A stretch of DNA of 64,000 nucleotides from the NCBI RefSeq assembly GCF_002939305.1, contig NZ_MVDI01000001.1, positions 372,001-436,000 on the forward strand. Reading direction: 5' to 3'. A program made the position numbers and the translations under genes. This stretch comes from Chroococcidiopsis sp. TS-821. GTDB taxonomy: Bacteria; Cyanobacteriota; Cyanobacteriia; Cyanobacteriales; Chroococcidiopsidaceae. Below, piece after piece: positions 1 to 64,000 of the stretch. The notes beneath the pieces were generated by a model, which was not told where the DNA came from, did no database searches, and saw nothing but the letters and a program-made list of their open reading frames with translations. Each line of letters starts with the position of its first letter. Positions within the stretch are counted from its first letter, which is position 1.

Positions 1-708
1 TAATTCTGTGCATAAGTCAGCACGAAAGCCCAAACCTAAAACCGCTTCGCGTCTTACAGGCGCAGCAATATCATCTAAAGCGTTTAATAGCACTGGCGGA
101 ACTTGGGGATCGTGAAAACTACTCAAAGCTTCAATTGCTACAGCGCGAACATGAGGTTGGGGATCGCTAACAACGCTGAGTAACGGCGTAATTGTTTCCG
201 ATCGCCGGATGTACGCCAGCGATCGCACTGCAAGTAACCGCGTCTCTTCTGCTGCTAATAATTCGGTAAGTGGTGCAATGGCACTTTTGCCAATTTGTCC
301 GAGTGCTGTCGCGGCGACGGCTTGTAGTTCTTCGTTTTCGGTAGTTTCGATGAGTTCCACTAAAGCTGCGATCGCTTGGGGATCGTCAAATTCGCCTAAA
401 ATCCGCACAGCAAACCAACACAGTTCGTCATCGTCTTCTTCGAGAATTTCGACAAGTGGGGCGATCGCGCTTACCCCCAAGCGAGGAATCAATTTTGCTA
501 CATCCCAGCGGTGTTGAAAATCTCCTGCAAGTAGCACAGCCATTGCCCAATTGAGGAGTTGCGCTGCTTCCGGTGCCGTATTTACATTATCTTGCGCGCG
601 CTTTTCTCTGGGGATTAGCTGCTGCAAACATTGCACGAGTAATGACCAATCTTTTGCATTAAACGCTACCTGCGCTTGCTCCAACTGAAGTTGAATACTT
701 GTGTTCAC
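1..708 (-). CDS. HEAT-repeat (PBS-lyase/CpcE-like) protein, 3' part beyond the window
   Basis: Open reading frame on the minus strand from a GTG at 706-708 to the left edge (236 codons seen, no stop). An in-frame TAA lies 21 bp upstream of the GTG and I see no in-frame ATG, so the GTG is the best start. After a helical N-terminus the protein is a series of about 30-residue HEAT units with the typical pattern AIxALVELIE..ELQAVAATALGQIG and PHVRAVAIEALSSF, as in the CpcE / PBS-lyase HEAT family. Such proteins act as scaffolds or chromophore lyases and have no catalytic residues visible here. It is divergent from nirA across a 572-bp promoter region. From memory, a CpcE-like protein beside nirA in Anabaena PCC 7120 affects nitrite reductase level and activity, so a role in NirA maturation is a reasonable inference, not shown by the sequence. 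Confidence 0.85.
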   Translation of the reverse strand, partial: MNTSIQLQLEQAQVAFNAKDWSLLVQCLQQLIPREKRAQDNVNTAPEAAQLLNWAMAVLLAGDFQHRWDVAKLIPRLGVSAIAPLVEILEEDDDELCWFAVRILGEFDDPQAIAALVELIETTENEELQAVAATALGQIGKSAIAPLTELLAAEETRLLAVRSLAYIRRSETITPLLSVVSDPQPHVRAVAIEALSSFHDPQVPPVLLNALDDIAAPVRREAVLGLGFRADLCTEL

Positions 709-937
709 AATTGCTGAGTATGCAGATTAGGAATAGCTTAACGCGATCGCAACTAAATTACTTAACTTTGCAGAAAGCTCAACTGCTCGTTTTTCTGCAC
801 AATCTGAGTCGTTGCTGAAACTGAAAATACTTTACCTGCTCTTGGCGATCGCTGCTACCACTTTCTTCACAAAACTTCACTTAAACACGCGTGACAATCG
901 CTTGCTAAAGCTTGTAACGCAGTGGTTTTTGCAATTA

Positions 938-950
938 TGCATATTTTGCA
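938..950. promoter_or_regulatory. LysR-type (NtcB-like) motif TGCA-N5-TGCA
   Basis: TGCA TATTT TGCA lies about 74 bp upstream of the proposed NtcA site of nirA. This is the half-site arrangement described for NtcB, the nitrite-responsive LysR activator of nirA in Synechococcus. The surrounding sequence is rich in further TTGCA/TGCAA words (930-1000), including ATTGCA at 971-976 facing TGCAAT at 995-1000. No ntcB gene is in the window, so this is a motif match only. Confidence 0.35.
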
Positions 951-1023
951 TCCACCTTGCGACTGAGTTTATTGCAAAAAACGCATAGTTTTAATGCAAT
1001 TTATTCATAATTTGAAATATTTA

Positions 1024-1065
1024 GTTACATAAGATACGAAACTACTTGCAATGCGATCTTAACTT
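1024..1065 (+). promoter_or_regulatory. Class-II NtcA promoter of the nirA operon
   Basis: GTT at 1024-1026, eight bases, TAC at 1035-1037, exactly 22 bases, then TAACTT at 1060-1065. This matches the consensus GTA-N8-TAC-N22-TAN3T of NtcA-activated promoters except for one base (GTT for GTA). It predicts a transcription start near 1072 and a 5' untranslated leader of about 210 bases before nirA. No other GTA-N8-TAC candidate in the 709-1280 region has a correctly spaced -10 box. The remainder of this gap shows no gene. Confidence 0.7.
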
Positions 1066-1280
1066 GGATGTTGTCAAGCACATTGCAACAAACACATATT
1101 TCTGATGTAGCCGCAACTGCAAATCAAAGAAGGTAATTATCGTTCTGTACTAATTAGAAATCTGCGTAACGAGCTATACGAACTTTCGTTTTCAGACCGA
1201 ATAACCTAACAAACTAAGCCGCTTTGTATCAAAATTTTACTTTTTTCATGTCCAGCGCGCATAGGCAAAGAGGGGACACT

Positions 1281-2831
1281 ATGACAGAAGCAGCCAAGAA
1301 GGAAACCCTAAATAAATTCGAGAAATTCAAAGCCGAGAAAGATGGACTGGCGGTCAAAGGCGAACTAGACCATTTTGCAGCGATCGGCTGGGAAGCCATG
1401 GACGAAACCGATCGCGACCATCGCCTAAAGTGGGTAGGATTATTCTTTCGCCCTGTGACTCCTGGTAAATTCATGATGCGGATGCGCATACCCAACGGTG
1501 TCATCACCAGTCATCAAATGCGCGTACTTGGTGAAGTTGTGCAGCGCTACGGCGATGATGGCAATGCAGACATCACTACCCGACAAAATATTCAGTTACG
1601 TGGAATACGAATTGAAGATTTTCCTGGTATTTTCAGCCGCTTTCGCGCCGCTGGATTGACAAGTGTGCAGTCAGGAATGGACAACGTACGTAACATTACA
1701 GGCGATCCGGTAGCTGGACTTGATAAAGATGAGTTATTTGATACGCGCGATTTAGTTCGCCAAGTACAAGACATGATTACCAACAACGGCGAAGGCAATC
1801 CTGCGTTTACAAACTTACCTCGAAAATTCAACATTGCGATTACCGGCGGGCGCGATAACTCGGTTCATGCCGAAATTAACGACTTAGCATTTATCCCTGC
1901 GTTTAAAGACGGTACATTTGGTTTCAACGTTATCGTTGGTGGTTTTTTCTCGGCTAAGCGCTGCGATGCGGCGATTCCGCTGAATGCATGGGTACCGCCT
2001 GAAGATGTCGTAGCTGTCTGCAAAGCCGTTTTAGAAGTCTTTCGCGATTGTGGATTGCGGGCAAATCGCCAAAAATCGCGCTTAATGTGGCTCATCGATG
2101 AGTGGGGAATTGATAAATTCCGCGCTGAAGTTGAAAAACAACTTGGTCAAGAACTGCAACCTGCTGCGGAGAAAGATGAAATCGATTGGGAAAAACGCGA
2201 CCATATTGGTGTCTTTCGCCAAAAGCAACCAGGCTTAAATTATGTCGGGCTACATATTCCAGTAGGACGGCTTTACGCCCAAGATATGTTTGATATTGCT
2301 CGACTTGCTGAAGTTTATGGTGATGGTGAAATTCGGCTCACGGTAGAGCAAAACTTAATTATTCCCAACATTCCAGATTCGCGCCTAGAGGCATTTTTAG
2401 CCGAACCATTATTGCAACGCTTCTCTACTCGCCCTGATACGTTAACGAGAGGTTTAGTTTCGTGTACTGGCGCGCAGTTTTGCAACTTCGCTTTGATTGA
2501 AACTAAAAATCGAGCATTAGCCACGATCAAAGCACTCGAAGCCGAACTGCATCTGACACGCCCAGTGCGCATTCACTGGACAGGATGTCCGAATTCCTGC
2601 GGTCAACCACAAGTTGCAGATATTGGATTGATGGGAACGAAAGTTCGTAAAAACGGCAAAGCAGTAGAAGGCGTTGATATTTATATGGGTGGCAAAGTTG
2701 GTAAAGATGCGCACCTTGGTACTTGTGTTACTAAAGGAATTCCCTGTGAAGATTTACAGCCAGTGTTGCGAGATTTGCTGATTGAGCATTTCGACGCAAA
2801 GCCCAAGCAAGAAGCGATGGTTACTCGGTAG
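1281..2831 (+). CDS. nirA: Ferredoxin-nitrite reductase
   Basis: Six-electron reduction of nitrite to ammonium with reduced ferredoxin, in the cytoplasm. 516 residues from the ATG at 1281, preceded by a purine-rich AGAGGGG about 6 bp upstream; an in-frame TTG at 1224 would add 19 non-conserved residues and is less likely. The two-fold nitrite/sulfite reductase ferredoxin-like and 4Fe-4S repeats are present. The siroheme/4Fe-4S ligands are Cys395 and Cys401 (CTGAQFC) and Cys436 and Cys440 (CPNSC), the usual CX5C...CX3C pair. It is first gene of the nir-nrt-nar operon, 58 bp before nrtA, under the NtcA promoter at 1024-1065. Length and motifs are normal for cyanobacterial NirA (about 510 residues). 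Confidence 0.97.
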   Translation: MTEAAKKETLNKFEKFKAEKDGLAVKGELDHFAAIGWEAMDETDRDHRLKWVGLFFRPVTPGKFMMRMRIPNGVITSHQMRVLGEVVQRYGDDGNADITTRQNIQLRGIRIEDFPGIFSRFRAAGLTSVQSGMDNVRNITGDPVAGLDKDELFDTRDLVRQVQDMITNNGEGNPAFTNLPRKFNIAITGGRDNSVHAEINDLAFIPAFKDGTFGFNVIVGGFFSAKRCDAAIPLNAWVPPEDVVAVCKAVLEVFRDCGLRANRQKSRLMWLIDEWGIDKFRAEVEKQLGQELQPAAEKDEIDWEKRDHIGVFRQKQPGLNYVGLHIPVGRLYAQDMFDIARLAEVYGDGEIRLTVEQNLIIPNIPDSRLEAFLAEPLLQRFSTRPDTLTRGLVSCTGAQFCNFALIETKNRALATIKALEAELHLTRPVRIHWTGCPNSCGQPQVADIGLMGTKVRKNGKAVEGVDIYMGGKVGKDAHLGTCVTKGIPCEDLQPVLRDLLIEHFDAKPKQEAMVTR

Positions 2832-2889
2832 AGTACCGCCAATGATTTAACCGTATTTGATTAGCAAAAATTCAACTGAAATTAAGAAA

Positions 2890-4218
2890 ATGACCAAGTT
2901 TACGAGACGGCAATTTATTTTCACAGCAGGTAGTGCAACTGCGGCTTCACTATTAATGCATGGCTGTACTAACGGTAACTCCAACACCGCGACAAATACT
3001 AATAGCAGTACTGTTCCGGCGGCAAATATCAACCCTGCTGATGCACCAGAAGTCACGACCGCGCGGTTAGGATTTATTGCGTTAACAGACGCTGCGCCTT
3101 TAATTATTGCCAAGGAAAAAGGTCTGTTTGATAAGTACGGCATGACCGGCGTGGAAGTCACGAAGCAAGCTTCCTGGGCAGTTACGCGCGACAACCTCGT
3201 GCTAGGTTCTGGTGGTGGTGGCATCGATGGCGCGCATATATTAACTCCGATGCCCTATTTAATGTCGTTGGGAACGATTACGCAGGGCAATCGCGTGCCG
3301 ATGTACATCTTGGCACGCCTTAACACCAATGGACAGGCAATTTCACTATCGAATAATTACAAAGACCTGAAAATTGGGCTAGATAGTTCGCCACTGCAAC
3401 AAGTGTTTGCGCAACAAAAATCGGCAGGTAGAGATTTGCGGGCAGCCGTTACATTTCCTGGAGGAACGCACGATATGTGGATGCGTTACTGGCTAGCTGC
3501 GGGTGGCATTAATCCTAACAGTGATATTTCCTTGATTGTTGTACCACCACCGCAAATGGTACAAAACGTGCGCGTAGGCAACATGGAAACCTTCTGTGTT
3601 GGCGAACCTTGGCCGGCACAAACCGTTTCCCAAGGCATTGGCTACACCGCACTCACCACAGGCGAACTGTGGAAAGACCATCCAGAAAAAGCGTTAGCGA
3701 TGCGCGCCGACTGGGTAGACCAACATCCCAAAGCAACGAAAGCTATTTTAATGGCAGTGCAAGAAGCACAGCAGTGGTGTAGTTTGCCAGAAAATAAAGA
3801 GGAAATGGCAAATATTGTCGCGAATCGTCAATGGTTGGGAGTACCAGTAAAAGATATTTTAGGACGCTTCCAAGGTCAATTTGACTATGGCAACGGTCGC
3901 GTCGAAGACTACAGCGACTCATTATTAATGAAGTTCTGGCGCGATAATGCCTCGTATCCTTACAAGAGTCATGACTTGTGGTTTTTAACAGAAAACATTC
4001 GCTGGGGCTATATTCCAGGCGATACCGACACGAAAGCACTCGTCGATCAAGTTAACCGCGAAGATTTGTGGCGCGAAGCTGCCCAAGCGCTTGGCGTACC
4101 AGCAGCAGAAATTCCGCAGAGTACCTCGCGTGGTGTGGAAACATTCTTTGATGGCGTACAGTTTGACCCAGAAAATCCAACAGCGTATTTGAATAGCTTG
4201 AAGATTAAAAAAGTCTAA
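2890..4218 (+). CDS. nrtA: Nitrate/nitrite ABC transporter substrate-binding lipoprotein
   Basis: Periplasmic, membrane-anchored receptor that hands nitrate and nitrite to NrtB. 442 residues from the ATG at 2890; a TTG at 2857 would extend it but would put the signal peptide too far in. The N-terminus has a twin-arginine type motif (TRRQF) followed by a hydrophobic stretch and a lipobox ending in Cys (LLMHGC, residues about 20-25), then a Ser/Asn/Thr-rich linker. The NMT1-like periplasmic domain contains the family word PPPQMVQNV and ends with the NPTAYLNSLKIKK tail that is also found at the end of the NrtC fusion downstream. It lies between nirA and nrtB in the operon. Confidence 0.95.
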   Translation: MTKFTRRQFIFTAGSATAASLLMHGCTNGNSNTATNTNSSTVPAANINPADAPEVTTARLGFIALTDAAPLIIAKEKGLFDKYGMTGVEVTKQASWAVTRDNLVLGSGGGGIDGAHILTPMPYLMSLGTITQGNRVPMYILARLNTNGQAISLSNNYKDLKIGLDSSPLQQVFAQQKSAGRDLRAAVTFPGGTHDMWMRYWLAAGGINPNSDISLIVVPPPQMVQNVRVGNMETFCVGEPWPAQTVSQGIGYTALTTGELWKDHPEKALAMRADWVDQHPKATKAILMAVQEAQQWCSLPENKEEMANIVANRQWLGVPVKDILGRFQGQFDYGNGRVEDYSDSLLMKFWRDNASYPYKSHDLWFLTENIRWGYIPGDTDTKALVDQVNREDLWREAAQALGVPAAEIPQSTSRGVETFFDGVQFDPENPTAYLNSLKIKKV

Positions 4219-4272
4219 GCGATCGCGAAAACTTGAAAGTTTTAAGAATACGGGATAGGAGAACAACAGAGG

Positions 4273-5106
4273 ATGACAACACTTGGTAGCCGCGCCCCCA
4301 GAAGTAGAAATCAGCAAAAGACAATGTCTTTTGTGACGAAATACGTCGTACCGCCACTGATTGCGATCGCTGTTTTTTTAATCGTTTGGCAGCTACTTTT
4401 TTCAGGTCCAGATGCCAATTTACCAGGTCCAATTACGGTACTTCGAGAAACATGGGACCCTTTGATTATCAACCCGTTTTTTGATTACGGTGGAACAAAT
4501 AAAGGCTTAGGTTTGCAAATTCTCGCTAGTTTGGGGCGCGTTGCGATCGGCTTTTCCTTAGCGGCGATTGTGGGAATTGCGTTAGGGATTCTCATTGGCA
4601 TTAGTCCGTTTATCTATCGCGCAGTTGACCCTATATTTCAAGTGTTGCGGACTGTACCACCTTTGGCATGGCTACCGCTGTCACTCGCAGCATTTCAACA
4701 GGCGAACCCTTCAGCAATTTTCGTGATTTTTATTACAGCAATTTGGCCCATTATCATTAACACGACCGTGGGCGTGCAACAAATTCCCCAAGATTATCGC
4801 AACGTTGCGAGAGTGCTGCGTCTATCGGGACCAAAGTTTTTCTGGAAAATCTTACTTCCGTCTGCGGTTCCCTATATTTTTACAGGTTTGAGAATTGGGA
4901 TTGGTTTATCTTGGCTGGCGATCGTCGCCGCAGAAATGCTCACAGGTGGTGTAGGAATTGGCTTCTTTATCTGGGATGCTTACAACAGTTCGCGATTGAG
5001 TGAAATTATCCTCGCGCTAATTTATGTCGGTATTGTTGGTCTAATTCTCGATCGACTCGTGGCTTTTGTCGCTTCCAAAGTCGTTCCAGAAGAGCAAAAG
5101 GCTTAA
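4273..5106 (+). CDS. nrtB: Nitrate ABC transporter permease
   Basis: Inner-membrane channel of the nitrate/nitrite importer. 277 residues; ATG at 4273 with a GAGG about 4 bases before it. The hydrophobic N-terminal segment (residues about 23-45) is followed by a BPD_transp_1 domain of about five more membrane segments, with the ATPase-coupling EAA-like loop around residues 176-195 (DYRNVARVLRLSGPKFFWKI). It begins 54 bp after nrtA. A 414-bp repeat-rich spacer separates it from nrtC, which is unusual for this operon. Confidence 0.95.
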   Translation: MTTLGSRAPRSRNQQKTMSFVTKYVVPPLIAIAVFLIVWQLLFSGPDANLPGPITVLRETWDPLIINPFFDYGGTNKGLGLQILASLGRVAIGFSLAAIVGIALGILIGISPFIYRAVDPIFQVLRTVPPLAWLPLSLAAFQQANPSAIFVIFITAIWPIIINTTVGVQQIPQDYRNVARVLRLSGPKFFWKILLPSAVPYIFTGLRIGIGLSWLAIVAAEMLTGGVGIGFFIWDAYNSSRLSEIILALIYVGIVGLILDRLVAFVASKVVPEEQKA

Positions 5107-5240
5107 AGACCAGTGTCGTGCGGAGGTGTCGTCCATTGAGGAGCCACTCTCGTGCGGAGGTTCCCCCCGTTGAGAGAAGTGGCGTACAACTGGTGTTGAG
5201 GGATGAGTGACTAGTTATTAGTAGCTAGTGATGAATTATG
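5107..5240. repeat. Dispersed GTGCGGAGGT element and CTAGTTA-type repeat
   Basis: Directly after nrtB there are two near copies of a TCGTGCGGAGGT..TCC..TTGAG word (5115-5175), then a GATGAGTGACTAGTTA-type element (5200-5240). The second type recurs in this window at about 8400-8430, 29745-29765, 37548-37572 and 47541-47620. These are interspersed repeats of the kind common in filamentous and Chroococcidiopsis-type cyanobacteria; no coding capacity is evident. Confidence 0.6.
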
Positions 5241-5261
5241 AGTACAGATAGAAAACAGTAT

Positions 5262-5505
5262 TCCCCTCTGCTTCCTCTGCCCCTCTGCCCCTCTGCTCCC
5301 TCTGCTCCCAGATAACCTCTGCTTCCTCTGCTCCCAGATAACCTCTGCTTCCTCTGCTCCCAGATAACCTCTGCTCCCTCTGCTCCCAGATAACCTCTGC
5401 TTCCTCTGCTCCCAGATAACCTCTGCTTCCTCTGCCCCTCTGCCCCTCTGCTCCCAGATAACCTCTGCCCCTCTGCTCCCTCTGCTCCCAGATAACCCCT
5501 GACCC
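5262..5505. repeat. 26-bp pyrimidine tandem repeat between nrtB and nrtC
   Basis: Seven occurrences of CCCAGATAAC, most spaced 26 bp apart by CTCTGCTTCCTCTGCT, with some units expanded by extra CCCCTCTG or CCCTCTG blocks. The plus strand is almost pure pyrimidine between the AGATAA words. Because 26 is not a multiple of three and the minus strand is stop-free, long Arg/Gly/Glu-rich frames appear on the minus strand; these are artefacts. The variable unit number suggests slippage. The array sits inside the operon and is transcribed if nrtABCD are cotranscribed. Confidence 0.9.
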
Positions 5506-5520
5506 CTCATTAATTAAGTT

Positions 5521-7524
5521 ATGAAAGTATTTGTAGAAGTCGATCACGTCGATCAAGAATTTGTGTTACCGAATGGTGGCACTTATGTTGCGCTACGCAA
5601 TATTGAACTGAAAATTCAACAAGGCGAATTTGTCTCGTTGATTGGACACTCTGGGTGTGGTAAATCTACGCTACTGAACATTATTGCAGGGCTAAATCGT
5701 CCGGCGCGAGGTGGGGTATTACTCGAAGGGCGACAAGTTACCAAGCCAGGTCCCGATCGCATGGTCGTATTTCAAAATTACTCGTTACTACCTTGGCTAA
5801 CGGTACGCGAAAACATTGCTTTAGCCGTCGATGAAGTAATGAGCAATGTACCAAAAGGCGAACGCCGCGGCATTGTTGAACAACATATTGATTTAGTCGG
5901 GCTGCGTCATGCGGCGAATAAACGCCCAGGGGAAATTTCAGGGGGGATGAAACAGCGAGTGGCGATCGCCCGCGCCCTCTCAATTCGCCCCAAATTACTC
6001 TTACTCGACGAACCGTTTGGCGCACTCGATGCTTTGACGCGCAGTGGCTTGCAAGATCAGTTGATGAAGATCTGCGAGGAAAACCATATGACGTGCGTGA
6101 TGGTGACGCACGATGTCGATGAAGCATTGCTGTTATCCGATCGCATTGTGATGCTGACGAATGGACCCGAATCGCATATCGGGCAAATTCTCGAAGTTCC
6201 CTTTCCACGTCCGCGCCATCGCTTAGAAGTTGTGAATCACCCGAATTACTACAGCTTGCGCAACGAAATTGTTTATTTCCTCAATCAGCAAAAACGCGCG
6301 AAACAGCGTAAAGCACAGCAAGCGGTAGCGATCGCCCGCAACGGTTTAGAAAAAGTCAATCTCGAAATCGGCTTTATTCCTTTAACCGATTGTGCGCCGT
6401 TGGTAGTCGCCAAAGAGAAGGGCTTTTTTGAGAAATACGGTTTAGATGAAGTGATTCTATCGCGCGAACCGAGTTGGAAAGCGATTTCCGAAGGTGTTGC
6501 AACGCGTCGCCTCGATGCAGCGCAAATGACCGCAGGAATGCCCTTAGCTATGACCTTGGGAATGGGTGGTAAAGCCCCGCTCCCGACTATTACAGGGTTA
6601 GTTTTAGCACGCAATGGTAATTCGATTACGCTCAGCAAGCGGTTTTATGACGAAGGAGTGCGGACACTTGCTGATTTTAAAGCGGCGATCGCGCGCACGC
6701 CGGATAAAGTTCATACTTTAGGCATGGTGCATCCCGCATCGATGCACAACTTAATGCTGCGCTACTGGCTTTCTTCAGCAGATATCGACCCCGACTTAGA
6801 TGTGAGTCTAACGGTGATTCCGCCACCGCAAATGGTCTCAAACCTCAAAGCTGGTAACATTGATGGCTACTGCGTGGGCGAACCTTGGAATTCTCGCGCG
6901 ATTAAAGAAAACTTAGGTTTTGCGATCGCGACAGATTTGGATATCTGGAATGGACATGTCGAGAAAGTTTTAGGTGTTCGCGAAGATTGGGCAAATCAGC
7001 ACCCCGAAACGCACCTAGCTTTAATTAAAGCCTTGCTCGAAGCGTGCGAATACTGCGACGATCGCCGCAATCGCGAAGAAATTGTCGCGCTATTAGCCCA
7101 GCCGCAGTACATCGGCGTTGCACCAGAGTACATCCGCCCTGGATTCATCGACGAATACGATCGCGGTAACGGTACGGAACCTCAAATGCTGTTGCGCTAC
7201 AACCAATTTTACGTCGATCGCACGAACTGTCCTTATCGCGTTGAGGGGCTGTGGATGATGACGCAATTGGCTCGTTGGGGAATTACGCCTTTCCCGAAAA
7301 ACTGGATCGAAATTTTAGACCGCGTGCAGCGTGTCGATTTATTCGGTGCAGCAGCAAGAGACCTCGACTTATTAGACATAGAACCCGATCGCGGTTCGAT
7401 TCATTTCTTTGATGGCACAGTGTTCAATCCAGACGACCCAATTCGCTATCTCAACAGTCTCAAATTCAAGCGCAATGTGCGAATTGAAGAAGTTGTCATT
7501 GATGCAACGCCAGCAGCCGTGTAA
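5521..7524 (+). CDS. nrtC: Nitrate transport ATPase fused to a NrtA-like domain
   Basis: ATPase subunit of the nitrate importer with a regulatory C-terminal solute-binding-like domain. 667 residues. The N-terminal ABC domain has Walker A at residues 42-50 (GHSGCGKST), a signature ISGGMKQR and Walker [13 protein letters not shown]. From about residue 285 to the end the sequence resembles NrtA (GFIPLTDCAPLVVAKEKG, PPPQMVSNLKAGN). In Synechococcus this domain mediates ammonium inhibition of uptake. The ATG at 5521 follows directly on the 26-bp repeat array with no clear Shine-Dalgarno, so translation may be weak or leader-independent. Confidence 0.96.
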   Translation: MKVFVEVDHVDQEFVLPNGGTYVALRNIELKIQQGEFVSLIGHSGCGKSTLLNIIAGLNRPARGGVLLEGRQVTKPGPDRMVVFQNYSLLPWLTVRENIALAVDEVMSNVPKGERRGIVEQHIDLVGLRHAANKRPGEISGGMKQRVAIARALSIRPKLLLLDEPFGALDALTRSGLQDQLMKICEENHMTCVMVTHDVDEALLLSDRIVMLTNGPESHIGQILEVPFPRPRHRLEVVNHPNYYSLRNEIVYFLNQQKRAKQRKAQQAVAIARNGLEKVNLEIGFIPLTDCAPLVVAKEKGFFEKYGLDEVILSREPSWKAISEGVATRRLDAAQMTAGMPLAMTLGMGGKAPLPTITGLVLARNGNSITLSKRFYDEGVRTLADFKAAIARTPDKVHTLGMVHPASMHNLMLRYWLSSADIDPDLDVSLTVIPPPQMVSNLKAGNIDGYCVGEPWNSRAIKENLGFAIATDLDIWNGHVEKVLGVREDWANQHPETHLALIKALLEACEYCDDRRNREEIVALLAQPQYIGVAPEYIRPGFIDEYDRGNGTEPQMLLRYNQFYVDRTNCPYRVEGLWMMTQLARWGITPFPKNWIEILDRVQRVDLFGAAARDLDLLDIEPDRGSIHFFDGTVFNPDDPIRYLNSLKFKRNVRIEEVVIDATPAAV

Positions 7525-7561
7525 CAAATATTCTGAACCGTCCTCCTTACCGATATCTCCT

Positions 7562-8398
7562 ATGCAAACTCTCAACACCACAACAGCTAGAAAACCCGAA
7601 GTTCTCAACGGCGATCCGTTTCTGGTGATCGATAACGTTTCTAAAATTTATCCGACACCAACCGGACCCTACACCGTGTTGGATGGAATTAATCTCACAG
7701 TTTATGAAGGGGAATTTATTTGTTTAATCGGTCACTCTGGCTGTGGTAAATCGACGCTTTTGGATATGGTGTCGGGATTTCGGAAGCCGAGTGAAGGCGA
7801 AGTGCGACTGCAAACCAAGCGAATTACAGAACCAGGTCCCGATCGCATGGTGGTATTTCAGAATTATTCGCTGCTACCTTGGCTGAGTGCGTTTGAAAAC
7901 GTGTATTTAGGCATTGATTCGGTCTATCCAAATAAACCTAAAGCCGAAAAAGTTGCGATCGCTAACGAACATCTCGCGCTTGTCGGACTTACAGACGCAG
8001 CACATAAAAAACCCAGAGAACTCTCCGGCGGGATGAAACAGCGCGTATCAATTGCGCGGGCTTTGGCATTGCGTCCGAAAGTTTTAGTCTTAGACGAACC
8101 TTTTGGCGCGCTTGACCCGATTACTCGCGAGGAATTACAAGAAGAATTGCTGAAAATTTGGAGCGATCATCAAGTCACCGTACTGATGATTACGCACGAT
8201 ATCGATGAAGCCTTGTTCTTAGCCGATCGCTTGGTGATGATGACCAACGGTCCTGCGGCAAATATTGGGGAAATTATGAATATTCCATTCCCCCGCCCCC
8301 GCAACCGCGCCCGCATTATGGAAGACCCCGAATATTACAACTTACGCAACCAAGCTTTAGACTTCCTCTATCGTCGTTTTGCCCATGTGGATGAGTAG
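7562..8398 (+). CDS. nrtD: Nitrate transport ATPase subunit
   Basis: Second ATPase of the nitrate/nitrite ABC importer, partner of NrtC and NrtB. 278 residues from the ATG at 7562; an upstream in-frame start at 7409 would overlap the end of nrtC by over 100 bp and its extension is not family-like. Walker [10 protein letters not shown], signature [15 protein letters not shown] and Walker [13 protein letters not shown] are intact. It lacks the NrtA-like extension of NrtC, as expected. The gap to nrtC is 37 bp; 99 bp with a GAGTGGCTAGTTTT-type repeat separate it from narB. Confidence 0.96.
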
Positions 8399-8497
8399 AG
8401 AGGGGTGAGTGGCTAGTTTTAAGTTTTGAGTTGTTCATTCTCTTTTGCACCCCTGCACCTGAAGCTCCCCTAACTCCTAGATCGAGGGATATTAACA

Positions 8498-10705
8498 ATG
8501 ACTGATACAACTAGAACCCTCTGTCCTTATTGTGGTGTAGGCTGTGGTTTGGAGGTGTCGCCGCCAGCACAGCCAGGGAAGGCAATTAATCGAGATAGTC
8601 AGGGTAATCCGATTTGGAAGGTAAAAGGCGATCGCAATCATCCTTCGAGTCAAGGAATGGTCTGTGTCAAAGGCGCAACCATCGCAGAAGCAATCGACAA
8701 AAACCGCTTGCGTTACCCGATGCTACGCGACTCGTTAGATGAGCCGTTTCGTCGTGTCAGTTGGGATGAAGCTTATCAGTGCATTGTCCATCGCATTCAA
8801 TCAGTCTGCGCGACTCAAGGAGCCGATGCAGTATGCATGTACGGTTCAGGGCAAATGCAAACCGAGGATTATTACGTGGCGCAAAAGCTGCTCAAAGGTT
8901 GCTTAGGGACAAATAACTTTGACTCGAATTCGCGTTTGTGTATGTCATCAGCGGTTGCGGGGTATGTACAAAGTTTGGGTGCAGATGGTCCGCCGTGCTG
9001 TTATGAAGATCTAGACTTAACCGACTGCGCGTTTATTATTGGTTCTAACGCCGCTGAATGTCACCCGATTGTTTTTAATCGCCTGCAAAAACACCACAAG
9101 AAAAACCACAACGTTGTCAAAATGATTGTGGTCGATCCGCGTCGTACTCCTACCGCCGAAGTTGCCGATTTACATTTGGCAATCCATCCAGGGACAGATA
9201 TCGATCTACTTAATGGCATTGCGCATCTGTTATTGCGTTGGGGCTATTTCGATTCTGAGTTTGTTAGCGAGTGTACGGCGAACTTTCCAGCGTTTGCTGA
9301 AGTGATTTCGCACTATCCGCCTGAAGTTGTCGCGAGCAAGTGTGGCGTATCGGTTGCAGATTTGGAAACTGCCGCACGGTACTGGGGAACCAGCAAACGC
9401 GTGTTGTCGCTGTGGTCGATGGGTGTAAATCAATCAACAGAAGGCACAGCAAAAGTCCGCAGCATCATTAACTTGCACTTGATGACAGGTCAAATCGGCA
9501 AACCTGGATGCGGTCCATTTTCACTCACCGGTCAACCGAATGCAATGGGCGGGCGCGAAGTGGGAGGCTTGTGTAATTTATTACCAGGCTACCGTCACGT
9601 CCAAAATGCTCAAGATAGAGCAGAAGTCGAGCAATTTTGGGGCATTCCCGCAGGCAGAATTTCACCACATTGGGGGCGGACTGCGTGGGAAATGATAACA
9701 GGGTTGGAAACGGGAGATGTCGGGTTGCTGTGGATTGTCGCTACAAACCCAGCGGTGAGTTTACCCGATGTCAAGCGCGCGCAAGCTGCATTACTGCGAT
9801 CGCCATTTACGGTGTATCAAGATGCGTATTACCCCACCGAAACCGCCGCGTATGCACATTTACTCCTCCCTGCGGCGCAATGGGGTGAAAAAACAGGCAC
9901 AATGACGAATTCTGAACGCGTTGTCACGTTGTGTCAGGCGTTTCGTCCGCCCGTTGGCGAAGCTCAGCCTGATTGGGCAATTATTGCCGAAGTTGGACGA
10001 CGTTTAGGATTTGCTGACAAGTTTCCTTTTACAAACTCGGCGGAAGTTTTTGCTGAATACGTGCAACTGACCTGCGATCGCCCCTGCGATATGACAGGAA
10101 TGAGTCACGCTAAGTTAGCCCAATCTCCCCTACAATGGCCTTGTCCAGATACATGGGCAAACAGAGATTCTCAAAGGTTATACACCGATTTGCGGTTTGC
10201 GACACCCGATGGACGCGCGCGATTTAGTGCTTATCACTCTAAGGGACTTACCGAACCACCGGATAATGAGTATCCGTTTGTACTAACAACTGGAAGATTA
10301 TACGGTCACTGGCACACGCAGACGCGCACAGGGAGAATTGAGAAAATTAAGCAAATGCACCCACAACCATTTCTTGAAATTCATCCGCGCGATGCAGCGA
10401 AGTTAGAAATTCAAGAAAACGACTTAGTCGAAGTGCGATCGCGACGCGGAACCGTCAAATTTCCCGCAAAAGTTACCAAAGCGATCGCGCCTGGTACAGT
10501 TTTTGTCCCAATGCACTGGGGCGCACTCTGGGGCGATGAAACCGAAGCTAACGCACTAACGCACCCTGAATGCGATCCTGATTCCCATCAACCGGAACTC
10601 AAAGCTTGTGCAGTACAACTAGCGAAAGTTGTCCAGAAAACTAAGATCGATCAAACTGACGCATATCCGCAGTACCCCCACCAATTTTTACCCGCTACTT
10701 TCTAA
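8498..10705 (+). CDS. narB: Ferredoxin-nitrate reductase (Mo-bisMGD)
   Basis: Two-electron reduction of nitrate to nitrite with ferredoxin. 735 residues; ATG at 8498 with GAGGG about 10 bases upstream. The N-terminal 4Fe-4S site is CPYCGVGC (Cys9, Cys12, Cys16) with the fourth Cys in GMVCVKG. The molybdopterin oxidoreductase domain and the C-terminal molydopterin-dinucleotide-binding barrel ([17 protein letters not shown]) follow. It is last gene of the nitrate operon. No maturation factor (narM) or molybdenum-cofactor gene is adjacent. Slightly longer than the usual 715-730 residues. Confidence 0.96.
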
Positions 10706-10726
10706 TTCTCACTTTCCCTATTTTTT

Positions 10727-10747
10727 AACACCATGTGGTAATATAAT
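10727..10747 (+). promoter_or_regulatory. ArsR-family operator overlapping the regulator's own -10 box
   Basis: AACACCATGTGGTAAT (10727-10742) matches the perfect palindrome at 12731-12746 in 13 of 16 positions. Its last T is the first base of TATAAT (10742-10747), so a bound repressor would cover the -35/-10 spacer. The regulator's ATG is 44 bp downstream. This predicts autoregulation. Confidence 0.6.
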
Positions 10748-10786
10748 AATAAAAACAAAAGCGCTAAATTTTTGCCATCCTTACCT

Positions 10787-11194
10787 ATGCCTACGAAGTC
10801 GCCTAAAAAGTCAGTTGCTGCGCCAGAAAAAACCGCAGAGTGTGGTATTTCTAAACTCTCCCCTGAAGCGCTGGGCTTGATGGCAGAATTCTTCAAAGTT
10901 TTGTCAGAAGTGAGTCGGTTGCAGATCGTCTGTTCCTTAAAAACTGGTCCTAAGAATGTCACTGAAATCATTGCAGAAACAGAATTAGGACAGGCAAATG
11001 TCTCAAAGCATTTAAAAATGCTCACCCAAGCAGGTATTGTGGCACGGGAACAGCGTGGTGTATGCGTTTATTATCAAATTGCTAATCCACTTCTGTTTGA
11101 ACTGTGCGATTTAGTTTGCAATACTTTGATCGCGCAAGTAGAACAGCAAAGTCTACAGCTACAGCAACTGTCATCATTACGCAAGAACGGTTAG
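10787..11194 (+). CDS. ArsR-family regulator, probable persulfide-responsive repressor (SqrR/BigR-like)
   Basis: 135-residue winged-helix protein from the ATG at 10787; a TTG five codons upstream is less likely. The helix-turn-helix is around ITEIIAETELGQANVSKHLKML (residues about 57-79; here VTEII). It has Cys19, Cys49 (LQIVCS), Cys93, Cys107 and Cys111 (ELCDLVC). The Cys49 / Cys107-111 positions correspond to the dithiol pair that SqrR and BigR use to sense persulfides, and it lacks a CxC metal site in the recognition region. Its neighbours are sulfide-oxidation genes, and related operators precede each of them. Family assignment is firm; the persulfide-sensing role is inference from cysteines and context. 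It could still be a metal or general redox sensor. Confidence 0.85.
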   Translation: MPTKSPKKSVAAPEKTAECGISKLSPEALGLMAEFFKVLSEVSRLQIVCSLKTGPKNVTEIIAETELGQANVSKHLKMLTQAGIVAREQRGVCVYYQIANPLLFELCDLVCNTLIAQVEQQSLQLQQLSSLRKNG

Positions 11195-11202
11195 TTTTTT
11201 TT

Positions 11203-11236
11203 AAGAAGGTAGACTAGAATCTACCTTCTTTTCTTT
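11203..11236 (+). terminator. Rho-independent terminator after the ArsR-family gene
   Basis: Perfect 11-bp stem AAGAAGGTAGA (11203-11213) with TCTACCTTCTT (11220-11230), 6-base loop, followed by TTCTTTT. It lies between the convergent regulator and sqr genes. The minus-strand side lacks a U-run, so it should act mainly on the plus-strand transcript. Confidence 0.8.
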
Positions 11237-11242
11237 TGCGAT

Positions 11243-12559
11243 CTACCGTCGGACGAGCTTGTTAATAGGCTTGAGAATATCGGCTTCAAAGCCTTTACCC
11301 TTGAGCATTCGATTCCAATACAACCAAGGTAGTACGCGTGCTTTAGCTAAATACATTGAGTAGCGTTCCTGTGTGGGGTCGAGGGGAAAAGATGGCGCTA
11401 ATTTACCCCCGTACGCAAACTCTGCCATAATCGCAGAGTTATAGCCAGTGATTAAAGGACAACAAGTATAGCCGTCGTACTTGGCTGACAATGGTTTAGA
11501 GCGAATCAACGCTAGCAAGTTGTGTACGGCAACAGGAGCTTGTTTGCGTGCTGCTGCTGCGGTTTTGGACGTAGGTAAAGATGACGCATCGCCTAAGGCA
11601 AAGACGTTAGCATAGCGCGTATGTTGCAATGTCTCTTTATCTACATCTACCCAACCACCTGCTCCCGCTAGTGGGCTGTGTTTAATAAAATCTGGCGCAC
11701 TCATCGGGGGAGCTACATGAATCATGTCGTAGTGAAGACTAACTTCTTCTGTACCGCTATCTGTAGTCACTGCAAAGATAGCTTCTTGAGTATCTGCCTT
11801 AATTTCTTTCAGGTTGTGCTTAAACTTGGTAACAATCTGCCGTCGCGCTACCACTTTGTCTAAAGAAGCAGAATATTCTGGAACAGAAAACATTGATGCA
11901 CCAGCTGTGCAAAACATAACGGTGGCATCAACTTTGTTGCTTTTGAAAATATCATCTGCTAGGTACATGACCTTCTGAGGGGCACCACCACATTTGATTG
12001 GAGTGGCAGGATGGGTGAAAATGGCATTGCCGCCTTTAAAGTTTTTGATGGTTTCCCAAGTGTAGGGAGCATAGTCTTTGGAATAATTACTCGTAACTCC
12101 ATTTTTTCCGAGTGCTTCTTTCAACCCTTTGATCAAATGCCAATCGATTTGAATTCCTGGACACACAACTAGGTAATCGTATTCAATTTCTCCCTCTTGT
12201 GTAATAACAATATTGCGATCGGGTTCTAGTTTTGTTACGCGGTTTTGAATCCAGGTTGCTCCTTTAGGAATGACGGCTTTTTCATCTCGAATAAACTTGG
12301 AAATTGGTGCAATACCTCCACCAACAAGAGTCCAGCCAGGTTGGTAGTAGTGTTTGTCAGAGGGTTCGATAATAGCAACGTCGAGCGCGCGATCGCGTTT
12401 GAGCAGTTGAGCCGCAACAGTAATGCCAGCAGCGCCGCCTCCGACAATGACAATTTGATGGTGTTTGACAGGTAGCGCAGTTGTATCGTTCGACGAGAGG
12501 TTTTGGGTTGTCAGGTGAGATTGTTGAATATTTTGAGTTTTTTGTGCAGTGGATGACAC
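11243..12559 (-). CDS. sqr: Sulfide:quinone oxidoreductase, SQOR-like
   Basis: Membrane-associated flavoprotein that oxidises sulfide to sulfane sulfur and passes electrons to quinone. 438 residues; GTG at 12557-12559 with GAGGA about 7 bases before it. The N-terminal FAD-binding Rossmann motif is IVGGGAAGIT (about residues 38-47). The KCGGAPQKVMYLAD segment carries the conserved Cys-Gly-Gly of type II/mitochondrial-type SQRs, and the C-terminal membrane-docking helices WLYWNRMLKG are present. A 30-residue Ser/Thr/Gln-rich leader precedes the flavin domain. Transcribed away from the ETHE1-type gene, with operators in between. Confidence 0.9.
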   Translation of the reverse strand: MSSTAQKTQNIQQSHLTTQNLSSNDTTALPVKHHQIVIVGGGAAGITVAAQLLKRDRALDVAIIEPSDKHYYQPGWTLVGGGIAPISKFIRDEKAVIPKGATWIQNRVTKLEPDRNIVITQEGEIEYDYLVVCPGIQIDWHLIKGLKEALGKNGVTSNYSKDYAPYTWETIKNFKGGNAIFTHPATPIKCGGAPQKVMYLADDIFKSNKVDATVMFCTAGASMFSVPEYSASLDKVVARRQIVTKFKHNLKEIKADTQEAIFAVTTDSGTEEVSLHYDMIHVAPPMSAPDFIKHSPLAGAGGWVDVDKETLQHTRYANVFALGDASSLPTSKTAAAARKQAPVAVHNLLALIRSKPLSAKYDGYTCCPLITGYNSAIMAEFAYGGKLAPSFPLDPTQERYSMYLAKARVLPWLYWNRMLKGKGFEADILKPINKLVRR

Positions 12560-12640
12560 GGTGATTCCTCGAATTCTATGAAGTGCAGAGTGAGAAGCTA
12601 TAAGGTTAATGAAATAATTTATTAACTACCCTACTATATA

Positions 12641-12662
12641 ACTTATACTACCATCTGATAAT
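12641..12662 (-). promoter_or_regulatory. Operator and -10 region of sqr
   Basis: ACTACCATCTGATAAT at 12647-12662 matches the consensus ATTACCATATGGTAAT in 13 of 16 positions. Read on the minus strand it ends GGTAGT and its last T begins TATAAG, the presumed -10. This is the same geometry as at the regulator's own promoter. Confidence 0.55.
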
Positions 12663-12730
12663 ATGATGCTGCTTCTCAACAAATACTTACAACTAATATA
12701 ATTATTTAACAAAATTTGTTGCCATTTTAT

Positions 12731-12767
12731 ATTACCATATGGTAATCTAATGAAATAACATGGTAAT
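12731..12767 (+). promoter_or_regulatory. Perfect 16-bp palindromic operator plus a half-site in front of the persulfide dioxygenase
   Basis: ATTACCATATGGTAAT at 12731-12746 is a perfect palindrome. An extra half-site ATGGTAAT at 12760-12767 is displaced by exactly 21 bp, two helical turns, from the half-site at 12739-12746. The last T of the palindrome starts TCTAAT (12746-12751), a plausible -10. It lies in the divergent 367-bp region between sqr and the ETHE1-type gene. Confidence 0.6.
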
Positions 12768-12792
12768 ACATTAAAGCTTTGAGGCTCATGAA

Positions 12793-12870
12793 GTGATAGT
12801 TGCTGGCTATTTAACTTTTTTTTCAATCATTGTGGTAGCTGCCATTGTGTTTGTGGCAAGCGACACGTGA
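12793..12870 (+). CDS. Possible 25-residue single-span membrane peptide
   Basis: Short frame from a GTG at 12793 (GAGG 8 bases upstream) to TGA at 12868-12870. The product is one hydrophobic segment, VIVAGYLTFFSIIVVAAIVF, ending VASDT. It sits between the operator and the ETHE1-type gene, ending 57 bp before that gene's ATG. A clean transmembrane span with a positioned Shine-Dalgarno is suggestive, but the frame is too short to exclude chance. Confidence 0.3.
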   Translation: MIVAGYLTFFSIIVVAAIVFVASDT

Positions 12871-12926
12871 AGCCTCTACCCCAGCTATTGCCTGAATCAG
12901 GTTTACGTTTAATTAGGATCAAAATT

Positions 12927-13625
12927 ATGCTGTTTCGCCAACTATTCGACCAAGATACATGGACGTACACTTACTTAATTGCTGACCCTCAGACGCGAGA
13001 GGCAGCACTTGTCGATCCAGTCATTGAGAAAGTCGAACGAGATTTTCAGCTGCTTAAGGAATTGGGGCTAAAGTTGAAATTCTGTATAGAAACACACGTG
13101 CATGCTGACCATATTACAGGCACCGGAAAACTTCGCGAACTGACAAACTGTGAAGGAATTGTTCCAGAGAATGCTCAAGTTTCCTGTGCAAGCCGCCTGA
13201 TCAAGCATGGAGATGTGCTGCAAGTAGGCAACATTAAGATTCAAGCGATTGCAACTTTAGGACACACCGATAGTCACATGGCCTATTTAGTCAATGGTGA
13301 CAGAGTGCTCACAGGCGATGCACTGTTTATTCGGGGATGCGGACGTACCGATTTTCAAAGCGGAGATCCAGGCACTTTATACGACTTTGTCACGCAAAAC
13401 TTATTTACTTTACCTGACGAAACGCTTGTTTATCCAGGACACGACTACCGCGGGCACACAGTTTCTACCATTGGTGAAGAAAAGCAATGGAACCCGCGAT
13501 TCGCAGGACGTACGCGAGATCAGTTCATTGAATTGATGAATAATTTGAACCTGCCCAATCCCAAAAAGATTATGGAAGCAGTTCCGGCAAACGAACAATG
13601 CGGTCAAGTTGCCATTGCCAGTTAA
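12927..13625 (+). CDS. ETHE1-type persulfide dioxygenase (MBL fold)
   Basis: Non-heme iron enzyme oxidising glutathione persulfide to sulfite. 232 residues from the ATG at 12927 (AGGAT about 8 bases upstream); an alternative GTG at 12867 would overlap the possible small membrane peptide. Metallo-beta-lactamase motifs are intact: THVHADHITG near residue 55, LTGDALFIRGCGRTD and YPGHDYRGHTVSTIGEE. These, especially IRGCGRTDFQSG, are characteristic of the ETHE1 branch rather than glyoxalase II. It follows the perfect operator and precedes the membrane rhodanese and TauE-type genes, probably as one operon. Confidence 0.92.
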   Translation: MLFRQLFDQDTWTYTYLIADPQTREAALVDPVIEKVERDFQLLKELGLKLKFCIETHVHADHITGTGKLRELTNCEGIVPENAQVSCASRLIKHGDVLQVGNIKIQAIATLGHTDSHMAYLVNGDRVLTGDALFIRGCGRTDFQSGDPGTLYDFVTQNLFTLPDETLVYPGHDYRGHTVSTIGEEKQWNPRFAGRTRDQFIELMNNLNLPNPKKIMEAVPANEQCGQVAIAS

Positions 13626-13716
13626 GCTTGACACCAAATTTAAATAACAAGACTAAGTCTCCCTTAGTTGCATTTGTTTTTACCCACTTATTCAAATCAA
13701 TACTGAGAAGAATTGC

Positions 13717-14280
13717 ATGACAAGTACACCGGAAAAGCAGTTAACTGATCGCCGCGATCGCTTAAAAACTATCGACGTGCATACTCTCAAACAGTTACTC
13801 GATCGCCAAGCTGTCAATTTAGTAGATGTTCGCGAACCTGCTGAAAACGCCAGAGAAAAAATTGCAGGTTCAGTGTTGATGCCCTTATCAAACTTCAACC
13901 CAGCTGATGTACCATTTGCGCCTGAAAAGCCTACTGTACTCTATTGCCGTACAGGAAATCGCTCAGCACAAGCGGCACAAAAATTGTTTGCTGCTGGTGT
14001 AAACGAAGTAGAACATTTGGAAGGTGGATTAACCGCGTGGATAGAAGCAGGCTATCCAACTCAAGTGAATAAGAAAGCACCCATTAGTCTGATGCGGCAA
14101 GTACAAATTGTTGCAGGTTCGCTTGTCCTCATTGGTACTTTACTGGGAGCGTTTGTCTCTTTGTGGTTCTTAATTTTGAGCGGGTTTGTGGGTGCTGGAT
14201 TAATGTTTGCCGGAATTACAGATACCTGTGCATTAGGAATGCTACTTGCCAAGATGCCTTGGAATCAAAGATACCGTTAA
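13717..14280 (+). CDS. Membrane-anchored rhodanese with DUF2892 tail (YgaP-like)
   Basis: 187 residues. The N-terminal rhodanese domain has the active-site loop CRTGNRS (Cys about residue 76), so it should accept sulfane sulfur from persulfide. The C-terminus has two membrane segments (about residues 127-150 and 152-172) typical of DUF2892. This is the architecture of E. coli YgaP, an inner-membrane sulfurtransferase. It lies 91 bp after the persulfide dioxygenase gene and 57 bp before the TauE-type gene. Confidence 0.9.
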   Translation: MTSTPEKQLTDRRDRLKTIDVHTLKQLLDRQAVNLVDVREPAENAREKIAGSVLMPLSNFNPADVPFAPEKPTVLYCRTGNRSAQAAQKLFAAGVNEVEHLEGGLTAWIEAGYPTQVNKKAPISLMRQVQIVAGSLVLIGTLLGAFVSLWFLILSGFVGAGLMFAGITDTCALGMLLAKMPWNQRYR

Positions 14281-14337
14281 CTCTTATGCAGTCGGAACAT
14301 CGCTCACTTTAGAGAGCTTACAAGGAACAATATATCA

Positions 14338-15117
14338 ATGTTAATCGCCATTATTGGGCACTTACTAGCAATTTGTATTGGCATCAGTCTCGGTTTAATT
14401 GGTGGCGGCGGCTCAATTCTCGCAGCACCTATTCTCATTTATGTTATGTCAGTTCCACCACAATCGGCGTTTGCTATGACGCTGGTGATTGTTGGTTTCG
14501 CAAGTGTAATTGGTGCTATCCCGCATTGGAGGCAAGGAAATGTTAATTTAAACACAGTTATTTTGTTTTCACCCGCAGCGATGCTGGGAGCCTATTTAGG
14601 CGCGCGGCTTGTCTCACTTCCATTTATTACTCCTACCATTCAACTCATTACCTTTGGGGTGGTGATGCTAATTGCATCAATCACAATGATCCGCAAAGGA
14701 AGCAAGCCAGCTGAAAGCACTTCAAAGAAAGCCGATCGCCACACCCATCACTTGTTTGTACCCAGGTGGCTAGCGATCGCTCTAGAAGGGTTAGCAGTTG
14801 GTGTATTAACAGGTTTTATCGGGATTGGCGGTGGATTTTTAGTTATTCCTGCGTTAGTTCTATTGGGAAATGTTCCCATGAAAGAAGCTGTAGGAACGTC
14901 ACTCATTATTCTGGCGCTTAAATCCGTGACTGGATTTGCTGGATATGTTGGTAACGTTCCCATTGATTGGAATCTGCTGATTTCATTCACACTTGCTTCA
15001 AGTTTTGGAATTCTCGTGGGAAGCTATCTTAATCAGTTTGTTAGTGCTAAACAGCTGGAGAAAGGGTTTGGTTACTTTGTTTTAGCAGTTGCTATCTTTG
15101 TTTTGATTCGACGTTAA
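14338..15117 (+). CDS. TauE/SafE family sulfite/anion exporter
   Basis: 259-residue membrane protein with about eight segments, in two repeated halves each starting with the family Gly-rich motif (GLIGGGGSILAAPIL near residue 20; GFIGIGGGFLVIPALV near residue 160). A charged loop with His residues separates the halves. AAGGA lies about 10 bases before the ATG. Family members export sulfite, sulfoacetate or related anions; its place directly after dioxygenase and rhodanese genes supports export of sulfite or thiosulfate. Substrate is inference. Confidence 0.88.
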   Translation: MLIAIIGHLLAICIGISLGLIGGGGSILAAPILIYVMSVPPQSAFAMTLVIVGFASVIGAIPHWRQGNVNLNTVILFSPAAMLGAYLGARLVSLPFITPTIQLITFGVVMLIASITMIRKGSKPAESTSKKADRHTHHLFVPRWLAIALEGLAVGVLTGFIGIGGGFLVIPALVLLGNVPMKEAVGTSLIILALKSVTGFAGYVGNVPIDWNLLISFTLASSFGILVGSYLNQFVSAKQLEKGFGYFVLAVAIFVLIRR

Positions 15118-15133
15118 TCTCCGCTAATAATTA

Positions 15134-15187
15134 ATGGTTGATTGTGAATAGATCGCTAAATCTTAACAATCAACCATCAATATTTTT
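15134..15187. terminator. Terminator between convergent TauE-type and dioxygenase-rhodanese genes
   Basis: Perfect 12-bp stem: ATGGTTGATTGT (15134-15145) pairs with ACAATCAACCAT (15166-15177), 20-base loop, followed by CAATATTTTTAAG on the plus strand. Likely terminates the 12.9-15.1 kb operon; it could also act on the opposing transcript. Confidence 0.7.
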
Positions 15188-15198
15188 AAGTTAATGCG

Positions 15199-16611
15199 TT
15201 ACGCTGTTACGGCGTTTGCTTCTGGTTTTTCAATTGGTAAATCTGCACCTTTCCAAGCAATCCAGGAGCCAGGAACGTTAATTACCTGCTCAAATCCATG
15301 CTTTTTCAACAGACTTGCAGCAATTGAGGCTCGATAGCCACTACCGCAGTAAGTTGCAATTTTTTGACTGCGGTCAAGTTGATCTAAATGTTCTTCTAAA
15401 TGAGCGACAAAAATATGTTTGGCTCCTGGGACAAATCCGTGTTGATATTCGTCATCGCCACGGACATCGAGTACAGTGACTGATGGATCTTGTTTATGTT
15501 GATTCAATTCATGTACTGTCCATTCATGCACTCTTTCTAAGGGTAGTCCGGCATTTTGCCAACTGGTCATTCCGTCGTGCAAATAGCCTGCTAAATTGTC
15601 GTAGCCGATGCGGAAAAGTTGCTCTGTAACTAGTTTGACATCTCGTTCGCTTTCTACTACAACTAACAACGGTTTTTCTGGATCGATCATCCAGCCTACC
15701 CAGTTGGGAAACTCTGGACGTAAGGCGATGTTGATAGCACCAGGAATATGTCCTCCGCCAAAGGCTAGTATAGAGCGGGTATCAATGACCACTGTATTTT
15801 CATCTGCCATTTTCTGTTGAAATTCGCTGGGCGTCAGTGGTTGCAGTACCGGAGGACAGCCCATAATTGGTGCGCCCTTAGCGTTGACTTTTTTGAGCCG
15901 CGCATAATGACGTGGGGGTTCTGGCATTTCGCTCATAATCCATTCCACAAATTCGGTTTCTGAGCGTTCTTGAAATGCTGGATTGAAAATTCGCTCGTTA
16001 CCAATGGTACTTTGTCTGCGATCGCCAATAGATTTTCCACAGGAGGAACCAGCACCGTGACAAGGATAAATCTCAATGCGATCGCCTAAAGGTAACATCT
16101 TGTCGAACAGCGTGTGATAAAGCTGTGCTGCCAGTTTCTTTTCCGTTCCACCCCCTAATAAATCAGGACGACCAACATCCAAGTTAAATAATGTGTCCCC
16201 TGTAAATAGCCCAAATGGTTCTTTACCTTGTTTTGAGTCATAAATCAGAAGTGAGATGTGTTCAGGGGTATGACCTGGCGTGTGCAAAGCGCGCAGCGTT
16301 ACGCTGCCAATGTGAATTTCGTCACCCTCTTGCATCTGATGAAGTTCAAACTGATAGTCATCACTTTTGCCACCGTAAATAGGCACATCTACACGGGCTT
16401 TGAGTTCGTGAGAACCAGAGACAAAGTCAGCATGAATATGCGTTTCTACACTACCAATTAATCGCACGCCTAGTTCTCTCGCTCGTTGTAGATAGACATC
16501 AACATCTCGACGAGGGTCAATTACAACTGCCACTCCTGCTTTGTCGTCGCCTACAAGATACGATAATTGTGCCAAACCTTCGACATTAATTTGTTCTAAG
16601 ACAAGTGCCAT
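15199..16611 (-). CDS. Persulfide dioxygenase-rhodanese fusion (CstB-like)
   Basis: 470 residues, ATG with AGAGG 8 bases upstream. Three domains: an N-terminal metallo-beta-lactamase dioxygenase (ETHIHADFVSGSHELK near residue 57, TGDTLFNLDVGRPDLLG, YPCHGAGSSCGKSIG); a central rhodanese fold whose active-site position reads VVVESERD without cysteine; and a C-terminal active rhodanese with CGSGYRAS. This is the order of Staphylococcus CstB, which turns persulfides into thiosulfate. It is 61 bp downstream of the DUF442 gene and probably cotranscribed from the operator at 17171. It is the second persulfide dioxygenase of the cluster. Confidence 0.9.
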   Translation of the reverse strand: MALVLEQINVEGLAQLSYLVGDDKAGVAVVIDPRRDVDVYLQRARELGVRLIGSVETHIHADFVSGSHELKARVDVPIYGGKSDDYQFELHQMQEGDEIHIGSVTLRALHTPGHTPEHISLLIYDSKQGKEPFGLFTGDTLFNLDVGRPDLLGGGTEKKLAAQLYHTLFDKMLPLGDRIEIYPCHGAGSSCGKSIGDRRQSTIGNERIFNPAFQERSETEFVEWIMSEMPEPPRHYARLKKVNAKGAPIMGCPPVLQPLTPSEFQQKMADENTVVIDTRSILAFGGGHIPGAINIALRPEFPNWVGWMIDPEKPLLVVVESERDVKLVTEQLFRIGYDNLAGYLHDGMTSWQNAGLPLERVHEWTVHELNQHKQDPSVTVLDVRGDDEYQHGFVPGAKHIFVAHLEEHLDQLDRSQKIATYCGSGYRASIAASLLKKHGFEQVINVPGSWIAWKGADLPIEKPEANAVTA

Positions 16612-16672
16612 TGTTTTACCTCTTAAATGTGCTGCAACTGCAATAGCAAAAACTTATTAGCTGCGGATAAAA

Positions 16673-17137
16673 CTATTGCGAAGTACTGCTACCACTAGAA
16701 CGAGTAGAAACGTATTGTTTAAAAAACTCCTTCATTTGAGGACTGGCATCGCAATCAAACCCCATCTGCTTTCCTTTTTCCATTGCCGCCTCTGCACTTA
16801 AACCTTCGCGAGTGGCAACATACATTAGAGCCATTGCACCAGAGCGCAGTCCGCTTTTACAGTGGGTTAAGAGCGGCTTTGGCAACTGGTCAATTTGTTC
16901 CATAATGCGATCCGCTTGTTCCTGACTTAGAGCATCTGGACGTACAGGAAGATTTACATATTGCAGTCCTGCGGCTTCCGCGTGTTGTTGCTCATCACTC
17001 AAAGCACCTTCTTCTTGCAGCGCTCTTAAGTTCAACACAGACTTATATCCTTCCTCAGCCGCCTGTCGCAGATCCTCCGGTGTTGGTTGTCCCATAGCAA
17101 CAGAAATGCTGTCGTTAATTTGTTTTACGTTATTCAT
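16673..17137 (-). CDS. DUF442 / beta-lactamase hydrolase-like phosphatase-fold protein
   Basis: 154 residues from the ATG at 17137; a GTG four codons upstream (17149) is possible. The fold is that of dual-specificity phosphatases, with the P-loop HCKSGLRSGAM (about residues 106-116, nucleophile Cys in HC). Proteins of this family (Blh) are usually found beside or fused to persulfide dioxygenases and sulfurtransferases. Catalytic role unknown. It heads a two-gene unit with the CstB-like fusion and has an operator-like palindrome 34 bp before its start. Confidence 0.85.
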   Translation of the reverse strand: MNNVKQINDSISVAMGQPTPEDLRQAAEEGYKSVLNLRALQEEGALSDEQQHAEAAGLQYVNLPVRPDALSQEQADRIMEQIDQLPKPLLTHCKSGLRSGAMALMYVATREGLSAEAAMEKGKQMGFDCDASPQMKEFFKQYVSTRSSGSSTSQ

Positions 17138-17170
17138 TGAGTAATTCACACTAAACTTTTATATTCTTAT

Positions 17171-17186
17171 CTTACCAACTAGTAAT
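17171..17186 (-). promoter_or_regulatory. Operator-like palindrome before the DUF442 gene
   Basis: CTTACCAACTAGTAAT matches ATTACCATATGGTAAT in 12 of 16 positions, conserving the outer TTACC/GTAAT arms. On the minus strand it ends GGTAAG and its last base begins GATAAG, in the place where the other three sites have their -10 box. Confidence 0.45.
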
Positions 17187-17253
17187 ATAATTTAATCTAG
17201 CTTTTGGAGGATAGATTTTATGAAAAAAGTATGACTAAAGGTAGTTGCCAGTT

Positions 17254-18081
17254 CTAATACACTTCTGGCACAAAAAATTGCTCGTTCTTGGGAGGGCGAA
17301 CATAGTTACCACTAGGCTGTCTTGGCGGTAATTCCATTGGTTCAGGAACTATATCTTGATACTGAATTTTGCTGAGGATGTGGCTAATGCAATTGAGACG
17401 CGCGCGTTTTTTGTCGTCGGCTTCTACGGTAAACCATGGTGCTTCAGGAATATTAGTATGCGCAAACATCACGTCTTTGGCTTTGGAGTATTCTACCCAG
17501 CGATCGCGCGATTCGATATCCATTGGGCTAAGTTTCCAGCGCCTCGCTGGATCGCTAGCGCGTGATTGAAAGCGACGTTCTTGTTCTTCATCGCTAATCG
17601 AAAACCAGTATTTGAGTAATATCATGCCCGATCGCACTAACATCCGCTCAAATTGCGGACAGGAAAACAAAAATTCCTCATATTGTTCTTCAGTACAAAA
17701 ACCCATGACGCGCTCAACGCCAGCGCGATTGTACCAACTGCGATCGAATAGCACAATTTCTCCACCACCAGGTAGGTGCGGGACATACCGCTGAAAATAC
17801 CATTGCGTTTTCTCGTGGTCTGATGGTGTCCCTAATGCAACTACTCGACAACCACGCGGATTTAAACAATCAACAATGCGTTTGATTGTGCCGCCTTTAC
17901 CTGCTGCGTCACGCCCTTCAAAAATTATACCGACACGCAAACCCTGATGCTTGACCCAATACTGTAATTTGACCAATTCAACTTGTAGTTGAGCTAATTC
18001 TTTTTCGTATACTTTCTTTTTTAATTTTTTCTTGGTTGCATCATCGGCATCTTGAGCTTGGTTATTTTTTTTAGATGTCAT
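17254..18081 (-). CDS. ppk2: Polyphosphate kinase 2
   Basis: 275 residues. Phosphorylates (di)nucleotides with polyphosphate. The P-loop GRDAAGKGG (about residues 56-64) and the lid region DRSWYNRAGVERVMGF are intact. The N-terminal 30 residues are Lys/Asp rich, as in PPK2 class I enzymes. It sits next to the sulfide module but has no operator and faces away from nothing in particular; the 218 bp upstream to the channel gene are AT-rich with no other feature. The class (ADP versus AMP preference) cannot be told from the sequence alone. Confidence 0.93.
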   Translation of the reverse strand: MTSKKNNQAQDADDATKKKLKKKVYEKELAQLQVELVKLQYWVKHQGLRVGIIFEGRDAAGKGGTIKRIVDCLNPRGCRVVALGTPSDHEKTQWYFQRYVPHLPGGGEIVLFDRSWYNRAGVERVMGFCTEEQYEEFLFSCPQFERMLVRSGMILLKYWFSISDEEQERRFQSRASDPARRWKLSPMDIESRDRWVEYSKAKDVMFAHTNIPEAPWFTVEADDKKRARLNCISHILSKIQYQDIVPEPMELPPRQPSGNYVRPPKNEQFFVPEVY

Positions 18082-18299
18082 TGCTACAGTTTAAGTAATG
18101 AGATTTACTTAAAAATTGCCTAGATTGAATACTATATAAGTTTAAATTTTAGTATATAAGTTTGATAGGTTATTCATTTTTACTTTTATTAATATTCGCG
18201 CCTCGTGAATATATTTTTAATTAACAATCAAACTTAAAAAAACGGACAACTCAATATTTAAATCTTGCTACAGTCAATGCACTGTCTTGTTCTCTCATT

Positions 18300-20321
18300 A
18301 TGTTGCCATCATCGGGAAGTACGAAGACGAGATCGCTACCGCCGCAATTGACGCGCTTTTTAGTTTGCGGGCTTGGTAGTTTAGGACAACACTGTGTTGC
18401 AGTTTTAAAAGATTATGGTGTTGCCGTCAGTGCGATTGATTTAGTATTGCCGCAAAATTGGGAAATTCCTGAGTTACCAAGTTTATTAGATGATTTAGTA
18501 GTTGGCGACTGTCGTCAAACGAATATTCTAGAACAAGTCAAAATTCACGAATGTCGTTCAGTTCTTTTAGTAACAAACGATGAGCGGGGAAATACGGAAG
18601 CAGCCTTTGCCGCCCGACTGTTGAATCCACACATTCGGTTAATTTTGCGGTCTGACAAACAAAATCTCAATCAACTTTTGAGTGAAAATCTCGGTAATTT
18701 TGTGGCATTCGAGCCGAGTCAGCTATCAGCCGCCGCATTTGCTTTAGCTGCTTTAGGCGATCAAACGTTGGGTTATTTTAACTTAGAAGGACAATTACTG
18801 CGAGTTGTCAAGTATCAAATTAAACCAGGAGATCGCTGGTGCGATCGCTGGCTGGTATACGGCTTAAATACTCGCAATCGTCGCGTCTTGAGTCATACAA
18901 CCAATTCTTCACAATTACCGAAACAATTTTATGAATGGGAACCAGAAGCAAAGGTCAGCGCAGGCGATACGCTAGTGTACATCGAAGTTGCCCAGTTAAG
19001 CAGTACCGCGCAGCCAGTCAGAACGCATTCTGCTAAGCAACATAAAGCTATACCTCGCGCTTTAGGGCGTCATCTTCAGCAACAACTCAGCCAATTTTGG
19101 CAATGGATGTATCAATATCAAACGCATCGGGTAGCAGTGATTTGCGGTGCGACAGTATTGACGTTATTAATTTGCGGTACACTTTTGTTTCGCTGGGAAT
19201 ATTCAATTGACTGGCAAGCCGCTTTCAACGCCACAGCAACGTTATTATTGGGCGGCTATGGCGATTTGTTTGGTGATATTAGACCAGAAACTCCGCTATC
19301 TTTGGGGTTGCAAGTTTTTAGTTTAATACTCGCGCTAGCAGGTACAGCATTTATCGGCGTACTTTATGCCTTACTCATTGAGATGCTGTTAACTTCGCGG
19401 TTTCACTTTAGAAGTCGCCCGCCGCTACCACAACAAGATCACATTGTTGTGATTGGATTAGGTAGGTTGAGTCAACGCGTCGCGACATTGTTGCAAGAAT
19501 TCAAGCAAGCGATTGTCGGAATTAGTCACGCAGAGTTAGATTCTGGAATATTACCGCAAATGCCGCTAGTCGTAGACAATATCGCGAGTGCACTTACCAA
19601 AGTGCATCTTGAAAATGCGAAAAGTGCGATTGTAATTACCGAAGATGATTTAGAAAATCTGGAAGTTGGCTTGATGATTCATGCGGTGAATCCGCAGTTG
19701 GGCGTTGTTATTCACTGTTACGATCAGCATTTTAGCGATCGCGTCGCGCGGTTGTTTCCCTATGCAAAAGTATTGTGCGCTTCAGCATTATCGGCGGAAG
19801 TCTTTGCGGCGGCGGCGTTTGGCGAAAACGTCTTGAGTTTGTTTCACTTCAACAACACAACCGTACTCGTGACAGAATACATCATTGAAGCAGGAGATAC
19901 TTTGAATGGTTTAATCTTGTCTGAAGTTGCTTACGGTTACGGTGTCGTTCCCATTTTGTATCACCACAAACATGAGTCAGCAAAATTAATGCCTGCGTAC
20001 GAAACGCGACTTTATGTCGGCGATCGCTTAGTTGTGTTAGCGACAAGCCATAGTTTACAACGTATCGAACGCGGCGAGTTAGCCCCGCGACAGTGGCAAA
20101 TCCGCGTTGAAAAGGCTTTGTATCAAGATGCAATTTTTGATGGTGCCAATGCGATCGCGCTTATTTCCGGTTGCAGTTTGGCGATCGCCCGCCAATTAAT
20201 GAACAATTTACCTGCCACCTTACCACAACCTTTGTATTATCACCAAGCACAGCATTTAGTCCGCGAATTGAGCAAAGTTCAAGTTAATGCACATTTAATT
20301 CAAATTGTCAATAATATTTAA
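18300..20321 (+). CDS. RCK-channel-RCK potassium-channel-like protein
   Basis: 673 residues. Order: N-terminal Rossmann RCK/TrkA-N domain (FLVCGLGSLGQH, residues about 20-31) with its C-subdomain, a first membrane helix (about 275-298), a pore loop, a second membrane helix (about 338-364), then a second RCK domain (IVVIGLGRLSQRVA from about 383) with RCK-C. The selectivity filter reads LLGGYGDL, close to the canonical TVGYGD. Two intracellular gating modules around a 2TM pore is the layout of an NAD-binding K+ channel; the cyanobacterial versions are poorly characterised. ATG at 18300; no neighbour shares its function. Confidence 0.85.
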   Translation: MLPSSGSTKTRSLPPQLTRFLVCGLGSLGQHCVAVLKDYGVAVSAIDLVLPQNWEIPELPSLLDDLVVGDCRQTNILEQVKIHECRSVLLVTNDERGNTEAAFAARLLNPHIRLILRSDKQNLNQLLSENLGNFVAFEPSQLSAAAFALAALGDQTLGYFNLEGQLLRVVKYQIKPGDRWCDRWLVYGLNTRNRRVLSHTTNSSQLPKQFYEWEPEAKVSAGDTLVYIEVAQLSSTAQPVRTHSAKQHKAIPRALGRHLQQQLSQFWQWMYQYQTHRVAVICGATVLTLLICGTLLFRWEYSIDWQAAFNATATLLLGGYGDLFGDIRPETPLSLGLQVFSLILALAGTAFIGVLYALLIEMLLTSRFHFRSRPPLPQQDHIVVIGLGRLSQRVATLLQEFKQAIVGISHAELDSGILPQMPLVVDNIASALTKVHLENAKSAIVITEDDLENLEVGLMIHAVNPQLGVVIHCYDQHFSDRVARLFPYAKVLCASALSAEVFAAAAFGENVLSLFHFNNTTVLVTEYIIEAGDTLNGLILSEVAYGYGVVPILYHHKHESAKLMPAYETRLYVGDRLVVLATSHSLQRIERGELAPRQWQIRVEKALYQDAIFDGANAIALISGCSLAIARQLMNNLPATLPQPLYYHQAQHLVRELSKVQVNAHLIQIVNNI

Positions 20322-20394
20322 TGGCGATCGCATTACAAGTGGTTTATATAGCTCCGAGTTCAGTCGAAAGGCAACTATAATTTATGCTACGCTT

Positions 20395-21625
<1,231 letters not shown>

Positions 21626-21637
21626 CAATATTTTGTC

Positions 21638-23083
21638 TTACTCAGCGGTTCCAAAGCGTAATGTCATAAAGACAAATCTAGCGATAAAGATTGCTGCCAG
21701 AATCCAGGTAGCGATAGTTACTTCATGAGCTTTACCTTGTAGTGTCTTAGCAATAGGATACGTGATAAAACCTACAGATAGTCCTGTTGCAATTGAGTAG
21801 GAAAGTGGAATAAAGAAAATTGTCAAAAATGCAGGAATCGCTTCAGCAGGATCGCCCCAACGAATTTCTAAAACACCTGCCATCATTAAAACGCCTGTAA
21901 TCACCAATGCAGGAGTTGTCGCGTACGCAGGAATAGCCTCAAAGATTGGTACAAGAAAGATTGCGAAAACGAACAAAATACCTGTAATCACCGCTGCAAA
22001 ACCTGTACGCCCGCCTTCAGAAACGCCTGCGGCTGATTCTGCATAAGTTGTGACAGTTGATGTACCAACGATCGCCCCAAAAGTCGTTCCCACCGCATCG
22101 GCAAATAGCGCTTGGTTGACTCGTGGTAGTTGTCCATCTTCTTTAATGTATCCTGCTTTCATACTCACGCCAGCAAGCGTACCTACGGTATCGAATAGAT
22201 CAACAAATAGAAATACGAGTAGAACCGCAACAAAATCGATAAAGTTCGCTGCGGTTAACCGCGAAAAACCGACAAAACTTTGCCCAATTAAATCGGTTGG
22301 TGCGGTAGGAAACTGTACAATTCCTGTAGGCCAAGGCGTGTTGCCCAAAATCCAGCCGAGTAATGCAGTTGCTAAGATTCCCCAAAGTAATGCACCTTTG
22401 ATGCGGCGTACTAGGAAGGCGGTTGTGATAAAAATACCTGCGATCGCAAGCAGCGTGTTTGGTTGCTGTAGACTGCCTAATGTTGTTGTTGTGACTTCAC
22501 TACCAACAATAATTCCTGCACCTCCGGTTTCTGGATTGCCTGAAAGTCCAATGTAGGCGATAAATAACCCAATACCTACCGAAGTCGCTGTTTTGAGTGA
22601 TAGTGGAATCGCATCGATGATTTGTCGACGCACGTTTGTCAAGGTGAGTGCAATAAAAATTAAACCTTCGACAAATACGGCAGATAGTGCTAAGCGCCAG
22701 TCAATATTTAACGTTAAAACAACCGAGTAAGCAAAAAAGGCATTTAAACCCATTCCTGGGGCTAGTGCAAAAGGATATTTTGCTACAAATGCCATTACTA
22801 AGGTGGCGACTGCGGCGGATATCGCCGTGGCAAAAACTTGTTCTGCAAACAAATCGCGTGGTTGATTTAAGAAAATCGCATCCGATAAAATTAACGGATT
22901 AACGACTAGTATGTACGCCATCGTCATGAAGGTCGTCAACCCTGCTAAAGTCTCGATGCGAAAGTTTGTTCTGTATTCACCAAATTTAAAGTAGCGGGCG
23001 ATCGCAGCTTGCCAACCTGTATACTGTGGTCCTCCAGGTGAACTTGGGTTCTGCGTTTCTAACTGATCGATATCGCTATTCAT
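21638..23083 (-). CDS. AzgA-type purine base permease (NCS2 superfamily)
   Basis: 481 residues, 12-14 membrane segments. The segment TFMTMAYILVVNPLIL (about residues 51-66) and PFALAPGMGLNAFFAY (about 109-124) are hallmarks of the AzgA/PbuG adenine-guanine-hypoxanthine transporters. The conserved motif DLFDTVGTLAGV lies near residue 290. Upstream of the adenine deaminase gene on the same strand, so the pair probably imports and deaminates adenine. The 384 bp upstream (23084-23467) hold no gene, only an AT-rich stretch and a CTCCTCTG repeat at its far end. Confidence 0.92.
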   Translation of the reverse strand: MNSDIDQLETQNPSSPGGPQYTGWQAAIARYFKFGEYRTNFRIETLAGLTTFMTMAYILVVNPLILSDAIFLNQPRDLFAEQVFATAISAAVATLVMAFVAKYPFALAPGMGLNAFFAYSVVLTLNIDWRLALSAVFVEGLIFIALTLTNVRRQIIDAIPLSLKTATSVGIGLFIAYIGLSGNPETGGAGIIVGSEVTTTTLGSLQQPNTLLAIAGIFITTAFLVRRIKGALLWGILATALLGWILGNTPWPTGIVQFPTAPTDLIGQSFVGFSRLTAANFIDFVAVLLVFLFVDLFDTVGTLAGVSMKAGYIKEDGQLPRVNQALFADAVGTTFGAIVGTSTVTTYAESAAGVSEGGRTGFAAVITGILFVFAIFLVPIFEAIPAYATTPALVITGVLMMAGVLEIRWGDPAEAIPAFLTIFFIPLSYSIATGLSVGFITYPIAKTLQGKAHEVTIATWILAAIFIARFVFMTLRFGTAE

Positions 23084-23423
23084 CTAGCAGTCTCCGTATG
23101 CCATCTTTGCCGATCTATATCGATTTACTTTTCACGGCTCTTGGTAGGTATACACTTAAACAAATGTAATACCAAGGCACATTTTTAGATTTATTTAACT
23201 AGCTGCATACTTTATAGTGATACGGAGTTATTTTTTGTTGATTAAGATACAAATTTTCTGTATGCTCAAGAACAGCTAATTTATGCAGGTATGCCACAAA
23301 TAAGCATTTACAGCAAATAATAAATCAAAAATCATAAAAATCACGTACACAAGATATACCAATTGATAATAAAGAAAGTCTGATGTAATATCTCTCCAAT
23401 ATATGAGATACATAAACTAAGTT

Positions 23424-23472
23424 CTCCTCTGCTCCTCTGCTCCTCTGCACTTCTGCTTCCTCTGCTTCTATC
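23424..23472. repeat. CTCCTCTGCTCCTCTGC short repeat
   Basis: A run of TCCTCTGC/TTCCTCTGC words at the 3' end of the Uma2 gene. It is the same word family as the nrtB-nrtC array and the short copy at 48300-48330. Confidence 0.7.
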
Positions 23473-24088
23473 CTCCTGCAAATACTTGTTCGGCTGTTAA
23501 CATCAATTCAGGGAATGTAGCTGAAATTATTCTTTCTGCACCGCGAAATTGCCATACTAGGTATTCACCCTCACTTAACTGATAAACCGAAATAGTCGGG
23601 AGTTTAGGAGTACCGATATAACGCGCAGCCCCTAAAGCTAGATAATCTACAATCCAGTATTCAGGAATCCCCAATGCTTCGTAGTCTGCGAGTTTCTTTA
23701 AATAATCGTCACGCCAATTAGTGCTGACAATTTCAACAACCAGTAATGGTGGCGGTTCTGTAAGGGCGATCGCCGCAGATCGCGTTTTCATATTTTGCCA
23801 CTGTTCGGCTGTAACTACGCATACATCAGGAATTCGGGCAATATCTTTACCTTCAACTGGCGGGATTTGAATGGCGATCGCGCCTTGTTTAGAAACTAAT
23901 GCGAGCGATCGCTTTTTAATGTATTCTCTAAACGTATCATTGAGAAACTCCGCAATATCGGCGTGTTGACCAGTAGGTTGCGCCATTGCAACGAGTTCTC
24001 CGTAGATTAATTCGTAAACAGTATCTGTCCCGTCTTCATATGTTAAATATTCGGCAAACGAGAGATTTTTAGGTAAAGCTTGAATCAT
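23468..24088 (-). CDS. Uma2 family (DUF820) PD-(D/E)XK nuclease-like protein
   Basis: 206 residues from the ATG at 24088; a TTG at 24109 would add seven residues. Typical cyanobacterial Uma2 features: MAQPTGQHADIAEF early, PPLLVVEIVSTNWRDDYLKKLADYEALGIPEYWIVDYLA in the middle (core Glu and the YxxxGIPEYWIVD strand). These proteins are extremely numerous in cyanobacteria, and their biological role is unclear. An independent, broken family member is at 31116-31754. Confidence 0.9.
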   Translation of the reverse strand: MIQALPKNLSFAEYLTYEDGTDTVYELIYGELVAMAQPTGQHADIAEFLNDTFREYIKKRSLALVSKQGAIAIQIPPVEGKDIARIPDVCVVTAEQWQNMKTRSAAIALTEPPPLLVVEIVSTNWRDDYLKKLADYEALGIPEYWIVDYLALGAARYIGTPKLPTISVYQLSEGEYLVWQFRGAERIISATFPELMLTAEQVFAGG

Positions 24089-24190
24089 AGTGTTAATATC
24101 ATTACTCAACAGTTGCTAATTGGTAACAGATTTCTTTTCAATTACCAGTTACCAATTACCCCTCACCGTGTCCAACATCCTCGGTATCAA

Positions 24191-24709
24191 ATGAAAGCGA
24201 TCGCCATTGAAACCCACCGTTTAATTTTGCGCGAACTCACGCTAGACGACGTGGAATATTTGGCACGAATTTATGCCGATCCGGTGGTGATGAAATACTA
24301 CCCTAAATTAATCACTAGAGAAGAAACAAAATACCAGATCGCCAGAATGATCAACGGCTATCAACAACGAGGTTGGGGTTTGTGGGCGACAATTCACAAA
24401 GCCGATCGCAAATTTATCGGGCGTTGTGGGTTGATACCGCAATTAGTCGAAGGAATTCCCGAAATTGAAATTGGCTATATGCTGGCGAAAGAATATTGGG
24501 GACAAGGTTTAGCAACAGAAGCCGCTTGTGCTATTCGCGATTATGGTTTCAGGCTGGGGTGCGATCGCCTCATCTCTCTAATCGCTCCTAAACACATCGC
24601 ATCACAAAAAGTGGCGCTCAAAACAGGATTGTGCTATGAAAAAGACGCAATTTTTCGGGGTAGAACCGCACAGGTTTATGCGATCGCTCGACCAACAAAT
24701 TCTAAGTAA
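24191..24709 (+). CDS. GNAT-family N-acetyltransferase
   Basis: 172 residues from the ATG at 24191. Begins with the RimJ/RimL-type opening IETHRLILRELTLDD; the acetyl-CoA-binding region is EIEIGYMLAKEYWGQGLATEAAC. Substrate cannot be deduced. The gene follows a TTACCAGTTACCAATTACC repeat and its 3' end overlaps the convergent creatininase-family gene by 34 bp. Confidence 0.88.
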   Translation: MKAIAIETHRLILRELTLDDVEYLARIYADPVVMKYYPKLITREETKYQIARMINGYQQRGWGLWATIHKADRKFIGRCGLIPQLVEGIPEIEIGYMLAKEYWGQGLATEAACAIRDYGFRLGCDRLISLIAPKHIASQKVALKTGLCYEKDAIFRGRTAQVYAIARPTNSK

Positions 24710-25428
24710 TTGTTACTCAACTCTTTCACCGCCAAGTCATACAACTGCTTACCATGTTCGGGTGTCGCTAACGCCGGATCAGAACCCATGCGCCCATCAG
24801 GATAATGCTGGCGAAAGTTAACAGGACCATATATCGGATGTCCTTTACCAACTTCAGCAGATAAAGGCGCGTGTTTGATCGATTCAGGATAAACGTATTG
24901 CGTCACCGCAACTTCACTAGGAGTCGCGTGCGAACCTTCGCGATCGCCGTACAATTCTTTTGCTAACTGATACACCGAACTGCACATAAACCAGTTACCA
25001 ACTTGACACTGAACTTGATCGGCGTTATTCACACCAATTTCTGCAAGATAAGTATACGTTTCGGCAAACGCAGCTTTAAGTGTAGCAATATTACCACCAT
25101 GACCGTTGATAAAGAAAAACTTGGTAAATCCTGCTTTTGCTAAACACGTAATATAGTCGCGGATAACTAAAATCATCGTGCTAGGGCGCAGACTAATCGT
25201 ACCAGGAAACGCGGTGTGATGCAGTGCCATACCGACATTAATTGTCGGGCTAACGAGTGCGCCAGTCGTGTCACCAACACCATGTGCGATCGCTTCTGCA
25301 CAAATCGCATCTGTACCAATTAACCCCGTTGGTCCATGCTGTTCAGTAGAACCAATTGGGAGAATAATACCTTGAGATTTTTCTAAGTAAGCTTCGACTT
25401 CCAGCCAGGTACTCAAATGCAGTAGCAT
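24676..25428 (-). CDS. Creatininase-family amidohydrolase
   Basis: 250 residues. Metal-binding motifs of the family are visible: PIGSTEQHGP near residue 25, an ALHHTAFPGTISL segment, and FFINGHGGN near residue 105. Members hydrolyse creatinine, formamidopyrimidines or mycofactocin precursors, and the substrate here is unknown. No pathway partner is adjacent. The 3' end overlaps the GNAT gene. Confidence 0.88.
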   Translation of the reverse strand: MLLHLSTWLEVEAYLEKSQGIILPIGSTEQHGPTGLIGTDAICAEAIAHGVGDTTGALVSPTINVGMALHHTAFPGTISLRPSTMILVIRDYITCLAKAGFTKFFFINGHGGNIATLKAAFAETYTYLAEIGVNNADQVQCQVGNWFMCSSVYQLAKELYGDREGSHATPSEVAVTQYVYPESIKHAPLSAEVGKGHPIYGPVNFRQHYPDGRMGSDPALATPEHGKQLYDLAVKELSNNYLEFVGRAIA

Positions 25429-25912
25429 AATTTCTTGCAGCGAACGACTCTATCTATTTATCGTAAGGAATCATTTGCAGACTTTTGTTTCATTAGAAAT
25501 GTTTTTACCAGCCGAACTATATAATCCAGCAATAAGTCTTAGTCCATTTAACTATCAGTACTCATTGGATTTCTGAATAACTTTAAAGGTTGATTGTGCG
25601 CCGAGTAAGAAATCAAGTCAGGGAAGCACTCATTGCACTCATCCTCAGTACTTTGACAACTAGAAAAATTGCATTCTCTGCGGAAACAGAATTGTTTAGC
25701 TTAAATCGAGTTGATTTTGCCTACATCCTAATAATGCACTTTTATGAATATCTACTTTATTAAAATTAAAATGATGTTGGCTCGGTTCTCAGTCGCGATT
25801 GCAGTAACAAGGTAGTAAAACCACATATTCTTGAGAGCGAGCATTGTAATAAGCAATTTGTTCTTGAGTTTCCGCAATCATGTGAAAGAAAATCGCTACA
25901 TAAAATAACTCT
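25429..25912. other. 484-bp gap between mfd and the creatininase-family gene
   Basis: AT-rich. Two small frames are present: a plus-strand frame of 55 codons from a GTG at 25596 to 25763, and a minus-strand frame of 30 codons from an ATG at 25881 to 25789. Neither has a recognisable domain or convincing ribosome-binding site, and I do not call them genes. Confidence 0.5.
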
Positions 25913-28900
25913 CTAAGTGAGTACAGGTTCTGGGAGTGCGCCTTGCATCTTACTTAAGAAATCGATTAGGTTTTCGAGTTGTTGGTTAGCGCTGAGGACA
26001 CCTAAACCGCGTACGGTAACTTTACCAGGCGAATACACAAAGCGCGATCGCAAACTCTCGGGTAAATTTGCTGCAAGTAGATTCCACGCAGGTTCTTCCA
26101 TTGGAGTTTCTAAAACCACGTGCTGTTTACCTTCCGGTTTAATGCGGCTGAATCCTAAAGACTTAGCAATTTGCTTAAGTTCCATCACGCGCAAGAGTTG
26201 ATTTGCACCACTAGGGATAGTACCGTAGCGATCGCTCCACTCGGCGGCAATTTGCACTAGTTCTTCTTTCGTTTTGGCAGCAGCGACAGCACGATAGGCA
26301 CTCATCTTTTGATCCATATCTGTGATATAATCTGCGGGGATAAACGCGGTGAGATTAAGGTCAATTTGCGTATCATCAACGCTGGGAATTTCTTGCCCGC
26401 GAATTTCACGAATTGCTTCTTCCAGCATTTCCATGTATAGATCAAAACCGATCGCATCCATTTGACCGGATTGTTCTGCACCGAGTAAATTACCAACACC
26501 GCGAATTTCCATGTCGCGCATTGCTAGTTGATAACCCGAACCAAGTTGCGTAAATTCTTGAATCGCGCGTAAACGTTGCCGCGCCGCATCGGATAAGGCA
26601 CGTTGTTTCGGGTAAAATAACCAAGCATGAGCTTGAATTCCCGCACGACCAACACGACCGCGTAGCTGGTAAAGTTGCGATAAGCCAAAACGATGCGCGT
26701 CTTCGATTAAAATTGTGTTGACCCTGGGAATATCTAATCCCGATTCAATAATTGTGGTACAAACTAAAATATCCGCTTCACCGTTACTAAACGTGAGCAT
26801 TGTTGACTCAAGTTCGCCTTCATCCATTTGTCCGTGGGCGATCGCAATTTTTCCCCCTGGGATCATCTCGCGCAGATTTGCCGCAGTTTCTTCAATACCA
26901 TCAACACGGGGAACAACGTAAAATACTTGTCCGCCGCGGTCGAGTTCTTGGCGAATTGCACTGCGTACCGCTTCTGAATCATACGGTGCTAAATGCGTTT
27001 TAATCGGGCGACGAGTTGGAGGTGGTGTTGTAATCAAACTCATCTCGCGAATTCCCGACAGCGACATATATAAAGTGCGCGGAATCGGAGTTGCACTAAG
27101 AGTTAAAACATCAACTTGCGTTTTGAGGGATTTGATTTTCTCTTTTTGATTCACGCCAAAGCGCTGTTCTTCGTCTACTACCAATAAACCTAAATCGCGG
27201 AAGTTTACGCCTTTACCGAGTAGCTGATGCGTCCCGACAACGACGTCTAATTCCCCAGTGGCGAGGCGGCGTTGAATATCGCGGCGTTCTTCTGCGGTAC
27301 GGAAGCGGTTGAGTAAACCTACTTGAATTGGGTAAGGTGCAAAACGTTCTTTAAGCGTGTGATAGTGTTGTTGAGTAAGAATTGTCGTCGGGGCGAGCAG
27401 CGCGACTTGTTTACCCGCAGTCACAGCTTTAAAGATGGCGCGGATTGCAACTTCCGTTTTCCCGAAACCGACATCACCACATACTAGACGATCCATCGGG
27501 CGATCGCTTTCCATATCGCGTTTGACGTCTTGTACCGCCTTTAGCTGATCCGTTGTCGGTTGGTACGGAAATGAGTCTTCAAGTTCTTCTTGCCAAGGTT
27601 GATCGGGAGGATAGCTAAAGCCTTGTTGTTGCGATCGCGCGGCATACAATTTCAGTAAATCAACAGCAAGTTTCTTAATTGCTTTACGCACGCGGTTTTT
27701 AGTGTTTGCCCAAGCTTTCCCCGTCATCTTGTTCAATTCTGGGGGCGACGCACTTGTACTGCGAAATCGCGACAACGATCCGAGTTGATCGGCGGCGACG
27801 CGCAGTAAACCATCAGCATATTGAATAACAATGTATTCGCGGGTTTCTTTGTTAAGCGTTAAGCTTTCGAGTTTAAGAAATTTCCCAACACCGTGATTGC
27901 GATGGACAACATAATCGCCAGGGCGCAGCTTATTTAAATCAACTTGCTTTGATGCAGCTTGGCGGCGCTTGCGCACATAATTGGGCGTTGCTAAAGTATG
28001 CTGACCGTAGAATTCGCGGTCTGTAACGACGACAAGACGAAATGTTGGTAAGATAAATCCTTCGAGTTCAGCTAAACCCGAATACTTCAAAGCGACTGGC
28101 GTGTGTGATATTTGCAGCTTGTCGATCGCTTGAAAGTCGCGAGGGTTAGGAATAAATTGTGCTGGACAATCGTGTTCTTGTAATAAAGAAACAGATCTAG
28201 AAGGCTGCGCTGACACTAACCATACCGAAAAACCGCGATCGCGTTCAGTGCGAATCGTTTCCGCAATCTTGCCAAATTGATGCGGTGTTACAGGTACAGG
28301 ACGACTAGCGAGATTGATAGTTGTAAGTGCGGAATTTTCTTCGATGACAAGTTCTGAAAGATGGAGTTGGCGGAAATTACTGGCAGTTGCTAAGGAGTCT
28401 TCAAAAGCGCGATGGATGCGTGGTAAATTACGGAGTGCGGCGTGTTGTTCTTCGGCATTTTCTACCCAACGGTCACTATGGGCTTGACATTGTTCAATTT
28501 CATCAATGGCAATTAGCGTATTTTCAGGTAAGTAATCAAGTAACGATGCGGGCTTGTCGAAGGCTAAACCCAAGAAGCGGCGGCTACCTTCTAATATTTG
28601 ATTTGTTTCAAATTGTTCTTGTTCTTCTGGTGATAAGTAGGCGCTGACTTGTTGCTTCTTATCACCCAGTGAGGAAACGATAATCGGCGCAAAAGTTGTT
28701 GGGGTAAGTACTAGCGAATCGATTTTATCTAGTGCACTACCATTAGTGCTGCGCGATCGCTGTGTTGCTGGGTCAAACTCGCGAATTTGCTCAATTTCAT
28801 CCCCAAACCACTCTAACCGCACGGGTAACTCGGAAGCCACCGGAAACACATCGACAATATCCCCGCGCCGACTCCACTGTCCTTCAGTTTCTACCAGCGG

Positions 28901-29434
28901 TACTCGCTCATAACCTAACTGTGCAAGCTTGTCACCAAAAGTATCTAAATCTAACTCCATCCCCTGCGCAATATTTAAACAATACGGCTGAAACGCCTCC
29001 AAGGGTGGTAAATGCGGTTGCAACGCCGCCTGAGTAGCGACAATAGCCATTGGTGATTGTCGTTCTTGCCCATTACCTGTTACCGATGACCCATTACCCC
29101 TAATTAAATCTGCCAAAACCTGCATTTGTCCCCACGTCATTTCTGTTTCAGGGTCAAATGGTTCGTACGGGGAAGCTTCAGAAGTCGGATAAAAGTGCGT
29201 TGTTTGCCAACCCATTGCTTCTAGCTGTGCACTCCAACGTCCAGCTTCTTCGAGGGTGGAACACACAACCAAAAGATGCGATCGCGCCTCCTGTGCCAAA
29301 GCTGAAGCCACCAATCCTTTAGGAAGGCGAGGAATGCCGTTTAACCGACAGACGCGCTGTCGGTCAAGTTTAGTTAAAATTTCTGTTGCGAGCGGCGATC
29401 GCCCTAAAGCACGAACAATGGAAAAAAATGCCAT
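25913..29434 (-). CDS. mfd: Transcription-repair coupling factor
   Basis: 1173 residues. Removes RNA polymerase stalled at DNA lesions and recruits UvrA. The N-terminal UvrB-homology region is followed by the CarD-like RNA-polymerase-interacting domain ([17 protein letters not shown], about residue 500), the helicase motor with Walker [19 protein letters not shown] box [10 protein letters not shown] and motif [19 protein letters not shown], the RAD motif near [13 protein letters not shown], and the C-terminal TRCF domain. A dispersed repeat lies inside the coding region near residue 112-124. No partner genes adjoin it. Confidence 0.97.
29065..29103. repeat. TTACC-type dispersed repeat inside the mfd coding sequence
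   Basis: CCCATTACCTGTTACCGATG followed by ACCCATTACCCC reads in frame as a Gly/Asn/Ser-rich segment ([16 protein letters not shown]) in a variable loop of the UvrB-like region. It matches the non-coding repeat words at 21424-21470 (GGTAATGGGTAATGGGCAA, on the other strand). Confidence 0.65.
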
Positions 29435-29793
29435 AGCTTCCGCTGTCTTAATTGATGTCTTCTGCCTAATAAGGCGCTAGAAAATAGGTTCCTTGACTAT
29501 TTTAGAGTCCTTGACGCAATGAAATTGAGCAATTAAGGGTTGGATTCCCCTACTCGTTTTGTGTGAAGGTTGCTACGTATAGGCAAGCAGGGGTGCAGAG
29601 GAGATCTGAGGAGATTTGACAGCTATGATTTGTGGCAATCATTTTTACAATTGGTGTAACAAAACCAATCTTGAGTTAACTTAGGATGCCGATCTGTTTT
29701 CTGTTTCCACAACTTGGTAACTCAGAGATAATAATGACATTTCATACTCACTAGCCACTAGCCACTATCTTCTTGCCCCCTCCAACTTCCTCC

Positions 29794-31089
29794 ATGAACT
29801 TTGAAATTCTCATCATTTTGCTGCTGATCGTCGCTAATGGCATATTTGCTATGTCAGAAATAGCAGTTGTTTCGTCACGCAAGGCACGGTTGCAACAATT
29901 GGCAAACGAAGGTAATGCTAAAGCACGGGCAGCATTGAAGCTTGCTGAGTCGCCGAATAACTTTCTCTCAACTGTGCAGGTGGGAATTACACTCATTGGT
30001 GTTCTGACAGGTGCTTTTGGTGGTGCAACGATCGCTAGAAATATCGCGAGTTATCTTCAACAAATTCCTATACTTGCACCGTATAGTCAAGCGATCGCGT
30101 TAGCTATCGTAGTTTTAACTATTACATATCTTTCACTGATTATCGGCGAACTCGTACCCAAGCGCCTCGCACTACATAGCCCTGAACGAATTGCTGCGAA
30201 TATTGCAATGCCGATGCGATTGATTGCTGCACTCTTTTCACCAGCGGTTTACCTGTTAAGTGCTTCTACTGATTTTGTGCTACGCATCTTAGGAATAGGT
30301 CCCTCGACAGAACCGCTTGTCACCGAAGAAGAAATCAAAGTTTTAATCGAACAAGGAACCGAGGCGGGAACGTTTGAAGTGGCTGAACAAGACATGGTAG
30401 AACGCGTCTTTCGGCTTGGCGATCGCCCTGTGAGTGCGTTGATGACACCACGTCCTGAAATTGTTTGGCTTGATTTGGAAGACTCGCTGGAAGCAAATCG
30501 TCATAAAATTATTAATGGCGGACACTCGCGCTTTCCGGTATGTCAAGGAGGCTTAGATAACGTTTTAGGAATAGTGCCTGTAAGTGACTTGCTCGCGCGT
30601 TGCTTGTCGAATCAACCGCTGGATTTAACTGTTTCACTGCGTCAGCCGGTATTCGTTCCAGAAAGTACGCGCGGGCTAAAAGTTTTGGAAATGTTTAAGC
30701 AAACAGGGACGCACATTGCCCTCGTTGTTGACGAATACGGTGTGATTCAAGGATTAGTGACGCTCAATGATATTCTGATTGAAATTGTCGGTGATGTTCC
30801 ATCTGCTGACGATCGCGAAGAACCCCAAGTAGTACAACGCGAAGATGGGTCTTGGTTACTCGATGGCATGTTATCGATTGATGAATTTTTTGAACTTTTT
30901 GCAATCAAAGAAATTCCCACCGAACATCGTGGTAGTTATCAAACTTTAGGTGGTTTTGTGATTACGCATCTCGGGCGCATTCCTACCGCTTCTGACTACT
31001 TTGAATGGCAAGGAATGCGAATTGAGGTTGTTGATATGGATGGTAATCGCGTTGATAAAGTATTGGTTGCACCAATAGAAAACCCATAA
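29794..31089 (+). CDS. CorC/HlyC (CNNM, UPF0053) family membrane protein
   Basis: 431 residues from the ATG at 29794; an upstream non-ATG start at 29773 is less likely. DUF21 transmembrane domain (first segment MNFEILIILLLIVANGIFAM, motif SEIAVVSSRKARLQQLA), a CBS-pair domain (PVSALMTPRPEIVWLD; HIALVVDEYGVIQGLVTLNDILIEIVGD) and a C-terminal CorC_HlyC transporter-associated domain. Members are divalent cation (Mg/Co) transporters or their regulators. The 359 bp before it contain a CACTAGCCACTAGCCAC repeat and no gene. Confidence 0.92.
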   Translation: MNFEILIILLLIVANGIFAMSEIAVVSSRKARLQQLANEGNAKARAALKLAESPNNFLSTVQVGITLIGVLTGAFGGATIARNIASYLQQIPILAPYSQAIALAIVVLTITYLSLIIGELVPKRLALHSPERIAANIAMPMRLIAALFSPAVYLLSASTDFVLRILGIGPSTEPLVTEEEIKVLIEQGTEAGTFEVAEQDMVERVFRLGDRPVSALMTPRPEIVWLDLEDSLEANRHKIINGGHSRFPVCQGGLDNVLGIVPVSDLLARCLSNQPLDLTVSLRQPVFVPESTRGLKVLEMFKQTGTHIALVVDEYGVIQGLVTLNDILIEIVGDVPSADDREEPQVVQREDGSWLLDGMLSIDEFFELFAIKEIPTEHRGSYQTLGGFVITHLGRIPTASDYFEWQGMRIEVVDMDGNRVDKVLVAPIENP

Positions 31090-31115
31090 ACATAAAGAAG
31101 GGAATTTAGCAGCAA

Positions 31116-31754
31116 TCAGCCTGCATGTTCTCTTATCCATTGAAGAAATGCTTTAATTGTGGCGTTTCTCCCTGCGGTTCTACTCTGCACTAGGTATTGC
31201 GGAATAACTTCAACTACAGGGATTCCTGGAAAAATCAGACTATTTGAGGACAAAATATACTTTCCTGCTTGTAACAGATTAATTTGTAGTGTATCTTGCT
31301 CAAAGCGCCAAAGTTCAGGAATGCCGAGTGCTTGATACAGGCTTGGATGCGATCGCGAAGTAATATCAATTTATATAACTAAATCTGGTGGAGGATCAAC
31401 GGTTAAATCAAGGCGCTTCTTGCTGCGAATTGCCAACTCGTTTTGAATGTAAAAACATTGGTCTGGCTCGATACCTTTGAGCATTGCCTGATTCTTCGTT
31501 GTCGAACCTAAACTTCTAAACTCAATATCTAACTCCTCTAGTAGCGCTTTGACTAAATCGCTGATGATTTCTTTATCATCTTCGCGTTCAGGCAACGGTG
31601 TCATAATTTCTAGCGTTCCATTATCATAAGTTATCCGCGCCGAGCGATGTTCTCCTAATTCATCTAAAATTAGCTCGAACTCCTGCTAACTCACTTCATG
31701 TAACAGTACACGCTGCCCTGGTGGAACGCTTATTCGTCTCAGTTCTAATAACAT
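31116..31754 (-). pseudogene. Uma2 family gene with two in-frame nonsense codons
   Basis: A full-length Uma2 frame starts at an ATG at 31754 with a strong AGGAGGG upstream and runs 212 codons to a TGA at 31116-31118. It is interrupted by TAG at 31686-31688 (HEVS*QEFELILDELGEH, where Trp is normal for the family) and by TAA at 31371-31373 (DPPPDLVI*IDITSRSH, where Glu is expected). There is no frameshift: both changes fit single substitutions (TGG to TAG, GAA to TAA), and the rest (GIPELWRFEQDTL) is well preserved. Recent inactivation is therefore the simplest reading. Confidence 0.85.
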
Positions 31755-32325
31755 TCGTCAACCCTCCTGCCTAATGACATTATCATTTGATTCACTCAAA
31801 GACTTACTTCTAGACGCAAGACATATAAATCACTTCTCGTCTATTTAGTAATCAACTACATCTTGACTGATACATAGGAACTCCAAGACAGAATTACATA
31901 ACATCAATCTACAATCCGTAATTGAAGAGTATCAGCTTTAATATTAGTTTCTTGGTTTGAATCTGTGGTTAGACTCAAACCCAATGCATAGCTAACTACT
32001 TTTAGAAACAAGCATGGTTTAGTATCGTAGTGCTTGCTCTTCAATCAACTAACACTCATTCTCTACAAAGTTGACACGCGAGGATAGCTCGATCAATTAT
32101 CGTTCCCACAGTAATGTGACAGTTTTGAAACAGTCTACAAACTACAACCAATAAAATAAATAGTTGTAATAGAAACGCGCTCAAACCTCTTTCATCCATT
32201 CTAACAGTTTGCTCTTCTCAGACAGATTTTTACCTAGTTTATCAAAATCATTTGGAACTTTTTTGTTTAATATTCGACTATAGAACTAAAGACACAAAAT
32301 ACTAAATACTACCAAGGAAAAGATT
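31755..32325. other. 571-bp AT-rich gap before the outer-membrane protein gene
   Basis: No coding frame, repeat or hairpin that I can support. It presumably holds the promoter of the downstream barrel protein. Confidence 0.4.
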
Positions 32326-32853
32326 ATGAAACTCTCTTTAAAAGCTGCTACAATTTCTGCTCTATCGGCACTTTTTATTGCTCCAATAGTTGTGGCTCCT
32401 AGCAAAGCTTTTGCCCAACCTACTGGTACGAATGCAAGCTATATTGGCGGAGGTATAGCAGCCGGAGTAACAAACGGCGGACAAAGTGGAGATGCTGCTA
32501 CTTTTGGCGGAAATATTCAAGCTCGATACGCAATTCCTAACACTCCAGTTTCTGCTCGCGGTGCTATTCTTTTCAGCAATGAAACGAGTGCTATCATGCC
32601 GATTGTTTCTTACGATGTACCAGTTTTTAATAACACAAACGTTTATGTTGGTGGAGGCTACTCTTTCGTAGAACAAAACGGTAGACCTACTCCTTTGGGT
32701 AACAGAAACTCTTTTGTTTTAACAACAGGAGTAGAAACGCAAGTGGCTAGAGACATCATCCTCTACAGCGATGCGAAACTAGGTATCCGCGCTTACGAAA
32801 ATAGCCCAGCTTCAGCTGTTAGTTTTCAAGCAGGTGCAGCTTATCGCTTCTAA
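32326..32853 (+). CDS. Small outer-membrane beta-barrel protein
   Basis: 175 residues with a signal peptide (KLSLKAATISALSALF, cleavage after AFA-Q, about residue 30). The mature part is glycine-rich with alternating hydrophobic strands, each followed by turns, and ends in AYRF, the C-terminal aromatic signature for BAM insertion. Size fits an eight-stranded barrel. AAGGA lies about 8 bases before the ATG and a terminator follows. No specific function is evident; the family resembles the OmpA-like/opacity porin-type superfamily. Confidence 0.8.
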   Translation: MKLSLKAATISALSALFIAPIVVAPSKAFAQPTGTNASYIGGGIAAGVTNGGQSGDAATFGGNIQARYAIPNTPVSARGAILFSNETSAIMPIVSYDVPVFNNTNVYVGGGYSFVEQNGRPTPLGNRNSFVLTTGVETQVARDIILYSDAKLGIRAYENSPASAVSFQAGAAYRF

Positions 32854-32906
32854 CTATATAAAAGGATGAAGGGAATTTAACACCTAACTCTTAATTTAAA
32901 TTAGCT

Positions 32907-32944
32907 AGGGTTGTCTAGTGTAAAATGTAATGACAACCCTTTTT
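32907..32944 (+). terminator. Terminator of the outer-membrane protein gene
   Basis: Perfect 9-bp stem AGGGTTGTC (32907-32915) with GACAACCCT (32932-32940), 16-base loop, followed by TTTT. Confidence 0.85.
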
Positions 32945-33141
32945 CCTTGAATATATATCTATGGTGAAAGGTCAAAGATGAAGGAGCTTAAGTGGGCTAT
33001 GATTGTTAATTGTTAAATTTTAAATTATAAGTTATCAAAGTTGCTTCAACTCACGTCATGAAAGCATTAAGAGCGCAGCGATGCAGAAGTAGTGCGCGCA
33101 GGCGTACTCTGTTCGTATAGTTACAGTCTTTAGTCTGTTAA

Positions 33142-34740
33142 TTAAGAGCAAAAAGCAAAGCTAGATGGAGGAATGCTAACCATCGAACTTATGTCATAAC
33201 TATTGGATTGCGATACTGCTTTTAGGTACGTTACTTCTTGTTGAATTGAGGGTAATGTTTCCAGCGATTTAACTAATGTTTCAAATTCAATGATATTTTT
33301 GTAAGTCTCGAGCAGACACTTTTGAGTCAGTCTGCCATATAGTCCTTGGGCAATTAATTCAATAATATCTCGATGGTGTTCTAGCGATATGCCTTCTGAT
33401 ACTAACTGTTTAGGATTAGTTCCCCACTTCAGTATCTTAAGCAGCGTTTGGGGCGATGTTTGAGCGAAGATCGAGGTTGTGACCTCTTTGATTGCTGTTT
33501 TCAGTTCGTATTTAATGTTAGCTTCTGGCAAGCTCAAATTATCTGTCAAGGTTCGGATAATTGATAGGTGTTTATCTAATACCTTGCTAGAAAAGCAAGC
33601 AAGCTCTGCAATCATCATATCTCCGGATGCTTCTACTTGCGAATTTTCCAAAGCATTAATCAATAAATTGATTTCTGTAGGTTGACTCCAATCAAATTGC
33701 CCTAAAAAACAAGGTTCTTCATAACCTGGTAATAGCCCTTGAAAATAAATTGGCAGTTGTTTACCTGATTCAATAATTTTGTAGAGGGCAATTTCTAATG
33801 TTTCGGTAGGCCATCCTAAATTGCGCACTGTGAGAAATTTTAGTGTTTTTGGTTGAGATAAAACAAGGGCATTAAGTAGTAAATGTAAAGCTTCATGGAT
33901 GTTTTGTGCTGTTATGTAGCGGTGGGGAGCATGAATATTGATGATTTTGCTTTGCTGAATTTTGTCTGATATTTGCTGACATACGGAACTATTATTTAAC
34001 ATATGTGTAAAGCGCACCATTCCGTAAGTGACATTGCCTTTTTGTGCAGCTTGTGCTATCTGCCACTCACAGAGTTTTTTAGATGCGGCGTAAACTTCGG
34101 CGGTAAAGTATCTCGCAGCTTTACCTGTTGAAGCAAAAATACATTGTTGTACGCCGTATTCTTCGCAGAGTTGAATAATATGTTGAGTACCGCAAATTGC
34201 GGTTGTGACTGTTTCTCGAATTTGCACTTCTGCTAACCCAGGAAGGCGTTGCGCGGCTAAATGAAAAACAATATCTGGTTTTTCAGTTTCAAATATATAC
34301 TTGAGCGCGGGGTAATTACGGATATCAGCAGCGTATAAAGCGATCGCTTGTTTTTGAACTTTATTCGGTGTTAAGTTGTATAAATTAGCACATCTGGCTT
34401 TATCCACGGATACGACTTGTCGCGCACCTAACTCAACCAGTTTTTTGACTAACTCACTACCAACACAACCTTCTCCACCAGTTACAAGCACAACTTTGCC
34501 TTGCACTCTGCTACTAACTGCTGATTCGTACAAATGAATTGTGCGCTTCCACACATCAGTAAAAGGATCTTCTTGAAGTTGTCCCTCAGCTTGATAGGCT
34601 TGAATTAAATCTGCGGTTAGTTCCGTCAAGATTGTCAACACTTGAGGATCTTGCGGTTCTGGTGAACCTAGTGGAACTATTTCTTGGATGCGTTGAATAA
34701 TGTTTGATTTGCTGGTAGCGCGAGCCGCTGGTAAGAGCAC
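33142..34740 (-). CDS. NAD-dependent epimerase/dehydratase (CapD/FlaA1-like)
   Basis: 532 residues, GTG start at 34740. A 75-residue N-terminal helical region precedes a short-chain dehydrogenase/epimerase Rossmann domain (VLVTGGEGCVGSELV near residue 85; DIVFHLAAQR; YAASKKL with the Tyr-x3-Lys pair). Most similar in layout to polysaccharide UDP-sugar 4,6-dehydratases, with a roughly 190-residue C-terminal helical extension of unknown role. The usual FlaA1 membrane domain is missing. It is isolated; no other glycan gene is nearby. Confidence 0.75.
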   Translation of the reverse strand: MLLPAARATSKSNIIQRIQEIVPLGSPEPQDPQVLTILTELTADLIQAYQAEGQLQEDPFTDVWKRTIHLYESAVSSRVQGKVVLVTGGEGCVGSELVKKLVELGARQVVSVDKARCANLYNLTPNKVQKQAIALYAADIRNYPALKYIFETEKPDIVFHLAAQRLPGLAEVQIRETVTTAICGTQHIIQLCEEYGVQQCIFASTGKAARYFTAEVYAASKKLCEWQIAQAAQKGNVTYGMVRFTHMLNNSSVCQQISDKIQQSKIINIHAPHRYITAQNIHEALHLLLNALVLSQPKTLKFLTVRNLGWPTETLEIALYKIIESGKQLPIYFQGLLPGYEEPCFLGQFDWSQPTEINLLINALENSQVEASGDMMIAELACFSSKVLDKHLSIIRTLTDNLSLPEANIKYELKTAIKEVTTSIFAQTSPQTLLKILKWGTNPKQLVSEGISLEHHRDIIELIAQGLYGRLTQKCLLETYKNIIEFETLVKSLETLPSIQQEVTYLKAVSQSNSYDISSMVSIPPSSFAFCS

Positions 34741-35337
34741 CTTAGGTTTTCCTTAGGCTAACTAGTTAATTTTTTGGGATTTTTGGGTAAAATAAATTAC
34801 TCTACTTTACCCATCCTTTTTATAACGTGTATAAAATTCATCTAGTCAGCCACTTACTGAGAATTGATGCAATCTTAAAAAAACAACGTCGATTGGTACA
34901 TTTTGATTAAGAGGGCTTTAAGGAATGTATGGTGTAAATGGCAAATACTTGTCTTTGTGATATGAACGAGATATTATTTGCTCATTTAGGAACATTAAAG
35001 TAAATTAAGTTGAATTAAAGGTTAATTAGTACAAATTTAACGAGACAAGATAGACACTATTTTTTTAGTAATTCACAATTCTATAAGTTAAGTGGGTAAA
35101 AATAAACATCACCTCATAAGGGCTGGCAACTGGTCATTACCACGAAATTACTCGCCAAATGTGTTGTATAGTATTCAATTATGCCCGCATACTTATTTGC
35201 ACTAAATATCCTTATGTACAAAGTTGTATAGCGGTATCTTTAGGAATTGATACTTATTAAGCGATCGCCCGCGCTTAAGCTTTAAGATAATATTAAGGTT
35301 TAGGCGATTTCGTATCATAATCCTTGTTTTTGATTGC
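34741..35337. other. Long non-coding region upstream of sir
   Basis: About 600 bp, AT-rich, without a coding frame. It contains an inverted, diverged copy of the 21491-21590 repeat block at about 35090-35145 (GTGGGTAAAAATAAACAT then GGGCTGGCAACTGGT). It ends in a strong terminator-like hairpin, so some of it may be transcribed as a small RNA. Confidence 0.5.
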
Positions 35338-35379
35338 GCAGGAGTTGTATAGCATACTTAATAGCAACTCCTGCTTTTT
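35338..35379 (+). terminator. Orphan rho-independent terminator upstream of sir
   Basis: Perfect 10-bp stem GCAGGAGTTG (35338-35347) with CAACTCCTGC (35365-35374), 17-base loop, followed by TTTTT. No plus-strand gene lies upstream within 2.4 kb; the preceding gene is on the minus strand. It may end a small RNA or be an attenuator in a long sir leader (the ATG is 133 bp further on). Confidence 0.75.
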
Positions 35380-35512
35380 ACCATGTTAAGATTGGAGTAT
35401 TCACCGTAATGCCGACTGGATTACTGGGGATTTACTAAAAGCATAGATGTGTTAATAATTACTCGCGTCTGTCATAAATCTTTATTAGAGAGAAACTCTG
35501 CTAAAAATTGCA

Positions 35513-37504
35513 ATGGTTAATTCTTCCATTCCCACTCCCGTAACGAAAAGACCTTCTAAAGTAGAAGGCATCAAAGAACGCAGTAATTTTTTACGCGAAC
35601 CTGTAGCAACAGAGCTTCTACAGGATACAACGCATTTTAGCGAAGAAGCGGTACAAATCTTAAAATTTCACGGGTCATACCAGCAAGATAACCGCGACAA
35701 TCGGATCAAGGGACAGGAAAAAGACTACCAATTCATGCTGCGGACGAAAAACCCTGGTGGATTGGTTACGCCACAGCTATATTTAACGCTAGACAAGCTT
35801 GCAGAAGAATACGGCAATCAGACATTACGTGCCACGACGCGACAAGGGTTTCAACTGCATGGAATTTTGAAGAAAAACCTCAAAAGCGCGATCGCTGCTA
35901 TTGTTAAAAGTCTAGGTTCGACGCTCGCCGCTTGCGGTGATGTAAACCGCAACGTCATGGCACCACCAGCCCCGTTTAAGAATCGTGCAGATTATCAATA
36001 TGCGTGGAAGTACGCGCAAAACATTGCCGATTTACTAACGCCGCAAACAGGGGCATACTACGAAATTTGGTTGGATGGGGAAAAAGCAATTAGCGCTGAG
36101 GAAGATCCTGCAGTCAAAGAAGCACGGCAGAAAAATGGTACTGGAACCATTTTCCATGAAGGCGAGGAGCCGATTTATGGCACGCACTATATGCCGCGTA
36201 AGTTCAAAGTCTGCGTCACAGTACCTGAAGACAACTCGGTAGATTTGTTTTCTCAAGATCTGACGCTGGTAGTCATGATGAAGGACGACGAGCAACTAGC
36301 GGGATTTAATGTCTATGCGGGTGGTGGTTTGGGACGAACGCACAATAAAGAAGAAACGTTTGCCCGCCTAGCCGATCCGATTTGCTACGTAGATAAAGAA
36401 GATGTTTACGACATCGTGAAGGCTATTGTCGCCACGCAAAGAGATTACGGCGATCGCACAGATCGACGTCACGCGCGCTTGAAGTATTTGATTCACGACT
36501 GGGGTGTGGATAAGTTCCGCTCGATGGTGGAAAAGTATTTTGGCAAACCGTTACAACCCTTCAAACCGTTACCAGAGTTTAAATACAAAGATTTTTTAGG
36601 TTGGCACGAACAAGGAGACGGTAAGCTGTTTTTGGGAATTTCCGTCCAAAATGGGCGGATTATGGACGATGCCAAAATGCAGCTGCGCACTGCCTTACGC
36701 GAGGTTGTGCAACAGTTCAATTTACCAATCCGATTGACACCGCACCATAACGTTATTTTCTACGAAATTGAACCGGAAAAACGGCAGGCGATTGAAGCGA
36801 TTCTGAATCGCTACCACGTAGAAGCCGATCCACATGCGATTAAGCCTTTGGTACGCTATTCAATGGCTTGTCCTGCTTTACCAACGTGCGGTTTGGCAAC
36901 AACCGAATCGGAACGCATCATTCCGAGCGTTCTCGACCGCGTTGAGGCATTGTTGCAGAAACTCGGTTTAGGTGACGAGCATTTTGCAATCCGGATGACA
37001 GGCTGTCCAAATGGATGTGCAAGACCATACATGGCAGAATTAGGATTTGTCGGTGCAGGTCCAGAAATGTACCAAATATGGTTGGGTGGTAGTCCGAACC
37101 AAACGCGCTTGGCACAAGTTTACATCGAGAAAATGCACCTGAATAACCTAGAAACAGAATTTGAACCATTGTTTGTCTACTTCAAGCAAGCGCGTCAAGG
37201 TACAGAAACTTTCGGTGATTTTTGCGATCGCGTTGGGATGGCGTCGATTCGAGAATTTGCTGCGAACTATACTCCACAAGTTTTTGAAGAAACTACGCAA
37301 CCACTACCCGATGCGAACGCCACTGTCGTTGAGACTGTACCGCCAGCAAGCAACGGTAAAATCCGCTCGCGTCACCGCATCAGTATTCGCGATGATATTT
37401 ACAACAAGCTCAAAGTCATTGGCAGCCGCGATGGTAAAACGTTAACCGCAATGGTAAATGAAGCGTTAGAAACTTACCTGAAAGAGCAGTCATCTGAGTT
37501 TTAG
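35513..37504 (+). CDS. sir: Ferredoxin-sulfite reductase with C-terminal RHH-like domain
   Basis: Assimilatory six-electron reduction of sulfite to sulfide. 663 residues. The two ferredoxin-like/4Fe-4S repeats are intact; siroheme and cluster ligands are Cys453, Cys459 (CPALPTC) and Cys498, Cys502 (CPNGC). After the enzyme a Pro/Thr/Val linker (about 590-618) leads to a 45-residue tail, [18 protein letters not shown] then [18 protein letters not shown]. This has the beta-strand/helix/helix pattern of a CopG/Arc ribbon-helix-helix domain. The tail makes the protein about 30 residues longer than typical cyanobacterial Sir. The catalytic call is firm; the DNA-binding nature of the tail is inference. 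Confidence 0.95.
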
Positions 37505-37623
37505 GTAGTTATGTCACCTCTGGTTGACTTACCAGGCGACCGTTGAGTTGCTAGTGACTAGTTACTAGGCAATAACTACACTACAGGTGGTTAACCGGAC
37601 TTGATAGCAGTCTAAAAAAACCG

Positions 37624-38337
37624 ATGGCGCAATTACAACGACTAGCGATCGCACATACCCAGCTGCACAACGAACAAATTTTGCTGGCGAACGAACAACA
37701 GCATTATCTTTATCGAGTGTTGCGGTTACGGGAAGGCGATCGCTTTATTGCGATGGATGGTACGGGGAATTCATGGCTCGCCGTCTTATCAGGAAATCAA
37801 GCGCAAATTCTTGAGTCGATTGTTGTTGAATCCGAATTAAACGTTGCAGTCAATTTAATTCTGGCACTACCCAAAGGAAACGGCTTCGATGAAGTTGTCC
37901 GCTGCTGTACAGAACTTGGCGTCAGTTCTATCGTACCTGTATTGAGCGATCGCACTTTATTGCAACCGAGTCCGCAAAAAGTAGAACGCTGGCGACGCAT
38001 TGCTAAAGAAGCCGCTGAACAATCAGAACGCAATCTTATTCCGACCATTTTAGAACCTGTTTCTTTGCAGCAAGCACTGGCAGACGCAACTTCTTCAAAG
38101 CAGTTGTATTTTTGCGTAGCGCGACTTAACTGCCCGCATCTAAAAACAATTCTCGCGCTGGCAACTGCTACAGAAATGACAATCGCAATCGGACCTGAAG
38201 GCGGATGGACAACATCGGAAATCGCCGCAGCACGCGAAGTAGGATTTCAACTTGTTTCGCTAGGTCGTCGAGTCTTACGGGCAGTAACGGCACCCATTGT
38301 CGCCATGTCGTTAGTGTCAGCTGCTTTTGATGGGTAA
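37624..38337 (+). CDS. rsmE: 16S rRNA (uracil-1498-N3)-methyltransferase
   Basis: 237 residues. N-terminal PUA-like domain (HYLYRVLRLREGDRF) and a SPOUT methyltransferase domain with the knotted SAM-binding signature IAIGPEGGWTTSEIAAA near residue 187 and LGRRVLRAVTAPI near the end. It modifies the 30S subunit in the mature particle. A CTAGTGACTAGTTACTAG repeat (37550-37570) lies between sir and this gene; the TPR gene follows 11 bp downstream and is probably cotranscribed. Confidence 0.95.
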   Translation: MAQLQRLAIAHTQLHNEQILLANEQQHYLYRVLRLREGDRFIAMDGTGNSWLAVLSGNQAQILESIVVESELNVAVNLILALPKGNGFDEVVRCCTELGVSSIVPVLSDRTLLQPSPQKVERWRRIAKEAAEQSERNLIPTILEPVSLQQALADATSSKQLYFCVARLNCPHLKTILALATATEMTIAIGPEGGWTTSEIAAAREVGFQLVSLGRRVLRAVTAPIVAMSLVSAAFDG

Positions 38338-38348
38338 ATTAAGCAGAG

Positions 38349-39443
38349 ATGCCCACCTTATTTACTATGATAGAGCAAATCGCTGCTGCAATAAAGTGCC
38401 AAGACTATCGCCGCGCAGGCGAATTAGTCAACCAAGTTCTGCAAGAGTCACCCGAAAACGCTTGGGCGCAGCTTTATTTAGGGCAATTACACGAAGTTGC
38501 TGGCAAATTAGCACTGGCAGAAAGTGTGTATCGTCAACTCTTACAAAAGACCACAAATACGAAGGTTCTAACTCAAGCACGGCATGGTTTGCAGCGCGTT
38601 GCGGACAGATTACAACAGCAAAGGCAAAATGCGATCGCCGCTTCGACTGCCGATCCTGATGGCGCGCAAATCGGTGTATTGATTTTAGAACCGATTCCCC
38701 AAGAAATTAAAACAACAGTTGCTCGAACATTTGGGCAAATTATGCAGCTAGATCCTTACACGGCGCGTCTCAAGTTACCAACAAGGGGTTGGAGATTTTA
38801 CAAAAGCGGCAAAATTGGCGAATTGCGGTTTCTAGGAGAGAATTTACGTGCGGCTGGAATTCCTTGTTTTTGGACAACCCTCGTAGAAATTGAGAGAATT
38901 CAAGTTTTTCAAGTCAGCTACTTTCAATCTACGACACCGCCTATAGTGATGGGTCACAATGCGCAAGGTCAACAAAGTTCAATAGCGTTTGATTGGTCAG
39001 AAGTTAGCCAGCGGGTAACGGCACAATTACCAATTTTCGAGCAAGTCGTCGATCGCGATGTGCGTGGGAAACTACAGCGCAAAACGCAAACGCAAGACTA
39101 CGCGCAATTTTGCGATCTTCATCTTCCTGAAAGACTTTGTATTCTCCGATTGTGCGATCGCAGCTATCAGTTTCACCAAGGATGTGCTATGATGAATCGC
39201 CTCAACGATCGAACCGTCAGACTCAGTTGGAATCGCCTCAGCCACTTTTTTCAACAGCAAATACCCCAAGCCAATGTTTGGGCTGACTTTGCACCTTTCG
39301 CAGATACAGTTCTCGATCAAATAGAATTGCTGGGACACCTCAAGTCTCACATCAATTTGTTCCGCAGAACTGAGACAACTTGGGACCCAGCATTTCATTT
39401 ATACAGTGGGCTAATTTTGACTAAAGCTATCCGCCGCGAGTAG
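38349..39443 (+). CDS. TPR-domain protein of cyanobacterial type
   Basis: 364 residues; an internal ATG six codons downstream is an alternative start. The first 90 residues hold about two TPR units (RRAGELVNQVLQESPENAWA; LYLGQLHEVAGKLALAESVY). The larger C-terminal part has no motif that I recognise; it contains a conserved-looking YKSGKIGELRFLGENLRAA segment. Located 11 bp after rsmE, so probably in the same operon. No function assigned. Confidence 0.75.
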   Translation: MPTLFTMIEQIAAAIKCQDYRRAGELVNQVLQESPENAWAQLYLGQLHEVAGKLALAESVYRQLLQKTTNTKVLTQARHGLQRVADRLQQQRQNAIAASTADPDGAQIGVLILEPIPQEIKTTVARTFGQIMQLDPYTARLKLPTRGWRFYKSGKIGELRFLGENLRAAGIPCFWTTLVEIERIQVFQVSYFQSTTPPIVMGHNAQGQQSSIAFDWSEVSQRVTAQLPIFEQVVDRDVRGKLQRKTQTQDYAQFCDLHLPERLCILRLCDRSYQFHQGCAMMNRLNDRTVRLSWNRLSHFFQQQIPQANVWADFAPFADTVLDQIELLGHLKSHINLFRRTETTWDPAFHLYSGLILTKAIRRE

Positions 39444-39458
39444 CTTGATAAGTCAGTC

Positions 39459-40121
39459 TTATCCAGGAGTTTTAACTTGACGCGCCATATCCAAAAATGA
39501 GTTCATATTTGGACCTGGACGACGGCGACCGTTTGAACTAGCTGTTGTTGGATTAAGGTACTTAGGCGCAAACGTTGTTTCAGTTTGCGGTTTATTTATT
39601 GTGCTAGTTGCCGATGGTTTAGCTGGTACAGGTTTGACACCCTCGGCTGTTTGCTCTAGTTGTACCTTTGGTGCTTGCGTTGCTGTCGCGGGTTCCTCTG
39701 CTTTAGTAGATTTAGCAGCTATCGCTGGTTGTTCAGCTTCCTTAGAGTTAGCCGCTGTTACTGGTTCTTCCGTCTTTTGAGTTACTTCCTTTACTTTAGC
39801 TGCAACGGGTTCAGCCGTCTTCTGCGCTACTTCAGTTACTTTAGCAGTAATCGGTTCAGCTTTCTGAGCCACTTCATTTAATTTTGCGGCAACAGGCTCT
39901 AAGGCTTGTGTTACTTGCTCTTTAACCTTGGTAGGCTGCGTTTCCTCAGCCTCATCTAGTTCCATAAAGTAGCCATTACGTTTTCGCTGCTTTTTAGCAG
40001 GGCTTGCTGTTGACTTGTCTGCTTCTAAACTGGGCTGATTTTTTTGAGACTTCTTGCCACCAAAAAGCCCAATAAAAAATGATAAAATTCCACTGAATAT
40101 ATTTTTGATAAAACCGATCAT
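39459..40121 (-). CDS. Hypothetical protein with N-terminal membrane helix and Ala/Lys/Glu repeats
   Basis: 220 residues. An amphipathic/hydrophobic N-terminus (MIGFIKNIFSGILSFFIGLF) is followed by a basic stretch, then EPVAAKLNEVAQK-type units repeated four or five times (about residues 74-120), predicted to be extended helix or disordered. It ends with a Gly/Arg/Pro-rich segment and MNSFLDMARQVKTPG. Probably a membrane-attached, low-complexity protein. I do not recognise a family. Its 3' end is 16 bp from the convergent TPR gene. Confidence 0.65.
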   Translation of the reverse strand: MIGFIKNIFSGILSFFIGLFGGKKSQKNQPSLEADKSTASPAKKQRKRNGYFMELDEAEETQPTKVKEQVTQALEPVAAKLNEVAQKAEPITAKVTEVAQKTAEPVAAKVKEVTQKTEEPVTAANSKEAEQPAIAAKSTKAEEPATATQAPKVQLEQTAEGVKPVPAKPSATSTINKPQTETTFAPKYLNPTTASSNGRRRPGPNMNSFLDMARQVKTPG

Positions 40122-40959
40122 GACAACCGCTCCTAGCGTTGACGCGCTAAACTCAACTGTAACTTTAGATAACTAAGACAAAATGTTACCTTTTATTTAG
40201 CCTTGATTTACCTTAATTTGATGATTAATCGCACAAAAAGCGTTATAACCAGCACCCTCATCTCTGGGCAGAGCTTCCTAAAATTCCTTTACATTTAGGC
40301 AACCGAGTATTTCAGGCAACTGAAGCCTAAGATACAAACTGCAATTAATTATGAGATTTTCACGGAGATCGAGCAAGATTTTTATACTTTTTTTAACATA
40401 AATTTACTTCTAGCAGCGTACAGCACAAATGCTCAATACTTGATGCACAATTCATGGTTATAAGCACCTAAATAAGCGGGTAAGTATAATTAAATATCAC
40501 ACAATATTTATCGGGTAATAGGTTAAGTTTTTAGTGCTCAGCATTTAGCAACTTCCCCCCTGCTGAAGAACTGGACAGATGCTACCAACTAGCAGTGCAT
40601 CAAGTTTATCAAGCAACAAAGCTGCCCAGCAACACGCTACCTAAACACTGTCCTTGAACAGTTGCTCAAGTTTTCGATCGAAACTGGTTGCCAAATTAAT
40701 TTCAGGTAGAGGCTGAAAAGTTATTTAATAGGAACTAGTTGAAAATTGATATGCAGTGCAAAAGCATTTACAGCAGGGGTCAGGGGTTAAACTATAGGCA
40801 AGGGAAATCACTACGAGCTTCGATAATGCCTTAACTCTATATATCAAGTATCGTGCAATGGATCGCGAGGAATTGCCGCCGCTCGAAATAATGAATCATC
40901 AATAAGTGGCAGAATTATGTAAAATTGCCACATCTTGATTTGTCAGTTTGTCATTCAAA
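40122..40959. other. 838-bp non-coding region
   Basis: AT-rich, no frame or RNA that I can support. Contains an AGGGGTCAGGGGT word near 40780. It ends at the partial tRNA-Phe copy. Confidence 0.4.
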
Positions 40960-41008
40960 TGCCAGGAGCCGGATTTGAACCAGGGACACGAGGATTTTCA
41001 ATCCACTA
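40960..41008 (-). pseudogene. 3' fragment of tRNA-Phe
   Basis: Matches the first 48-49 plus-strand positions of the functional tRNA-Phe at 41287-41360 with four mismatches: acceptor 3' strand, T arm, variable loop and anticodon arm with loop TTGAAAA. The D arm and 5' acceptor strand are missing; the sequence beyond 41008 is unrelated. Mismatches break one T-arm pair and the top of the anticodon stem. Same orientation as the real gene, 278 bp on its 3' side. Confidence 0.8.
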
Positions 41009-41286
41009 GTCTAGTACGTAAAAACAAGGGTTCCAGCTCGTGCTAAAACCCATTGGACTAAATTTGGCTTAAATCCTCGTCTATATACGAGGCTATCGGG
41101 GTAACTCCTTGCTGTCGCCAGGGAAAAATCTAAAGTCAAGAATCTGATCCGCTGAGTAAGGACACTCTGCAGGAAACACGTCCGATAACCCCGTTTCATC
41201 CTTAAGCCGTGCTTAATTTTTATTCATCTGGATAAAATCTGGTTCATAGATGAGTTATGGAGCGTGGGAATACTCACCTAAGCAGA

Positions 41287-41360
<74 letters not shown>

Positions 41361-41425
41361 GGTGTGTTTTTTTGCGCTTAACTAATGTAGCAAATTGGTA
41401 TTGGCTTTGCAAGTAGATTTTTGAA

Positions 41426-42280
41426 TTAAGCCGCTTTGAATCTTAACTTTGTCCAACCAAAGACACCAATAAATACTAAAAACTGAATGAGAACGATGCT
41501 TGGACCTGAAGCAAAATTTAAAATACCTGACACAAGCATTCCCACAATGCTGCTAATAGCACCAATCAGCACAGACATCGCTAAAAAGCGAATAAAGCGA
41601 TCGCTTGCTAGTTTAGCCGTAGCCGCAGGAATGACAAGAAAAGCATTGACCAGCAAAACACCAACCGCTTTAATCGCGATCGCCACCGCAAAAGACAGCA
41701 GGACAACAAAGGCATAACGATAAAATTGCACTGGGATACCCTGAACTTGAGCTACAGCAGGGTTAAGAGTCAGCAAAATTTGTTGTCGTAGTGTCAGTAA
41801 AAGAAAAAGGCTGCTACCAATAAGTATAAGCAGTGTCAAAACCAAGTCAGTCGGGTTAATTGCTAGAATATCTCCAAACAAAACTGACATCAAGTTACCT
41901 CGGTAGCCTTGAATGAAGCTGCTGAGAATAACACCAACCGCTAAAGCCCCTGATAAGACAATACTTAAAACGCTATCGCTTGCTATGTCGGTTTGGTCGA
42001 TTAAGTAAAGGACAACTAAGCCGAATACCAATGTAAAAGGTATTAACATCCACGTAGGATTTATCTGTAGCAACACGCCTAAGGTCACGCCAACTAACGC
42101 TGCATGACCTACAGCATGACTAAAAAAAGACAACTGTCGCAAAGTGACAAAGCTACCTAGCAAACCACCAAGGATTCCCATTAACATCGCACCCGCGATC
42201 GCGCGTTGCATGAACGGAAACTGTAGTAAAGTCCACAAATCATTATTTGCAATAACCGCTAATTGTTCTACAGTGTCCAT
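41426..42280 (-). CDS. znuB: Zinc/manganese-type metal ABC transporter permease
   Basis: 284 residues from the ATG at 42280; a TTG at 42325 would add 15 residues. About eight membrane segments of the ABC-3 family, with GLLGSFVTLRQLSFFSHAVGHAALVG and KAVGVLLVNAFLVIPAATA as family hallmarks. The ATPase and metal-binding partners are not adjacent downstream: the next feature is tRNA-Phe. Divergent from an SmtB-type regulator with Zn-ligand residues, so zinc is the likeliest metal. Confidence 0.85.
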   Translation of the reverse strand: MDTVEQLAVIANNDLWTLLQFPFMQRAIAGAMLMGILGGLLGSFVTLRQLSFFSHAVGHAALVGVTLGVLLQINPTWMLIPFTLVFGLVVLYLIDQTDIASDSVLSIVLSGALAVGVILSSFIQGYRGNLMSVLFGDILAINPTDLVLTLLILIGSSLFLLLTLRQQILLTLNPAVAQVQGIPVQFYRYAFVVLLSFAVAIAIKAVGVLLVNAFLVIPAATAKLASDRFIRFLAMSVLIGAISSIVGMLVSGILNFASGPSIVLIQFLVFIGVFGWTKLRFKAA

Positions 42281-42419
42281 AGGGATAGTTAGAAAACTAA
42301 TCAGTTTTGTGCAGCCACTTTTCAAAATAATTGCATAGACTTAGCGTTTTTTGAGACTCTGGTGGGAAAGTTTCTCTAGGGCGACACAGACCCATTCAAA
42401 TCATCTCAGCTAAAAACAG

Positions 42420-42436
42420 TTCAGCGAGTAGCTCAA
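42420..42436. promoter_or_regulatory. Candidate SmtB-type operator between znuB and the regulator
   Basis: TTCAGC GAGTA GCTCAA, an imperfect inverted repeat (one mismatch per arm) in the 200-bp divergent promoter region, 44 bp before the regulator ATG. SmtB/ZiaR sites are imperfect inverted repeats of a TGANCA-like core, so this is a moderate match. Confidence 0.35.
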
Positions 42437-42480
42437 GTTATACTTGGAGTGTCTAGGTCAAATAGTTAATTGATTGTCAA

Positions 42481-42891
42481 ATGTCATCAACCAATACTGC
42501 CAATTCAGTATTAAAGAACTCTACCCAGGATGAAGCGCTTAAGTGTCATCCACCACATCCAGTTGATGTAGATAGCGTACATTGTCTGCAACATCGAATT
42601 CTCAATACTGAAAAAGCGCAGCGAATGGCAGAGTTTTTTAGCTTGCTCGGAGACCCTAACCGACTGCGAATTTTGTCACTTTTAGCCGCACAAGAACTTT
42701 GCGTATGTGACTTAGCAGCAGCTCTAGACATGAGCGAATCAGCAGTTTCGCATCAACTGCGTACTCTCAGAACAATGCGCTTAGTCAGCTACCGCAAGCA
42801 AGGACGCAACGTATTTTACCATCTTGAAGATAGCCACGTGCTGAATCTTTATCAGTCAGTTACCGAACATCTCGATGAGATCGCAGACTAG
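42481..42891 (+). CDS. SmtB/ZiaR-type zinc-responsive ArsR-family repressor
   Basis: 136 residues. Winged-helix fold with recognition region [14 protein letters not shown]. Metal sites: an alpha-5 set Asp117, His119, His130, Glu133 with exactly the spacing of SmtB Asp104/His106/His117/Glu120; an alpha-3 CVCDL pair (Cys74, Cys76) as in ZiaR; and an N-terminal Cys/His cluster (Cys22, His23, His26, His34, Cys35). Together these predict Zn binding. It is divergent from znuB and converges with the SDR gene, sharing a 4-bp CTAG overlap at the stop codons. Confidence 0.9.
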
Positions 42892-43703
42892 TCTTTTTGC
42901 TGCTTCAACCCTCTGCGAAAGACTAACTGCATTAATCCAGGAAATAGCCCGTAAGCAGCTTTGGAAATATTTGCAGAACCCACTAACACTTCTTCGCGCT
43001 GGTGCTTCACAGCTTCCCAAACAGCTTTAGCAACATCTTCGGGTTTTTCAATAATAGGGGTACTGAGAAGTTGGTTAAGCTGATCGAGGCGTGCTTGTGC
43101 GTCTTGTCGATCTTTACCGCGAAGAATAGCACGTTCTACAAAATTGCTTTTGATAATACTCGGATAAATTCCACCAACATGAATTCCCTTTGGCTTGAGT
43201 TCCGAATGCAGCGCTTCGGTTAAACCTGTAATTGCATACTTACTTGTTGTGTATGGTACAAGGTAGGGAAGGGGAACTTTACCACCAATCGAACTTATAT
43301 TAATAATTGTGCCAGTTCCTTGGGCAAGAAAATGCGGTAGTAATGCATGAATTGTATGAATATATCCCCACAGGTTAGTATCGAGCGTTTGATGCCAATC
43401 TTCTAATGAGAACTCTTCTACAGGACCGGAAATGTAAATGCCTGCATTGTTAACGAGTACGTTAATTGTACCGTAATGGTCTAATGCTTTACTTGCTAAG
43501 GATTTAACTTGCTCTGGATCGCGGACGTCTGTCGGAATGGCGATCGCCTGGCGACCAAGACTGCGAATTTCTTCAGCTACGGCTTGTAATGGTTCTGGCT
43601 GTCTCGCGGCTAGGACTAAATCGTATCCTTTACGCGCAAATAATAGCGCCGTCGCCTTGCCAATACCTTGCGAAGCACCCGTAATTAAAACTGTAGTCGC
43701 CAT
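42888..43703 (-). CDS. Short-chain dehydrogenase/reductase
   Basis: 271 residues from the ATG at 43703; an upstream TTG at 43733 is less likely. Classical SDR: cofactor motif [14 protein letters not shown] (TGxxxGIG), NNAG, catalytic Ser in INISSIGG and [11 protein letters not shown] (Tyr-x3-Lys). The C-terminal half has [15 protein letters not shown], typical of the DltE/YdfG-like group. Substrate unknown. Confidence 0.9.
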
Positions 43704-44576
43704 GATTTTGTCATTTTGATGCTGTACCCACAAGATCTATTAGCTAGCGCCAATTTCTGCTGTACCTCTCTCTGTTGGCAGAAATCTCTATCCCCATCAC
43801 TGCCAAAGCTCATTTGTTTTTTAGTAGAGAGCCGAAACATCTCATAAGTGCATTTAGGGCTGCAAACCTTTTTGGGAGAAGTTATTTATCTGGAATGTAA
43901 AAGCCTTCTGTTTCCTACCTTTGGTATTTCTTCAGTCATTGAAATTGCGGCGATCGCTTACCCAACACTGTTGGCATAAATACTTATAGAATTTATCAGC
44001 ATTAATTATAAAACTTATGGAGAGATGATTACTACGATCTATCGCCGTATATATTAGTACTTGACAAATTCAATGACTTAGTATACACAATGGCTTCTTG
44101 ACTCAAGGAATAACCGAGATTTGCTCAATTTTATGACTAAAGAAAGACTGCAAGGCTCTGTTTGATGCTATGATAAGAAATGTAAAGTTAAGTAAAAAAG
44201 GAAGCTTTTAGGATAGATAAATCGAGTCGTCACAATTCTTAATTCTAAGGAAAATAAGCAAGAAAGCTTCTGATTTTTTCTGTTAAATATACTGAACTTC
44301 AGAATAATTACCTCATTTTACGAGGTAAGAGACCTATACTTTTTAGCTAGTATACTATGCTGTGAAGTATTATTTTTTGGCGTCTTAATTTATTTATAAA
44401 TAATTGCAATGCTTGGTATTTGTTATATCAAAATATCAATTTTGGCGATATTTTTTGATTACAACGGGCTGCAATAAAGTTTAAAGCTAAGCGCAATCAA
44501 TAGAGATTTAACAGTGGCAAAAGCACAGGATTAAATCGTCCTGATTTTTTTTGCTGAGTAACAACATGACGAATAA
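43704..44576. other. 873-bp AT-rich gap before crtW
   Basis: No gene or RNA found. An inverted repeat ATTTCTGC (43753-43760) with GCAGAAAT (43778-43785) lies just upstream of the SDR gene. From about 43960 to the end the region lacks HIP1 octamers, as does crtW itself. Confidence 0.5.
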
Positions 44577-45362
44577 ATGAAAAATACTAGTCTTGATAAG
44601 ATGAGTCAATCTATTACTAAACTGCCAAATAAATTACAGCAAAAAAATCAGAGTATAAACACATATCAATGTCTCTTAGTTGCTATCTTAGTCATTTCCT
44701 CTTGGGCTGGAAGCTTGGCTTATCTCCTTACTATAGATATTTCAAATATGCCCAGTATTATATTTATACCTGCGATACTTTTTCAAACATTCTTGTATAC
44801 AGGTCTTTTTATTACGGCTCATGATGCTATGCATGGAGTTGTTTTTCCTGAGAATATTAAAGTGAATAACTTCATCGGCTCATTAGCCGTAGTACTATAC
44901 GCGCTTTTTTCTTATAAAAAACTTCTCAAAGCGCACTGGCAACATCACCAAAATCCAGCTAGCGAACTAGATCCAGATTTTCATAATGGTCAAGAAACGA
45001 ACTTTTTGAGTTGGTATTTTCACTTTATGAAAAAATACTGGAGTTGGTGGAGGATATTGGGGTTAGTTGTTATATTTTATCTAGCAAGTTGTGTACTGCA
45101 TTTGCCCGAAAAAAATTTAACTTTGTTTTGGGTAGTTCCTTCTATTTTGAGTTCCGTGCAGCTATTTTATTTTGGAACCTTCTTGCCACATCGAGAGCCA
45201 GTAGGCGGATATACAAATATTCATAAAGCCCAAAGTAATCCGCTACCTGTTTTTTGGTCATTCATTACTTGCTATCATTTTGGTTATCATCGAGAACATC
45301 ACGAATATCCAAATGTTCCTTGGTGGAAATTGCCAGAGGTATACAAAAAAGCTAAGGTTTAA
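44577..45362 (+). CDS. crtW: Beta-carotene ketolase, fatty-acid-desaturase superfamily
   Basis: Adds 4-keto groups to beta-carotene giving echinenone and canthaxanthin. 261 residues, four membrane segments. Di-iron histidine boxes: HDAMHG (82-87), HWQHHQNP, HREHHEYPNVPWW near the end, and the CrtW-specific FGTFLPHRE. The start is uncertain: ATG at 44577 or an in-frame ATG at 44601. The gene is AT-rich and free of HIP1, unlike its surroundings. Canthaxanthin is a pigment bound by helical carotenoid proteins, two of which are encoded at 51.6-52.8 kb. Confidence 0.93.
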   Translation: MKNTSLDKMSQSITKLPNKLQQKNQSINTYQCLLVAILVISSWAGSLAYLLTIDISNMPSIIFIPAILFQTFLYTGLFITAHDAMHGVVFPENIKVNNFIGSLAVVLYALFSYKKLLKAHWQHHQNPASELDPDFHNGQETNFLSWYFHFMKKYWSWWRILGLVVIFYLASCVLHLPEKNLTLFWVVPSILSSVQLFYFGTFLPHREPVGGYTNIHKAQSNPLPVFWSFITCYHFGYHREHHEYPNVPWWKLPEVYKKAKV

Positions 45363-45446
45363 CGAGCGAATTTCAAAGGTAGTTTTTTGTCTTCACACAA
45401 CTGCTATTTATAATAAGCTTACAAGGACATAACCAAATTTACGATT

Positions 45447-46259
45447 GTGACAAAATCAAAGATCCCTGTTGCTTTAACAATTGCTGGTTCCGATAGTGGT
45501 GGTGGTGCAGGAATTCAAGCAGATTTACGCACGTTTGCTTTTCATTGCGTTCATGGTACGAGTGCGATTACTTGCATAACGGCACAAAATACATTAGGAG
45601 TGACGCGTGTTGACGCGCTACCAGCCGACGCTGTGATTGCACAGATACAAGCAGTTGTTGAAGATATTGGAATTCAAGCTGCAAAAACAGGAATGTTGTT
45701 AAATCAAGAGATTATCACAGCAGTTACCCAGCAAGTAAAAGAGTTAGAAATTCAGAATTTGGTTGTCGATCCCGTGATGGTATCGCGTACAGGCGCGCAG
45801 TTAATTGACGATGCGGCGGTTGCGAGTTTGCGAGATTTAATTTCGTTAGCAACGATTGTCACTCCGAATAAGTACGAAGCGCAGTTGTTAAGCGGTTTAG
45901 AAATTCATACCATCGATGACATGCGCGCAGCGGCGGGGCAAATTTATCGCCTCGGTGCAAAAGCAGTTTTAGTTAAAGGCGGCGGAATGACAGGTAGTCT
46001 GCGTGGCGTGGATGTGTGGTTTGACGGACAGCGCTGGGAAACTTTAACAACGATGCAGGTAGACACAAATAATACGCATGGTACGGGTTGTACTTTAGCT
46101 GCTGCGATCGCGGCTCATCTGGCGCTGGGAAGTGATACCTTGAGTGCTGTCCGCCGTGCGAAAGAGTATGTGACTGCGGCGCTGCAATACGCGTTAGATA
46201 TTGGTGGCGGATCTGGACCTGTAGGACACTTTTTTCCGTTGTTAGCAATGGATAGCTAA
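45447..46259 (+). CDS. thiD: Hydroxymethylpyrimidine (phosphate) kinase
   Basis: Two successive phosphorylations of HMP in thiamine biosynthesis. 270 residues from a GTG at 45447. Ribokinase-like fold with GSDSGGGAGIQADL (14-27), VVDPVMVSRTGAQLI and the ATP/anion motif NTHGTGCTLAAAIA near residue 210. No thiamine genes adjoin it and no TPP riboswitch is present upstream. Length is normal. Confidence 0.95.
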   Translation: MTKSKIPVALTIAGSDSGGGAGIQADLRTFAFHCVHGTSAITCITAQNTLGVTRVDALPADAVIAQIQAVVEDIGIQAAKTGMLLNQEIITAVTQQVKELEIQNLVVDPVMVSRTGAQLIDDAAVASLRDLISLATIVTPNKYEAQLLSGLEIHTIDDMRAAAGQIYRLGAKAVLVKGGGMTGSLRGVDVWFDGQRWETLTTMQVDTNNTHGTGCTLAAAIAAHLALGSDTLSAVRRAKEYVTAALQYALDIGGGSGPVGHFFPLLAMDS

Positions 46260-46422
46260 AAAACTACAAAGCTTGTTTTTTACTTTTTTCTAAGTAGCTA
46301 CAAAACTAAGGCAAGATCGACTATTCTTTTGTGCATAACCTTACAGGATGGCTGAATCCGATCGCTGACTAACACCGATCTGGCTAGCCTGATGAAGTTC
46401 TGTTCTTTATGCCAAGGCATCG

Positions 46423-46938
46423 ATGCGATTGAGTACAACCCCTAGCCCTAATTCTACCTCTGGAAGACACGACTCACCCTCGGTACCGCTTTCGGTATAC
46501 AAGGAACTTGCTGCACAACTGCAAGCGACAGAAGCCAAAATTAACTTGCTGAGTGCAGAAAATTACGCGTTAGCCAAACAAAATCAGCAACTGCGACAAG
46601 AAATCGAAACCGCTGTTCAGTCGGTTATCCGGCTGCAACAAATCGTTGATAGTACGCCACCATATAGCCGCAGTCATCATGCTACTCCACCTGCTGCGTC
46701 TTCGCGGTCAACGCAGCGCCGCAAAAAAACAGTCAAGCCGATGACAGTACTACCAAAGCAAACAAGTACAGTTGGACGCTTACATACAGAACAAGCAGAC
46801 GGGCGCTATCGCCGTCGCGCGTCTCCAACGGCTTCAGAAGTGAACGGTTGGGGCTTGGCGATCGCAATTTTAATCATTGTTGTCTCAGCGTTTGGTGCAG
46901 GTTATCTGATTGTGGGACCACTGCGGTCTAATCGTTGA
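46423..46938 (+). CDS. Hypothetical coiled-coil protein with one C-terminal membrane segment
   Basis: 171 residues. A coiled coil at about residues 27-76 (ELAAQLQATEAKINLLSAEN, QQLRQEIETAVQSVIRLQQI), a basic/Ser-Thr-rich linker with RRKKTVK, and a single transmembrane helix near the end (WGLAIAILIIVVSAFGAGYL). Looks like a cyanobacteria-specific membrane-tethered coiled coil. No function assigned. Confidence 0.7.
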   Translation: MRLSTTPSPNSTSGRHDSPSVPLSVYKELAAQLQATEAKINLLSAENYALAKQNQQLRQEIETAVQSVIRLQQIVDSTPPYSRSHHATPPAASSRSTQRRKKTVKPMTVLPKQTSTVGRLHTEQADGRYRRRASPTASEVNGWGLAIAILIIVVSAFGAGYLIVGPLRSNR

Positions 46939-47189
46939 ATCAGGAAATCTTTTGCCCAAAAACCGCGTACTATTAGTTTAATGTATTATTTGTTACTAAA
47001 TACTGAGATAGTGGGATGCTATTTAAAAATTCATGTTTCACTCACAAGACAAACATTGCACCTGTCATCCTTTTTATGGAAAATAACGAATTGACGGAAT
47101 GTGACATCATCTACTAAATTAACTTTGTTTTAGAACTGATGTGTTAGTAGCTTTTATTTGAATGTTCAGCAAATTTAAGTAAGGAGTGA

Positions 47190-47534
<345 letters not shown>

Positions 47535-47540
47535 CAAAAG

Positions 47541-47690
47541 GCTAGTAGCGAGGGGCGCTTGAGCGAGTGGCTAGTAGCTAGTTGTGAGTGGCTAGTGACT
47601 AGTTACGAGTTTTGAGAGATGCGTTTTGAGTTATATAGAAAACACTATTCCTTCTCTGCACCCCTGCACCCTCTGCTTTCTATATCGCCA
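47541..47690. repeat. CTAGTGACTAGTTACGAG and CCCCTGCACCCTCTGC repeat block
   Basis: Downstream of glnB: repeated GAGTGGCTAGT and CTAGTGACTAGTTACGAG words, then TTTTGAGTTATATAGAAAAC and CTGCACCCCTGCACCCTCTG. The same order (CTAGT words, GAGTT, then a pyrimidine run) occurs at 8400-8465 and 5200-5290, suggesting one composite repeat family. Confidence 0.7.
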
Positions 47691-47692
47691 GC

Positions 47693-48295
47693 CTAAACGC
47701 CAAGTTTGGCGAGTTGGGGAAGTAGCACTTTGAAGGCTTGACCGCGATGGCTGACTTGCTGTTTGACTTCAGGAGGCATTTCAGCAAAAGTCATGTTGTG
47801 ACTTGGTACATAGAAAATCGGGTCATACCCAAAACCGCCACTACCGCGAGGGGCAAAGAGAATTTCACCGCGACAAGTTCCTTGGGTTTGCAGCGCAATT
47901 TCACCATCAGGACGCGCGATCGCGATCGCACAAACAAACTCTGCTTGGCGATTTGCTGCGTTTTCTAATTCGGTCAAGACTCGTTGAATGCGGTCAGCGT
48001 CAGTTTGACCATACCGCGCAGAATACACGCCAGGAGCGCCATTAAGCGCATCAATGGCTAAACCAGAATCATCGGCGATCGCCCACTGACCTGTTGCTTT
48101 TGCTACCGTAGATGCTTTGAGACACGCATTTTCAACAAAAGTACTTCCTGTTTCCTCAACTTCCAAAGCTTCTGGCTTGAGAATTAATTCCCATCCCAAA
48201 CCGACAAGATAAGCTTGCATTTCGCGCAGCTTACCTGGATTACTTGTCGCGACTACGAGTAAATTTGGCTGTTGACTGACAGATACCGCATTCAT
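47693..48295 (-). CDS. rdgB: XTP/dITP diphosphatase (Ham1/RdgB)
   Basis: 200 residues. Removes non-canonical purine nucleotides from the pool. Motifs: VVATSNPGKLREMQ (15-28), WAIADDSGLAIDALNGAPGVYSAR and GFGYDPIFYVP, then SHRGQAF at the C-terminus. Length and start are normal. A short CAGAGGGGTAGAGGGGCAG repeat precedes it at 48300-48335. Confidence 0.96.
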   Translation of the reverse strand: MNAVSVSQQPNLLVVATSNPGKLREMQAYLVGLGWELILKPEALEVEETGSTFVENACLKASTVAKATGQWAIADDSGLAIDALNGAPGVYSARYGQTDADRIQRVLTELENAANRQAEFVCAIAIARPDGEIALQTQGTCRGEILFAPRGSGGFGYDPIFYVPSHNMTFAEMPPEVKQQVSHRGQAFKVLLPQLAKLGV

Positions 48296-48376
48296 ATCGG
48301 CAGCAGAGGGGTAGAGGGGCAGAGGGGCAGAGGAGAAATTATTTGTAGCTCTTTTTTAAGGAATATCGCTTCCCTC

Positions 48377-49810
48377 TCACCCACCTGCCCACTGTTTCGC
48401 CCAAGCTAAGGTACGATGGACTTGTTGCATTGTAGGAGCTTCACAATACAAGCGTAGAACGGGTTCTGTTCCACTAAAACGAATCATTAACCAACTGTTA
48501 TCGGCTAAGCGGAACTTATAGCCATCGATGCTAAGACAATCTTGAACGCGTTCGCCCGCGATTTCGCTTGGCGGTTGATTTTGGAGTTGCGCTAACAATC
48601 GCGATCGCACTTCCATACTAGCGAGTGGCAAATCAATGCGATCGTAGGCAGAAGTAAAATTAGTTTTTGCCTGTAATTGACGATATAAATCGCTTAAATC
48701 GGTTTGCGAAGTGGCGATCGCTTCGAGGACGTACAACGCAGATAACAAAGCATCGCGTTCGGGAATATGCGTTCCATAACCGATTCCGCCCGATTCCTCA
48801 CCGCCTAGTAACACCTGAGTTTCTAACATGCGATCGGCGATGTATTTATAACCAATCGGTGTTTCATAAACAGATAATTGGTGTAAAGCAGCAACTTTAG
48901 GAATTAAATCCGAACCACTCACCGTTTTCACAATCTCGCCAGTCAAACCGCGCTCAACTGCTAGGTGTTCGATGAGGATTGGAATTAAAACTTGCGAACT
49001 CAAGAAATTTCCTTGTCCATCTACCGCAGCAATGCGATCGGCATCGCCATCAAAGACTAATCCTACCGCTAAAGCGCCAGCAGCGCTTCTTTGGTGCGAT
49101 CGCATCAAGCGAAATAAACGTGATAAGTAACGCGGTAGCGGTTCCGGCGCACCGCCACCAAACAGAGGATCGCGATCGCTATTGATTTCCTCGATGGGTA
49201 CTCCCAAGATCTGCGACAACCCGCCAGACGCAGCACCGTGCATTGCATCTGCAAATACACTCAACTTTCCTTGCGTAATACAAGCGCGAATTTTTTCAAT
49301 ATCGACTTTCGCGCGTAAGGTTTCGCAGTAGTTTTGCCAAGGGTTAAAGTGCGATATCTTGCCCGTTGTCTGGGTAGGTAATGGTTCACTCAGCAATGCT
49401 TCAATGTTTCGCGTGACTTCCGGCGGAACCGAACCACCAAAAGCACCTTTGACCTTTAATCCTAGATAGCTACCAGGATTGTGACTTGCTGTAATGACTA
49501 ATGCACCTAATGCATTATGCTGCTTTGCTGCTAAGCTAAACGCTGGGGTAGGAGCGTAAGTTTCTGAAAGCAAGACATCAAAACCAGCTTCGGTGACGGC
49601 TTTTGCGGCTTTTTGGGCAAACACTTCTGCCATAAAGCGACGGTCATAACCCACAATAACCGTATTGCTACCCGTATCGCCATACGTTTGCGATAATACT
49701 TTTGCTGCGATCGGCGCAACTAGCGAAAGATTATCAAAGGTAAACTCATCACCAATGATTCCTCGCCAACCGTCTGTACCAAATTTGATTGCATTTCCAG
49801 CAACTGGCAT
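48377..49810 (-). CDS. Phosphoglucomutase/phosphomannomutase family protein
   Basis: 477 residues of the alpha-D-phosphohexomutase superfamily. Phosphoserine loop TASHNPGSY (Ser108 region), metal loop FDGDADRIAAVD, sugar-specificity loop GGEESGGIG and phosphate-binding RFSGTEPVLRLY. Interconverts hexose 1- and 6-phosphates; which sugar is not certain, though the GEESGG loop fits glucose/mannose rather than GlcN. On the same strand as rdgB with an 81-bp repeat-containing gap. Confidence 0.92.
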   Translation of the reverse strand: MPVAGNAIKFGTDGWRGIIGDEFTFDNLSLVAPIAAKVLSQTYGDTGSNTVIVGYDRRFMAEVFAQKAAKAVTEAGFDVLLSETYAPTPAFSLAAKQHNALGALVITASHNPGSYLGLKVKGAFGGSVPPEVTRNIEALLSEPLPTQTTGKISHFNPWQNYCETLRAKVDIEKIRACITQGKLSVFADAMHGAASGGLSQILGVPIEEINSDRDPLFGGGAPEPLPRYLSRLFRLMRSHQRSAAGALAVGLVFDGDADRIAAVDGQGNFLSSQVLIPILIEHLAVERGLTGEIVKTVSGSDLIPKVAALHQLSVYETPIGYKYIADRMLETQVLLGGEESGGIGYGTHIPERDALLSALYVLEAIATSQTDLSDLYRQLQAKTNFTSAYDRIDLPLASMEVRSRLLAQLQNQPPSEIAGERVQDCLSIDGYKFRLADNSWLMIRFSGTEPVLRLYCEAPTMQQVHRTLAWAKQWAGG

Positions 49811-49924
49811 CGAGTGTATCCTATTATATTTGCACTATTAACTTGGATCGAATCTAACATTGAAAGTTTAGCATTAATGAAAATCGCACCTTGTCTTTTG
49901 TTGGGTAATTGATAATGTAGAGCT

Positions 49925-50030
49925 TGGCGACTAAAGTCAAGGATGTTGGGCGGAGGTGTCCTCCGCCCTTTATCATCCGTGCAGCTTAAAAACTAAGTCC
50001 ACCTGCGTGGACTTATGCCAAGATGAGTGT
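49925..50030. repeat. Interspersed hairpin repeat (GGGCGGAGG and AAGTCCACC palindromes)
   Basis: Two palindromes: GGGCGGAGG TGT CCTCCGCCC (9-bp perfect stem, about 49948-49968) followed by TTTAT, and AAGTCCAC CTGC GTGGACTT (about 49995-50014). The second is a repeat word that I recall from many cyanobacterial genomes. The first could also act as a terminator for a plus-strand transcript. Confidence 0.7.
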
Positions 50031-50091
50031 TGTATAAACCGATCTTTGCAGGTATTGGTTTAAATAGCTGAACGGTAGAAACCGAAGCTAT

Positions 50092-51384
50092 TTATAATTG
50101 CCATTGAAAGAATAATACAACTCTACCCGCGATGCGTTGCCAAATTGGACGCTTACGCCACTGAGTTCGATCGATCTGGTCGCTTTTAGCAAATCCTTTA
50201 AGAAAAAATTGCTCGATATTTTGCACGAGTTGCTCGTCAGCAGAAGATATATCCAGTTCGTCATTGTGAAAGAAACTGCGCGGATCGAAATTTGCACTTC
50301 CGCTACTCACCCAGTCACGGTCTAACAGCAAGGCTTTGGCGTGCATCATACTCGGTTGGTATTCATAAATTTTCACGCCTGCTTTGAGTAAATTGCCGTA
50401 AAGTTCGCACGAGGCGTAGTAGACAAATTTCTTGTCACACTGACTACCATTTGTCAGAATGCGGACATCAATTCCATTATTTTTTGCGCTGACGAGTTCT
50501 CTTCGCAAGTTTTCGTCAGGGACGAAGTAGGGGCTAGCAATCCAAATTCGTTGTTTTGCAGCCGAGATACTTACTTGAAATAATGCTCTTACCGATGAGG
50601 CGCGATACGAAGGATCGTCACCGGCGGTGACTAGAACAGTTGCATCATCGTTGGGTAGCGGATTAAAAATTTGAGGGTCTAAGTTAGCAGTACCGCGTAC
50701 GTAAGTCCAGTGCTGCATGAATATTCCTTCAAGGGCGGCGACGACTTCACCTTCCCAGCGCATCTCAAAATCGTACCAAGGACCTGTATCTTGGATCTTG
50801 TCAACTCCGTCCCAATAGTCAGAAATTCCTGCGCCACCAATTAAGCCTACTTTACCGTCGATGAGCAGTAGTTTGCGGTGCGTGCGCGCAAAGTAATCTA
50901 CCGGAGCTTTCCAGTTAAAATCGTTGTAAAAATGGATATTAATTCCAGCAGCGCGTAATCGATGCCAATAACGCCGCGACAGTTTTTTTGCACCGTATTG
51001 ATCGACAACCATTTCAACTTCAACCCCTGCTTGCGCGCGTTCAATTAGTGCATCGGCTAAGTCATTGACGCGTCGCCCTGGAGTCATGAAAAAGGTTTCA
51101 AAATGAATTGCATGCTGGGCGCTGCGAATAGCTGCAAGTCTTGCTGCATTAATGGCTTCTGATTCTACCCAAAAACCTGTCAAGCGTCCGCTGGTTGTCA
51201 CAGAGTTTGATAGGCTAGCAAGTGCTAAAGGAAATCGCGGATCGCGCGGCGCGGGAACGTTTTTGATTTTGTACTCGACGCGATCGCGAAACGTTCCTCT
51301 AAAGTACAAAATAAAAACAACGACACCTGCTATTACTAACGCTGCTACGCCCAACCAACGGAACACTGGATAAAGTTGGATCAT
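50092..51384 (-). CDS. Phospholipase D-type protein, cardiolipin synthase-like
   Basis: 430 residues from the ATG at 51384; a TTG at 51420 would add 12 residues. One N-terminal membrane anchor (FRWLGVAALVIAGVVVFILYF), then two PLD domains with HxK(x)4D motifs: HRKLLLIDGKVGLIGGAG and HAKALLLDRDWVSSGSANFD. It lacks the second membrane helix of ClsA, resembling ClsB/ClsC types. Probably makes cardiolipin-like lipids or acts as a membrane phospholipase. First gene of the stress-gene region, transcribed on the minus strand. Confidence 0.88.
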   Translation of the reverse strand: MIQLYPVFRWLGVAALVIAGVVVFILYFRGTFRDRVEYKIKNVPAPRDPRFPLALASLSNSVTTSGRLTGFWVESEAINAARLAAIRSAQHAIHFETFFMTPGRRVNDLADALIERAQAGVEVEMVVDQYGAKKLSRRYWHRLRAAGINIHFYNDFNWKAPVDYFARTHRKLLLIDGKVGLIGGAGISDYWDGVDKIQDTGPWYDFEMRWEGEVVAALEGIFMQHWTYVRGTANLDPQIFNPLPNDDATVLVTAGDDPSYRASSVRALFQVSISAAKQRIWIASPYFVPDENLRRELVSAKNNGIDVRILTNGSQCDKKFVYYASCELYGNLLKAGVKIYEYQPSMMHAKALLLDRDWVSSGSANFDPRSFFHNDELDISSADEQLVQNIEQFFLKGFAKSDQIDRTQWRKRPIWQRIAGRVVLFFQWQL

Positions 51385-51589
51385 CTTGACATTTTTCTTT
51401 CTCGCCAGCAGCGTCTGCAATTAACTATAAGGAAAAAATTCCCAATGCTGCTACGACTTTAGTACAAATTAATACTATACAGCAGTAGCCACACTGGGAA
51501 AAGTAAATGCAGAATGTAAGTTGCAATATACTCAGTACTAGAGCATATTAACTCTACAAGACTTGAGATGATTGAGTAATAGCGATCGC

Positions 51590-52090
51590 CTAAACAACTT
51601 GTGTTAAAAAGTTCAACTTCTGTTCGGTATCGAGCGATCGCAGCGAGTTTAACAACTCAGTTACTTTTGCCGAAGGGTTATAGTCGTTAGGTATTCCAAC
51701 AACACCATTACCAAGCTTTTGCGCCACTTGATACCAAAATGCTAACTTTGACTCGGTTTTCATGGAGCCATACTCGCCGGTAGGAACAGTATTTTCACCA
51801 GAAACGAGTTCGGTTAACGCCTTAGCTGGATTAGGATCGAGCGTTGTTTCATTTTGATCGTTGCGGCTTGCAGGTAAGAGATCGCGCAACGCATCAACTT
51901 GTCTTTCTTGAGACAGTTCCTGAATTTTAGCGACTAATCCTGATACTTCTGATGCATTTCCTACTTCGGGGGGAACCGCGCTAGCCACATCTTGATAAAT
52001 TAGCGCCATCGCTGCTAGGCGATCGTCGATATCTAATTGTTTGAAAGCTTTTACAGATTGATTGAGAACATCCGTGTTCGCAGAAGTCAT
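51590..52090 (-). CDS. Helical carotenoid protein (OCP N-terminal domain homologue)
   Basis: 166 residues of the all-helical carotenoid-binding domain found as the N-terminal half of orange carotenoid protein, here stand-alone. Family features: LDIDDRLAAMALIYQDVASAV near the N-terminus and YGSMKTESKLAFWYQVAQKLGNGVVGIP in the centre (the GSMxxxxKLxFWYxxAQ block lines the carotenoid tunnel). HCPs bind keto-carotenoids and quench singlet oxygen or excess excitation. It is 225 bp downstream of a paralogue. Which HCP clade it belongs to needs a tree. Confidence 0.88.
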   Translation of the reverse strand: MTSANTDVLNQSVKAFKQLDIDDRLAAMALIYQDVASAVPPEVGNASEVSGLVAKIQELSQERQVDALRDLLPASRNDQNETTLDPNPAKALTELVSGENTVPTGEYGSMKTESKLAFWYQVAQKLGNGVVGIPNDYNPSAKVTELLNSLRSLDTEQKLNFLTQVV

Positions 52091-52315
52091 AGCACCCTCT
52101 TCAATTTCAATTTTTGTCTTAGCTGACTTTTGAGAACAGGAAAAACAGATAGCAACGCAGTTAGATAATGACCCAATTCCGATTGCAGTTGTGAAGTTAG
52201 AAAGCGAAAATATTCAACTTTCTAACTAGTTTGCTATAGCATTTCTATTGCCTTTTTGAGTTGTCTAGAAACACTACAATAACAAATTCAACTTCTTCAA
52301 AGAAGCACATTGCAT

Positions 52316-52801
52316 TTATACTTCTGATCCACCTGCGGGTTCTGCACCCATAGGTGCTACATAGTCGCGTAAGGTTGTAATTTGTTGTTCAAATTCAAGT
52401 CCTTTGACTTGTTCTAGAACTTGTTTTGCTTCAGAAGAAAGCTCGTAGTTAGGAGGCATGGGGATAATTGTACCGCTATCCATTCCTTGCGCTAAGCGAT
52501 ACCAAACTAATAATTTAGTCGTATCGCTCATAGAGCCGTACATCCGCGTATATTCAGTATCAGCTTTATTAATTAGATCGCGCTGAAATTGTAGCTGTTC
52601 TTCGTGCGATTTTTCTTTAATTTGATTGAAAAGTCCTTCCGCAATATCAGGAGAAACGGTACTCGCTTGAGGTGCAGCGGGTGTAATCGAATCACCCATT
52701 TCTTTGTAAATGAACCAGAATAAAGCCAGTTGTTCGTCTACACTCAAGCTTTGAAAAGCTTTGACGACTTGAGTAATCGTCTCATCATTAGTTGTTGGCA
52801 T
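52316..52801 (-). CDS. Helical carotenoid protein, second paralogue
   Basis: 161 residues. Same family: LSVDEQLALFWFIYKEMGDSI at the N-terminus and MYGSMSDTTKLLVWYRLAQGMDSGTIIP in the middle. The C-terminal tail is Gly/Glu-rich (PAGGSEV). Diverged from the neighbour, so the pair is an old duplication or two clades side by side. Both are on the minus strand. No OCP C-terminal domain homologue is adjacent. Confidence 0.88.
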   Translation of the reverse strand: MPTTNDETITQVVKAFQSLSVDEQLALFWFIYKEMGDSITPAAPQASTVSPDIAEGLFNQIKEKSHEEQLQFQRDLINKADTEYTRMYGSMSDTTKLLVWYRLAQGMDSGTIIPMPPNYELSSEAKQVLEQVKGLEFEQQITTLRDYVAPMGAEPAGGSEV

Positions 52802-53065
52802 AAATACCTCGACTCAAATTGCTCAAATAAACTACAGCTAGATTCTTTCGCTATAACACAGGTCAATATGGTTAGGACATTAAAGACACTCAGAATTATT
52901 ACCCCTGTGTTAACTCTGACCTCTGACCTCTGCTAGCAATCTAGAAAACTAACCTAAACGAACGGTATCAAAAGACGCGATTTGAATGAACCCCACTGAA
53001 GACAGATGTATATCAACTTTATGCTGCGCAAATTGAAGTAAAGGCTATCTCAGGAGGAATTGAAC

Positions 53066-53941
53066 GTGAGCCGACGTTTGGAAGACAAAGTTGCGATCGT
53101 GACGGGAGGCGGTACGGGAATTGGTGAAGCGATCGCCCATAAGTTTGCCAAAGAAGGTGCAAAAGTTGTTGTCAACGGCTTACCTGACGACCCGATCCAA
53201 GATGTTGTAGACGCCATTAAAAAATATGGCGGCGAAGCAGTTCCTTACGCGGGTGATGTTTCTCAAGAGTTCCACGCGCAAAACTGCGTGCAAACGGCAA
53301 TTACTGCGTATGGACAATTAGATATTCTGATTAACAATGCGGGAGTTTTTCTCGCGACGGCTGAAACGCAAGATTATCCAGTGGAAGTTTTTGACGACAC
53401 AATTCGGATGAATATCCGTTCTGCGTTCTTAATGACTAAGTATGCCCTACCACACTTGCAAAAATCGCGTGGTAATATCGTCTCTGCTGGTTCGGAAGCA
53501 GGGTTTAATGGCATTGCGCAAAACACGCCGTATGGAGGTACGAAAGGCTGGATGCACTCTTTTATGAAGGGTGTTGCGGTCGAGCAAGCAAAGTACTGTA
53601 TTCGCGCAAACTGCGTTTGTCCTGGGGCGATTGATACTGCATGGACGCGCAAAGAAAAAGGTCCAATGGATAGCAAAATGGAAAAAATGCTCATCCAAGG
53701 TACGCCGATGGCGCGACGCGGTACACCAGAAGAAGTTGCGAACGTGTATGCTTTTATCGCATCTTCGGAAGCAAGCTATGTTACAGGTGCGTTGTGGCTA
53801 GTTGATGGTGGCGTCACTGTCGCTAAAGGTGCTGTTGGTTCTGATACTCCGATGTGGTTTCGTTCAGAACCGCAAGGTGAATTACGCTTGGAACACGCGC
53901 AAGAAGGATTAGACAATAAAGATACGCAAACCATTAAATAG
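53066..53941 (+). CDS. Short-chain dehydrogenase (glucose dehydrogenase-like)
   Basis: 291 residues from a GTG at 53066, chosen because AGGAGG (53052-53057) is 8 bases upstream; the TTG two codons earlier is too close. Cofactor motif VTGGGTGIGEAIA, NNAG, SAGSEAG with the catalytic Ser and YGGTKGWMH with Tyr-x3-Lys. A 30-residue C-terminal extension (GAVGSDTPMWFRSEPQGEL) is a feature of stress-induced cyanobacterial SDRs that I have seen beside Mn-catalase genes. Substrate unknown. Confidence 0.9.
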   Translation: MSRRLEDKVAIVTGGGTGIGEAIAHKFAKEGAKVVVNGLPDDPIQDVVDAIKKYGGEAVPYAGDVSQEFHAQNCVQTAITAYGQLDILINNAGVFLATAETQDYPVEVFDDTIRMNIRSAFLMTKYALPHLQKSRGNIVSAGSEAGFNGIAQNTPYGGTKGWMHSFMKGVAVEQAKYCIRANCVCPGAIDTAWTRKEKGPMDSKMEKMLIQGTPMARRGTPEEVANVYAFIASSEASYVTGALWLVDGGVTVAKGAVGSDTPMWFRSEPQGELRLEHAQEGLDNKDTQTIK

Positions 53942-53985
53942 CAATTCGCTTATCGGGTAGAAATTATGCTCTACCCGACAGTAAT

Positions 53986-54390
53986 TTAATCTGCGTGTTC
54001 TTCATAGTCTTCGGAGGATTGCGGGTCTAATTCCCAACGGCGATCGTCACGAATGTTCAACACTTCGGTTGTATGGACGTACTCTTCTTCTGCCATATCT
54101 AAACCTACAGCAGCACCGATTTCATCGACAACGTTCTGGTCGGGAGTTGGCGCAGTTCCTCCTACGGCTTCTTCCCCCGCAACATCAGCTTGATCCCATG
54201 CTGCATCCAAGTCCCCACCTGATAATTCTGGACTAACATCGGTGTAGTCACTCATGCGATCGCGCCAACCCTCTGCTCTACCTGCATCAACTCCTGGTGG
54301 TGTGTGTACTCCGGTACCATACGATGGATTTGTGTCTTCTAGGTCTTCATCATTAATAAAATCTTCGTCTGGATTTACTTTTTCAGCCAT
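53986..54390 (-). CDS. DUF6335-type acidic protein
   Basis: 134 residues from the ATG at 54390; a TTG at 54429 is possible. Strongly acidic, with Asp/Glu clusters and the family block SPELSGGDLDAAWDQADVAGEEAVGG (here in pieces) and VVDEIGAAVGLDMAEEE, then NIRDDRRWELDP. No catalytic residues. Function unknown; the family is mostly cyanobacterial and often lies next to stress genes. It is convergent with the SDR gene. Confidence 0.75.
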   Translation of the reverse strand: MAEKVNPDEDFINDEDLEDTNPSYGTGVHTPPGVDAGRAEGWRDRMSDYTDVSPELSGGDLDAAWDQADVAGEEAVGGTAPTPDQNVVDEIGAAVGLDMAEEEYVHTTEVLNIRDDRRWELDPQSSEDYEEHAD

Positions 54391-54864
54391 AGCCTTTACA
54401 TCCTCATACACTGCGAGAAAGTTTGACAAAACTTGTCGCTAACCGTCTTATATTTCCACCATACCCTTTTTGATTGCAAGGCAAGCTATTTCTTAAGGGA
54501 TATCCCCCATGAGAGAAGAAATATATCCCTTTGGAGTGACGAGAAGCTCAGGGCAAGATACATAACCTAGTAAAAGGAATTGGTGTAAAGCCGCGTTGTT
54601 ACAAATACAGCAATCTCAACCACACTGGCGTAAAGCTACTTCTTGCGATCGCCAATACTGTATGAGAAACGGCAGGTATATAGTTCAAGCATTTTCTCAA
54701 TGTGTCATTCAAATCACGCAAAGGTAGTTTTTCCTATATACGCGTCAGTGTGTTTACAACTTTGACAAGTTATCTACAGCAAAACAGATTGCATCAATTT
54801 CTAAGTCACTTAGCGATCGCAGTTGAATATCGAATCAACACACTACACTACTTTAGGAGGACAA
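54391..54864. other. 474-bp divergent promoter region between DUF6335 and DJ-1/ferritin genes
   Basis: No gene. An inverted repeat GACAA AAC TTGTC lies at about 54423-54436 near the start of the DUF6335 gene, and TTGACA at about 54763 is a possible -35 box. Nothing else that I can support. Confidence 0.4.
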
Positions 54865-55965
54865 ATGACAATTTCTAGCAATTCTCGAAGTCGCAAAAAA
54901 GTAGCTATTCTCATTGAGAACGGAGTTGAGGACGTCGAATTTCAAATACCATACAATGCTTTAAAGCAAGCAGGATTTGACGTCACAATTTTGGGTTCGC
55001 GTACGAATGAAACGTACAAAGGTAAGCAAGGAAAGCTAGCTAAAGAAGCCGACGGAACCACCACAGAAGCAATGGCTTCCGAGTTTGATGCTGTAATCGT
55101 TCCTGGCGGTATGGCTCCCGATCGGATGCGCCGCAACCCGAATACTGTACGCTTTGTGCAAGAAGCTATGGAACAAGGCAAAATCGTGGCGGCGGTTTGT
55201 CACGGACCACAAGTTTTGATTGAAGGCGACTTGCTAAAAGGTAAAACAGCGACTGGCTTTATTGCAGTGCGTAAGGACATGATTAACGCGGGAGCAAATT
55301 ATGTTGATGAGCCGGTAGTCGTCGATGGTAACTTGATTACTTCGCGTCAACCTGGAGATTTGCCAATCTTTACAACTGCGATTTTGAGCCGTTTAGGTTA
55401 CGGTGGTAAAGAAGCTGCGCTTCCCGACGAAACTGATAGAAATGCAGAATGGTGGAAACTCGCTGATGCGTGGGGTGGTTCGAAAAAAGGTGAAATCGTC
55501 CAAGCTTTAAATACGGCGTTGGCGGGTGAGCGTTATGCGCAAGAAGCACTAGAGCAATATGCACAAAAAGAATCAGATAGCGAAGTGCGATCGCTCTTTC
55601 AACAAATGATGCAAAATAAATTGCAGCACATCCAAAAGCTAGAAGCACGTTTAGCTGCTTTGGGAGAAAAACCATCATTAACTGCAAATATTGCTGATAA
55701 ATACGCCAAAGTCAAAGCTGCACTTCGCGGTAGTGACGATATCTATCAAATCCGCAGCGCGTTAGGTGACTTGCAAACAGGGATCAACGATATTTCTACC
55801 TTGATGGTAAGTACCAGCGACCCTGTAACGACTGACCTATTACGCGATATTGCTCAAGATATGATGCAGCAAGAGCAACAGCTAGTCAAACTTTATCGCG
55901 CACGTGTAGGAAGCGAAATCAAACCAGGTAAACCAACAACCGGACCTGCGATCGCTGCTCAGTAA
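54865..55965 (+). CDS. DJ-1/PfpI domain fused to a ferritin-like helical domain
   Basis: 366 residues from the ATG at 54865 with AGGAGG 6 bases upstream. Residues about 10-190 are a DJ-1/PfpI domain with nucleophilic Cys112 in AAVCHGPQ and the acid residue in the early IENGVEDVEF loop; it is most like the YhbO/PfpI glyoxalase/deglycase group. Residues about 210-350 form a four-helix ferritin-like domain (ALAGERYAQEALEQYAQKE; QLVKLYRARVG), similar in style to DUF2383/DUF892. Whether the diiron ligands are complete is unclear. The fusion suggests aldehyde or oxidative-damage defence. Confidence 0.85.
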   Translation: MTISSNSRSRKKVAILIENGVEDVEFQIPYNALKQAGFDVTILGSRTNETYKGKQGKLAKEADGTTTEAMASEFDAVIVPGGMAPDRMRRNPNTVRFVQEAMEQGKIVAAVCHGPQVLIEGDLLKGKTATGFIAVRKDMINAGANYVDEPVVVDGNLITSRQPGDLPIFTTAILSRLGYGGKEAALPDETDRNAEWWKLADAWGGSKKGEIVQALNTALAGERYAQEALEQYAQKESDSEVRSLFQQMMQNKLQHIQKLEARLAALGEKPSLTANIADKYAKVKAALRGSDDIYQIRSALGDLQTGINDISTLMVSTSDPVTTDLLRDIAQDMMQQEQQLVKLYRARVGSEIKPGKPTTGPAIAAQ

Positions 55966-56058
55966 TAAAGATAAGTAAGGAGAAAGGTTTGACTTTTCTC
56001 CTTTTCTCAATTTTTAATCTGAAAGTTTGTACATACAAGTTGCAATCTATTAGTTGTT

Positions 56059-56766
56059 ATGGAATTAACACCACAAGATAAATCAAGCGAACAATCGCCA
56101 GAATCTATCGAAGCAGGCGAAAAAGAACGCTGGGCGTCGTTAATCGGTGGCGGTGCAATGGTATTAATGGGTTTAAGACAGCGATCGCTGCGTGGCGTGT
56201 TAATGGCGGTTGCAGGCGGTGGCTTACTATACCAAGGAGCAAAAAAACAAAGTACGCTCAAGCAAGCCCAAGAAGCGCTTGGCTTGAATCAACCGATTAA
56301 AGTCGAAAAAACGGTAACGATTAATAAACCAGCAGCAGAACTTTATAGCTACTGGCGCGATTTTGAAAAATTACCGACATTCATGAAGCATCTTGAATCG
56401 GTAACAGTGTTAGACGATAAGCGATCGCACTGGGTAGCTAAAGCGCCCCTCGATGCTAAAGTTGAATGGGATGCCGAAATTATTCAAGAGCAAGAAAACG
56501 AATTGATCGCGTGGGCTTCAACCGAAGACGCAGATATAGAAAATTCCGGTTTTGTGCGCTTTAAACCCGCCCCAGGAAATCGCGGAACTGAAGTCAAAGT
56601 TGTCATGGAATACAACCCGCCAGGAGGGGCGATCGCTTCCGCCCTTGCTAAACTTTTTGGCGAAGAACCCGACCAACAAATCGGTGACGAATTGCGTCGC
56701 TTTAAGCAACTTATGGAAGCTGGAGAAATCGCGACAACCGAAGGTCAACCTTCCGGTAGAGATTAG
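56059..56766 (+). CDS. SRPBCC (cyclase/dehydrase-like) protein with N-terminal membrane segment
   Basis: 235 residues. The first 75 residues carry a DUF2892-like hydrophobic region (LIGGGAMVLMGLRQRSLRG, GGGLLYQGAKKQ). From about residue 85 a START/polyketide-cyclase-like fold follows (VEKTVTINKPAAELYSYWRDFEKLPTF in pieces, FVRFKPAPGNRGTEVKVVMEY). The fold binds hydrophobic ligands; ligand unknown. It lies 94 bp after the DJ-1 fusion and 67 bp before the alcohol dehydrogenases on the same strand. Confidence 0.85.
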   Translation: MELTPQDKSSEQSPESIEAGEKERWASLIGGGAMVLMGLRQRSLRGVLMAVAGGGLLYQGAKKQSTLKQAQEALGLNQPIKVEKTVTINKPAAELYSYWRDFEKLPTFMKHLESVTVLDDKRSHWVAKAPLDAKVEWDAEIIQEQENELIAWASTEDADIENSGFVRFKPAPGNRGTEVKVVMEYNPPGGAIASALAKLFGEEPDQQIGDELRRFKQLMEAGEIATTEGQPSGRD

Positions 56767-56832
56767 TAAGTGAAAAGTGAAGAACAAAAGACTATTTTTC
56801 TCGCTGCAAAAATCTAAAATTTAAGAATTGAG

Positions 56833-58002
56833 ATGAAAGCTGTCTGCTGGCAAAGTGCTAATAATGTGCGGGTAGATAATGTTCCAGACCCGAAAATACT
56901 CAACCCGCGCGATGCGATCGTAAAGATTACATCTACTGCAATTTGTGGTTCTGACCTACATATTTATGGTGGTTATATCCCTACAGTGCAAAAAGGTGAC
57001 ATTATCGGTCACGAATTTATGGGGGAAGTAGTCGAAGTTGGTAAGGGCGTTAACAATTTACAAGTAGGCGATCGCGTTGTTGTTCCTTCAACAATCGGTT
57101 GCGGTCGTTGCTACTATTGCGAACGCGACATGTGGTCGCTGTGCGACAACTCTAACCCCAACGGCTGGATGGAAGAAAAGCTATTCGGTAATATCACTTC
57201 CGCAATTTATGGTTACTCGCACCTCTTAGGCGGTTATGCAGGGGCGCAAGCCGAATACATCCGCGTACCGTTTGCAGATGTTGGCGTTTTGAAAGTTCCC
57301 AAAGAATTACCCGACGAGAAGCTACTCTTTATTTCCGATGCGATTCCTACAGGGTACATGGGCGCAGAGTTATGCGATATTCAGCCTGGCGATACGGTAG
57401 CCGTTTGGGGTTGCGGTGCTGTCGGACAATTTGCGATGATTAGCGCTTACATGATGGGTGCAGAACGCGTGATTGCAATTGACCGTTTTCCCGAACGCTT
57501 GGAGATGGCAAGAAAATACGCTAAAGCTGAAACGATTAATTACGAGGAGGTCGATCCAGGCGACGCGCTTAAAGAAATGACCGGCGGACGCGGACCTGAT
57601 TGCTGCATCGATGCGGTTGGGTTAGAAGCACACGGCGTAGGTGTTGAAGACTTCTACGACCAAACCAAGCAAAAGCTGAAGCTAGAAACCGACCGCCCGC
57701 ACGTCTTGCGCCAAATGATGGTAGCGTGTCGTAAAGGCGGTACGCTCTCAATTATGGGTGTCTATGGTGGTTTTGTAGACAAAATGCCCTTGGGTGCAGC
57801 ATTCAACAAAGGTTTGACGTTTAGGATGGGGCAAATGCACGGACAGAAATATATGCGTTTGTTGTTACAACTCGTCCTAGATGGCAAACTCGATCCGTCG
57901 TTTATCGTCACGCATCAGTTACCCCTAGACGAAGCACCCCACGCTTACAAGATTTTCCAGCAGAAGCAAGATAATTGCGTCAAAGTCGTACTAAAACCGT
58001 AA
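56833..58002 (+). CDS. Zinc-dependent alcohol dehydrogenase, formaldehyde-dehydrogenase-like (copy 1)
   Basis: 389 residues of the MDR superfamily. Catalytic Zn site [10 protein letters not shown] and [12 protein letters not shown]; structural Zn cysteines in [18 protein letters not shown]-binding [14 protein letters not shown] and the Asp of [10 protein letters not shown], indicating NAD(H). The long insertion around [14 protein letters not shown] is typical of glutathione-independent formaldehyde/aldehyde dehydrogenase-like enzymes. Paralogue follows directly. Confidence 0.92.
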
Positions 58003-58070
58003 AACTGAGAGAGATCAAGGGTTATAAGGCAAAAACTAACCAATTACCAATTACCAAGTCAAGTATTAAT

Positions 58071-59240
58071 ATGAAAGCTGTTTGCTGGTATGGCGCTAAC
58101 GATGTGCGGGTCGAGACAGTGCCAGATCCAAAAATTCTCAATCCCCGCGATGCGATTATTAAAATTACATCAACCGCAATCTGTGGTTCAGATTTACACA
58201 TCTACGATGGCTACATTCCCACGATGCAAAAAGGTGACATCCTCGGTCACGAATTTATGGGAGAAGTTGTCGAGATTGGGAACGCTGTTAAGAATGTAAA
58301 AGTAGGCGATCGCGTCGTTGTTCCTTTCACTATTTCCTGTGGTAACTGCTTTTTCTGTCAGCGCGATTTGTGGTCTTTGTGCGATAACTCTAACCCCAAC
58401 GCCTGGATGACGGAAGTGCAAATGGGTTATTCGCCAGCAGGGTTATTTGGCTATTCGCACTTGTTTGGTGGCTACGCTGGGGGTCAAGCGGAATACGCCC
58501 GCGTTCCTTTTGCTGATGTCGGTTTGCTCAAAATTCCTGACGGTTTAGCAGACGAGCAAGTATTATTTCTAACTGATATTTTCCCTACAGGCTACATGGC
58601 GGCGGAGAATTGCCATATCAAACCTGGTGATATCGTCGCCGTTTGGGGCTGTGGACCTGTCGGACAGTTTGCGATTAAAAGTGCTTATATGCTAGGTGCA
58701 GAACGCGTCATCGCGATCGATCGCATTCCGGAACGCCTACAAATGGCAAAAGAAATTGGTAAAGCTGAGGTCATTAACTACGAAGAAATTGACCCAGGCG
58801 AAGCCCTCAAAGAAATGACTGGCGGTCGCGGTCCTGATGCTTGTCTTGATGCTGTGGGTATGGAAGCACACGGAACCGGACCAATGGCGCTTTACGACCA
58901 AGTTAAGCAAGCGGTACGCCTAGAAACCGATCGCCCAACTGCACTGCGACAAGTTATCTTGTCGTGTAGCAAAGGCGGTCACGTCTCACTCGCTGGCGTT
59001 TATGGTGGCTTCCTCGATAAAATTCCAATGGGTGCGGCGATGAACAAAGGTTTGACTTTCAAAATGGGACAAACGCACGTCCATCGCTATTTGAAACCTT
59101 TGTTAGAACGAATTCAAAACGGCGAAATTGACCCTTCTTTTGTGATCACGCATCGGCTGAAGTTAGAAGATGCACCGCACGGGTACGAGATTTTTAAGCA
59201 CAAAAAAGACAATTGCATCAAGGTTGTACTTAAGCCATAA
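58071..59240 (+). CDS. Zinc-dependent alcohol dehydrogenase, formaldehyde-dehydrogenase-like (copy 2)
   Basis: 389 residues from the ATG at 58071, chosen by alignment to copy 1. All zinc and NAD motifs are kept ([61 protein letters not shown]). The two proteins match over their full length without gaps, so they arose by tandem duplication. The 68-bp spacer contains a CCAATTACCAATTACC repeat. The cupin gene starts 18 bp downstream. Confidence 0.92.
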
Positions 59241-59258
59241 CACTGGAGAAAAGCTAGT

Positions 59259-59600
59259 ATGAGTGACACTACGGTTATTAAAGTCAGTTCGAGTCATTCG
59301 CCACACGGCGCAATGGGGCAAAAATATCTTGCGTCGGGTAAAACCGTTTCCATGCGGCTTTGGGAAAATGAACAACCAGGCGAACCAAAACCTGAAGCAA
59401 CGCGCGAGTACGAAACGGTCGGCTATGTTATTCAGGGTCGTGCAGAGCTACACCTTGAAGGTCAAAAGCTGTTGCTAGAACCAGGAGATTCTTGGGTTGT
59501 CCCTAAAGGTGCTTCTCACACATATAAAATCCTTGAATCTTTTACCGCCGTTGAAGCTACAAGTCCACCCGCCCAAGTACATGGGCGCGATGAGGCTTAA
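59259..59600 (+). CDS. Small cupin-domain protein
   Basis: 113 residues, one cupin barrel. Motif 1 is weak (the usual H-x-H is replaced around REYETVGYVIQGRAELHLEG) and motif 2 is PGDSWVVPKGASHTYKI with one His, so metal binding may be partial. Cotranscribed with the alcohol dehydrogenases (18 bp gap) and followed by a terminator. Function not assigned. Confidence 0.88.
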   Translation: MSDTTVIKVSSSHSPHGAMGQKYLASGKTVSMRLWENEQPGEPKPEATREYETVGYVIQGRAELHLEGQKLLLEPGDSWVVPKGASHTYKILESFTAVEATSPPAQVHGRDEA

Positions 59601-59631
59601 AGCCATAACAACACTTGAAGTATTTGTTGAG

Positions 59632-59660
59632 CCGCTACTATGAAAAGTAGCGGTTTTTTT
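59632..59660 (+). terminator. Terminator of the adh-adh-cupin unit
   Basis: Perfect 8-bp stem CCGCTACT (59632-59639) with AGTAGCGG (59646-59653), 6-base loop, then seven T. Confidence 0.92.
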
Positions 59661-60243
59661 AGTTGCCAGAGCTTTTTGAAATAACCACAAAGTTCACAAA
59701 GTACACAAAGAAAGGACAAGCGAGGTCTTATATCGTCTTGCTTTAAAGTTTCTATAAATAGACCGCTTCAGGTGCAAAAGGGTAGAGGAGAAATTAATTG
59801 TACTTCTTATTCAGAGAAATGGTGTTATTTATTTTTTTGCAGTTTTTGTTAAATGATTGTTAAATATTAGATTAATAATACTTTAATATCTAGTAAGAAA
59901 AAACTCTAAAGTCATTACATTTGCGAACTTGCCGAGGAAAAGCAAAATTTTTAGACACATATTTTAAGTAAATTACAAGAGTTTAATTACTTAAATATAT
60001 ATAGAATGTTTAAATGTATTGAAAGGTGGTGTTTTTTGCTACTTTATTAGTTAAAAATAGCAGTTATACCTATATAAATTGGATATTTTTTGTCTGCCCA
60101 ATGGCTGATGTAATTAAGCTTTTTAAATAGATACTTAAAGATAGTACAAAGATATCAATTGTCTAGATGAGATGCCGCGATAGAGGCATCTTTATTGATG
60201 TCTTGTGTGGCTAGAAGCAAAAATTTTATTAGGGAGAATTTAG
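59661..60243. other. AT-rich leader region of Mn-catalase
   Basis: 583 bp without a gene. It contains CACAAAGTTCACAAAGTACA repeat words (59688-59710), a long AT-rich stretch, and near the catalase start a hairpin GATGCC (60171-60176) / GGCATC (60185-60190) followed by TTTATT, which could act as an attenuator or as a 5' stabilising stem. Confidence 0.5.
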
Positions 60244-61128
60244 ATGTTTTTTCATCAAAAGCGGTTACAGTATTTTACTCCACCAGATAAACCAGACCCT
60301 CTATTTGCTAAAAAGATGCAAGAGTTAGTGGGCGGTGCTTTTGGCGAAATGACTGTGATGATGCAGTACTTATTTCAAGGTTGGAACTGCCGAGGACCTG
60401 CAAAATACCGCGATATGCTACTCGATATTGGAACTGAGGAAATTGGTCATGTCGAGATGGTAGCAACTATGATTGCGTATCTACTCGATAAAGCACCCCT
60501 GAAAGTTCAGGAAGAAGGAGCTACAGACCGTATTGTAGGCGCAGTGATGGGCGGCAATAACGTACGCGACGAAATTATGGCAGCTGCAATGAACCCCCAG
60601 CACGGAATTGTCTCAGGTTTAGGTGCAATGCCAGCTGATAGCGTTGGTTTTCCTTGGAATGGTCGGTTTATTGTTGCGAGTGGTAATTTACTTGCTGACT
60701 TTCGCTCTAATCTCCATGCTGAGTCTCAAGGTTTGATGCAGGCTGTACGGTTGTATGAGATGACCGACGACTCAGGCGTGAAAGATACGCTCAGTTTCAT
60801 GATTGCTCGTGACACGATGCATCAAAACCAGTGGTTAGCAGCAATTGAAGATCTACAAAGTGAAGGGCTAGAAGGACCAATCTCTCCCAGTATCGCGTAT
60901 GAATACGGCAAGAATGAGTATGCTTATAAGTTCTTGAACCATTCAGAAGGTACGCAAAGCGCTGAAGGACGTTGGGCTAAAGGTCCTACACCAGATGGCA
61001 AAGGCGAATTTGAGTATGTAGCAAATCCGCAACCAATGGGACCTGAACCCGAACCACCACAACCCGATCCGCGTTTGCACGGTACAAGTAAAACAAGCCA
61101 AGTTCCTGGTACAGCAGGTCAAGCATAA
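60244..61128 (+). CDS. Manganese catalase
   Basis: Di-manganese enzyme dismutating hydrogen peroxide. 294 residues; GGGAG about 8 bases before the ATG. Ferritin-like four-helix core with Mn ligands in GGAFGEMTVMMQYLFQG (first Glu), IGTEEIGHVEMVA (Glu and His), NLHAESQGLMQ (Glu) and ARDTMHQNQW (His). The C-terminal arm is Pro/Glu-rich (PMGPEPEPPQPDPRLHG), as in other bacterial Mn-catalases. End of the stress-gene region. Confidence 0.96.
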   Translation: MFFHQKRLQYFTPPDKPDPLFAKKMQELVGGAFGEMTVMMQYLFQGWNCRGPAKYRDMLLDIGTEEIGHVEMVATMIAYLLDKAPLKVQEEGATDRIVGAVMGGNNVRDEIMAAAMNPQHGIVSGLGAMPADSVGFPWNGRFIVASGNLLADFRSNLHAESQGLMQAVRLYEMTDDSGVKDTLSFMIARDTMHQNQWLAAIEDLQSEGLEGPISPSIAYEYGKNEYAYKFLNHSEGTQSAEGRWAKGPTPDGKGEFEYVANPQPMGPEPEPPQPDPRLHGTSKTSQVPGTAGQA

Positions 61129-61173
61129 TCAATACTTGCCGCATAGAAGTGCCATAATCATTGCAATTATACG

Positions 61174-61210
61174 AAGGGAGATGATTGAAAGCAATCGAGT
61201 CTCCCTTTTT
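61174..61210 (+). terminator. Terminator of Mn-catalase
   Basis: AAGGGAGA (61174-61181) pairs with TCTCCCTT (61200-61207), with an inner GATT/AATC stem (61183-61196), then a run of T to 61210. Confidence 0.85.
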
Positions 61211-61260
61211 CTGATTTACAAGAGTTTATTAGTTGAATAAACTAGACAACTACTGTAGCT

Positions 61261-62679
61261 TCATTGCTGAGCGATTTTACGAAGTTGATATGACTCTTCC
61301 CAAAGTTTTTCTACACCTTCAGTGGCAATTCCTTTGACGTAGTTGATTTTGATTTCTTCTAAAAGATCGATAACAAGCGATTGAATTTCTTGAACATTTT
61401 GTTGTTTTTGTAGTTCGACTTGCAAAGCTTGAATAAAGTTTTCCACTAACTGGTTTGATAGCTGCATGACAACAGGATCTTGCAGGAAATGACTCATAGT
61501 GCTATACGCACTGTGGGAGATATCTGTGGCGAGTTTTTCGGTTAATTGCTCAGGTAAGCGCCGCATTCCTGGCACATTTTGAATTTGACGGTACAACGGA
61601 GATTGATTAAGACTATTGATAACCATGTGCTGTACCAAAGCTTCTATGTCGGGCTGCATTTTGGGTAGCACTTGATGAATGCTCAAGTCGAGCAAACGCG
61701 CTGCGATCGCCTGCACTTCGTTCGTATTATTAATATTGATATAAGGACGGCGTGATTCTGGATTTAAGACCCAATTTGCGACATCTCCTCGCTTTAAAGC
61801 ATCCTGCGCTTGATCGATAATCCGAATTCCTACAATTTCGGTAATTTCTTCAGCAAAATTAATTACCACGTCATGATTGATTTGTTCGCGCAGTGGTTCG
61901 AGATCGACAAGTTCAGATTGATATAAGCGAACGGTTAAAGGAATAATTCTTAGCCAGCGCCAAAATGGTAGTAGAAGTAAAAGATCGAACCAACGCCGGA
62001 GCATCGATTGTAACCAGTTTAAGTCTGGATATTTACGACTAATTGCAAAAGTCCGGACGACAAATTCGCAGCCAAATAAAACAACAAACGGTAAGTCAAT
62101 CAGCCAAAACTTATCGACAAATTTGCCATTAGTGCCAATATCGCGATAATAGTTAGTCTCAATTAATGGTCTAAGTTGTGTATCAAAAAAGTTGAACTCC
62201 TGCTGCAAATTTTGTGGCGATAAATGTTGCGTACTCCAAAACAAGTCAAAAGCTTTATGCGCAGATTCTTCATGCATGCGAGCGCGAATTTGGTTTTTAA
62301 TCTTAGCTAGCGCTCCTGACTTATTTGCCTCAGCAAAGGGATTATCTTCGATCATTTCGTTACTCAAAAACTGTAATTCTTGCAGTAAATTTTCTGTTTC
62401 CTGTGACTGCAAACCAGTTAGCTCGACTTGTTGTTTTAGTGCATTGACCTGAGCAAGATAACGTTCAGTTTCTCGATGCGGTTCAATACCTTTGAAAAAA
62501 TCGTATCGTTGAGTAAAGGCAGGAACTGCATGAAAATAAAAATCTCGCCAAGGTATATAGCTATAGTCAAACAATACTAAACAAAAGTTAATGAGCGCGA
62601 CGATCGCAAAAAATCTTTCGATACCTCGGCGGTGACGGCTGGGCTTATTTGGAGAAGATTTTTGTTGCACGAAGGACAT
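61261..62679 (-). CDS. Conserved membrane protein with voltage-sensor-like helices
   Basis: 472 residues, not a family I can name. One membrane helix near residues 22-40, a soluble helical insert (60-180), then three helices at about 190-208, 226-239 and 240-256. These resemble S2-S4 of a voltage sensor: a Glu in VVLFGCEFVVR (Glu205), an Asp in RRWFDLLLLLP (Asp231-232) and spaced Arg in FWRWLRIIPLTVRLY (Arg241, 244, 251). No pore follows; instead about 200 residues of helical soluble domain. The resemblance is inference. Confidence 0.7.
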   Translation of the reverse strand: MSFVQQKSSPNKPSRHRRGIERFFAIVALINFCLVLFDYSYIPWRDFYFHAVPAFTQRYDFFKGIEPHRETERYLAQVNALKQQVELTGLQSQETENLLQELQFLSNEMIEDNPFAEANKSGALAKIKNQIRARMHEESAHKAFDLFWSTQHLSPQNLQQEFNFFDTQLRPLIETNYYRDIGTNGKFVDKFWLIDLPFVVLFGCEFVVRTFAISRKYPDLNWLQSMLRRWFDLLLLLPFWRWLRIIPLTVRLYQSELVDLEPLREQINHDVVINFAEEITEIVGIRIIDQAQDALKRGDVANWVLNPESRRPYININNTNEVQAIAARLLDLSIHQVLPKMQPDIEALVQHMVINSLNQSPLYRQIQNVPGMRRLPEQLTEKLATDISHSAYSTMSHFLQDPVVMQLSNQLVENFIQALQVELQKQQNVQEIQSLVIDLLEEIKINYVKGIATEGVEKLWEESYQLRKIAQQ

Positions 62680-62832
62680 AGTTATTTAAATTAAGCCTTA
62701 AATTAAGGATGCACTAAAGCGTTGCCAGATTGGAAATTAACATAGTAGGGTAAGTGATACTCATCTAGCTTAAGCTTGATAGTACTAGGGATATGACTGC
62801 CTTAGAAAATCGTTGGAGCTATTCGATCGGCA

Positions 62833-63180
62833 ATGGTGACAGTTGTTATCTGCATTAATCTAGGACTGACACTAGTTCTTTTGTTTATTGCTTGGCAGAT
62901 TTGGCGTTTCAGGCTCAAGTTAGCGCAGATAGCAGATGTTTTACTTGTGTATGAGCGGGTGACTCGTGCAGCTTTACAACGAACTCCAGAGGCGATCGCT
63001 GTCGGTAGAATGGCGATCCGCCAAACGCGACAGGGAGACATTTCGCAAGAATTAAAACTGTTAAGAATCCAGCAAGTATTAAATCTTTTGGTAGTTGGGT
63101 TACAGATTGCACAGCAAATTGCACTGCTGCGTCAGACAAGATTTTTCCGCAAAGCTTTGGCAAAATACACTTATAAGTAA
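62833..63180 (+). CDS. Small membrane protein, unknown
   Basis: 115 residues. Membrane segment at the N-terminus (VVICINLGLTLVLLFIAWQI), a basic helix, and a second hydrophobic stretch (LNLLVVGLQIAQQIALL) near residues 84-100. First of three short genes on the plus strand that all encode small membrane or helical proteins. No function assigned. Confidence 0.65.
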   Translation: MVTVVICINLGLTLVLLFIAWQIWRFRLKLAQIADVLLVYERVTRAALQRTPEAIAVGRMAIRQTRQGDISQELKLLRIQQVLNLLVVGLQIAQQIALLRQTRFFRKALAKYTYK

Positions 63181-63301
63181 TCCTCAATTCAAACGTTAAC
63201 CTCTCATATGAGTTAACCTGGATTTTTGGAGCACGATACAGCGATAGTCGCGCAAGCCGAGCAAACTTACATAAAATGAGTGTAAGGAGATAGATTGAGA
63301 T

Positions 63302-63652
63302 ATGTCTAACAACCGTTCTGGGGTTTTTGTTGGCGGTATGTTGTTGGGGGCTGCTATTGGCACTCTCACAGGCTTGCTAATGGCACCGCGTACTGGACGC
63401 GAAACACGCACCTTGCTGAAAAAATCTGCTGATGCTCTACCAGAATTAGCAGAAGATTTATCAACAAGCGTCCAAATCCAAGCAGATCGCTTATCAGAAA
63501 CAGCGCTCCGTAACTGGGATGATACGCTGGAACGATTGCGAGAAGCTTTGGCAGCAGGAATTGAGGCAAGCCAACAAGAGCGGCAAATATCTGCTCGCCA
63601 GAATAAAATGGAAGCTTCTTCGGATCAACCTCCGCTTCTAGACCGCTTATAA
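63302..63652 (+). CDS. YtxH-domain protein
   Basis: 116 residues. Gly-rich membrane segment VGGMLLGAAIGTLTGLLMAP followed by RTGRETR, the hallmark of YtxH/gas-vesicle-like stress proteins, then an amphipathic helix rich in Glu/Arg/Leu. In other bacteria YtxH proteins are general-stress genes. The DUF948-like gene follows 18 bp downstream. Confidence 0.85.
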   Translation: MSNNRSGVFVGGMLLGAAIGTLTGLLMAPRTGRETRTLLKKSADALPELAEDLSTSVQIQADRLSETALRNWDDTLERLREALAAGIEASQQERQISARQNKMEASSDQPPLLDRL

Positions 63653-63670
63653 CTATTTATTAATCTACTC

Positions 63671-64000
63671 GTGATTGACCCTTTATTCTGGCTGGGACTG
63701 TCGATTCTATTAGTAGCGGTGAGTTTAACCGCAGTATTGGTGGCAGCCTTGCCAGCTTTACAAGAATTAGCGCGGGCGGCTCGCAGTGCAGAGAAATTGT
63801 TTGATACCCTGCGCCGCGATTTACCACCCACACTAGAAGCAATTCGCTTAACAGGTTTAGAAATTAGCGATTTAACTGATGATGTAAGTCAAGGAGTACA
63901 AAGCGCAACTAACGTTGCCAAGCAAGTAGACCAAAGTCTTGATAAGGCGGTAAAACAAGTCCAGAAAGTGGAAGTGAGCACGCGCAGCGTTTTTACAGGC
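63671..64000 (+). CDS. DUF948-like membrane/helical protein, cut by the right edge
   Basis: 110 codons seen from a GTG at 63671, no stop before the window ends. One N-terminal membrane helix (FWLGLSILLVAVSLTAVLVA) followed by a long amphipathic helix (LRRDLPPTLEAIRLTGLEIS; DVSQGVQSATNVAKQVDQ) with heptad-like spacing. Together with the YtxH gene this is a common cyanobacterial pair. Function unknown. Confidence 0.75.
   Translation, partial: MIDPLFWLGLSILLVAVSLTAVLVAALPALQELARAARSAEKLFDTLRRDLPPTLEAIRLTGLEISDLTDDVSQGVQSATNVAKQVDQSLDKAVKQVQKVEVSTRSVFTG

Follow-up and report, generated by a model that had tools for sequence, protein, structure and literature searches.

The question raised by this locus is whether the sulfide- and persulfide-related genes lying in the window (the whole 64-kb stretch of DNA analysed here) are governed from a common operator, and by what kind of regulator. 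A 135-aa ArsR/SmtB-family regulator (10787–11194, plus strand) is followed by a sulfide:quinone oxidoreductase (SQR)-like FAD protein, recognised by NCBIfam (11243–12559, minus strand), whose best model, the type III SQR selenoprotein subtype, reached 234 bits where 525 are required. Divergently from the latter, an MBL-fold protein is encoded (12927–13625, plus strand), a candidate ETHE1-type persulfide dioxygenase so named from its context and because the Blh model matches it in part; at cut-off, no Pfam or NCBIfam family model names such an enzyme there. Two further plus-strand genes encode a rhodanese with a YgaP-like membrane domain (13717–14280) and a TauE/SafE-type exporter (14338–15117). 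On the minus strand lie a protein with an MBL and two rhodanese domains (15199–16611), a layout we take to be CstB-like, and a DUF442/BLH-phosphatase-like protein (16673–17149, with a start that may be the Met at 17137). SQR-like, MBL and rhodanese neighbours are all recognised by Pfam/NCBIfam, with the SQR and dioxygenase names standing below curated cut-offs.

The first-pass annotation had reported a palindromic operator at 10727–10742, 12647–12662, 12731–12746 and 17171–17186. All four sites were found at these positions, the third being indeed a perfect palindrome with 0 mismatches to ATTACCATATGGTAAT. Three mismatches to this sequence were counted in each of the first two sites and four (manual count) in the last, the weakest of the four. 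Searching the 64-kb window for ATTACCATATGGTAAT with up to 3 mismatches gave 3 matches against 0.27 expected. A matrix built from the four sites scored them 23.1, 18.1, 17.6 and 16.3, with the runner-up in the 64 kb at 11.7, scores that are partly circular because the matrix derives from the sites themselves.

The regulator-gene operator AACACCATGTGGTAAT (10727–10742, plus strand), with a -10-like TATAAT at 10742–10747, is identical in G067, a genome of the same genus (L125:7885). The sqr-proximal operator (12647–12662, minus strand), reading ATTATCAGATGGTAGT towards sqr with the hexamer TATAAG, is also unchanged in G067, and a second, sqr-proximal site as in the window occurs at L036, L037, L040 and L130. 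The perfect palindrome at 12731–12746 lies between the divergent sqr and dioxygenase genes and had been assigned to the dioxygenase gene. It is flanked by -10-like hexamers in both directions (TCTAAT towards the dioxygenase, TATAAA towards sqr), and relatives carry a central site between the two divergent genes, so that this operator probably serves both of them. The DUF442 operator ATTACTAGTTGGTAAG (17171–17186, minus strand, hexamer GATAAG) lies 22 bp before the listed start, in agreement with the distance in relatives; its G067 counterpart reads CTTACCAAGTAGTAAT, with the hexamer GATGAG. A short frame following the plus face of this site (ATGAAAAAAGTATGA) was rejected, as it is not kept in G067, where its ATG reads ATT.

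The palindrome is conserved, occurring in orthologous promoters far more often than in shuffled or local control sequences. When 5-bp palindromic pairs were counted de novo upstream of module genes (152 regions, those from the same genus and from this genome itself among them), the commonest was ATTAC-N6-GTAAT (13 occurrences vs 0.2 in shuffles). A second class, CATAT-N4-ATATG, consisted mostly of the same sites in another register, and palindromes of the GCGATCGC type, presumably the HIP1 element, were set aside as a common cyanobacterial repeat. Outside the genus, the four-site matrix reached at least 12 in 30/78 regulator, 14/27 dioxygenase and 8/15 sqr upstreams, the background being 0.7% for first-order shuffles (n = 1200) and 1.2% for other stretches (n = 2162). 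After removal of near-duplicates the figures were 25/70, 13/25 and 7/14, respectively, and 1/15 and 1/17 for the rhodanese and exporter genes, both of which sit inside the window's run. The 32 distant loci L080–L111 were excluded from the de novo, matrix and near-duplicate-free counts, and from the register and cysteine counts given below. Among related upstreams, about half or more carry no good matrix match, and where the regulator falls below 60% identity a good upstream match was found in only 6 of 28. Thirteen of 30 DUF442 loci have a site scoring at least 9, located in 11 of the 13 between 11 and 23 bp before the start. Across 195 genomes of the order, the strict motif with up to 1 mismatch gave 37 strand matches vs 6 for the reversed control, and module genes adjoin 21 of the 30 distinct places (including one on contig 4 of the same genome and one in G047). 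On the regulator tree, the operator label required 14 changes vs 27.4 in shuffles, and the 12-row group containing the window regulator, itself weakly supported (81/89), has the operator in 12/12. The same-genus genome G085 shows no close regulator orthologue (best E 3e-37) and no DUF442 match, and the sulfide cluster is not universal even within the genus.

A fixed relationship between operator and -10 element had also been described, and the hexamers read towards the genes from the last operator base are, as claimed, TATAAT, TATAAG, TCTAAT and GATAAG. The offset is conserved in relatives: a TATAAT-like hexamer begins at the last operator base in 24/29 regulator promoters, the other tested offsets giving 0–3. 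At this same offset, with at least 5/6 hexamer bases and, for the dioxygenase, only sites less than 200 bp from the start considered, the counts were 24/29 for regulator, 11/16 for dioxygenase and 8/11 for sqr promoters. The flanks of the dioxygenase and sqr sites are near-palindromic, the left flank in regulator promoters less so, hence the -10 match at the former two partly reflects the operator's own symmetry. In 5/16 dioxygenase promoters a -35-like TTGTCA/TTGACA (at least 4/6 bases) is present, spaced 17 bp from TAATNT (operator bases 13–16 plus two) and 20 bp from the originally proposed hexamer, so that either could be the -10 element. The fixed offset is retained, but the actual -10 element may share four bases with the operator rather than one.

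It could be argued that such palindromes are generic AT-rich -10 neighbourhoods and that base composition produced the four-site match by chance. Indeed, the 16-mer at up to 3 mismatches is not enriched in the whole genome (25 places vs 32 for the reversed control). Four of the 25 places fall in two sulfide clusters, and the other 21 comprise 15 inside ORFs (9/10 plus 6/11) and 6 outside; this raw scan was dropped as uninformative. The composite operator and promoter pattern TACYRNRYRGTANTATAA, composed after the sites had been seen, gave 8 strand matches at up to 1 mismatch, the two sulfide clusters accounting for 6, but at up to 2 mismatches it did no better than the control (56 vs 62 strand matches genome-wide). 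At the stricter setting, adding the promoter part to the operator separates the sulfide-cluster sites from other places in the genome. With orthologous promoters far above controls, low rhodanese and exporter upstreams, and a fixed register, we regard mere coincidence as highly improbable.

The regulator belongs to the ArsR family, as originally stated, with Pfam HTH_5 at 51.4 bits (cut-off 22), NCBIfam NF033788 at 78.2 bits (cut-off 55) and an ArsR fold in the structure model (pLDDT 84.4), whose Foldseek matches include ArsR proteins. Numbering from the ATG at 10787 confirms the three cysteines reported earlier, Cys49, Cys107 and Cys111. In the model C49 falls within a predicted helix at 42–53 (alpha2) and C107 and C111 within 101–134 (alpha5), an arrangement corresponding to the SqrR/BigR-type cysteine pair. 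Among 81 proteins, excluding matches with fewer than 85 aligned residues or outside 90–200 aa, C107 was conserved in 81/81, C49 in 75/81 and C111 in 76/81. Five members other than Synechocystis SuoR lack C49, two of them paralogues from the same genome, and none has an upstream site scoring at least 11.

By Foldseek the fold fits metal sensors as well as SqrR, and C49, C107 and C111 could serve as ligands for As(III), Sb(III) or some other thiophilic ion. The operator might be real and the signal a metalloid such as arsenite or antimonite, alone or together with sulfide, as in the system of SuoR, a cyanobacterial ArsR repressor of sqr that also governs an arsenite transporter (PMC4307280, PMC5061849). 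In the 25 kb of pSYSM around suoR, the best matrix match (10.5, ACAACTATGTAGTTAT) lies in the sqr promoter, so the two operator styles look related. SuoR, however, has W in place of C49, lacks C111 and sits on a very long tree branch, and the neighbours in the window are rhodanese, MBL and SQR-like proteins, with no arsenic gene, and no arsenite transporter, named by Pfam/NCBIfam among the nine window proteins scanned. We therefore find a metalloid signal unlikely.

A persulfide signal is suggested by analogy with the described dithiol sensors. Rhodobacter capsulatus SqrR, which controls sqr and a rhodanese (PMC8960804, PMC9995734), shares with the window regulator the ArsR fold and cysteines in alpha2 and alpha5 (Foldseek vs 6o8k: TM-score 0.83 by target length, 28% identity), but the window regulator has two alpha5 cysteines. 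The SqrR recognition sequence is given as ATTC-N8-GAAT (PMC9774250), unlike the window operator ATTAC-N6-GTAAT, and its ATTC...GAAT arms are absent by eye from all four window sites. BigR of Xylella and Acinetobacter is an ArsR repressor that has the conserved pair of cysteines and is linked to Blh, a dioxygenase-sulfurtransferase (PMC9995734, PMC8960804). In the window, the dioxygenase and the DUF442 protein each match part of the Blh model, whereas the regulator scored only 37.5 bits on the BigR equivalog model NF040642 (cut-off 155). The Escherichia coli SqrR homologue YgaV has a footprint over the ygaVP promoter elements (PMC9774250) and differs in its ATTC-N8-GAAT-like boxes and in further targets such as katG and anaerobic respiratory genes. 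RexT of Nostoc is likewise a cyanobacterial ArsR-type thiol sensor, set apart by its signal, H2O2, and its operator, ATTCG-N15-CGAAT (PMC8960804).

From the sites with their conservation and position, the gene content, the cysteine pair and the predicted fold, all read in the sequence, we infer binding, repression, operon limits, the persulfide signal and the paralogue acting at each site, and consider it likely that the window contains a regulon for sulfide/persulfide detoxification that works in the manner of SqrR/BigR. In this scheme, a dimer of the ArsR-family protein would bind the ATTAC-N6-GTAAT palindromes, covering the 3' part of the spacer and running into the -10 element, at its own promoter, both sqr promoters, the dioxygenase-rhodanese-exporter operon and the DUF442-CstB-like operon, and would thereby block RNA polymerase. 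A rise in sulfane sulfur would form a persulfide or polysulfide bridge from C49 in helix 2 to C107 or C111 in helix 5, lowering DNA affinity and turning all units on.

The first-pass interpretation is thus kept as regards a common conserved operator over the -10 end of the spacer, sulfide/persulfide genes and a dithiol ArsR protein, with reservations on the 12731 assignment, the register and the single repressor. On this last point, the operator is common to all sites, but a paralogue on contig 4 (255735), with 74% identity and the same QANVSKHL segment (recognition helix), has its own dioxygenase-rhodanese pair preceded by TTTACTATATAGTAAT in the TATAAT register. The two repressors might share sites in a two-sensor network, which we entertain as a possibility short of an even chance: site centres differ (CTATATAG on contig 4, CCATATGG in the window), which could give some specificity, and upstream of the contig-4 regulator itself no site of at least 9 was found.

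One palindrome precedes each sulfide unit of the window and recurs at the same promoter position in many other cyanobacteria, so the proposed regulon is directly testable at the bench, and a concrete operator is now available for sulfide/persulfide regulation across this phylum. Proximity to arsR has been noted for many cyanobacterial sqr genes, and to low-oxygen psbA for some, with linked regulation suggested and left for later (PMC5061849); with the motif, this can be addressed directly in gel shifts, reporter assays and genome scans. Beyond the window, sites of this kind were found in 11/21 microaerobic-type psbA promoters vs 0/30 standard ones, 7 of the 11 being orthologues in one family. 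One genome with a D1' psbA, G013, encodes a dithiol regulator 64% identical to that of the window, and this regulator gene has its own site (score 17.0); ChlR is the alternative candidate for control of such a psbA. Among 145 genomes of the class, taking the 30 best-matching loci out of 112 matching genomes, 0/29 new loci (26 GFT and 3 AFT, none A/L/A) had a site scoring at least 9, and this held-out set adds controls and no replication. Our literature search on the D1' residues found no paper, and a review calls the role of D1' unclear (PMC4582080). We tentatively suggest that some cyanobacteria use this sulfide operator for microaerobic D1' psbA (A80/L158/A286) as well, one persulfide-sensing repressor switching both sulfide oxidation and the D1 swap. 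Should the D1' psbA sites be bound, they would represent a switch that sets the make-up of photosystem II under sulfide, and would supply the regulatory connection from sulfide to low-oxygen photosystem II that has been lacking.

Outside cyanobacteria, 4 of 25 upstreams of related regulators (L080–L104, mostly Acidobacteria and Planctomycetota) scored at least 9, namely L082, L085, L088 and L092, and ATAAC-N6-GTTAT was read upstream of the regulators in L084, L090 and L093.

All four palindromes reported by the first-pass annotation, before the regulator (10727–10742), sqr (12647–12662), the dioxygenase gene (12731–12746, perfect) and the DUF442 gene (17171–17186), were correctly placed. They belong to a sulfide/persulfide gene module at 10.7–17.2 kb of the window (G000:C1:372001–436000 of the 5.23 Mb genome, whose closest named relatives mark it as cyanobacterial). 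The module includes a regulator of the ArsR family, a gene resembling sulfide:quinone oxidoreductase and an MBL gene interpreted as encoding an ETHE1-type dioxygenase, the last two named from sub-threshold models and context, followed 3' of the dioxygenase gene by a rhodanese-YgaP-like protein and then a TauE-type exporter. A DUF442 gene precedes an MBL-rhodanese-rhodanese gene of CstB-like layout. Regulator, rhodanese, exporter and DUF442 matches were above Pfam cut-offs. The regulator is preceded by genes for an ABC ATPase and a nitrate-reductase-like protein (8498–10705).

Conservation of the operator in orthologous promoters, which the first-pass annotation had set as its own refutation test, was well above shuffles and other stretches. 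Of 195 genomes from the order, 165 had a regulator homologue (E 1e-20, paralogues counted), and the collection of named genomes supplied 77 loci. The top 5-bp palindrome in 152 upstreams of module genes was ATTAC-N6-GTAAT (13 versus 0.2 in shuffles), followed by TATAT-N4 (11 versus 0.4) and CATAT-N4 (9 versus 0). An operator position matrix trained on the four window sites alone and applied outside the genus scored at least 12 in 30/78 regulator, 8/15 sqr and 14/27 dioxygenase upstreams (25/70, 7/14 and 13/25 with near-duplicates dropped), compared with rates of 0.7% in 1200 first-order shuffles and 1.2% in 2162 other stretches; roughly half of the tested gene upstreams, or more, thus have no good operator match. 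Rhodanese and exporter upstreams were low (1/15 and 1/17, near-duplicates dropped). Order-wide, the strict motif gave 37 strand matches versus 6 in the control, corresponding to 30 distinct places, 21 of them adjoining module genes; the other nine were by a psbA gene (G083), by an epimerase-like gene (G084) and a transposase-like ORF (G149), both assigned by eye, within ORFs (one each in G024, G035 and G047) and at three places in G040, one of which was fetched. Within the genus, G067 has all four sites, two identical and two with one change each, and a search of G085 returned neither a close regulator nor DUF442. Near the regulator start, three Acidobacterial relatives (L084, L090, L093) carry ATAAC-N6-GTTAT and a fourth (L085) carries ATTACTACTTAGTTAT (score 15.6), hinting at an operator layout older than cyanobacteria.

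The 16-mer with up to 3 mismatches matched 3 times in the window (0.27 expected) and showed no enrichment genome-wide (25 places, with 32 for its reversed control); of 21 places outside both sulfide clusters, 15 were within ORFs (9/10 plus 6/11) and 6 outside. A composite operator-plus-TATAA pattern with at most 1 mismatch did separate the sulfide clusters, which held 6 of its 8 strand matches (5 at the four window sites, 1 on contig 4), a result only descriptive because the pattern was designed once the sites were known; at 2 mismatches the separation was lost (56 strand matches versus 62 in the control).

The proposed fixed -10 geometry recurs in relatives. Among sites scoring at least 11 with a matrix trained on relatives (near-duplicates dropped), a hexamer with 5–6 TATAAT bases started at the last operator base in 24/29 regulator, 11/16 dioxygenase and 8/11 sqr promoters, against maxima of 3, 2 and 2 at the 16 other offsets, so in relatives this register is real. 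Since the dioxygenase and sqr flanks mirror each other, the match there is partly operator symmetry. The -10 itself may sit in another register: in 5/16 dioxygenase promoters a TTGTCA/TTGACA-like element (at least 4 of 6 bases) is spaced 17 bp from TAATNT, as against 20 bp from the originally presumed hexamer. In regulator promoters a clear -35 was missing from both registers (4/29 at most).

Two sites in the sqr-dioxygenase gap, as in the window, were also found at L036, L037, L040 and L130, where the sqr-proximal site lies 51–73 bp from sqr (88 bp in the window) and the central one faces both genes; the perfect palindrome of the window is therefore best read as a putative shared divergent operator. 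An extra half-site, ACATGGTAATACATT (12755–12775), lies past the dioxygenase promoter and is also present in G067. The DUF442 site, 22 bp before the start, is the weakest of the four; 13/30 DUF442 loci have a site scoring at least 9 (11/28 without the own and same-genus loci), and 11 of these 13 stand 11–23 bp before the start. The + face of the window site (17186–17234, + strand) shows TATAAT, GGAGG and a four-codon frame; this frame was rejected, not being conserved in G067.

The regulator is assigned to the ArsR/SmtB family by Pfam and NCBIfam. In an AlphaFold2 model (33 sequences, pLDDT 84.4), C49 falls within helix 42–53 and C107/C111 within helix 101–134, a predicted placement that is the SqrR arrangement. 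Foldseek ranked Rv0081 first, with SmtB, CzrA, SqrR, HlyU and BigR close behind, so that the fold by itself cannot separate persulfide from metal sensing. Among aligned proteins, SuoR included, C107 was found in 81/81, C111 in 76/81 and C49 in 75/81. The six without C49 are SuoR, the own-genome paralogues on contigs 3 and 8, L078, L144 and L042_589, and none of the five other than SuoR has an upstream site of at least 11. The contig-3 paralogue (L114) is preceded by an ABC transporter cluster, nitrate-transporter-like by eye. A second dithiol regulator on contig 4 (L113, 255700–257531), 74% identical to that of the window, is accompanied by a dioxygenase and a rhodanese of its own, where TTTACTATATAGTAAT keeps the same register, so the single repressor originally proposed for all sites is one possibility. 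The L113 gap also holds a further imperfect palindrome, ATTACCAGTATGGTAA. The QANVSKHL segment is nearly invariant across the aligned regulators, SuoR too, from which related operators, and perhaps cross-talk, would be expected.

SuoR controls sqr in Synechocystis (PMC4307280), 27 cyanobacterial sqr genes lie near arsR genes and 15 genomes have sqr near a low-oxygen psbA (PMC5061849), Thermostichales genomes have type II sqr with arsR upstream and tauE adjoining (PMC11304991), and RcSqrR and YgaV recognize ATTC-N8-GAAT (PMC9774250). In the passages searched, no cyanobacterial sulfide regulator was described with an ATTAC-N6-GTAAT operator, though Nagy 2014 (SuoR) may contain a related sequence; a query by one literal spelling of the operator had no match. 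On Synechocystis pSYSM, the best matrix match of 25 kb (L124:16402, score 10.5) is ACAACTATGTAGTTAT in the suoS (sqr) promoter, a candidate SuoR operator that would fit a family of related operators.

The exact match in G083 (L216:8341) lies 70 bp before psbA. We classed 51 psbA copies by residues 80/158/286: 30 loci (the best matches listed), the own-genome copy and 20 hand-picked copies, mostly from the same genomes. A/L/A is taken here to mark D1', probably microaerobic. Sites scoring at least 9 within 150 bp were found in 11/21 A/L/A genes, counting the G083 gene picked for having the site, versus 0/30 G/F/T genes and 1.6–1.8% of shuffles. A/L/A promoters with such operator-like sites are L216:8341, L221–L227, L235, L241, L244 and L246. 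Seven of the 11 genes are orthologues in one family (f14), the rate outside it being 4/14. A class-wide search gave, among the matches listed, 29 new loci, none A/L/A and none with a site; the one psbA detected in the own genome (L251) is G/F/T and has no site. These sites could belong to ChlR instead, a known alternative regulator that binds the Synechocystis psbA1 promoter (PMC4500134), as the ChlR passages searched gave no binding motif, though a position overlapping the -10 would suit a repressor. Of the seven f14 genomes, six carry a 61–64% identical regulator with C49, C107 and C111 (the G117 copy has a stop within the matched stretch), three with an upstream site (8.4, 10.6 and 17.0) and three without; in G083 the sole regulator relative is a distant paralogue lacking the cysteine pair. 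At two further loci, L239 (G103, A/L/A) and L271 (G023, standard psbA), the distance between psbA and a regulator homologue (47 and 53% identity) is about 1 kb or less.
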